From contig VGBZ01000028.1 in assembly GCA_016870275.1 (NCBI GenBank), positions 1 through 33,538 of the forward strand: 33,538 nt of DNA, given 5' to 3'. Each line of letters opens with the position of its first letter. Position 1 is the first letter of the stretch. Positions 1 through 33,538 of the stretch are shown here, one piece after another. Source of the stretch: Actinomycetota bacterium (lineage in GTDB: Bacteria; Actinomycetota; Acidimicrobiia; Acidimicrobiales; Microtrichaceae). Under the pieces are notes generated by a model. It saw only the letters and a program-made list of their open reading frames with translations, searched no databases and was not told the origin of the DNA. Made by a program: the position numbers and the translations under genes.

Positions 1-693
1 AAACGGTTCGTTCCAGACGCTGACGTCCCTTGGCGTTCACGGTGAATCCCTCCAGATCCTCCGCACGCATGCTGGCGAACCAGACCTCGAGGTTCGACCG
101 ATCAGCGAAGACACCGATGGCATTGCGGTACGAGCTGACCGTGGAGCGCACCAGATCGTCCTGCTCCGTCTGCGACCATCCCGGTTGCGACCGAGCAGCG
201 CACCGCTTACCGCCAGTCGGATGACGTCCCACTCGAAGGGACCGAGGTGGGTCTCGTCGAAGTCGTTGAGGTCGAACACGAGCTCTCGCTCCGGCGATCC
301 GAACAGACCGAAGTTGGCGAGATGGGCGTCGCCACAGAGTTGCACGACCAGTCCGGCACTCAGCTGGACACTGAGGCCGGCAGCCATGACCGCCGCACCA
401 CCCCGGTAGAACGAGAACGGGCTCAGCAGCATTCTCCGGCGCCGCTGCGGGACCCGGGCGGCGAGGCGGCTGGAGTTCGGTTGCTCAATCACCGCCACGG
501 GATCGGGACGGCCCGCTGCCGCGGTCCAGTCGGCAACCGAGGTTCGTGCACGGGGGCCTCGGGCGTCTCGGCCGGTGTCCCGGCGGTCCTCGACGCTGCT
601 CCGAGCGGTGGAGCCGATCAGCGCCTCGGTCGCTGGATCGAAGGGGCGGCCGCCACCGGATCCGGGGACGAGCTGAGGAACGGTTCCGATCAC
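1..693 (-). pseudogene. DUF2252 family protein, frameshifted and cut by the window edge
   Basis: The N-terminal part carries the hallmarks of DUF2252, a family with a kinase-like fold and unknown substrate: MLLSPFSFYRGGAAVM, then CGDAHLANFG, then FDLNDFDET and GPFEWDVIRLA. After LLGRN (about base 185) the frame becomes a meaningless Arg/Ser-rich tail, whereas the frame one base away continues sensibly (GWSQTEQDDLVRSTVSSYRN, later VWFASMRAEDLEGF) to base 1. One missing G in the run at about 180-182 would restore a single reading frame. The intact downstream frame suggests a very recent mutation or a sequencing error. The GTG start at 693 is supported by a TACGGT -10-like element 8 nt upstream. 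The C-terminal half lies outside the window. The family call is firm; the function is unknown. Confidence 0.82.
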
Positions 694-701
694 GGGGTCA
701 G

Positions 702-707
702 ACCGTA
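702..707 (-). promoter_or_regulatory. -10 element of the DUF2252 gene
   Basis: TACGGT on the minus strand, 8 nt upstream of the GTG at 693, with no Shine-Dalgarno between. It matches the actinobacterial TANNNT -10 and implies a leader of only a couple of bases. Confidence 0.4.
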
Positions 708-720
708 CGCACCAACCGTC

Positions 721-726
721 TAGCTT
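721..726 (+). promoter_or_regulatory. -10 element of the PIN/NYN-like gene
   Basis: TAGCTT 8 nt upstream of the GTG at 735, with no Shine-Dalgarno. It sits back to back with the -10 element of the divergent DUF2252 gene. Confidence 0.38.
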
Positions 727-734
727 GCTCGTTC

Positions 735-1193
735 GTGACCACCGACACGACGGTCCTCCTCGACGCCGACACCGTTGCCGGGTGGCGACGGAGCACCCCC
801 TCGCTCGAACAGTTGCACTCGGCGATCGAGGATCTCCGCCGGCAACACCCCGACGTGGAGGTCGCCGTCGTCGCCGACCCGTCGCTCAAGTGGGCCCTGC
901 CCTCGGGGGAGCAGCAGCGATTCGAGGATGACATCGTGAGCCGCACCGTCGTCTGTGCCCCGGCTGGGACCCGGGACGGTCATGGAGCCTGGATCGCTGC
1001 AGTCGCCGCCGCTGCCGGCGCCGGTGGGAGGCGAGTCGTGGTGGTCACCGACCGGGCGGTTCTCGACCTGCCGATTGCACGGCTCGGCCGCAACGGGGAC
1101 CGCTTCAGCTTCGACCTGGCTGGCGCTGCGCCGCTCAGCCCTGATGCGATTCGAGATTCGGGATCCAGTCGTCATCACCGGGGACGACGCTGA
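735..1193 (+). CDS. Small PIN/NYN-like hypothetical protein
   Basis: About 152 residues. The layout resembles a PIN/NYN-type nuclease fold: a first strand ending in acidic residues ([11 protein letters not shown], residues 7-17), a helix ([13 protein letters not shown]), a second strand ([13 protein letters not shown]), a central Asp before a helix ([17 protein letters not shown]) and a strand ending in VVVVTDRAV. Asp near residues 10, 82 and 102 could be the metal-binding set; this is a fold-level inference, not a clear family match. The start is placed at GTG 735 because the open frame further upstream is antisense to the DUF2252 gene and codes for low-complexity Arg/Gly sequence. The last 59 bases overlap the 3' end of convergent zwf. 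It could alternatively be an uncharacterised conserved protein without nuclease activity. Confidence 0.6.
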
Positions 1194-2526
1194 AGGCCTC
1201 GGGCGGTCCCCACGAGTCCCGGAAGTACGGCACGACCGGACGAGGATCGTCGAGCACGGCCTGAACCACGCGCCAGGACTCCTCCACCGTGTCCTGACGG
1301 GCGAAGAGGCGGGCGTCACCGTCGATCACGTCACCGATCAGCCGCTCGTACGCAGGGGAACCGGTTGGCGCTTGACGACCGTCGACTTCGAGGTCCACGG
1401 TCCTCGTTCGCATCTCCTCACCCGGCTCCTTGAACTGAAGTTCGAGTTGGACCATCGAGTCAGGTCCGAGTCGGAAGCGGAAGCGATTGGACTCGATCTT
1501 CTGGCCGTCCTGCTCGAAGAGCAGCTTGGGTGGTGAGTGCAGCACCACGCACGCCTCGGTGACCGTCTGCGGGAGCGCCTTGCCGGTACGGATGAGGAAG
1601 GGAACGCCAGCCCACCGCCAGGTGTCGATGGCGAGCTCCATGGCGATGAACGTCTCGGTATCGGACTCGGGGTCGACGCCATCCTCGTTGCGATAGCCGA
1701 CGTACTGCCCGCGGATCACCTCTGCCGGGTTCTTCACCGACGTCGCGCTGATCACCTTGGTGTGCTCGTTGCGGAGCGCATCGGAGTCGAGCGACACCGG
1801 TGGCTCCATGGCCAGCAGGCTGACGATCTGCAACAGGTGGTTCTGCACGACATCCCGAAGGGCGCCCACGGAGTCGTAGAACCGACCACGGCCCTCCACC
1901 CCGAAGTGCTCCGCCATGGTGATCTCGACCCGGGCCACGTGTCGACGGTTCCAGATGGGCTCCATGAGGGCGTTGGCAAAGCGGAACACGAGCAGGTTGA
2001 GGACCGGCTCCTTCCCGATGAAGTGGTCGATCCGGAACACCCGGTCCTCGGGAACCGCCGCCAGCACGATGCGATTGAGTTCCTTCGCTGAGGCCAGGTC
2101 CCGACCGAAGGGCTTCTCGAGCACGAGCCGGGCGCGATCGGCGATCCCGACACGAGCGAGTTGTTCGGTCACGGTACCGAACAACGATGGCGGTATGGCG
2201 AGGTAGCACACCGGGAGTCGGGCGTCCTTCACTGCCTCAGCCACCCGGTCGAACGTTGCCGGGTCCTGATAGTCACCCGGGACGTAGCTCAGCGCCCCGA
2301 AGAGACTGTTCAAGACGTCGGGGGACGGAGTGATTTCATCGTCGCTGAGCGACTTGCGGATCCGATCTCGCAGGTCGTCCATGCTCATGTCGGTCGATGC
2401 GACGCCGACGATCGGACCGGTCACCCGGCCTTTCGCGACGAGGTGGTACAGCGCGGGGAACAGCTTCTTGTAGGCGAGGTCGCCTGTGATCCCGAAGAGG
2501 ACCAGAGCATCTGCATGTTCTGTCAT
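1135..2526 (-). CDS. zwf: Glucose-6-phosphate 1-dehydrogenase
   Basis: Oxidises glucose 6-phosphate to 6-phosphogluconolactone, normally with NADP+, the entry step of the oxidative pentose phosphate pathway in the cytoplasm. The N-terminus has the nucleotide-binding motif [16 protein letters not shown] (residues 12-27). The substrate and catalytic signature RIDHFIGKE lies near residue 166, followed by [11 protein letters not shown] and the conserved DVVQNHLLQ segment. At 463 residues it is near the usual length and looks complete. The start at 2526 is supported by a TAGCGT -10 element exactly 6 nt upstream, typical of leaderless actinobacterial mRNA. It lies 21 kb from the rest of the pathway genes in this window rather than beside opcA, tal or gnd as in many actinobacteria. 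Confidence 0.97.
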
Positions 2527-2532
2527 TCTCCG

Positions 2533-2549
2533 ACGCTACCCCGATCGGG
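2533..2549 (-). promoter_or_regulatory. zwf leaderless promoter with possible operator
   Basis: On the minus strand TAGCGT (2533-2538) ends 6 nt before the zwf ATG. A perfect 10-bp palindrome, CCCGATCGGG (2540-2549), abuts it on the upstream side, where a regulator could block or position RNA polymerase. The -10 element is convincing by position; the operator role is a guess. Confidence 0.45.
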
Positions 2550-2636
2550 TGCCCCATCAACGCGCCTCGGGGGTATCGGGAACGAAAATGCCTCTGTCAC
2601 CTGAGGGCAGCTCGACCCTCCACGACTGAATGCGGC

Positions 2637-2642
2637 GATACT
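2637..2642 (+). promoter_or_regulatory. -10 element of the amidohydrolase gene
   Basis: GATACT occupies -12 to -7 relative to the ATG at 2649, the spacing expected when transcription begins at the start codon. No Shine-Dalgarno is present. Confidence 0.5.
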
Positions 2643-2648
2643 GACGCC

Positions 2649-4313
2649 ATGATCGCTGACATCGTCATCAGGGGAGGCACCGTGATCGACGGCACCGGTG
2701 CCCAGGGCAGGGTCGCGGATGTGGCGGTCTCGGACGGATTGATCTCCGACATCGGCACGGGCCTCAGCGGCCGTCGCGTCCTCGATGCGACCGGCCAGGT
2801 GGTGACACCCGGATTCATCGACGTCCACACGCACTACGACGCGCAGGTGTTCTGGGACCCCCGCCTGACCCCGTCGAGCCAGCACGGCGTCACGACCGTC
2901 GTGGCCGGCAACTGCGGGTTCAGCATCGCCCCCGTCCGCCCCGAGGGCGTCGGCCTGCTCGCGCGGACGCTCCAGCACGTCGAGGACATGAGCCTCGACA
3001 CGCTCACCGTGGGTGTGCCGTGGGACTCCTTCGAGACGTTCCCGGAGTACCTCGACGCCGTCGAGCAGGTCGGTCCGGCACTCAACTACGCGTGCTACGT
3101 CGGGCACACGGCCCTGCGTCTGTGGGCCATGGGCGACGAGGGCTACGACCGCGACCCCACACCCGCCGAGCTCGAACGCATGGTCGCCGCGGTGGCCGAG
3201 GCGATGGACGCCGGGGCGATCGGATTCGCCACCAGCGCGTCGCCGACCCACAACGGTGACCGCGGCCGCCCCGTTCCGAGCCGACGCGCCGACCTGGACG
3301 AACTCCGTGCGCTGACCGCGCCGCTCCGCGCCGCCGACCGCGGCGTCGTGGCCATGCTCCCCGGTGGGGTGTTCACCAACGAGGAGGTGTTCACGCTCCA
3401 GCAGGAGATCGGCCGGCCGATCACCTGGACAGCGCTGCTCACGATCGCCGGGATCCCCTACCACGAGGGGGTCGTCGCCGAACACGACGAGGCCCGCCGC
3501 CGTGGGGTGGACGTCTGGCCTCAGGTGTCGTGTCGGCCACTCGTGTTCCAGATGCACCTCGAGGAGCCGTTCACCTTCAACATGCGGCGCTCATTCCAGG
3601 AGCTCATGGACGTCTCACGCGACGAGCGGATCGCGGCGTACTCCGACCCGGCGTGGCGGGAACAGGCCTGGGCGGACCTCCAGGGCCGGGGTGTCATTCC
3701 ATTCAACTTCGCCGCACTCAAGGTGGCGGAGTCCACGCTGCACCCGGAGCTGATCGGCACCTCGGTCGTGGCACTCGCGGAACAGCGCAACGTGACTCCG
3801 CTCGACGTCGTGCTCGACCTGTCCCTCGAGGAGGACCTGCGCACACGATTCCAGTCGGTGCTCGCCAACGACGACGAGGAAGCGATCGCCTGGCTGCTCC
3901 CACGCGACGGAATGCTGATCGGACTCGCAGACTCCGGCGCGCACGTGAGCCAGCTCTGCGACGCCTGCTTCTCCACCGACCTGCTCGGCCGCTGGGTGCG
4001 AGAACGCGCAGTGATGCCTCTCGAGCGGGCGGTGCACAAGCTCACCGCAGAGCCCGCCGGGGTATTCGGGCTGCGTGACCGGGGCCTCGTGGTCGAGGGG
4101 ATGGCCGCCGACCTGTGCGTGTTCGACCCCGACACCGTCGGCCCCGGTCCGCTGCGACGGATCGTGGACTTTCCCGCCGAGGGAGAGCGCCTCACCGCAG
4201 ACGCACCGACCGGCGTGACCCACACGCTCGTCAACGGCGTCCCGACCAGACTCGACGGCGCACCCTCGGACGAGGCCCTGGTCCAGGGTGCCGGACGGAT
4301 CCTGCGCAGCTGA
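2649..4313 (+). CDS. Amidohydrolase, N-acyl-D-amino-acid deacylase type
   Basis: A 554-residue zinc amidohydrolase. It begins with the short beta sandwich typical of the superfamily (DIVIRGGTVIDGTG), then the metal-binding HxH in PGFIDVHTHYD (H60, H62), then the GNCGFS motif whose Cys is a metal ligand in D-aminoacylases, and late in the barrel LADSGAHVSQLCD with the probable catalytic Asp. The C-terminus returns to the sandwich (GMAADLCVFDPDTV). This subfamily deacylates N-acyl-D-amino acids, but many members act on other amides or cyclic imides, so the substrate is open. It is probably cytoplasmic, with no signal peptide. An esterase gene follows 32 bp downstream on the same strand. Confidence 0.88.
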   Translation: MIADIVIRGGTVIDGTGAQGRVADVAVSDGLISDIGTGLSGRRVLDATGQVVTPGFIDVHTHYDAQVFWDPRLTPSSQHGVTTVVAGNCGFSIAPVRPEGVGLLARTLQHVEDMSLDTLTVGVPWDSFETFPEYLDAVEQVGPALNYACYVGHTALRLWAMGDEGYDRDPTPAELERMVAAVAEAMDAGAIGFATSASPTHNGDRGRPVPSRRADLDELRALTAPLRAADRGVVAMLPGGVFTNEEVFTLQQEIGRPITWTALLTIAGIPYHEGVVAEHDEARRRGVDVWPQVSCRPLVFQMHLEEPFTFNMRRSFQELMDVSRDERIAAYSDPAWREQAWADLQGRGVIPFNFAALKVAESTLHPELIGTSVVALAEQRNVTPLDVVLDLSLEEDLRTRFQSVLANDDEEAIAWLLPRDGMLIGLADSGAHVSQLCDACFSTDLLGRWVRERAVMPLERAVHKLTAEPAGVFGLRDRGLVVEGMAADLCVFDPDTVGPGPLRRIVDFPAEGERLTADAPTGVTHTLVNGVPTRLDGAPSDEALVQGAGRILRS

Positions 4314-4345
4314 CGAACGAACGCAACGACCACGGGGAGGAACCA

Positions 4346-5386
4346 GTGAGGAGAGAACGAGCGAACGTCCTGACACGAGCGGCCCGACGCCTGCTGGGAC
4401 TGCCACGACCCGTGCTCGATCGTCTGATCGGGGCGCCACCGGTGACGATCGACGGTCGGGTGCTGTCTCGGCCGGTACAGGCGCTGATCGCTCTGGGCGA
4501 ACGAACGGGGAACAGCGTGAGCTCGTCGGACGTCACCAGTCGCCGTCGCGACATGCGCCGGGCGGCTGCGATCGGGATGCCCACCCGACTCGGGATCCAC
4601 GTCGTTGACCGCTTCCTCCCCGGTCCGGCAGGTGACATCGGTGTCCGCATCTACCGCCGCCTCGGCGAGATCCAGCGATCGCCGGCGATCATCTACTTCC
4701 ACGGCGGGGGGTGGGTCGTCGGCGATCTCGACACTCATGACGGAACGTGCCGACTGCTCGCCGACGTCTCCGGGTGTGCCGTCATCGCCGTGGACTACCG
4801 GCTCGCACCCGAGCACCGATTCCCCGCTGCTGTCGATGACGCCGTCGCTGCTTTCCGGTGGATCGCCGAGCACCACGACGACTTCGGCGTTCTCCCCGGA
4901 CGCATCGGCGTCATGGGTGACAGCGCCGGGGGCAACCTCGCTGCGGTCGTGGCGCAGCGTTGTCGCCACGACGAGCGCCCGCCGGTTGCGCAGGTCCTCG
5001 TCTACCCCGCCACGAACGCCCACTTCGACTCCGAGTCGCACCGCCTCTTCGCCGCCGGCTTCGTCCTGTCCCGTGAGGACATGGAGTGGTTCCGCGGGCA
5101 CTATCTCCCGGAGGTCGCCACATGGGACTCGCCAGCGGCATCACCACTGCTCGCCGATGACCTCCGCGGCGTCGCACCGGCTCTCGTGGTCACCGCCGGA
5201 TTCGACCCGCTTCGCGACGAGGGGGCCGCTTACGCCGAACGACTCGAGGCCGCCGATGTGCCGTGTGAGTACCGCTGCTACGACGATCTGGTCCACGGCT
5301 TCTTCGGCATGGGTGTGCTGCCCGACGGCATGGCGATCATCTCCGAGATCTGCGCCGCCTCCGGCAAACTCATGTTCCGGTGCTGA
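4346..5386 (+). CDS. Alpha/beta hydrolase, hormone-sensitive-lipase (HSL) family
   Basis: About 346 residues. The HSL-family oxyanion motif HGGGW lies near residue 118 and the nucleophile motif GDSAGG places Ser at residue 193. The remaining triad is expected in FDPLRDEG (Asp) and DDLVHGFF (His). The N-terminal ~85 residues form a helical cap region (ANVLTRAARRLLGLPRPVL). The start is GTG 4346, because GGGGAGG at 4334-4340 sits 5 nt upstream; the open frame before it overlaps the amidohydrolase gene and is spurious. It probably hydrolyses short-chain acyl esters in the cytoplasm. Its position behind the amidohydrolase suggests joint catabolic use, which is an inference from context only. Confidence 0.88.
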   Translation: MRRERANVLTRAARRLLGLPRPVLDRLIGAPPVTIDGRVLSRPVQALIALGERTGNSVSSSDVTSRRRDMRRAAAIGMPTRLGIHVVDRFLPGPAGDIGVRIYRRLGEIQRSPAIIYFHGGGWVVGDLDTHDGTCRLLADVSGCAVIAVDYRLAPEHRFPAAVDDAVAAFRWIAEHHDDFGVLPGRIGVMGDSAGGNLAAVVAQRCRHDERPPVAQVLVYPATNAHFDSESHRLFAAGFVLSREDMEWFRGHYLPEVATWDSPAASPLLADDLRGVAPALVVTAGFDPLRDEGAAYAERLEAADVPCEYRCYDDLVHGFFGMGVLPDGMAIISEICAASGKLMFRC

Positions 5387-5403
5387 GCGCCGAAGATTGA
5401 GGG

Positions 5404-5844
5404 GTGCAATCCGCATCAGGGCCCACACCCCGGTCGGCGACCCGTCTCTGGCTGAGCCACCATCACGACGACCAGCTCGACCGCTGTGCGGTGGTCTGCG
5501 GACACCACGTGTGCCGCCGGTGTGTCTGGTTCTGGCCGGCGACGCTCGGCGCCGTGGCGTTGGCGCTCGTCGGACTCCGCTGGCCCGAGGCGGCCGATCC
5601 GGTCACCCTCTTCCTGCTCCCGATCCCCGTCGTGATCGAGTGGTGGGCCGAGCAACTCGGGCTCGTCCGCTACGCACCCAGGCGATCGGTGGGCCTCTCA
5701 CTCATCGCCGCACCGGCGGTCGGTGTGGGTCTGGCGCGCTACCTCCAGACGCCGGGCGACCCGCTGTTCTGGACGGTGGTGACGGTCTACGCCGTGGTGT
5801 GCGCCGTACCCGTTGCGCTTCGTTGGCGCCGCCCGCCCCCCTAA
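5404..5844 (+). CDS. Small membrane protein with Cys/His-rich N-terminus (DUF2085-like)
   Basis: About 146 residues, starting at a GTG 17 bp after the esterase stop. Residues around 17-41 hold a cluster of His and Cys: HHHDDQLDRC, then CGHHVCRRC. This resembles the metal-site-like N-terminus of DUF2085 membrane proteins, though my assignment is by eye. Three or four hydrophobic segments follow (WFWPATLGAVALALVGL, PVTLFLLPIPVVIEWW, SLIAAPAVGVGLARYL, FWTVVTVYAVVCAVPVAL). GAGGG directly abuts the GTG, which is too close for a good ribosome site, so the exact start is uncertain. The function is unknown; a metal- or heme-binding membrane role is possible. Confidence 0.62.
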   Translation: MQSASGPTPRSATRLWLSHHHDDQLDRCAVVCGHHVCRRCVWFWPATLGAVALALVGLRWPEAADPVTLFLLPIPVVIEWWAEQLGLVRYAPRRSVGLSLIAAPAVGVGLARYLQTPGDPLFWTVVTVYAVVCAVPVALRWRRPPP

Positions 5845-5868
5845 CCCAGCCACCCACCCCCCCCACCG

Positions 5869-5918
5869 GCTTTGTGGTGCGAGCTACATGCGGACGCATG
5901 TAGCTCGCACCACAAAGC
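5869..5918. terminator. 24-bp perfect inverted repeat, likely bidirectional terminator
   Basis: Arms 5869-5892 and 5895-5918 are perfectly complementary over 24 bp around a 2-nt centre. The element lies between two convergent genes, where a bidirectional terminator is expected. It is much longer than an ordinary terminator stem and has no U-tract. A C-rich flank on the left (about 5838-5867) and a G-rich flank on the right (5919-5953) could extend the pairing imperfectly. It may instead be one copy of a dispersed palindromic repeat family. Confidence 0.75.
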
Positions 5919-5953
5919 GGGGGGAGCGGGGGGAGCGGGGGGAGAGAGAGGGG
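5919..5953 (+). repeat. G-rich 9-bp tandem repeat, potential G-quadruplex
   Basis: The 9-bp unit GGGGGGAGC repeats twice, followed by GGGGGGAGA and a last G-run. Runs of 6, 6, 6 and 4 G at 5919-5924, 5928-5933, 5937-5942 and 5950-5953 are separated by loops of 3, 3 and 7 nt, fitting the canonical G-quadruplex pattern on the plus strand. The tract ends exactly where the acyl-CoA dehydrogenase stop codon begins. Confidence 0.7.
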
Positions 5954-7204
<1,251 letters not shown>

Positions 7205-7264
7205 CCGGGCGACGGTAGCGCCCGGGCGCAACCAGCACACGAGCGGTGACGGGCGCACGCGTGG

Positions 7265-7270
7265 TAACCA
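7265..7270 (+). promoter_or_regulatory. -10 element of the carboxylesterase gene
   Basis: TAACCA at -12 to -7 from the ATG at 7277, with no Shine-Dalgarno. It matches TANNNT except for the last base. Confidence 0.35.
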
Positions 7271-7276
7271 GTAGCC

Positions 7277-8824
7277 ATGTCACTCGAAACGCACCCACCC
7301 ATCGACGGCACCGCCGTCGAGGTCACCACCTCCCACGGCGCACTCGAGGGGTCCTGGCATGACGGGGTGGCCCGGTTTGCCGGGATCCCGTTCGCCACAC
7401 CGCCGGTCGGTCCGCTGCGGTTCCGGCCGCCGCAACCGATCGACGGGTGGGCGGGTGTGCGTCCGGCGCACGAGTTCGGACCGATCTGCCCGCAGAACCC
7501 CTCCATGATGGACGCGCTCTTCGGCGGCGAGACCGAGACCTGGGACGAGGACTGCCTCTACCTGAACGTCTGGACGAACGACGTGCACGCCGAGCCGGCC
7601 CGGCCGGTGATGGTGTGGATCCACGGCGGCGGGTTCGAGATGGGTTCTGGTTCCTCGCCCCTCTACCACGGTGAGGCGTTCGCCAAGAGCGACGTGGTCC
7701 TGGTCACCGTCAACTACCGGCTCGGATCGCTCGGGTTCCTGGAACTGGGCGGTCTCGACCCGAGCTACGCCGGGTCCGGCAACGTCGGCCTGCTCGACCA
7801 GGTCGCCGCGCTCGAGTGGGTGCGGGACAACGCCGCCGCGTTCGGTGGCGACCCCGGGAACGTCACCATCTTCGGCGAGTCCGCCGGCGCCATGAGCGTG
7901 TCGCTGCTCGCGACCATGCCTCGCGCTCGTGGACTGTTCCACCGGGTGGTCGCCCAGTCCGGCGCCGCGTCGGCCGCACGGCCGCTGGCCGACGCCCGGG
8001 CCGACACCGAGCAGTTCCTCGCCGAGGTGCAGCTGAACAGCATCCCCGAGCTGCTCGACGCCGACGTGGCCACGCTCCTCGCCGCCCACGGCCGGATCAA
8101 CGCCGCCCGCATGGCCGACCCCGAGGCGGCGCTGCGCAAACACGACAGCCCGCTCGCCTTCCTGGCGTTTCGCCCCGTCGCGGACGGCGCCGAGGTCCCC
8201 GCCGACCCGCTCGCCGCGATCGCCGGAGGCGCAGCAGCGGGGATCCCCTTCGTCGTCGGGACGACGCTCGAGGAGTGGAAGCTGTTCGCGCTGATGAGTC
8301 CGGTCGCGGACTCCGAGGAGAAACTGGCCGAGCGCCTCGAGCTGCTCTGCACCGACCCCGAGTCGGCCATCGCCGCGTACCGGGCCGAGTTCCCCGACGC
8401 GACACCTGGCGAGGTCGAGACCGCCGTGCTGACCGACGTGGTGTTCCGGGTACCGGCGTCCGAGTTGGCGGACGCCCAGTCGCAGCACGCGCCGGTGTTC
8501 CAGTACCGCTGGGACTGGGCCAGCCCGGCCATGGGGGGGTTGATCGGCGCGTCGCACGCCATCGAGATCCCGTTCGTGTTCGACCTCGTGGACGACCAGC
8601 GGCTGCACGTGTTCGTGGGCCCGAAGGCCCCCAAGCCGCTCGCCCGGGCCTTGCACGAGGCGTGGGTGGCGTTCGCAACAGCCGGAGCCCCCGCCGCCGA
8701 CGGGCTGCCGGACTGGCCTGCGGTCGGCGAGACCTCCCGCCCGGTCCTGCGCTTCGACACCACCTCCGACCTGCTCGTCGATCCGCAGCCCGAGCCGCTG
8801 CGCTTCTGGTACGAGCAGCGGTGA
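7277..8824 (+). CDS. Carboxylesterase, type B family
   Basis: A full-length 515-residue type B carboxylesterase/lipase. It shows the N-terminal FAGIPFATPPVGPLRFRPPQ, then EDCLYLNVW, the oxyanion HGGGFEMGSG, VNYRLGSLGFL, and the nucleophile elbow GESAGAMS with Ser near residue 201. The later GASHAIEIPFVFD contains the expected catalytic His. It hydrolyses carboxylic esters; the natural substrate is unknown. There is no signal peptide, so it is probably cytoplasmic. The stop overlaps the GTG of the next gene (GTGA at 8821-8824), implying translational coupling with the luciferase-like oxidoreductase. Confidence 0.93.
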   Translation: MSLETHPPIDGTAVEVTTSHGALEGSWHDGVARFAGIPFATPPVGPLRFRPPQPIDGWAGVRPAHEFGPICPQNPSMMDALFGGETETWDEDCLYLNVWTNDVHAEPARPVMVWIHGGGFEMGSGSSPLYHGEAFAKSDVVLVTVNYRLGSLGFLELGGLDPSYAGSGNVGLLDQVAALEWVRDNAAAFGGDPGNVTIFGESAGAMSVSLLATMPRARGLFHRVVAQSGAASAARPLADARADTEQFLAEVQLNSIPELLDADVATLLAAHGRINAARMADPEAALRKHDSPLAFLAFRPVADGAEVPADPLAAIAGGAAAGIPFVVGTTLEEWKLFALMSPVADSEEKLAERLELLCTDPESAIAAYRAEFPDATPGEVETAVLTDVVFRVPASELADAQSQHAPVFQYRWDWASPAMGGLIGASHAIEIPFVFDLVDDQRLHVFVGPKAPKPLARALHEAWVAFATAGAPAADGLPDWPAVGETSRPVLRFDTTSDLLVDPQPEPLRFWYEQR

Positions 8825-9909
8825 GCCAGCTCACCGAGCTCGGGTTCTACGGGCTCGCCGGCCACACCGAGGACCCCCACGACCTCCTCGGCGAGGCCGC
8901 TGATGCCGAGGAGCTCGGTCTGGGATCGCTGTTCATCTCGGAGCGCTTCAACGTCAAGGACGCAGCCGTGCTCACCGGTGCCGCCGGCGCCGCGAGCACC
9001 ACGCTCGGCGTGGCCACCGCTGCGACCAACATCACCACCCGGCACCTCATGGTCACCGCCACGGTGGCGACGACCGCCCACCGTCTCACCGGCGGGAGGT
9101 TCGCGCTGGGCCTCGGCCGGGGGATCGGACTGTTGAACGGCCTGTACGGGCTCGGCGAGGCCACGAGCGCTCAACTCGCCGACACCGTCGAACTGCTCCG
9201 GCGGCTCTGGCGGGGCGACGTGATCGTCGGCCACGAGGGACCTGCGGGCCACCACTCGTTCCTGCATCAGTCGAGCACCTTCGACGAGGACATCCCCGTG
9301 ATCCTCTGCGCCATGGGTGAGCGGTCCCTCGAGTTCGCAGGCGGCGTCTTCGACGGGGTGGTCCTGCACACCTACTTCAGCGACGAGACCCTCGAGCGTT
9401 CGGTCGCTGCGGTACGCCGGGGTGCGGACCGGGCCGGACGCGATCCGGCATCGGTGCGCGTATGGTCCGTGCTGGCCACCGTTGGCGACCACCTGAGCGA
9501 GGAGCTCCGCCTCCGAAAGACCGTCGGTCGACTCGCCACCTACCTCCAGGGGTACGGCGACTTGATGATCCGGGTGAACGACTGGGACCCGGAGCCGCTC
9601 TCCCGATTCCGCTCGGATCCGATCGTTGCGTCGACCCCGGGTGCGCTCGATGCCGTCGGCACCGTCGAGGTGCTGGACCACGTGGCTGGCCTGCTCCCCG
9701 ACGAGTGGCTCGCCGCGGCGGCGACTGGGACGCCGGAGCAGTGTGCAGCGCAGGTGCTCGCGCAGTTCGACCACGGACCGGACAGCGTGATCCTGCACGG
9801 CGCCACACCGGCGGAGCTCGCCCCGGTGGTGGAGGCCTACCGGACGATTCGACCGGCGGGACGCTTCGATTCGCTCAGCGCCAACCCCGGACGCTCCACC
9901 CCGACCTGA
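8821..9909 (+). CDS. LLM-class, probably F420-dependent, oxidoreductase
   Basis: About 362 residues with the TIM-barrel luciferase-like monooxygenase fold. Diagnostic segments are LGFYGLAGHTEDP, AEELGLGSLFISERFNVKDAA, GVATAATNITTRH and LTGGRFALGLGRGIG. They strongly resemble the actinobacterial subfamily of probable F420-dependent enzymes typified by MSMEG_2249 (recognised from memory, not searched). Such enzymes use reduced F420 for hydride transfer to unknown substrates. The start is the GTG overlapping the esterase stop. The C-terminus (TGTPEQCAAQVLAQFDHGPDSVILHG) is typical of the family. Being coupled to an esterase suggests sequential steps on one substrate. Confidence 0.88.
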   Translation: MSQLTELGFYGLAGHTEDPHDLLGEAADAEELGLGSLFISERFNVKDAAVLTGAAGAASTTLGVATAATNITTRHLMVTATVATTAHRLTGGRFALGLGRGIGLLNGLYGLGEATSAQLADTVELLRRLWRGDVIVGHEGPAGHHSFLHQSSTFDEDIPVILCAMGERSLEFAGGVFDGVVLHTYFSDETLERSVAAVRRGADRAGRDPASVRVWSVLATVGDHLSEELRLRKTVGRLATYLQGYGDLMIRVNDWDPEPLSRFRSDPIVASTPGALDAVGTVEVLDHVAGLLPDEWLAAAATGTPEQCAAQVLAQFDHGPDSVILHGATPAELAPVVEAYRTIRPAGRFDSLSANPGRSTPT

Positions 9910-9936
9910 CACGACGCCGACGTCGGCACTCGAGGC

Positions 9937-12486
9937 TCAACTCGTCGCCACCGCAGCGAGCGGGTCGAGCCTGGCCGCCCGACGCGCCGGGAGCACAGCT
10001 GCGAGCACACCGATCACGGCGGCCGCCACTGCGACCGCAACCAGCCGGGGCCACGGCAGGCCGAACTCGACGGTCTCGGCGGGGAGGACGGACACGAGCG
10101 CCGCAGCGAACGCCACGCCGAGCGCCAGGCCGAGCGTTGCGCCGAACGCGGCGATCAGGACGCCCTCGACCCGCACCATGCGCCGGGTCCGTCGGCGGGT
10201 CATCCCGGTGACGCGGAAGAGGCCGAGCTCACGGGTTCGCTCGACGACCGACAATGCCAGGGTGTTGGCGATGCCGAGCGCAGCGACCGCAACTGCGAAC
10301 AGGAGCAGAACGCTGACGATCCCGAGGATGATGTCGACCGACGACGTGCGGCGTTCGACGAACTCCGGTGTCACCCTCGCCGAGGAGTTGGGCACCGAAG
10401 CCACGACCTGGGCCAGATCCTCGGCCAGGACGGGAGCCGACACGCCCTCGGCGGCATCGACGAAGACGAGTCGGGCGACGGCGTCCACCCCCGGAAGCCC
10501 CTCGAGCGTTTCCGGAACGGTGATCGTGTCGTCCCACAGTTCCCGCCGCTGGTAGCTCCCGACGACGGTGACCGGTCGTCGCACCGTCCCAGAGCGCAGG
10601 TCGAACGTGTCGCCGATGCGCACGCCCTTGTCCTCGGCCCAGCGGGTGGCCACCGCGAGTTCGCCCGGGGCCTCTGGTAGACGACCGTCGACGACCTCCG
10701 GGTCGACGAGTTCCACCAGGGCGTCGAGGTCCCCGGTGGTCATCGTCACCCGGCCCGGTCCGCCCACGGCGTCGGTCCGGGCGATCCCGAGCGGTACGGC
10801 CTGCTCGACCCCGGGGGTCGCCGACACAGCGGCGACGGCATCGGCATCGAACGGGGCAATCGAACCGGAGTCGACCACGACCTCGGCCGAGAGCGATCGA
10901 GCCAGTCCCTCCCGCACGGCGGTCCGGACCGACTCGCCGACGACGAGCGTGGTCGTGACGAGCGCCAGGCCGATCATCAGCGCCGAGGCAGTCGATGCGG
11001 TGCGACGAGGGTTGCGCACGGCGTTCGCCGCCGCCACCCGACTGGCCACCCCACCCAGGTTCCTCGCCGGCCAGCCGATGCCCCGGATGATCGGTCCGGC
11101 GAGGAACCGGGCGACACCCACCACGCCGAGGAAGACGAGCAACCCTCCGACAGCGATCAACCGGACACGGGACTCGACCTCCTCCGCCGGCACCGCCCCT
11201 GCGCGGGAGGCAACGATCAGGCCGGCGACGAGCAGGATCGACCCGAGGATCGGCCGGCCGAGCGTTCGACGTGACGGGGTGGCGTCGACCGCTGCGACCG
11301 CCGCCACGGGCGGCACGACTGTGGCACGGCGAGCCGGACCGAGTACCGACACGAGCGTGACACCGATACCGACGGTGAGCGCGGCGGCCACCGTTCGCGG
11401 GGCGAGCACCAGCGGGGCCGCCGGGAGGTCGACCCCGAGCACGCTGATCAGGCGTCGGAGACCGGCAGCGAGGAGCACACCGGCGCCCACCCCGACGGCC
11501 GAGGCGAACACCCCGACCACTGCGCCCTCGCCCACCACGGTGGCGAGGACCTGTCGCCGACTCGCGCCGACGGCTCTGAGCAGGGCGAGTTCACGCGTTC
11601 GCTGTGCGAGTACCACCGAGAAGGTGTTCCAGACGAGGAAGCCGCTGACGAAGAGCGTCACGGCGGCGAAACCGAGCAACAGTCCCACGAAGGTCGTGAG
11701 GACCTCGTCGACCTGCTCCCGGGCCTCGGCGAGCAGCTCGGCAGACGACACCACGCTGTATCCCGGCCCCACCGCATCAGCGACGGATGCGAGAACCGCC
11801 CCGGAATCAGCCCCGGCATCGAGGCTGACGTTGACGAATCCGACCGAGCCGCTGACACCGACCAGTTCGGTCGCCTCGGCGAGTGTGACGGCGAGGACGG
11901 GTGCAGCCGCCACGAGCGATCCCGCCTGCTGTGTGGCGATGCCGACGACGGAGAACTCCCCGACGCCCCGTCCCGTGGCGATCCGGACCGTCGAACCCAG
12001 GTTCGCTCCACGATCGGTGGCCGTGTTCCGGTCGAGGATCACCTCACCGGGAGCCGCCGGTGGCCGACCGGACTCGAGGACGACGCCGAACGCATCCGGT
12101 TGGTCCGGCCAGTTGCTGATCAGGGCGAAGTCGAATGCTCCGGCGGTCCCGTCGGCCTTGAGGAGCTGGGCCGGACCGGACACCACCGGCGACGCCGCCG
12201 CCACACCCGGGACCGCAGCGATCACGTCGGCGAGGTCGAGAGGGATGCCCGACCGCGGACCGCCGAAGACACCCCGGGGACCCCGGCCCCCTCCGGCTCC
12301 GTCGGGACGGACGATCAGGTCGCTGCGGGTCGAGGACTCCTCGAGCAGGGAGGTGATTGAGGTCGAGAGACTGTCGGTGAGCACGAAGGAACCGACGACG
12401 AACGCCACACCGATCACGACTGCGCTCGCAGTGAGCACGAATCGCCGCCAGTGCACCCGGGCGGTTCGCAGGGTCAGGCGCCACAC
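9937..12486 (-). CDS. ABC transporter permease, MacB/FtsX type
   Basis: About 849 residues. The first transmembrane helix is near residues 15-36 (FVLTASAVVIGVAFVVGSFVL), followed by a large extracytoplasmic MacB-like domain. The first FtsX block is around residues 265-400 (LLGFAAVTLFVSGFLVWNTFS), the second half begins near 490 (RTASTASALMIGLALVTTTLVVG), and a final FtsX block precedes the C-terminus RAARLDPLAAV. This is the usual long double-FtsX actinobacterial permease, involved in lipoprotein or peptide export or in signalling to cell-wall enzymes. Start GTG 12486 is chosen because GGGAG lies 9 nt upstream and the upstream extension would overlap the SDR gene. No ATPase gene is adjacent, so the partner must be encoded elsewhere. 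Confidence 0.9.
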   Translation of the reverse strand: MWRLTLRTARVHWRRFVLTASAVVIGVAFVVGSFVLTDSLSTSITSLLEESSTRSDLIVRPDGAGGGRGPRGVFGGPRSGIPLDLADVIAAVPGVAAASPVVSGPAQLLKADGTAGAFDFALISNWPDQPDAFGVVLESGRPPAAPGEVILDRNTATDRGANLGSTVRIATGRGVGEFSVVGIATQQAGSLVAAAPVLAVTLAEATELVGVSGSVGFVNVSLDAGADSGAVLASVADAVGPGYSVVSSAELLAEAREQVDEVLTTFVGLLLGFAAVTLFVSGFLVWNTFSVVLAQRTRELALLRAVGASRRQVLATVVGEGAVVGVFASAVGVGAGVLLAAGLRRLISVLGVDLPAAPLVLAPRTVAAALTVGIGVTLVSVLGPARRATVVPPVAAVAAVDATPSRRTLGRPILGSILLVAGLIVASRAGAVPAEEVESRVRLIAVGGLLVFLGVVGVARFLAGPIIRGIGWPARNLGGVASRVAAANAVRNPRRTASTASALMIGLALVTTTLVVGESVRTAVREGLARSLSAEVVVDSGSIAPFDADAVAAVSATPGVEQAVPLGIARTDAVGGPGRVTMTTGDLDALVELVDPEVVDGRLPEAPGELAVATRWAEDKGVRIGDTFDLRSGTVRRPVTVVGSYQRRELWDDTITVPETLEGLPGVDAVARLVFVDAAEGVSAPVLAEDLAQVVASVPNSSARVTPEFVERRTSSVDIILGIVSVLLLFAVAVAALGIANTLALSVVERTRELGLFRVTGMTRRRTRRMVRVEGVLIAAFGATLGLALGVAFAAALVSVLPAETVEFGLPWPRLVAVAVAAAVIGVLAAVLPARRAARLDPLAAVATS

Positions 12487-12529
12487 ACCGGCAGTCTCCC
12501 CCAGCGGGCCCGGGCTCGGGCCGCGGGTC

Positions 12530-13336
12530 TCAGGAGCGGCGATGCCACCCGCCGGCGGCACGCAGCCCGCCGTCGACACTGAGCGTCGCCCCGGTCACGA
12601 ACCCGGCGAGATCGCCGAGCAGGAACACGACCACGCCCGCTGCAGCCTCTGGCGGGGCGAAGGAACCCCACGGCGGAACAGGCGGAGGGAGGAACGGGGA
12701 GTGCTCCGCCACCTCGGCCGACAGCTCGGCGTCCCCAGGGGTCGGCATGCCGTCGGGGGCGATGCTGTTCACCCGGATCCCGTTCGCTGCGAGCTCCAGG
12801 GCGAGTGTCCGGGTCAGCTGCTCGACGCCGGCCTTCATGGACGAGTACACCGCAAAGCCGGGCGCAGCCTGAAACGCCTCGCTCGACGTGACGTTGACGA
12901 TCGACCCACCGGAGTCCATCAACGGGACGAACGCCCGGGTCACGTCGACGACGCTCGTGAAGTTCTCGGAAACGAGCGCCGCATCGCCTCGGGCGCTGCT
13001 GTCCATGAACGCCGAGTGGAAGGTCCCACCGGCGTTGTTGACGAGGCCGTGGATCCGGCCGAACTCGTGCCGCACCCGATCTGCGAACTCCGCCACCGCC
13101 GCTGAGTCCCGGACGTCGAACGTGCCCACGACCGCACGTCGGCCCGATTCCCGGACGCCATCGGCAGCAGCCTCGACCTCAGGAGAGCGGTCGACGAGGG
13201 CTACGTCCGCCCCGAAGGCCGCTGCGGCGGCGGCCACCGCACGCCCGATGCCCCGGGCGGCGCCGGTGACCACCACCAACCGATCCGCCAACGACACGCT
13301 CTCCGGACGAGGCGTGGCGTCGACCGATTCGTTCAC
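12530..13336 (-). CDS. Short-chain dehydrogenase/reductase (SDR)
   Basis: A 268-residue classical SDR. The nucleotide-binding loop is TGAARGIG, the structural motif is NNAG, and the catalytic set is Ser in NVTSSEAF and YSSMK (Tyr-x3-Lys). The C-terminus has the family ending GATLSVDGGL. An acidic residue after the second strand (ALVDRSPE) suggests NAD(H) preference, which is an inference. The start ATG at 13336 overlaps the stop of the diguanylate cyclase gene by ATGA, so the two are translationally coupled. The substrate is unknown. Confidence 0.92.
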   Translation of the reverse strand: MNESVDATPRPESVSLADRLVVVTGAARGIGRAVAAAAAAFGADVALVDRSPEVEAAADGVRESGRRAVVGTFDVRDSAAVAEFADRVRHEFGRIHGLVNNAGGTFHSAFMDSSARGDAALVSENFTSVVDVTRAFVPLMDSGGSIVNVTSSEAFQAAPGFAVYSSMKAGVEQLTRTLALELAANGIRVNSIAPDGMPTPGDAELSAEVAEHSPFLPPPVPPWGSFAPPEAAAGVVVFLLGDLAGFVTGATLSVDGGLRAAGGWHRRS

Positions 13337-14619
13337 CGGGTGGCCAACGCCACGGCATTCCCGCCGGCACGCTTGACCGAGTAGGCCGCTGCGTCGGCGG
13401 CGTTGAGGCCCTCGGAGAGCGGGCCGCTGGAACCGGCGACCGCCACGCCGATCGACGCACTCACGATCACCGACCCCTGCGGCAGCTCGACTGGTTCCAA
13501 CAGCGTCGAGCGAATCCGCTCAGCGAAATCAATGGCCACCTCGGGGTCGGGCAGCGGGTCGAGCAGGATGAGGAACTCGTCCCCTCCGATCCGGGCCACC
13601 GCATCGCTGTTTCGGACCGTTCGCCGGATCCGGCCGGCAACCACCTCCAACAGGATGTCGCCCGCAGCGTGGCCGTATCGGTCGTTGACCGTCTTGAACC
13701 CATCGAGGTCGACGAACACCAACGCCGCTGCGGCGACAACGGTACGGTCCCGTTCGACGACGTGGTCGAACACGCTCTGGAACCCGACCCGGTTCAACAG
13801 CCCCGTGAGATCATCGTGCGTCGCTCCGTAGAGCAACTGCTCCCGTAGGACGTGCTCCTCGCTCACGTCCTCACACTGCACGACGAGGTAGTCGACAGAG
13901 CCGCTCGCAGCCACGACCGGAGCGAGCGAGATCCGGATCCAGCGGAGCGTGTCCAACTCGTCGATGAACCGGACCTCGGTCCAATCGGCGTCGATCTCGT
14001 CGCCCGAACCAGCAGCGTCCAACTGGTGCATCAGGTGGCCCTCGAGACGCTCCCGGTCATCATCGACCACGAGGTCGACCAGCGTGGAGCCGGCGAGGTC
14101 GGCCTGCGACCGACCACCGAGTCGGGCGAGAGCGTCGTTCAGGCGAATGATCCGCCCGTCGGCGCCGACGAGCGCCATGCCGAACGGCGAGCGGTCGAAG
14201 ACCTGCTCGAACCGCCGGCGCTCCGTCTCGGCCACAGCGAGGCCTTCGGCCCTCGCTGAGAGGTCGCGAGCCGCGACGACGAGCGCCCGTACCGCCGGTT
14301 CGTCGAGCAGGTTGGACGAGATGATCTCCACGGGGTGCCACTCCCCCGACGCCCGTCGGACCCGCAACTCGATCGGCTGCTTGATCCCCCGACCGGATGT
14401 CGACGCAGTAGCGAGCGACTCGGCCGCTGCGCCGACGTCGTCGGGGTGGATCAGATCGAACGCACTCCGACCGATCCAGTCGGTGCGACTCCATCCGAGG
14501 ACCGACTCGCCGGTCTGATTCGCATATGCAATCCGACCGAGGGAATCGATGACGAGCACCATGTCGGACATGTGCTCGACGATGACGTCGGCCACCCCGT
14601 CGGGAAGGTGCGGTTCCAC
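13333..14619 (-). CDS. Diguanylate cyclase with two PAS domains
   Basis: A 428-residue sensor enzyme that makes cyclic di-GMP from GTP. PAS domain 1 covers about residues 8-125 (VIDSLGRIAYANQTGESVLGW) and PAS 2 about 135-265 (FEQVFDRSPFGMALVGADG). The GGDEF domain follows (THDDLTGLLNRVGF, then FVDLDGFKTVNDRYGH), with intact GGDEF at 345-349. An RNSD sequence at 336-339 lies five residues before it, the correct position for the RxxD inhibitory site, so product feedback is likely. There is no transmembrane segment or EAL domain, so it is a cytoplasmic synthase. The start is GTG 14619, with CAACCT at -12 to -7. It is the second gene of an HdeD-GGDEF-SDR-permease run. Confidence 0.95.
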   Translation of the reverse strand: MEPHLPDGVADVIVEHMSDMVLVIDSLGRIAYANQTGESVLGWSRTDWIGRSAFDLIHPDDVGAAAESLATASTSGRGIKQPIELRVRRASGEWHPVEIISSNLLDEPAVRALVVAARDLSARAEGLAVAETERRRFEQVFDRSPFGMALVGADGRIIRLNDALARLGGRSQADLAGSTLVDLVVDDDRERLEGHLMHQLDAAGSGDEIDADWTEVRFIDELDTLRWIRISLAPVVAASGSVDYLVVQCEDVSEEHVLREQLLYGATHDDLTGLLNRVGFQSVFDHVVERDRTVVAAAALVFVDLDGFKTVNDRYGHAAGDILLEVVAGRIRRTVRNSDAVARIGGDEFLILLDPLPDPEVAIDFAERIRSTLLEPVELPQGSVIVSASIGVAVAGSSGPLSEGLNAADAAAYSVKRAGGNAVALATR

Positions 14620-14625
14620 CCGGAC

Positions 14626-14631
14626 AGGTTG
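14626..14631 (-). promoter_or_regulatory. Possible internal -10 element before the diguanylate cyclase
   Basis: CAACCT on the minus strand ends 6 nt before the GTG at 14619, with no Shine-Dalgarno. It fits the second-A and final-T positions of TANNNT only. Confidence 0.25.
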
Positions 14632-14659
14632 ACAGACGGAGCGAACCCCGTGCGCCGGG

Positions 14660-15259
14660 TCAGGCCCCGCTGCTCAACTGCCGTCCGGCCGAGCGGATCG
14701 AGAAGGCCGTCACGATCTCGGTGATCCCGCGGAAGAGGGCGAAGAAGCCCACCCACAGCAGGATCAGCGCGGCCCGGGCCGGGTAGAACTGCTGGGACGC
14801 CCAGAACCCGAGCAACAGCTCGATGATGCCGACCACCAGACCGAGCCACCAGACCTCGCTGGACTCACGCGAGAGGATGGCCGCCACGATCTGGAAGGAG
14901 CCCATGAGGATCAACAACAGTCCGAGCACGCTCGCCAGCTCCCAGAAGGCGTCCTGAGGTGAGACGAAGCAGTAGATCGACCCGGCCACGAACACCAGCG
15001 CCAGCACGAGGTGGAAGACCCGCCAGCCGCTCCGAACCAGACCGAACAGAACGAACTCGTTGATCGCAGCCCCGAGGAAGACCAGACCCAGGATGAGTCC
15101 GACGGTGTCGACCGACGTCTCGTTGAACCGAAGTACCAGCAGCGAGATCACCAGCCAGGCGATCCCGGTCACGAGGAACACCCACCACAGGCCGGCCACC
15201 TGCACCAGTCCGTCCCGGATCTGCTCCGCCTCGGCTTCCTCGGTTGCGTCGATCGACAT
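14660..15259 (-). CDS. HdeD/DUF308 family membrane protein
   Basis: About 199 residues with six closely packed hydrophobic helices (for example LWWVFLVTGIAWLVISLLVL, VGLILGLVFLGAAINEFVLF, GIIELLLGFWASQQFYP, ALILLWVGFFALFRGITEIV). This is the layout of HdeD, an E. coli acid-resistance membrane protein, and the related DUF308 proteins; the molecular role is unknown. The ATG at 15259 is preceded by GAGGTG with 4 nt spacing. The longer open frame upstream runs antisense to the lipoprotein gene and is spurious. It leads the minus-strand run, 40 bp before the diguanylate cyclase. Confidence 0.85.
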   Translation of the reverse strand: MSIDATEEAEAEQIRDGLVQVAGLWWVFLVTGIAWLVISLLVLRFNETSVDTVGLILGLVFLGAAINEFVLFGLVRSGWRVFHLVLALVFVAGSIYCFVSPQDAFWELASVLGLLLILMGSFQIVAAILSRESSEVWWLGLVVGIIELLLGFWASQQFYPARAALILLWVGFFALFRGITEIVTAFSIRSAGRQLSSGA

Positions 15260-15299
15260 GTGACACCTCAGTTTTTTCGGCCCGGGTAAACGGTACCGG

Positions 15300-15325
15300 C
15301 CGGGGACCGCCGGACCGGGGACCGC
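15300..15325. repeat. Short direct repeat in a divergent promoter region
   Basis: An 11-bp sequence, CCGGGGACCGC, occurs at 15300-15310 and again at 15315-15325, a 15-bp period. It lies between the divergent HdeD-like and lipoprotein genes. The spacing is not a clean helical turn, so a regulator-binding role is only a possibility. Confidence 0.3.
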
Positions 15326-15375
15326 TGGGTGAATCGACCCGGGGTTCGAGAGCGGCGCGCATTCAATCGGTGCGG

Positions 15376-15381
15376 TACCCT
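15376..15381 (+). promoter_or_regulatory. -10 element of the lipoprotein esterase gene
   Basis: TACCCT ends 8 nt before the GTG at 15390, with no Shine-Dalgarno between them. Confidence 0.4.
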
Positions 15382-15389
15382 CGCTGATC

Positions 15390-16376
15390 GTGGTTCGACC
15401 CCGGTTCCCCCTGCTCGCTGCCGGCATCCTCGTCACGGCGGTGGTCGCCACGGTCGGGTGCACCGCCCCGCCACCGTCGGTCCTCCCACAGCCTCCCGGA
15501 CGGGGCATCGTCAACGGCGAGGTCGTCGCTCCCTCGGTTGGTTGCGAGAGCGGTTCCGGGCTGACCCCGGGCCGCAGCAGGATCACACTCCACTGGCAGG
15601 GCCAGACCCGCACCGCAACGCTCGACGTCCCTGCGGGCGGGACCGGACCCCGGCCCCTCCTGGTGTCCCTGCATCCGTTCGCCCTCGGCCCCGACGCCTG
15701 GGAGGCCTACTCGGGCCTCGCCGCTGCGGCTCTGGACCGTGGCTACGTCGTGGTGACCCCGCTCGGGAGCGATCCGGGTCCGCGCTGGGCCGTGCCCGGT
15801 GGCCTGCGAACCGGAATCGACGACGTGGGCCTGATCAACCGTCTCATCGACGACCTCGAGGACACCGGGTGCATCGATCGCAACCGGATCACCGCCGCCG
15901 GGTTCTCCGCCGGCGCTGCGATGGCACAGGCCCTGAGTTGCACCACGCCGTGGCGGTTCCGGGCGGTGGCCGGGTCGGGGGGAACGAACCTGACCGACCT
16001 CTGTCCAGCGTCTCCACCGACGAGCGTGATGATCCTCCACGGAACCGCTGATCCCATCGCCCCGCTGACCGGGTCCGAGGTGCCGTTCGCACCGCCGCTC
16101 GGCCTCGAAGTGACCGACGTGGTGGCGACCGATGCCGCCCGAGCCGGCTGCGGACCCACTCCCGCCGTCAGTGATGTGGCACCGACGGTTCGGGTGTCGG
16201 TGTTCTCCGTTTGTGGCACCCATCGCGTCGAGTACTGGTCACTCCTCGGCAGCGGCCACACATGGGCGGGCGAGCCGAGCCTGCTCGACCTCTTCGCCGG
16301 GCCGACCAACACCGACATCTCTGCCAACTCAGTGGTGCTCGACTTCTTCGACTCGTTCGCCAGCAGGACGCCCTGA
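15390..16376 (+). CDS. Secreted lipoprotein esterase, PHB depolymerase/LpqC-like
   Basis: About 328 residues. The N-terminus is a lipoprotein signal: basic start, hydrophobic core (FPLLAAGILVTAVVATVG), then a lipobox-like TVGC, followed by a Pro-rich linker. The catalytic domain is an alpha/beta hydrolase of the polyhydroxybutyrate depolymerase/feruloyl esterase type. Its nucleophile elbow GFSAGA places Ser at 173, Asp is at 221 in HGTADPIAPL, and His is at 290 in GSGHTWAGE. Paired Cys (for example in TGCID and LSCTT) suit an exported protein. Mycobacterial LpqC has the same arrangement. It probably cleaves polyester or aromatic ester bonds outside the cell; the substrate is unproven. Confidence 0.85.
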   Translation: MVRPRFPLLAAGILVTAVVATVGCTAPPPSVLPQPPGRGIVNGEVVAPSVGCESGSGLTPGRSRITLHWQGQTRTATLDVPAGGTGPRPLLVSLHPFALGPDAWEAYSGLAAAALDRGYVVVTPLGSDPGPRWAVPGGLRTGIDDVGLINRLIDDLEDTGCIDRNRITAAGFSAGAAMAQALSCTTPWRFRAVAGSGGTNLTDLCPASPPTSVMILHGTADPIAPLTGSEVPFAPPLGLEVTDVVATDAARAGCGPTPAVSDVAPTVRVSVFSVCGTHRVEYWSLLGSGHTWAGEPSLLDLFAGPTNTDISANSVVLDFFDSFASRTP

Positions 16377-16405
16377 GAGGGCGACTGACCAGGTTCCTCG
16401 GCTCC

Positions 16406-17845
16406 TCACTCAACCCCGGAGCGCTGACGCCACATGGCCTCGATCTCCTCCAGAGAGCGGCCCCTCGTCTCTGGTACGTAACGCCAGATCCACACGAACG
16501 CCACCAGGCAGAGAGCGGCGAACAGCCAGAACGTTGACGCCTGTCCGATGGAGTCGGTCAGGCTCAGGAAGAACTGGCTGACGAGCCAGGCACTCCCCCA
16601 GTTGAACGCCGTGGCGACCGCCACGCCCCTGCCTCGGATGTCCCGAGGAAAGATCTCGTTGATGAGGGTCCACACGACGGGACCGAGGGAGAAGGCGAAC
16701 GAGGCGATGTAGATCACCAGACCGACCAGTGCAACGACTCCCGAGTTGGTCACCCCGGCGGACTGCGTGACCGGCTCAGCCGGGATGTCGCTGAGCGAGC
16801 GGAACGCAAAGCCGACAGCGGTCAGGCTGAGACCCATCCCCACCAGGCCGGCGAGCAGGAGCGGGCGGCGGCCGAGCCGGTCGACGAAGGCCACAGCGAT
16901 GAGCGTGGCGACCACGTTGACGGCGCCGATCGCCCAGGTGGTCGCTGCGGTCTGATCGGCGACCGTCGAGAACCCGGCTGCGGCGAAGATCTTGTTGGCG
17001 TAGTAGATGATGGCGTTGATCCCGGTGATCTGCTGGAACACCGCCAGGCCGATCCCGAGCAGCAACGGGGTGCGCCACCGCTTGGCGAACACCTCGGCCC
17101 AGGTGGCCTGCGGGACGTCCTCGGCGATCGACGCCTCGATCTCGGCCATTCCCGCAGCAGGGTCATCGGGGCGTACCCGTTCCACCGCCCGCTCGGCGTC
17201 ATCGGTGCGGCCCTTGCTCAGGTACCAACGCGGGGTGTCACTCGACGGGAGGATCAACAGGACGAGGAGCAAGGCCGGGACGGCCGACACGCCGAGCATG
17301 GCCCGCCAGGCGTCACCGCTCGAGAGCAGTTCGTCGACCAGGTAGGCGAGGAAGATTCCGAAGGTGATCCCGAACTGATAGCCCGATACGAACCGGCCCC
17401 GGACCCGGGTAGGGGCCATCTCCGAGGCGTAGAGCGGGGCGGCCACCGAGGCGACACCCACTCCGAATCCGACGATCAGACGACCGACCACCAGGACAGT
17501 GGGATTGGGAGCGAACGCCTCGACGAGCGCCCCACCGACGAACAACACTGCGGCGCCCATGATGGCGGGCCGCCGACCGATCCGATCAGCAACGGTGCCG
17601 GCGATGAGCGCCCCGACGAGCGCTCCGAGCGTCACCCAACTCGTGATGACCTCAACGAGTTGCGTCGAGACGTTGAACTCTTTCTCGATGCCGATCAACG
17701 CCCCGGCGATGACACCCTGGTCGTAACCGAACAGCACTCCAGCAACGAGGATCACCGCTCCGGTGAGCCACAACCAGCGACTGATGGGAACGCTCGACTG
17801 CTCCTCGGGTGGAGCGCCCGCCGCTTCCGATGTCGTCGATGCCAT
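16406..17845 (-). CDS. Sugar porter, MFS family (glucose/xylose-type H+ symporter)
   Basis: A 479-residue major facilitator with twelve predicted helices and sugar-porter signatures: [11 protein letters not shown] in the first helix, ADRIGRRPA, the central [30 protein letters not shown] in helix 7, [13 protein letters not shown], and the C-terminal [12 protein letters not shown]. The [12 protein letters not shown] segment contacts hexose in XylE and GLUT proteins. Glucose is the most likely substrate because polyphosphate glucokinase is encoded divergently 188 bp away. The start at 17845 has GGGGGA a few bases upstream. It acts in the cytoplasmic membrane. The 5' neighbour is convergent, so it is probably monocistronic. 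Confidence 0.93.
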
Positions 17846-18033
17846 GTGTTCCCCCTGAGTAACGGACCGAGTACGAGGTTCGGTTGCCAGTTTGCCCTAT
17901 TGTCGGGTCCTCAGGCCGTTCTCCGCCTGCCAGCACAGGTGAGCGGGCCGAACATCGGGCCTGTCCTCGCAACCGGTCCCTCAACCAAAGAGACCGATTG
18001 ACGGCCGACCAGAGACCACCCCGTGGAGGCATC

Positions 18034-18792
18034 GTGGGCGAATCGACCGAGTCCGGATCGATGGCAATCGGAATCGACATCGGAGGCACGGGGATCAAGG
18101 GTGCGCCGGTGGACACCAGCACCGGGGAGTTGATCACCGAGCGAATCCGGCTGCTCACGCCACAACCGGCAACACCCGCTGCCGTGGCCGACACGGTGGC
18201 AGAACTCCTCGGTCAGATCGCACAGCCGGGACCCGTCGGCCTGACCCTCCCGGCGGTCGTCCAGCAGGGCATCGTCCGCACGGCGGCCAACATCGACGAG
18301 AGCTGGATCGACACCGACGTCAGGCAGTTGTTCGCCGGTGCCACCGGCCGGAGCGTGTCGGTCATCAACGACGCCGACGCCGCAGGAGTCGCCGAGGTCC
18401 GATTCGGTGCCGGCCAGGATGTGGCTGGTGTCGTGATCATGCTCACGTTCGGCACGGGTATCGGGAGTGCCCTGTTCGTCGACGGAGACCTGGTGCCGAA
18501 CACCGAACTCGGCCATCTCCACCTCCACGGCGGTGACGCCGAGGCGTACGCCGCCGCATCGGTGCGTGAGGAGAACAACCTCAGCTGGGAGAAGTGGGCC
18601 CCCCGCGTCGAGCGCTACCTCCATCTCGTCGAGCGACTCCTCTGGCCGGACCTGATCATCGTCGGAGGGGGTGTGTCGAAGCGCGCCGAGAAGTTCCTTC
18701 CGCTCATCGAGACCCGTACTCGGGTGGTCCCTGCGCAGATGCACAACGACGCCGGCATCGCCGGCGCAGCGCTGTTCGCCCCCGAGGCGTGA
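18034..18792 (+). CDS. ppgK: Polyphosphate glucokinase (ROK family)
   Basis: About 252 residues. It phosphorylates glucose to glucose 6-phosphate using inorganic polyphosphate, and in many members also ATP. The phosphate-binding loop is [16 protein letters not shown], with [21 protein letters not shown], the sugar-contacting PNTELGHL and [13 protein letters not shown]. The Cys-rich zinc motif of ROK regulators is absent, as expected for this enzyme. GTG 18034 is chosen because GGAGG sits 4 nt upstream; the ATG at 18061 is a weaker alternative. With the divergent sugar porter it forms an uptake-and-trapping pair feeding zwf and the pentose phosphate cluster. It is cytoplasmic. Confidence 0.93.
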
Positions 18793-18801
18793 GGGCGGCC
18801 G

Positions 18802-19611
18802 CTACTCCGAGGTGGGACCGGTGAAGCGGGGGGCACGCTTCTCCTGATGTGATGCCAGTCCTTCGGCGGCATCCGGTCCAGCGAATCCGTAGAACTCCAG
18901 ACCCCACGAGGCGTCGAAGATCGACGAGTGATCCCGGAACCAGTTGTTGAGAGCGTGCTTGGTCCAACGAATTGCTGATTGCGAACCACCGGCGAGTTGC
19001 CGAGCGATCTCGAGCGCCCGATCGTGCACCACGTCGTCGTCGACACAGATGGAGACGAGTCCGATCCGCTCAGCCTCTTCGCCCGAGAGCGGTTCACACG
19101 TGAGCAGGTAGTACTTCGCCTTGGCCATCCCGCACAGCAGCGGCCAACACACTGCGGCGTGATCCCCGGCAGCGACACCGAGCCGGGTGTGGCCGTCGAT
19201 GATCTTTGCGGTCCGGGCCGCCACGGAGACGTCGGCGAGCAGGGCTGCCACCAGTCCGGCCCCGACCGCCGGACCGTGGATCGCCGAGACGATCGGCTTG
19301 GAGCAGTCGATCACGTTGAAGACGAGATCGCGAGCCTCTCGCAGCACCCGGGTTCGGCCGACGTAGTCCTCGATCATCTCCTCCAGCAGGTCGAAACTCC
19401 CTCCGGCGGAGAACGCCCGGCCGGCACCCTGCAACAGAACCGCTCGGGTGTCGGGGTCACGATCCACGACGTTCCAGACCTCGGCGAGCTCACGGTGGAC
19501 CGCAGCGTCGACGGCGTTGAGACCGGGACCGTCGAGGGTGATCCGGAGCACGTGGTCAGCGGGTTCGTCGAACGTGAGACTGGGGAATCGGTTGGCATAG
19601 TCCAGTGGCAT
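18802..19611 (-). CDS. Enoyl-CoA hydratase/isomerase (crotonase) family protein
   Basis: About 269 residues with the crotonase fold: SAGGSFDLL and [20 protein letters not shown] form the CoA and oxyanion-hole regions. By eye alignment to rat mitochondrial crotonase, both catalytic Glu positions are replaced: His in IDGHTRLG for Glu144, and Tyr in AKYYLLTC for Glu164. A distinctive [20 protein letters not shown] segment follows instead. Ordinary enoyl-CoA hydration is therefore doubtful. The start is ATG 19611 (MPLDYANRF), with CAGACT at -12 to -7 and no Shine-Dalgarno. It is divergent from the YceI fusion gene. The reaction is unknown. Confidence 0.87.
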
Positions 19612-19664
19612 CGGGCGAGTCTGACACCAGCCGCTCGCAGTCGTGACGATCACCAGTCGAGATG

Positions 19665-19670
19665 TAGGAT
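19665..19670 (+). promoter_or_regulatory. Possible -10 element of the YceI fusion gene
   Basis: TAGGAT, with a weak GTGACG about 17 nt upstream. It would give a leader of about 17-20 nt before the GTG at 19695, containing a G-rich stretch that could act as ribosome site. Confidence 0.3.
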
Positions 19671-19694
19671 CGCCTCGTTGTTCAACGCCCGGGG

Positions 19695-21869
19695 GTGACC
19701 GACAGCGTGCAGGTCCACAGCGATTCCGAAGCGATCGACAGCTCCGAACCGGATCCGACGCTCCCGAATGACGCCCCCTCTCGAAATGGCGTCCTCGGAG
19801 CGCTGCGGCGACATCCGTGGCGGAGCAGCGCCGCAGTGTTCCTCGTGCTCGCTGGTGCCGTGGCGTTCGCCAACCGCGATCTCATCGGCCTGATCCTCGA
19901 GCCGGAGCCCACGATCGACATCTCGCTCCCACTGGTGGCACCGCTCGAGGCCTCGCCCGGCGAGACCGTCTACCGGATCGATGCGTCCCAGTCGTCGGTG
20001 ACCGTCGAGGTCGACGAGATCCTCGCCGGCGTCGAGACCACCGCTGTGTTGACCACGAGTGGGATCGCCGGGAGCTTCGGGCTCGGTTCCGACCTGGGCT
20101 CAGCACGAACCGGCGACCTCGTCGTCAACGTCGAGCAACTGAAGAGCGACAATTCTCTTCGCGACAAGGCTCTCTACCACGACTACCTCGACTCCCACGA
20201 CTTCCCCGAGGTCCGCCTCACCGAAACGACCCTCGAACTCCCGAACGGCCCGATTCCCGACGACGACACCGAGGTGCCCGTCGTGCTCCGCGGCACCCTG
20301 ACCGTCAAGGACGTTCCCGCGCCGGTCGAGTTCACCGGCACTGCGAGGCTCGACGGCAACACCCTCAGGGCCACCTCCACCGGGACCGTGCTGCTGTCGA
20401 CCTACGGCGTCGGACCGATCTCCAAGGCCGGTCTGGTCCGAACTGGCGACGAGGCCCGGCTCACCCTTCGGATCACCGCCATCGACGGAAGCGACTACGC
20501 ACCGCCGGCGGCCCGGGAGGTCGTGGTCGCCACTCCTGCCGCCACGACCGGGCCGTCGTTCTCGGCCCAGGTGGCGCCGATCCTTGCCACCCACTGCGCC
20601 TCGTGTCACCAGGAAGGCCAGATCGGGGCTGCACACTGGCTCCTCGAGACCGCCGGCGACGCTCGGGCCGACGCCGACGGGTTGGCAACCGTGACCGGGA
20701 GTCGGTACATGCCACCGTGGCACGCCTCCGACGTCGGCGTTCCCCTCAAGCACGTTCGCCGTCTATCCGAGGATCAGATCGCCACGATCCGATCGTGGGC
20801 CGAGGCCGGGGCACCACTCGACGTACCAGCAGAGACACCGGTCGAACCCGCCCCTGCGGAGTACGACGTCGAGACCCCGAGAGCTGATCTGACCATCCCG
20901 ATCCCAGCGCCGTACGCCGGCGAGTCCGGCCTGCTCGACGACTACCGGTGCTTCATCCTCGATCCGAAGCTGACCGAGACCCGCTACATCACCGGCTACA
21001 CCTTCGAACCGGACCGACTCGATGTCGTCCACCACGCCCTCGTGTATCGGGCACCGGCAGCGCAACGGGCCCGGGCCGACGCCGCCGAGGCGAAGGACTC
21101 GGGGTCGGGCTGGGGCTGTGCAGTCGGAATGGGTCCCGGCGGTGGCGGCGATCTGGTCGCCGGCTGGGTGCCGGGCCAGCGCCCGCAGGACTTCGGGGAC
21201 GGTGCCGGCTTCAAGTTCGCACCCGGTGACTTCCTCGTGGCACAGATCCACTACCACTACGGAGACAGCCGTCCGGCCGACCAGTCCGAGATGACCTTCG
21301 AGCTGGCGCCTGCGGGGACGGAGGTGCTCGAGCTCACGACCGACGAACTGATCGGGCCGGTGGAGATCCCGTGCCCGCCCGGGAGCACCGAACCACTCTG
21401 CATCCGTGACGCAGCCCTCAACGACGTCCGAGAGCGCTTCGGAGTCGGTGGGGCGATTCTCGCCAATGGCCTCCACCGAGCGTGCCGGACCACTCCCGAG
21501 CAGGTCGCTGCGCAGTCGGACGGCACGATCGGCCGGACGACGTGCGACTTCCGCGCCGGGCGCACCGGCGACATCGTCGACGTGCTCGGACACATGCACG
21601 AGTACGGGGCGACGTACCGCATGACGCTCCACCCCGGGACCGAACGGGAGACGGTGCTGTTGGATATCCCGGTGTGGGACTTCGACTGGCAACTCAACTA
21701 CCAGCCCGTCGACCCGATCCCCGTCGTCCAGGGCGACACGATCAGGGTGGAGTGCACCTGGGACCGCGGCACGCGACCCGACCAGCCGCTTCGCTACCTC
21801 GTCTTCGCCGAGGGGACCGACGACGAGATGTGCTTCTCGACCATGACGGTCGTACCGCGTCGCGAGTGA
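19695..21869 (+). CDS. Membrane-anchored YceI - cytochrome c - copper monooxygenase-like fusion
   Basis: A 724-residue multidomain protein. A cytoplasmic tail and one transmembrane helix (about 44-60) place the rest outside the membrane. Residues about 92-265 form a YceI lipocalin-like domain ([16 protein letters not shown], then SHDFPEVRL and GTLTVKDV), which binds isoprenoids in known members. A single c-type heme motif CASCH is at 301-305, with M339 in MPPWH as likely axial ligand. The C-terminal half resembles ascorbate-dependent copper type II monooxygenases (peptidylglycine hydroxylase, dopamine hydroxylase). Its copper ligands appear complete: H446-H447, H519/H521 in QIHYHY, H633/H635 in GHMHEYG and M712 in DEMC. 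The substrate is unknown. It overlaps the glutaredoxin gene by GTGA. Confidence 0.85.
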
Positions 21870-22189
21870 GCACCGGTCCCGACGTGAACGACAGCGACCC
21901 CGGGTTGGGTCCAGCGACTTCCGGTGCCAGCCCCGATGCGATCGACGTGTACTGGCGTCGGGGGTGCGGTTTCTGTGCGGTTCTGATCCGTCGGCTCGAG
22001 CGAACCGGACTCCCGGTTCGGATGCACGACATCTGGGCGGACCCGGACGCTTCGGCCACGGTTCGGGCCGCGGCCGGGGGCAACGAGACTGTCCCAACAG
22101 TCGGACTCGACGGCGAGTTCCTGGTCAACCCGAGCCTCGATGCCGTGATCGACCTCGTCGCCCGGCGCGCCCCGCATCTGATCGACTGA
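21866..22189 (+). CDS. Glutaredoxin-like protein
   Basis: About 107 residues with the glutaredoxin fold: a first strand IDVYWRRGC, the dithiol active site CGFC (C34, C37), then TVPTVGLDGEFLVNPS containing the cis-Pro and the following conserved residues. It resembles the actinobacterial mycoredoxin/NrdH-like group, for which the electron donor is mycothiol or thioredoxin reductase; I cannot tell which. The GTG overlaps the stop of the YceI/copper fusion, so it is probably co-translated. It has no signal peptide, so the partner protein's exported domains would not be its direct substrate unless it acts before export. Confidence 0.86.
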   Translation: MSTGPDVNDSDPGLGPATSGASPDAIDVYWRRGCGFCAVLIRRLERTGLPVRMHDIWADPDASATVRAAAGGNETVPTVGLDGEFLVNPSLDAVIDLVARRAPHLID

Positions 22190-22228
22190 CCAAAGACCGC
22201 CCAGCGCCGAGGCCGGGTGCTCCCAGTC

Positions 22229-23338
22229 TCAGCAGACGTGTTCGCTCCAGGCCCTTCCGTCCCACCATCGCCAGGTGGCCTGACCCCACGGATCGGCGTG
22301 CCACCCGGCCGTGCTCGCAACAGGCATCGTCTCGGTCCGGTCGAACACCACGGGCAGGGTCGCAGTGACCTCGGAAGGCGCCGGCCCGGGCGGGAGCAGC
22401 GGCGGAGTTGCCGGTGCGGGAGCGGCCCAGCCCCCGAGTGGAGGAACCGCCGCCGACGACGGGGGAACCGGCGTCCACGTCGCAGTGGGCGGCGCCGCCA
22501 CCGTCCCTGCGGCTGGGGCGGAGCGACCTCGGGCCCGCACGACGACCACTGCGACGATCGCCGCGACCACGACCAGCACCAGGAGGCCGATACCCCAGAG
22601 CGGAGCACCACCGATCGATGCCCCGAGCAGGCCTGCGGGGGCCGTGGAGGACTCGACGAATGCCATACCCGACGCATCGGCTGTGACGGTCCACGAGGCG
22701 ATGCGGCCGTCGATCTGCGCTCCCGGGTCCGCAGCGGTGATCGGACCCGGCATGGTGATCCGGAGGACGATCTCGGGCTCACCGACCAGCGCTCCGAGGG
22801 CGTCGCTGAGCGCAGAACCGATGTCGCTCGAAGTGAACTCGTCAGCGGCAGGCGCCAGCGTGTCAGCGGCACCGACGATCGAGGCGTAATCGATCTCGGC
22901 CCGCCATACCTCGCCGTTCCGTGTCACCACCGGGATCCCGACATCGCCGAGCGCCCGGAGCTCCTCGAGCTGTTCGAGGTCGTCGAACCTCACCCGGACA
23001 TCGATCCCGGCGCCGTCGTCGACCGACTCGACCTCCACCCGGTCACGCCACTCAGCGGGAAGTCGATCGAGTTGTTCCTCGACGATTCCGACGTCGCCGC
23101 GCACGACATCACCCAGGCCGACCTGTTCGAGCGTGCGGATCAGTTCCTCCTGGAAGCGGATCTGCAGCTCGATGCGCCCGCCCCCGTTCGCGGAGATCTC
23201 GTAGCCGTACTCTGCCCGTAGGCATCCGGGCGCCACGATCAACGCTGCGAGCAGCGCCGTCACGGCGACACGTCGGCGAGCGGCGATCACAGTCGGAGAA
23301 CTCCCGCTCGAACCGCCCGCTCCCGAGTTACTCGACAC
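22229..23338 (-). CDS. LppM-like lipoprotein with C-terminal DUF2510 motif
   Basis: A 369-residue protein. The N-terminal signal (VAVTALLAALIVAPGC) ends in a lipobox-like APGC. The next ~200 residues (YEISANGGGRIELQIRF to SWTVTADASGM) resemble DUF3153/LppM-type actinobacterial lipoproteins. A transmembrane helix follows (LWGIGLLVLVVVAAIVAVVVV, about residues 240-262), then a Pro/Ala-rich linker. At the very end is a DUF2510-type motif, GWHADPWGQATWRWWDGRAW. The DUF2510 tail should be cytoplasmic, giving a lipid-anchored and membrane-spanning topology. The start is GTG 23338, with TACCCT 8 nt upstream. The role is unknown, perhaps in the cell envelope. It lies 57 bp downstream of rpiA on the same strand. 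Confidence 0.75.
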   Translation of the reverse strand: MSSNSGAGGSSGSSPTVIAARRRVAVTALLAALIVAPGCLRAEYGYEISANGGGRIELQIRFQEELIRTLEQVGLGDVVRGDVGIVEEQLDRLPAEWRDRVEVESVDDGAGIDVRVRFDDLEQLEELRALGDVGIPVVTRNGEVWRAEIDYASIVGAADTLAPAADEFTSSDIGSALSDALGALVGEPEIVLRITMPGPITAADPGAQIDGRIASWTVTADASGMAFVESSTAPAGLLGASIGGAPLWGIGLLVLVVVAAIVAVVVVRARGRSAPAAGTVAAPPTATWTPVPPSSAAVPPLGGWAAPAPATPPLLPPGPAPSEVTATLPVVFDRTETMPVASTAGWHADPWGQATWRWWDGRAWSEHVC

Positions 23339-23346
23339 GCGGGGTG

Positions 23347-23352
23347 AGGGTA
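23347..23352 (-). promoter_or_regulatory. -10 element of the LppM-like gene
   Basis: TACCCT on the minus strand ends 8 nt before the GTG at 23338, the same hexamer and spacing as before the lipoprotein gene at 15390. Confidence 0.42.
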
Positions 23353-23395
23353 GCCGTCGGCCGGTACGAAGTGACGTCGCGATACGCCGAGGTGC

Positions 23396-24058
23396 TCAGC
23401 CGGTGGCGTCGAGCCAGCGCACATCCGCGCCGTTCGCCACGACCACCGCACTGACCAACTCGGGCCCGAAGAGTCCGTGCTCAACCACTCCGGGCGTGGC
23501 CGAGATCGCCGAGGCGAGGTCTCCGGGACGGTCCACCGAGCCCAGGAAGTCCACGATCACTCCACCATCGGGACTCACGGGAACGTCTCGACGCACGACT
23601 GGTCCATCGAGGTGCGCCGCAAGGCGGCGCAGGGTGGATTCGAGTCCGTAGTCGAGGAGCTCGATCGGAATCGGTGCAGTGATGGCATCGACGATCTTGG
23701 AGCCATCGACGATCACGACGAAACGATCAGCACTCGCTGCGACGATCTTCTCCCGTGTGTGCGCAGCTCCACCGCCCTTGACCAACCAGAAGTCGGGAGC
23801 CACCTGATCGGCGCCGTCGATGGCGATGTCGAAGCGGTCGACCCGGTCGAAGGACTCGGTGCGGATCCCGAGGCGACGCGCCGATTCCTCTGTGGCGGTG
23901 GAGGTCGACACACAGCGGATGTCGAGTGAACGAGCGGCGAGCGCATCGAGTAGGTGGGCCACGGTCGAACCGGTTCCGAGCCCGACCGTCATTCCACCGA
24001 CGACCACCTCTGCGGCCGCTTGCGCTGCGAGGCGCTTCTCGTCGTCCTGCATGCTCAT
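23396..24058 (-). CDS. rpiA: Ribose-5-phosphate isomerase A
   Basis: A 220-residue enzyme interconverting ribose 5-phosphate and ribulose 5-phosphate in the non-oxidative pentose phosphate branch. Motifs are GMTVGLGTGSTVAHLL (phosphate loop), STSTATEESARRLGI, DIAIDGADQV (catalytic Asp region) and LVKGGGAAHTREKIVA (catalytic Lys). The length is normal for RpiA. The ATG at 24058 overlaps the pgl stop by ATGA; a second ATG two codons on is an alternative. It is the last pathway gene of the minus-strand cluster. Confidence 0.95.
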   Translation of the reverse strand: MSMQDDEKRLAAQAAAEVVVGGMTVGLGTGSTVAHLLDALAARSLDIRCVSTSTATEESARRLGIRTESFDRVDRFDIAIDGADQVAPDFWLVKGGGAAHTREKIVAASADRFVVIVDGSKIVDAITAPIPIELLDYGLESTLRRLAAHLDGPVVRRDVPVSPDGGVIVDFLGSVDRPGDLASAISATPGVVEHGLFGPELVSAVVVANGADVRWLDATG

Positions 24059-24726
24059 ATACTACCCGCCGCAGCTGCGCTGTCCGCAAGGATGAGCGAT
24101 GCATCGGCGTGCACCCGGCCCGCCGGAATGGATCGGTCACCGGCGAGGAGCGCCTCGAGTGGTTCCCGCTTCTCGGCTCCCTCCACCAGCCAGAGGAGCT
24201 GACGGGCCCGGGTCAGCGCCGGGAAGGTGAGGGTCATGCGGCGACGGCCCTGGTAGAGGCCGCCGGTCGGAGCCACGAGTCGGTCGGTCACGTCGAGTAC
24301 CGGATCACCGGGCACCAGCGACGCCGTGTGGCCATCGGGGCCCAGGCCCAGGTGGACCAGATCGAACAGGGTCGGAAGCGACGCCCCGTAGCGGCTCGCA
24401 GCAGCGTCGAGGTCGTCGGCCTCCACGGGCATCGGCCGGACATCGACAGGAACGTCACCGAGCGCAGCAAGCAGGTTAGCGAGGTTGCGGTCGGGATCGT
24501 CGATGGGGGCGCAGCGTTCATCGACCTGGAAGATCACGGTCCGCTCCCACGGAAGGTCGAGTTCGACGAGGTGGTCGAACATCACCCACGGCGTGCGACC
24601 GCCGCTCACCGCCAGAACGAAACTTCCGCCGGAGTCGGTCGCCGCCCTGGCACGCTCTGCCACGAACTCTGCAGCCGCCCGGGCGAGGTCCTCCCTGCCC
24701 TCGAACACCTCGAGGTGGTGTTGCAA
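24055..24726 (-). CDS. pgl: 6-Phosphogluconolactonase
   Basis: About 223 residues of the SOL/DevB-type lactonase, which hydrolyses 6-phosphogluconolactone made by Zwf. Conserved segments are VLAVSGGRTPWVMFDHL, the QVDERCAPIDDPDRNLANL region, HLGLGPDGHTASLVPG and RMTLTFPALTRARQLLWLV. The likely start is an unusual TTG at 24726, five bases after the gnd stop; a GTG at 24708 is possible but would trim the conserved N-terminus. No good Shine-Dalgarno is visible, consistent with coupling to gnd. The stop overlaps the rpiA start. Confidence 0.93.
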   Translation of the reverse strand: MQHHLEVFEGREDLARAAAEFVAERARAATDSGGSFVLAVSGGRTPWVMFDHLVELDLPWERTVIFQVDERCAPIDDPDRNLANLLAALGDVPVDVRPMPVEADDLDAAASRYGASLPTLFDLVHLGLGPDGHTASLVPGDPVLDVTDRLVAPTGGLYQGRRRMTLTFPALTRARQLLWLVEGAEKREPLEALLAGDRSIPAGRVHADASLILADSAAAAGSI

Positions 24727-24731
24727 CGCGC

Positions 24732-25763
24732 TCAGGCCTTCCGCTCGTCGTGCCCACCGAATTCGCTACGCATGGCCGACAGCACTCGGTTGCGGAACAC
24801 ACCGAGGTCACGAGACTCGAACCGCTCGTTGAGAGCGGTGCTGATCACCGACGCCGGCACACCCTCGTCGATCGCAGCGAGCACCGTCCAACGACCCTCA
24901 CCCGAGTCCGAGACCCGGCCCTCGAAGTCGCCGAGATCGGAGGACCTGGCCAGAGCCGATGCGGTTAGGTCGACGAGCCAGGAGCCGATCACCGACCCCC
25001 GACGCCAGACCTCGGCGACCTCGGCCACGTCGATGTCGAACTGGTAGTACTGAGGATCTCGCAGCGGGGTGGTCTCTGCGTCGACGGCGTGATCCCGTCG
25101 TCCGACGTCGGCATTGGCGATGATGTCGAGACCCTCGGCGATTGCCGCCATCATCCCGTATTCGATTCCGTTGTGGACCATCTTCACGAAGTGGCCGGCT
25201 CCACTCGGACCGCAGTGGAGCCAACCGTCCTGTGCGGTCCCCTCCGGACGGTTGCGGCCCGGCGTCGGCTCGGCACTGCCCTCGCCGGGGGCGATCGTGC
25301 TCCAGATGGGAGCGAGGCGTTCGACCGGTCCGTCCTCGCCGCCGATCATCAGGCAGTAACCACGATCGAGGCCCCACACCCCACCGCTCGTCCCGCAGTC
25401 GACGTAGTGGATCCCCGTCGGACGCAGCGCCTCGGCCCGGTCCACATCGTCCCGGTAGTAGGAGTTCCCACCGTCGATCACCACATCGTCGGGCTGGAGC
25501 AGTCCGGTCAGTTGGTCGAGGGTCGACTGCACGTAGCCGGCAGGCACCATGATCCAGACAGCCCGGGGCGGGGTCAGCGCAGCGACGAACTCCTCGAGGC
25601 TCGCCGCTCCGGTGGCTCCCTCATCGACCAGCGCAGCCACCGCATCCGGCGAGACGTCGTAGACCACGCAGGAGTGTCCGTCGTGTTGGAGTCGCCGGAC
25701 GAGGTTGGCGCCCATCCGGCCGAGTCCGATCATTCCGAGTTGCATGGGGTGCTCAGTTGTCAT
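24732..25763 (-). CDS. gnd: 6-Phosphogluconate dehydrogenase, short (YqeC/GndA-like) form
   Basis: A 343-residue decarboxylating dehydrogenase giving ribulose 5-phosphate and CO2. The Rossmann motif is LGMIGLGRMGANLVRRL; the substrate segments are IDGGNSYYRDD, CGTSGGVWGLDRGYCLMIGG and HFVKMVHNGIEYGMMAAIAEG (catalytic Lys). It is much shorter than the ~470-residue NADP enzyme of E. coli and belongs to the short bacterial class, several members of which prefer NAD+; cofactor choice here is an inference. The ATG at 25763 has AAGGA 5 nt upstream. An ATG six codons on (MQLGMIG) is the alternative. Confidence 0.95.
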   Translation of the reverse strand: MTTEHPMQLGMIGLGRMGANLVRRLQHDGHSCVVYDVSPDAVAALVDEGATGAASLEEFVAALTPPRAVWIMVPAGYVQSTLDQLTGLLQPDDVVIDGGNSYYRDDVDRAEALRPTGIHYVDCGTSGGVWGLDRGYCLMIGGEDGPVERLAPIWSTIAPGEGSAEPTPGRNRPEGTAQDGWLHCGPSGAGHFVKMVHNGIEYGMMAAIAEGLDIIANADVGRRDHAVDAETTPLRDPQYYQFDIDVAEVAEVWRRGSVIGSWLVDLTASALARSSDLGDFEGRVSDSGEGRWTVLAAIDEGVPASVISTALNERFESRDLGVFRNRVLSAMRSEFGGHDERKA

Positions 25764-25805
25764 GTTGGTCCTTCGGTCGAGCTGGTCGGGTTGGGCGGAA
25801 TACGG

Positions 25806-25830
25806 CGACGTCCACCAGTCGGTGGCGTCG
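25806..25830 (-). terminator. Hairpin directly after pgi
   Basis: Arms 25806-25816 and 25821-25830 pair over 10 bp, mostly G-C, with one bulged base and a 4-nt loop. The hairpin begins two bases beyond the pgi stop codon in transcript orientation. There is no U-tract, so it could be a partial terminator, an RNA-stability element, or a structure that tunes gnd relative to pgi. Confidence 0.45.
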
Positions 25831-25832
25831 GA

Positions 25833-27479
25833 TCAGGACAGCGCACGGTAACGGCGGATCAGGTCGTTCGTCGACGGATCGTGGTCCAGGTCGGGGTCGG
25901 TGTCGCTCAGCAGCTGCGGAGCGATCCGGGCGGCGAGAACCTTGCCGAGCTCCACGCCCCACTGGTCGAAGGAGTCGATGCCCCACACCACACCCTGGGT
26001 GAACACCGAGTGCTCGTAGAGCGCCACCAGCGTGCCGAGCCGGAACGGAGAGATCTCGTCAGTGAGGATCGTCGTGCTCGGGCGATTCCCCTCCATCACC
26101 TTCGCGGCCACGACTGCCGCCGCAGTGCCGTCAGCTGCAACCTCCTCGGCGCTGCGACCGAATGCCAGAGCCTGCGCCTGAGCGAAGACGTTCGCCGACA
26201 ACAGGTCGTGATGGTCGCCGAGTGGGTTGGGCGTCCGGGCGAAGCAGATGAAGTCGACCGGAACGATCGACGTGCCCTGGTGGATCAATTGGTAGAAGCT
26301 GTGCTGTCCGTTGGTTCCGGGCTCCCCCCAGTAGATGGCACCCGTGTCGACCTCGACATGATCCCCCGAGAGCGTGACGTGCTTGCCGTTGGACTCCATC
26401 GTCAGTTGCTGCAAGTACGCCGGAAAGCGTTCGAGGTACTGCTCGTAGGGCAGGACCGCAATGGTCTGGCAGCCCCAGAAGTTCCGGTACCACAGGGCGA
26501 GGAGCCCCATGAGGGCCGGCAGGTTCTCTCGGATGGGAGTGGTCCGGAAGTGCTCGTCGATTGCGTGGAACCCGGCGAGCAGATCGGCGAACGCCTCCGG
26601 GCCGATCGCCACCATGGTCGACAGGCCGATCGCCGAGTCCATCGAGTAGCGACCACCGACCCAGTCCCAGAACCCGAACATGTTCGCAGTGTCGATACCG
26701 AAGTCGGCCACTCCCGTTGCGTTGGTCGACACCGCCACGAAGTGGCGCTCGACAGCCTCCTCGGACCCGAGCCCCTCGACGATCCAGTCGCGGGCCGAGC
26801 GGGCATTGGTCATGGTCTCGAGCGTGGTGAAGGTCTTGGAGCAGACGATGAACAGCGTCTCTGCGGGATCGATGTCACGCGTCGCTTCGACGAAGTCGGT
26901 TCCGTCGACGTTGGAGACGAAACGGAAGTTGAGGTTCCGATCGCTGACGTGACGCAGAGCGCGGTACGCCATCACCGGGCCCAGGTCGGAACCACCGATC
27001 CCGATGTTGACGATGTTGCGTATGGGCTGCCCCGTGGCCCCGAGCCACGCCCCTGAGCGGACCGACTCGGCGAAGACGCCCATGCGGTCGAGGACGGAGT
27101 GGACCTCGGCGACCACATCGACTCCATCCACGACAAGTCGTGCGTCCCGAGGCATCCGCAGCGCCACGTGGAGCACGGATCGGTCCTCGGTCACGTTGAT
27201 GTGCTCACCGGAGAACATCGCCTCGATCCGATCGCTCAGTCCGCTCGCCGCGGCGAGTGCCACGAGCAGGTCGAGGGTCTCCGGCGTGGCGAGGTGCTTG
27301 GAGAGGTCGGCGTGGAGCCCCTCGGCATCAACCGACATGCTCGCCAGCCGACCGGCGTCAGCGGCAAACGCCTCGGCGATGTCGAACCCGGTGAGGGCGG
27401 CCCGGTGCTCCACCAGCGCCTGCCACTCGGGCAGGTTCATCGGTGGGATCGGGCTCGGCGGGTCGGCACGGTCAGTCAC
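25833..27479 (-). CDS. pgi: Glucose-6-phosphate isomerase
   Basis: A 548-residue cytoplasmic enzyme interconverting glucose 6-phosphate and fructose 6-phosphate. Family signatures are visible: [83 protein letters not shown], and the late [17 protein letters not shown] with the catalytic Lys. The length equals the E. coli-type enzyme. Start GTG 27479 is supported by a GGAG-containing stretch just upstream. A 23-bp tandem repeat with overlapping mini-ORFs fills the 70-bp gap from tal. With Pgi, fructose 6-phosphate can be cycled back to Zwf. Confidence 0.96.
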
Positions 27480-27544
27480 GCTCCTGCTCCTTGCTCATCT
27501 GGGCTGTCGTCCAGGGCTCATCTGGGCTGTCGTAAAGGGCTCAT
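27472..27544 (-). promoter_or_regulatory. Chain of three overlapping 8-codon mini-ORFs upstream of pgi
   Basis: On the minus strand three ATG-started frames follow one another: 27544-27518 (MSPLRQPR), 27521-27495 (MSPGRQPR) and 27498-27472 (MSKEQERD). Each pair overlaps by ATGA, and the last overlaps the GTG of pgi out of frame. They could mediate termination-reinitiation from tal to pgi, or be a by-product of the 23-bp repeat. Translation is unproven. Confidence 0.3.
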
Positions 27545-27545
27545 C
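27493..27545. repeat. 23-bp tandem repeat between tal and pgi
   Basis: Unit 27493-27515 and unit 27516-27538 match at 21 of 23 positions; a third, partial copy (GCTCATC) starts at 27539. Each unit contains the GCTCATCTGGGCTGTCGT core. Confidence 0.8.
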
Positions 27546-27549
27546 CGGC

Positions 27550-28632
27550 TCAGGACACTGCCTGGCGCTGGGAACGGATCCGATCGATGAGTTCACGCCA
27601 CGACGCCACGAAGGCCTCCGCTCCATCGCTCTGGAGCTTGCCGGCGAGCGCCACCACGTCGACGCCAGCCGCCTCGAAGGCCGCCAACCGCTCGTCCACG
27701 TCGCCTCCGTCGGCCGGGAGCGGTTCCCCGGGTGACCCGTGGTCCGCAAAGGCGAGGAGCGTGACGTCAGGCATGGTGTTGACCGTCAGCGGCGCAGCGA
27801 GGCCGCTCACGTACAGCGTGTCCGGAGCGGACGGGTCCTTGGAACTGGTGCTGGCCCACAACAGCCGCTGCAAGCGGGCTCCCTGGCCGGAGAGTCGCTG
27901 CCACCGCTCGGAGTCCTGCAGTTCCCGATACGCCCGGTAGACATCCAGACCGACGCTGATGCCGAGCGTGTTCCGGAGGTCGTCGCCGACCTGCCCCGAC
28001 ACCGCCGTGTCCCAGCGAGACATGAACACCGACGCCACCGAATCCACTGCCGGATCCTCCCCATTGGAGATCCGTTGCTCGACCCCGTCGAGGAACGCGT
28101 CGGCTGCGGCGCGGTACTGATCGGCGTCGAACAGGAGCGTGACGTTGACCGGCACCCCGGCGGCGATCGCCTTGGTGATCGCCGGCAGGCCCTCAGGGGT
28201 CCCGGGGATCTTGATGAAGAGGTTGTCCCGGCCCGCCCGACGGTGCAGGTCGAGTGCCGCAGCCACGGTGGCGTCGGTGTCGTAGGCGAGTTCCGGGGAG
28301 ACCTCGAGTGAGACCCAACCGTCGACGCCGTCTGTCCGTTCGTTGATCGGCGCGAACAGGTCTGCTGCTCGTTGCAGGTCCTCGATCGCCAGGGCGAAGA
28401 AGATGTCCTCGTCACTGGCGTCGGCCGACGCTGCGGCAATCACGTCGTCGTATGCGCCAGTGCCGATCGCCTTGTCGAAGATTGAGGGGTTGGAGGTGAG
28501 CCCGGTGACCGAGTACTCGTCGATGTACCGCTCGATCGTCCCATCGTCGAGCAAGGTTCGGGTGATGTTGTCGATCCACAGGCTCTGACCCATGTCGTGC
28601 AGACGCTGCGTGTGTTCGTTCGGTGTGGTCAT
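27550..28632 (-). CDS. tal: Transaldolase
   Basis: A 360-residue transaldolase of the actinobacterial long type, transferring a dihydroxyacetone unit between sugar phosphates. Key segments are QSLWIDNITRTLL, YSVTGLTSNPSIFDKAI (conserved TSNPSIF), DNLFIKIPGTPEGLPAI with the Schiff-base Lys at 141, PVNVTLLFD, and RLLWASTSSKDPSAPDTLYV. The start ATG at 28632 has AAGGA seven bases upstream. It sits between an HAD phosphatase gene (54 bp upstream) and pgi (70 bp downstream). Transketolase, its usual partner and often its neighbour, is not in the window. Confidence 0.96.
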   Translation of the reverse strand: MTTPNEHTQRLHDMGQSLWIDNITRTLLDDGTIERYIDEYSVTGLTSNPSIFDKAIGTGAYDDVIAAASADASDEDIFFALAIEDLQRAADLFAPINERTDGVDGWVSLEVSPELAYDTDATVAAALDLHRRAGRDNLFIKIPGTPEGLPAITKAIAAGVPVNVTLLFDADQYRAAADAFLDGVEQRISNGEDPAVDSVASVFMSRWDTAVSGQVGDDLRNTLGISVGLDVYRAYRELQDSERWQRLSGQGARLQRLLWASTSSKDPSAPDTLYVSGLAAPLTVNTMPDVTLLAFADHGSPGEPLPADGGDVDERLAAFEAAGVDVVALAGKLQSDGAEAFVASWRELIDRIRSQRQAVS

Positions 28633-28657
28633 GGCAGTTCCTTTGTCGGGCGACCGG

Positions 28658-28673
28658 GGCGTGTGATCACGCC
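28658..28673 (-). terminator. Short hairpin between the HAD gene and tal
   Basis: A 6-bp perfect stem (GGCGTG/CACGCC) with a 4-nt loop ATCA on the minus strand, about 14 nt after the HAD stop codon. No U-tract follows. It is weak as a terminator, and could be a processing or attenuation site. Confidence 0.25.
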
Positions 28674-28686
28674 GCCGGCGGTGTGG

Positions 28687-29496
28687 TCAGGTGTGCATTG
28701 GGGCGAGTACGAGGTCGTTGATGGCATCGGCCCAACCGTCGGCGGTGTTCGCTCCGGTCACGACGTCGGCTGCCGCCCGGACCTCAGGCCTGGCGTTGCC
28801 CATGGCCACGCCGATTCCAGCAGCGGAGAACATCGCCGTGTCGTTGGCGCCGTCACCGATCGCCAGCACGGCCTCGGCAGGAACATCGAGCAGGTCGCAC
28901 AGCGACAGCAGCCCCGCCCCCTTGTCGGCCCGGGCATCGGTCACGTCGAGGTAACACGGCTGACTTCGGGTGGCGGACACCTGAGCCCCACACGCTGCGT
29001 GCAGGAGCGCCTCGGCGTGGGCAACGGCATCGTGGTCGTCGCTGACACCGACGATCTTGGTGACGCTCAGGCCGGCGACTGCAGCGGCGACGTCGTCGAC
29101 CAACTCCGGCTGATAGCGGACATCGGCTGCGTGATGTTGGACCCGCGGGCCGTCACGATCAGCGACCAGCCAGCGAGAACCCTCGAAGGCCCAGATGCTC
29201 ACCGACGCCTCGGCGAGCGTCGAGAGCACGACGCTGGCCGCCTCGGCTGAGATCGGGACCTCGGCGAGAGGCTGCTGATCGGGGGTCACGGTCATGGCGC
29301 CGTTGAAGCCGACGAGCGGAGCGGTGAGGCCGAGGGGCGCGACGAACATGGCCATCCCGAGAGGAGGACGACTGCTCTGGAGCGCCAGGAGCACGCCGGC
29401 GTCATGGAGCTTCGCTGCGGCTGCGATCGTCGTCGGTCGAAGCGTGCGCTCTGCATCCACGAGCGTCCCGTCGACATCACTGACGACCATTCTCAC
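28687..29496 (-). CDS. HAD-superfamily hydrolase, Cof type
   Basis: About 269 residues, a Mg2+-dependent phosphatase of the Cof/HAD-IIB group that usually acts on sugar phosphates or nucleotides. Motif I is MVVSDVDGTLVD (nucleophile and acid Asp), motif II lies in LALQSSRPPLGM, the cap follows, and the end has KGAGLLSLCDLL (motif III Lys) and AIGDGANDTAMF (motif IV). The start is the GTG at 29496 or the ATG two codons on; the upstream in-frame extension lacks family sequence and overlaps the divergent promoter. Leading the carbohydrate cluster, it may relieve sugar-phosphate build-up, but this is inferred from position only. Confidence 0.88.
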   Translation of the reverse strand: MRMVVSDVDGTLVDAERTLRPTTIAAAAKLHDAGVLLALQSSRPPLGMAMFVAPLGLTAPLVGFNGAMTVTPDQQPLAEVPISAEAASVVLSTLAEASVSIWAFEGSRWLVADRDGPRVQHHAADVRYQPELVDDVAAAVAGLSVTKIVGVSDDHDAVAHAEALLHAACGAQVSATRSQPCYLDVTDARADKGAGLLSLCDLLDVPAEAVLAIGDGANDTAMFSAAGIGVAMGNARPEVRAAADVVTGANTADGWADAINDLVLAPMHT

Positions 29497-29606
29497 GGTG
29501 TTTCCGTCCACGGCCTGACCCTCATCGAATCTCCGCCGGAGCATACCGGCAATCCGACGGGGCCGATTCCAGCGACAACTCAGGTCCGGACGCCCGGCCT
29601 GAGGGC

Positions 29607-29634
29607 TTGACAGTTCGACCGGGGCAGCGAGAAT
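29607..29634 (+). promoter_or_regulatory. Sigma70-type promoter of the phospholipase-like gene
   Basis: TTGACA at 29607-29612 and GAGAAT at 29629-29634, spaced 16 bp. Transcription would start near 29641, downstream of the ATG at 29633, which argues against that ATG being the start codon and for the TTG at 29672. Confidence 0.5.
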
Positions 29635-29671
29635 GCATCTGGGATCTCGGGCGAGCGAGTGGAGATGCACC

Positions 29672-31222
29672 TTGGACAGGCGAGGATTCCTTCGGCTCGG
29701 CGCAATGGTCGGCAGTGGAATAGCAGTCGGTGGCGCTCTGTCGTCCTGCGTCCCAGCAGCGCTCGGCATCGGCGGCGAGTACTTCCCGACCCGCACCCCA
29801 ACCGGCTCGATGCTGGATCTCCCGGCGAGCTCCTCACCGATCGACCACATCGTGTTCGTCATGCTCGAGAACCGGTCCTTCGACCACTACCTCGGGTGGC
29901 TCGGTGGCGACGAGGGCTATCTCGAACGCGGCCGCACCCTGTGGGGTACCGATTTCTCCATCGACGCCTCCGTTGATCAGGGCTTCCTCGACGGCGCCGG
30001 CATCGAGCATCGGACCCACTCGCTGGCGGGAGGACCAGAGCCTTACGGCTACCGGGGCTGCGGGTTCGCCGATCCCGGCCACAGTTGGGGCTCGGGGCGT
30101 GCCCAGCGTGATCGCGGCTTCATCGGCGAAGGCTCGAACAACGACGACTACGCACTCGGGTACCACGAGGCCGACGACCTGCCGTTCATGTCGCGTCTCG
30201 CCCGGCGCTTCACCACCTTCGACCGCTATCACTGCTCGATGCTCGCAGCGACGCAGCCCAACCGGCGCTACCTGCACTCGGCGCAGTCCGGTGGATACAA
30301 GAACAACTACATCCCCCTCGAGGAGCTCGGCCACCAGTGGGACACCATCTGGGACCGCCTCCGGGTCGCTGGCGTGCCATGTCGGTCCTACTTCTCCGAC
30401 CTGCCGAGCATTGCGTTCTGGGGCCCTCGCATGGCCCAACACACCGCCGGGATCGACCACTACTTCGCCGACTGTGCCGCCGGAAGGCTGCCGAACGTGG
30501 TGCATGTCGACCCGCCGTTCCTCCCCTGGTGGCAGGCCGACGACCATCCTCACTGCGATCCGGGAGCCGGACAGCGGTTTCTGCGTGACGTGTTCCGCGC
30601 CTTCGTGGAATCCCCGTGCTGGGAGCGTGGCGTGTTCATCGTCACCTATGACGAGTGGGGCGGGTTCTTCGACCACGTGCCGCCGCCGGTGCTGCCCGAT
30701 CTGCTCGCCTCCGGCAACGACGAGGACAACTTCGGGCAGGCCGGGTTCCGGGTACCCACCATCATGGCGTCCCCGTTCGCCCGACCGGGCTTCGTCGACC
30801 ACCGGACCTACGACCACACCTCGATCCTGCGATTCATCGAGTGGCGGTTCCTCGGAGCCCCGCCAGAAGGCCCTGCCGGCGAAGGCTGGTGGCTGACGCC
30901 GCGGGATCGGGCGGCGAACAACATCGGTGCATCACTCGCCCTCACCGATCCGGACGCCGATCTCTTCGAGCTCGACTCGCTACCGCTTCGTCAACCGACC
31001 CCGCTGTGCAACGGCACACCGCAGGCGCTGTGGCCCGGTGCACAGCCCGACCGAACCGCTCACGAGTTCACCCCACCGCCGACGACGGCGGTTCCGACCG
31101 GTTCGGCCGTGACGAAGGGTGGGCCGGGTGGGGATCTGCTCGAAGCAATGGAAGCGGGCTACTTCGAGCAGGTCGGTATCAGCGGTGACTTCCCGTCGAT
31201 GGCCGGCACCTGGGCCGACTGA
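29672..31222 (+). CDS. Tat-exported phospholipase C/acid phosphatase-type phosphoesterase
   Basis: About 516 residues. The N-terminus is a twin-arginine signal, LDRRGFLRLGAMVGSG, followed by a hydrophobic run ending in LSSC, which also fits a lipobox. The mature part is the bacterial phosphoesterase family of phospholipases C and AcpA-type acid phosphatases: IDHIVFVMLENRSFDHYLGW near the start, CSMLAATQPNRRY, and TYDEWGGFFDHVPPP plus YDHTSILRFIEWRF near the end. It likely cleaves phospholipid or other phosphate esters outside the membrane. TTG 29672 is preferred over the ATG at 29633 because GGAG sits 7 nt upstream, it puts RR at residues 3-4, and the promoter -10 overlaps the ATG. A Pro/Thr-rich tail precedes the C-terminus. 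Confidence 0.9.
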   Translation: MDRRGFLRLGAMVGSGIAVGGALSSCVPAALGIGGEYFPTRTPTGSMLDLPASSSPIDHIVFVMLENRSFDHYLGWLGGDEGYLERGRTLWGTDFSIDASVDQGFLDGAGIEHRTHSLAGGPEPYGYRGCGFADPGHSWGSGRAQRDRGFIGEGSNNDDYALGYHEADDLPFMSRLARRFTTFDRYHCSMLAATQPNRRYLHSAQSGGYKNNYIPLEELGHQWDTIWDRLRVAGVPCRSYFSDLPSIAFWGPRMAQHTAGIDHYFADCAAGRLPNVVHVDPPFLPWWQADDHPHCDPGAGQRFLRDVFRAFVESPCWERGVFIVTYDEWGGFFDHVPPPVLPDLLASGNDEDNFGQAGFRVPTIMASPFARPGFVDHRTYDHTSILRFIEWRFLGAPPEGPAGEGWWLTPRDRAANNIGASLALTDPDADLFELDSLPLRQPTPLCNGTPQALWPGAQPDRTAHEFTPPPTTAVPTGSAVTKGGPGGDLLEAMEAGYFEQVGISGDFPSMAGTWAD

Positions 31223-31241
31223 GGGCTGACGTCCTCTCTGC

Positions 31242-31265
31242 GATTCGCCGCCGACGTGGTGAATC
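31242..31265. terminator. Possible hairpin between convergent genes
   Basis: GATTCGCC (31242-31249) pairs with GGTGAATC (31258-31265) through eight pairs, one a G-U wobble, with an 8-nt loop. It lies between two convergent stop codons. No U-tract is present. Confidence 0.3.
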
Positions 31266-31313
31266 CGCAACCGCAGCGGCATCGACGTCGTCAGCTGATC
31301 GACCGCACGGTGC

Positions 31314-32147
31314 TCAGACGCGTTCGCCAGGGGACGGCGTGCGTCCGCTCGACTCGGTGAGCAGGGCCTCGTCGATCACCGTCACCGCGCCCCGCAGGTC
31401 CGACGCCCAGCGATCGGCTCCGATTAACTCGGCCACGTGATCGTTGAGCACCCCCGGGCCACCCACGAGGACCATCACTCCCGGGATCCGTTCGTGGAGG
31501 AGTGCGGTGGTCGCAGCCACACCATCGAGCGGAACCGCACCGCTCACACCGAGCGCGACGAGTCGGAGCGATCGGGCTGCACGCGCAGCAGCGAGGACCA
31601 CGTCGGGAGGCACCTCCGCTCCGAGCTCGACGCAGGCCGCTCCGCGGAGGCGCACGAGGTCGGCGAGGATGGACGTCGACAGCGAGTGCTGCTCCCCCTG
31701 TGGTGTGGCGACCACCACGGTTCCCCGGGTTCGACCGGGCCGTCGGAACCGGGCGCCGAGCCGTGCCACGATCCGCTCTGCGACCGTCGCTGCGAGGTAT
31801 CCGTCCACGGGGTCGCCGTCAGGCGGGAGCGACTGGAGAGCCACCACGAGTACGTCGAGATAGCACGCCTCGGGATCCAGGCCCGAGCGGAGGGCGTCCT
31901 CGAGCACTCGCCACGCCGCCACCTCGTCGCCACGCTCGAGCGCCGGTCGCATTCGTTCCGCCCAGTCCACCCGGCGCCGCCGAGTCGGCCGGTCGCTCCG
32001 CCGTGAGACCTCGAACCGGCGGAGCTGTGACTCGCTCACCTCCCAGCCGGTCGACGTCCGATCGGCTTCGAGTTGATGGGTGCGCACCCAGCGGTAGGCC
32101 GTGGTGTAGTGGACTCCGAGTCGCAGTGCCACCTGCTTGATGTTCAC
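31314..32147 (-). CDS. HTH regulator with cobalamin-binding domain (CarH/LitR-like)
   Basis: About 277 residues. Residues 1-46 form a MerR/excisionase-type helix-turn-helix (VALRLGVHYTTAYRWVR, then GWEVSESQLRRF). Residues about 62-134 are a helical bundle and 140-260 a B12-binding Rossmann-like domain. TPQGEQH keeps the His (H154) that is the lower cobalt ligand in CarH, followed by LGAEVPPDVVLAAA and VMVLVGGPGV. The Wx9EH motif of light-sensing CarH is not kept: Val at 114 and Glu-Arg at 124-125. The start is GTG 32147, with a perfect TACCAT -10 six bases upstream. It is divergent from the toroid protein gene with 24 bp between start codons, so it probably controls that gene and itself. Confidence 0.87.
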   Translation of the reverse strand: MNIKQVALRLGVHYTTAYRWVRTHQLEADRTSTGWEVSESQLRRFEVSRRSDRPTRRRRVDWAERMRPALERGDEVAAWRVLEDALRSGLDPEACYLDVLVVALQSLPPDGDPVDGYLAATVAERIVARLGARFRRPGRTRGTVVVATPQGEQHSLSTSILADLVRLRGAACVELGAEVPPDVVLAAARAARSLRLVALGVSGAVPLDGVAATTALLHERIPGVMVLVGGPGVLNDHVAELIGADRWASDLRGAVTVIDEALLTESSGRTPSPGERV

Positions 32148-32153
32148 GTGGCG

Positions 32154-32159
32154 ATGGTA
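32154..32159 (-). promoter_or_regulatory. Leaderless promoter of the B12-domain regulator
   Basis: TACCAT on the minus strand spans -12 to -7 of the GTG at 32147. Only 24 bp separate this start from the divergent ATG at 32172, so the two promoters must overlap and any operator would affect both. Confidence 0.55.
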
Positions 32160-32171
32160 GCTGGGTCGCTC

Positions 32172-33538
32172 ATGCACCCAATGGCCGAGGTTGACCAGAG
32201 CCCGCACACCAGGTGGGATGATCTGGTGCCCCGCACCGCTTCCCGACGCGCGCCCGCCACCACATCGGTGGCCAGGTGGACGGCAGTGCTGCTCGTCGTC
32301 GCTACGGTCCTCCTGGCCAGCTTCCTGCCCAACGGATTGACCCCGTTCGGGCACACCGACGCCGGCGCTGTCGAACCGGGACCACCCACGCCGACCGAGG
32401 CCGCCGACCGAGCGGCGGCGTGGCTTGCGGGCGAGGTGAGCAACGACACCCTCACCACCGGAGGGGTACCCGATCCCGGACTGGCGGCCGACGCCGTGCT
32501 GGCACTCGCTGCTGCAGGCCGACAACCCGGGGCCTCCGAGCGACTCGCCCGCCGACTGCTCGACGACCCAGCTGCGACGACGCGACCGGTGGGACCGGGT
32601 CAGGTCCTCGCTGGCGCAACCGCCAAATTGATCCTGGTTGCGACCGCCACCGGCAACGATCCACGCTCGGTAGCGGGAGAGGATCTCGTGGCATCGCTGC
32701 AGGGACGAGCCGTCGATGAACCCGGGGCCATCGACGATGGCCGGCTGCGCGACCGCCCACCGACCAGCACGCCGGCGCTCAGCGACCGTTCGAACGCCTT
32801 CACCCAGGCATTCGGCGTGCTGGCCCTCGCCCGGACGGGTTCTGCCCCCGCAGACGTCGTTGCGTACCTTCGGGCGCAGCAGTGCCCGGGGGGTGGATTC
32901 CGACTGTTCCTCACTGGCGGCCGCAACTGCAGCACCGATGCCGCCGCCGACGTCGACACCACAGCACTGGCCGTCGTGGCGTTGCTCGAGAACGGGCGGG
33001 ACGGCATCGGCGATCCGGATCCAGCCGTGGCCTCGGCGCTGGACTGGCTCGAGTCGGTCCAACGGGTTGACGGAGCGTGGTCGAGCTCCGGACCCGGTGC
33101 CACTGCGAACGCCAACAGCACCGGTCTCGCCGCTGCTACCGCCCGGGCCGGTGGCCGGCTCCCTGCTGCCGATCGAGGCCGATCGTGGATCGTCGACCGG
33201 CAGCTGACCTGTGCCGGCGGCAGTACGAGCGTCGGAGCCATCGCCTTCAGCGTGGCGGCCCAGACCTCGGCGGGAAATGGCATCGCCGCACCCGCTCGTG
33301 ACCAGTTCCGGCGCAGCACCGCCCAGGCCCTCTTGGCGCTCACACCCGGTCCGATCGGCTCGACCGCACCGATCGCCGCCGACAGCAACCCGCCCTGCGT
33401 CCCCACCGACACCGTCCCCACCGACACCGTCCCGACCGACACCGTCCCGACCGACACCGTCCCGACCGACACCGTCCCGACCGACACCGTCCCCACCGAC
33501 ACCGTCCCGACCGGCACCGTCCCGACAGCTGCGGTACT
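32172..33538 (+). CDS. Membrane-anchored prenyltransferase/squalene-oxidase-repeat (alpha/alpha toroid) protein, partial
   Basis: Open from ATG 32172 to the window end, at least 455 residues, with no stop codon seen. A short basic tail and a hydrophobic segment ([17 protein letters not shown], residues 36-52) form a signal or anchor. The body (about 70-400) has the repeats of the squalene-cyclase/prenyltransferase toroid: [71 protein letters not shown] and WIVDRQLTC. No DxDD or QW catalytic set is evident, and the Cys in export-side loops suggest a binding protein. From residue 411 a PTDTV repeat makes a stiff linker. The fold is shared with intrinsic factor and transcobalamin, and the divergent gene is a B12-domain regulator. 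ATG 32181 is an alternative start. Confidence 0.8.
33402..33536 (+). repeat. 15-bp in-frame tandem repeat (PTDTV)
   Basis: Nine contiguous 15-bp units: seven encode PTDTV, then PTGTV and PTAAV. The units vary only at the third base of the Pro codon until the last two. The array runs to the window edge, so its full length is unknown. It encodes an extracytoplasmic Pro/Thr linker. Confidence 0.92.

Follow-up and report, generated by a model that had tools for sequence, protein, structure and literature searches.

A B12-domain regulator beside a probable transcobalamin-like capture and ECF import operon in one genus of uncultured actinobacteria

Introduction

Why would a gene for a helix-turn-helix (HTH) protein with a B12-binding domain share its promoter region with a gene for an exported alpha/alpha-toroid protein? 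The question is raised by the end of contig VGBZ01000028.1 from an uncultured actinobacterium of the Microtrichaceae (assembly GCA_016870275.1), analysed here over its whole stretch of 33,538 nucleotides (the window). The initial annotation of positions 31314-33538 had proposed a bacterial transcobalamin-like system, in which the toroid protein captures corrinoid outside the membrane and the regulator senses intracellular B12.

Results

The regulator gene (31314-32147, minus strand, start GTG at 32147) encodes an N-terminal HTH (HTH_17/MerR-like), followed by four-helix and Rossmann B12-binding domains. The Pfam scores were slightly under the curated cut-offs for HTH_17 (1.8e-5, 25.3 bits, cut-off 27), B12-binding_2 (5.4e-4, 20.5 bits, cut-off 23) and B12-binding (1.4e-7, 31.9 bits, cut-off 32.1). 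The claimed cobalamin ligand motif TPxGExH was present as TPQGEQH, that is, with GEQH as the ExH element, and GE[QR]H is conserved in 6/6 orthologs of the genus. The glycine of ExHxxG is replaced by serine, likewise in 6/6 orthologs. The adenosyl cap motif Wx9EH is missing, with the tryptophan absent and ER in place of EH. Compared with CarH, the protein has the HTH and the B12-binding domains with ExH and lacks Wx9EH.

The toroid gene (32226-33538, plus strand) runs to the contig end and continues onto contig C17 of the same genome. The overlap with C17:1-124 lies in a (VPTDT)n stalk repeat (33399-33538, plus strand), at which the assembly broke; the two contigs show 4 mismatches over the 124 overlapping bases. 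Beyond the overlap, C17 supplies the final 157 bases of the gene, up to C17:281, and so completes a protein of 507 amino acids, counted from the first ATG. The alpha/alpha-toroid domain (32376-33371, plus strand) was modelled by AlphaFold2 with a pLDDT of 93.9. By alignment, DVDTT at 32949-32963 (plus strand) is the DXDD site of cyclases with the fourth Asp replaced. Across 49 aligned toroids, the first Asp is kept in 37, the third in all 49 and the fourth in one, leaving DXDD, our test for a class II terpene cyclase, incomplete in 48/49; the window protein reads DVDT. The divergent, exported toroid protein without an intact cyclase motif was thus as described. Its C terminus consists of LALTG, a hydrophobic segment and RRIRRR, which we take to resemble a class E (LAXTG) sortase sorting signal. 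An LxxTG-like sorting motif was present in 54 of the 64 complete toroid ORFs.

The nearest solved folds to the toroid were squalene-hopene and drimenyl diphosphate cyclases (Z about 25), and the toroid is closer to terpene cyclases than to transcobalamin, in sequence and fold alike. The suggested likeness to transcobalamin and intrinsic factor held in part: both were among the Foldseek matches (E 2e-5 to 1e-4; rat transcobalamin at E 2.2e-5, TM(query) 0.52), but cyclases ranked above them. Transcobalamin was not among the best 50 VIA rows for this model, which excludes nothing, and Pfam Cobalamin_bind and DUF4430 had no match in the toroid or the beta-domain protein described below. The best NCBIfam match was the SCO2321 membrane-protein family NF053823 (2e-30, 105.9 bits), under its curated cut-off of 300. 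A terpene cyclase enzyme was rejected as an identity on the incomplete DXDD and the genomic context.

The initial annotation gave a start-to-start gap of 24 bp, which proved to be an artefact of taking the first in-frame ATG (32172) as the toroid start. This ATG is absent in 4/4 other genus members compared, and a conserved promoter-like block occupies positions that it would make coding. As GTG at 32226 is consistent with all five members, the divergent promoter region is about 78 bp long (32148-32225). It contains a conserved 13-bp block, GCACCCAATGGCC (32174-32186, plus strand, 5/5 members), a candidate operator, the first half of which may double as the -35 element of the regulator on the opposite strand. 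A putative toroid promoter (32190-32222, plus strand) would comprise TTGACC (32191-32196) and GATGAT (32217-32222). Its spacing exceeds the usual 17, and as the GTG start follows GATGAT almost directly, it is a candidate for a leaderless-like promoter. The order GTTGACC, 20-21 bases, GATG, 3-6 bases, GTG is common to 5/5 members. The distance from GCACCCAATGGCC to GTTGACC is 3 bp in three members and 13 bp in two, a difference of one helical turn. The block occurs only once in the window and is absent from the first 20 kb of C17.

On C17, the toroid gene is followed by genes for an exported beta-domain protein (SLBB), EcfT (CbiQ), a fused double ECF ATPase (EcfAA') and an S-component. EcfT matched Pfam CbiQ (40.3 bits, cut-off 25), the S-component matched PF12822 (31.9 bits, cut-off 30.7) and the fused EcfA-EcfA' contains two ABC_tran stretches. 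An ECF transporter with its own module (S-component, EcfT and two EcfA domains) is encoded by a single operon. The initial annotation had expected a DUF4430-type domain, an S-component or a cobalamin gene past 33538, and a protein of predicted DUF4430/transcobalamin fold, an S-component, EcfT and EcfAA' were found there. A sequence search of the S-component against solved S-components, including CbrT, returned nothing relevant. The toroid and beta-domain ORFs are separate chains overlapping by 4 bp, a layout different from the one chain of transcobalamin.

The beta-domain protein matched the SCO2322 family NF040672 (2e-6, 28.5 bits) under its curated cut-off of 85, and Pfam did not detect the beta domain. 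The fold was modelled on an ortholog (L122) that is 69% identical, with a pLDDT of 84. VIA-align ranks 1-15 for this model were occupied by DUF4430, haptocorrin, transcobalamin and intrinsic factor (Z 8.4-9.4; next row 5.3), with DUF4430 3u7z at Z 9.4 and rmsd 2.7 over 94 aligned residues. The predicted fold suggests that the C17 protein carries a transcobalamin/intrinsic-factor beta domain. Foldseek alone gave no match at E<=0.001, with transcobalamin not among its best 50 rows, and the beta-domain profile matched no solved transcobalamin in sequence up to E 10. The likeness to transcobalamin appears by fold only, in the VIA re-alignment.

SLBB-EcfT-EcfAA-S genes on one strand and in that order were present at 61 of 77 scan loci, with a toroid match immediately before them in 47/61. 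Within the class, matches to the Thr/Pro stalk only were excluded, leaving true toroid homologs in five genomes plus our own; the toroid-SLBB-EcfT-EcfAA-S operon was present here and in 5/5 of these. The toroid and beta domain are fused on one chain in seven ORFs of relatives. From 125 matching genomes (11/396 matches above the curated cut-off in that search), 40 toroid loci were hand-picked, each from a different genome, with preference given to high scores and a wide range of genera. In eleven of these loci, no ECF gene was present within about 7 kb or less of sequence. One genome (G190) carries a second toroid and beta-domain pair (L033) without ECF genes in the 16 kb of sequence analysed.

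A cobalamin riboswitch (RF00174/RF01482, E<=0.001 per genome) was found within 1.5 kb upstream of a toroid gene, on the same strand, in 28 of these 40 actinobacterial genomes. Of these 28, 13 scored at least 31.5 bits and 15 were under the gathering cut-off, giving 13/40 loci at or above the gathering score. A further 7/40 had a riboswitch 4.4-8.3 kb upstream on the same strand and 5/40 had neither; two genomes (G228 and G346) enter this tally through a second toroid match and not the hand-picked one. The downstream control returned two riboswitches, each belonging to the next toroid gene. Of 18 toroid-bearing genomes from the family's remaining genera, 14 had a riboswitch upstream. Rfam analysis of eight scan loci identified a cobalamin riboswitch in five, the other three being from the window's own genus. 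The riboswitches at the relatives' operon are independent evidence that ties the system to B12.

The regulator and the toroid are present in 6/6 genomes of the window's own genus, and a cobalamin riboswitch in 0/6. The regulator is divergent from the toroid gene in 5/5 genus genomes with contigs permitting the check. The other genera of the family had a riboswitch in 25/27 genomes and a regulator ortholog (>60% identity) in 0/27. RF00174 gave no match in the window's own genome at E 0.001, and a search of 31900-32500 with all of Rfam, to E 10, revealed no cobalamin clan member as a hidden riboswitch. Seven regulator-homolog regions from elsewhere were analysed, four of which contained no B12 operon. 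In the other three (G023, G035 and G083, from another family), the homolog lies 1-2 kb past the S-component of a riboswitch-headed SLBB-ECF operon, the riboswitch being above the gathering score in one and below it in two. These three, which had been selected for a riboswitch on the same contig, were the only SLBB-ECF-linked regions among the seven. By eye, they were also the sole strong regulator matches (E<=1e-30) among the 40 riboswitch-examined genomes.

B12-dependent methionine synthase (MetH) and cobalamin adenosyltransferase are encoded in the window's own genome. CbiC, the one marker of corrin synthesis used, was not found in this 96.3% complete MAG.

Discussion

We consider it highly probable that this operon captures and imports cobalamin (corrinoid), and that in the genus it has lost its riboswitch and has a B12-domain regulator instead. 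The proposed transcobalamin-like capture of B12 is supported by the downstream ECF genes, the cobalamin riboswitches of relatives and the toroid without an intact cyclase motif. What the analysis shows is the gene content, order and conservation, the presence of riboswitches in relatives but not in this genus, and the folds as predicted; from this we infer that the ectodomains bind corrinoid and pass it on, and that the regulator controls the operon in response to B12.

The toroid protein would be exported and stand on its Pro/Thr stalk, attached to the cell wall through the LAxTG sorting signal, and the beta-domain protein would be exported and kept in the membrane by a C-terminal helix. The two may close round a corrinoid like the domains of transcobalamin and intrinsic factor, but as two chains, and the captured corrinoid would pass to the dedicated ECF transporter (S-component, EcfT and fused EcfA-EcfA'). 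With the riboswitch lost in the genus, the divergent HTH and B12-binding protein would replace it, the simplest assumption being that it represses the operon once the cytoplasm has enough B12. Whether one genus of uncultured actinobacteria swapped an RNA B12 sensor for a light-independent, B12-sensing repressor at a two-chain transcobalamin-ECF operon is, in our estimate, evenly balanced. This narrower reading includes a conserved putative operator covering the toroid promoter.

A tentative alternative keeps the B12-uptake operon and makes the regulator CarA-like, with a B12-binding fold and repression without B12 or through another signal. CarA of Myxococcus also lacks Wx9EH, and binds its operator and works without B12 (PMC8156234, available text), and the serine replacing the glycine of ExHxxG in all the orthologs points the same way. 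However, ExH is conserved in 6/6 orthologs, the regulator occupies the place of the B12 sensor RNA of relatives, missing in its own genus, and in three genomes of another family its homolog follows a riboswitch-headed SLBB-ECF operon. Light control of the operon by the regulator as an AdoCbl photoreceptor (CarH) seems very improbable to us. The HTH and cobalamin domain and two of the four light-signature motifs (GxxH and GxxxP) fit a photoreceptor, but GxxW and EH of the signature, as given in the available part of PMC11796333, are absent. CarH photoreceptor identity was dropped on the absence of the Wx9EH and EH motifs.

We think it unlikely that the ECF system carries, in place of cobalamin, one of its precursors or lower-ligand bases (cobinamide or dimethylbenzimidazole) or else cobalt. 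Cobalamin riboswitches also govern cobalt and precursor transport (PMC3766115, available text) and the EcfT is of CbiQ type, whereas the large toroid and beta-domain pair fits a corrinoid. The S-component matches PF12822 and not CbiM, and the lack of CbiC in the genome makes the use of cobalt for de novo synthesis unlikely. Cobinamide as cargo is fully possible. That the toroid is an exported enzyme of terpene cyclase or glycosidase type with no relation to B12 we regard as very improbable: its nearest solved folds are the two cyclases, but DXDD is incomplete in 48/49 sequences, the protein is exported, most complete toroid ORFs (54/64) carry the LxxTG-like motif, and the neighbours are B12 riboswitches and ECF genes.

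The preferred reading, of corrinoid capture and import, offers the actinobacterial SCO2321 and SCO2322 families, which occur in Streptomyces, Micromonospora and uncultured lineages, a function and a mechanism that can be tested, and allows the 2007 proposal on bacterial transcobalamin ancestry to be examined in strains that can be cultured. If true, the change in the genus is a clean case of a ligand-binding protein replacing a riboswitch at a conserved operon. The toroid and beta-domain proteins match these families (NF053823 and NF040672) at 2e-30 and 2e-6, both under the curated cut-offs. The families are named by locus tag alone.

Animal transcobalamin, intrinsic factor and haptocorrin are single soluble chains taken up by receptors. 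They share with the present system the alpha/alpha toroid and, by its predicted fold, the type of beta domain, whereas here two anchored proteins are accompanied by an ECF importer and no sequence match was listed up to E 10. Among the open-licence PMC papers listed on transcobalamin-like proteins of bacteria, ECF transport of cobalamin, cobalamin riboswitches and B12-domain regulators, none was found to describe this actinobacterial system or a riboswitch-to-protein swap at such an operon; the sole match listed for the names SCO2321-SCO2325 concerns a skin-penetrating peptide, and the accessible parts of PMC9600381 and PMC2667541 describe no such operon.

The general kind is already known, as Burroughs et al. 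(2007) proposed B12 scavenging for bacterial toroid and SLBB proteins encoded beside CbiO/CbiQ (cobalt-type) transporter genes (PMC1796856, available text). As here, those systems combine exported toroid and SLBB beta-grasp domains with a CbiO-like ATPase and CbiQ-like membrane genes; according to the same text, they occur mainly in low-GC Gram-positives and planctomycetes and are commonly fused, whereas ours is from Actinomycetota and has two chains. The Pfam-undetected beta domain, the riboswitch evidence and the protein regulator in one genus go beyond that account as available. ECF-CbrT of Lactobacillus delbrueckii likewise imports cobalamin through an ECF-type transporter, but CbrT uses the common ECF module, with no extracellular capture protein mentioned in the available part of PMC5997447, while the present operon has its own module. 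CarH, CarA and LitR likewise combine an HTH with a B12-binding domain; the regulator here lacks Wx9EH and adjoins a probable B12-uptake operon instead of carotenoid genes.

Structure of the Operon

The toroid gene was found to open a five-gene operon that would very probably serve the uptake of B12 or corrinoids. The genome (3.2 Mb in 137 contigs, 96.3% complete) presumably belongs to a freshwater member of the Acidimicrobiia. The window forms the end of contig C28, which cuts the toroid gene and leaves its 5' part on the + strand, encoding an exported alpha/alpha-toroid followed by a (VPTDT)n stalk. The 124 terminal bases of the window matched the first 124 bases of C17, another contig of the same genome, at all but 4 positions, and the window's final 20 bases were found once within the first 20 kb of C17. 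Across this join, the toroid ORF continues to C17:281, and its product closes with LALTG, a hydrophobic stretch and RRIRRR. The toroid stop is overlapped by the gene of a second exported protein, the beta-domain protein (SLBB; C17:278-1210; weak SCO2322-family match), which is followed by EcfT (CbiQ; C17:1207-2343), a double-domain ABC ATPase (EcfAA; C17:2340-3983) and an ECF S-component (S; PF12822; C17:3905-4819, start nominal). The join is supported by relatives: at locus L122 a single contig bears the toroid gene together with the four genes that follow it, and in genome G095 one contig has those four with a toroid gene minus its 5' end. The initial annotation had proposed looking past 33538 for an S-component or cobalamin gene, and the extension onto C17 supplied the S-component, EcfT and the double ATPase.

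The genes tested farther along C17 included a flavin monooxygenase-like protein and a TetR regulator. The upstream genes of the window (25833-31222) were not B12-related and encode phosphoglucose isomerase, transaldolase, a HAD hydrolase and a phosphoesterase-family protein whose signal looks Tat-like by eye. Another protein of the genome (L029; G000:C6:78141-78293) carries a toroid-type Thr/Pro stalk.

Conservation of Gene Order

A true toroid homolog was present in five genomes of the class besides our own (198 sampled), and the order toroid-SLBB-EcfT-EcfAA-S was kept in all five. A second toroid and beta-domain pair in genome G190 had no ECF genes within the 16 kb fetched. A search with the beta-domain alignment against one genome per species (84,980 species) returned 295 relatives, from which 77 loci were retained, all Actinomycetota by their record titles (Streptomyces, Micromonospora, Salinispora and others). 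EcfT was matched in 73 of these, EcfAA in 69, S in 63 and a toroid in 64, with all five genes in 61. SLBB-EcfT-EcfAA-S was ordered on one strand in 61/77 loci; a toroid match lay directly before in 47 of these and after the S gene in 10, mostly Streptomyces (L142, L151, L155, L163, L164, L165, L167, L177, L178, L197), and four had no toroid match in line with the operon on that strand. Matches to the NF053823 (SCO2321) family were obtained in 125/396 genomes of the phylum, 11 above cut-off. Many Micromonospora loci have two toroid and beta-domain pairs ahead of the ECF genes, and L084 (G384:C1:675000-682500) has two such pairs in tandem, preceded by two divergent cobalamin riboswitches.

Folds and Anchoring of the Exported Proteins

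The beta-domain protein had no Pfam match. A model of the L122 ortholog (129 residues, 30-sequence alignment, pLDDT 84) was compared with the PDB, where Foldseek alone returned no match at E ≤ 0.001. On re-alignment with VIA-align, the top 15 entries scored Z 8.4-9.4, against 5.3 for the one ranked next, and comprised 3u7z, which we take to be a DUF4430 protein, haptocorrin, transcobalamin and intrinsic factor, all matched at the beta domain (3u7z, Z 9.4, rmsd 2.7 over 94; haptocorrin, Z 9.1, rmsd 2.9 over 93). The DUF4430-type domain that had been anticipated beyond 33538 is present by the predicted fold of this ortholog.

The toroid model (49-sequence alignment, pLDDT 93.9) had terpene cyclases as its nearest folds (Z about 25) and also matched transcobalamin and intrinsic factor (Foldseek E 2e-5 to 1e-4). 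The initial description of a toroid without evident cyclase motifs was borne out, as DXDD is not kept among the 49 aligned toroids: Asp stands at the first position in 37, at the third in all 49 and at the fourth in one. Seven ORFs among 126 partly redundant loci fuse the toroid and beta domain on a single chain, which suggests that the two proteins are probably partners acting together. L(A/P)x(T/S)G was present within the last 60 residues of 54/64 complete toroid ORFs versus 2/73 beta-domain ORFs, and 57/73 of the latter have a hydrophobic stretch and a basic tail at the C-terminus. From this split, the toroid looks wall-anchored, LAxTG presumably being a class E sortase signal, and the beta-domain protein membrane-anchored.

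Cobalamin Riboswitches at Related Loci

A scan of 40 toroid loci, each from a different genome, against all Rfam families found cobalamin riboswitches over the curated cut-off in 13. When the same genomes were scanned whole with RF00174 (E ≤ 0.001), 28/40 had a match within 1.5 kb upstream of a toroid gene on the same strand, 13 of these over the gathering score. In seven further genomes the same-strand match lay farther off, 4.4-8.3 kb upstream, and in each of these the fetched stretch had EcfAA and S matches shortly before the toroid; five genomes had RF00174 at neither distance. A downstream control at equal distance gave two riboswitches, each that of a following toroid gene. For the weak riboswitches (25-31 bits), the score is insufficient by itself, and it is their position that carries them.

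A second arrangement, with ECF ATPase and S genes before the toroid and a strong riboswitch 4-8 kb upstream on the same strand, was seen in other families (L088, L090, L093, L094, L097, L098, L101). Cobalamin riboswitches were also found in class loci L031, L034 and L035. Five of eight scan loci had one, those without (L121, L122, L123) all being of our own genus. In L034, from a same-family genome (G087), a lone beta-domain gene (5900-6658) has its own cobalamin riboswitch and is convergent with the main operon.

In our own genome, RF00174 gave no match at E ≤ 0.001, and precorrin-8X methylmutase CbiC was not found in the 96.3% present. A methionine synthase B12 domain, with a stop inside the match near its end, and a cobalamin adenosyltransferase are encoded about 3 kb apart (G000:C3:51587-55748). 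Imported B12 should therefore be required, on the modest evidence that a single marker is missing from a genome that is not complete.

The Divergent Regulator

The regulator (31314-32147, - strand) had been described as an HTH protein with a cobalamin-binding domain and TPxGExH. Both halves of the B12 domain were matched and the motif is present as TPQGEQH; Pfam HTH_17, B12-binding_2 and B12-binding were each slightly below cut-off. The best matches among solved structures were a GGDEF protein, cobalamin-binding proteins and methionine synthases.

Among 33 family genomes searched, an ortholog (at least 63% identity) was present in 6/6 of the genus and 0/27 of the others, where the best matches reached 38-40%. 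The toroid gene was found in 24/33, including all six of the genus, and is the divergent neighbour of the regulator in five of the six, the two being on separate contigs in G582. RF00174 was present in 25/27 family genomes outside the genus versus 0/6 within, and directly upstream of a toroid gene in 14 of the 18 toroid-bearing genomes outside. The simplest account of this distribution would be a sensor swap in the genus, the RNA lost and the protein gained.

Across the class, 90/198 genomes had regulator matches at E ≤ 0.001; many of these matches were weak or fell on B12-binding proteins of other kinds. Homologs of 35-37% identity lie 1-2 kb past the S gene of SLBB-EcfT-EcfAA-S operons in G083, G023 and G035, whose riboswitches scored 36.6, 30.0 and 28.1 bits. 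Four other homolog regions showed no link to an SLBB-ECF operon with riboswitch; these include that of a 34% paralog of the regulator elsewhere in our own genome (G000:C22:11745-12533; L209, L236), which had none of the operon genes in the 7.5 kb fetched.

We slightly favour B12-responsive control by the regulator, and the main rival is CarA-like, B12-independent repression. The defining features of CarH are ExHxxG...GG together with Wx9EH (PMC8156234) and a light signature of GxxW, EH, GxxH and GxxxP (PMC11796333). The regulator has GxxH and GxxxP; as W and EH are absent, we do not term it CarH. CarA shares the absence of Wx9EH and represses without B12 (PMC8156234). Against this rival speak the retained ExH motif and the distribution of regulator and riboswitch across the family.

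Shared Upstream Region

L122 and G580, a genus member, have a promoter stretch in common. In all five genus members compared, GCACCCAA(T/A)G(A/G)CC is followed after 3 (three genomes) or 13 bases (two) by GTTGACC, then after 20-21 bases by GATG, with GTG 3-6 bases further. The two block-to-GTTGACC spacings differ by exactly 10 bp, or one helical turn. From these five sequences of one genus, TTGACC/GATGAT may be the toroid promoter, with above-usual spacing, the toroid would start almost leaderless at GTG 32226, and the 13-bp block is a candidate operator. Its TGRCC recurs in GTTGACC 10 or 20 bp on in 4/5 genomes, which recalls the 11-bp direct repeats of CarH operators (PMC8156234), although the consensus differs.

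Comparison with Known Systems

The basic idea is not new, as B12 scavenging was proposed for toroid-SLBB proteins in 2007. Burroughs et al. 2007 (PMC1796856) named the SLBB superfamily, made this proposal and placed such proteins beside CbiO- and CbiQ-like genes in low-GC Gram-positives; ECF cobalamin import is established for CbrT (PMC5997447). What is new, within the literature searched, is that the actinobacterial form has two chains and a beta domain invisible to Pfam; also new are the riboswitch evidence for the toroid/beta-domain operon, the apparent wall/membrane split in anchoring and the proposed replacement of the riboswitch at genus level.
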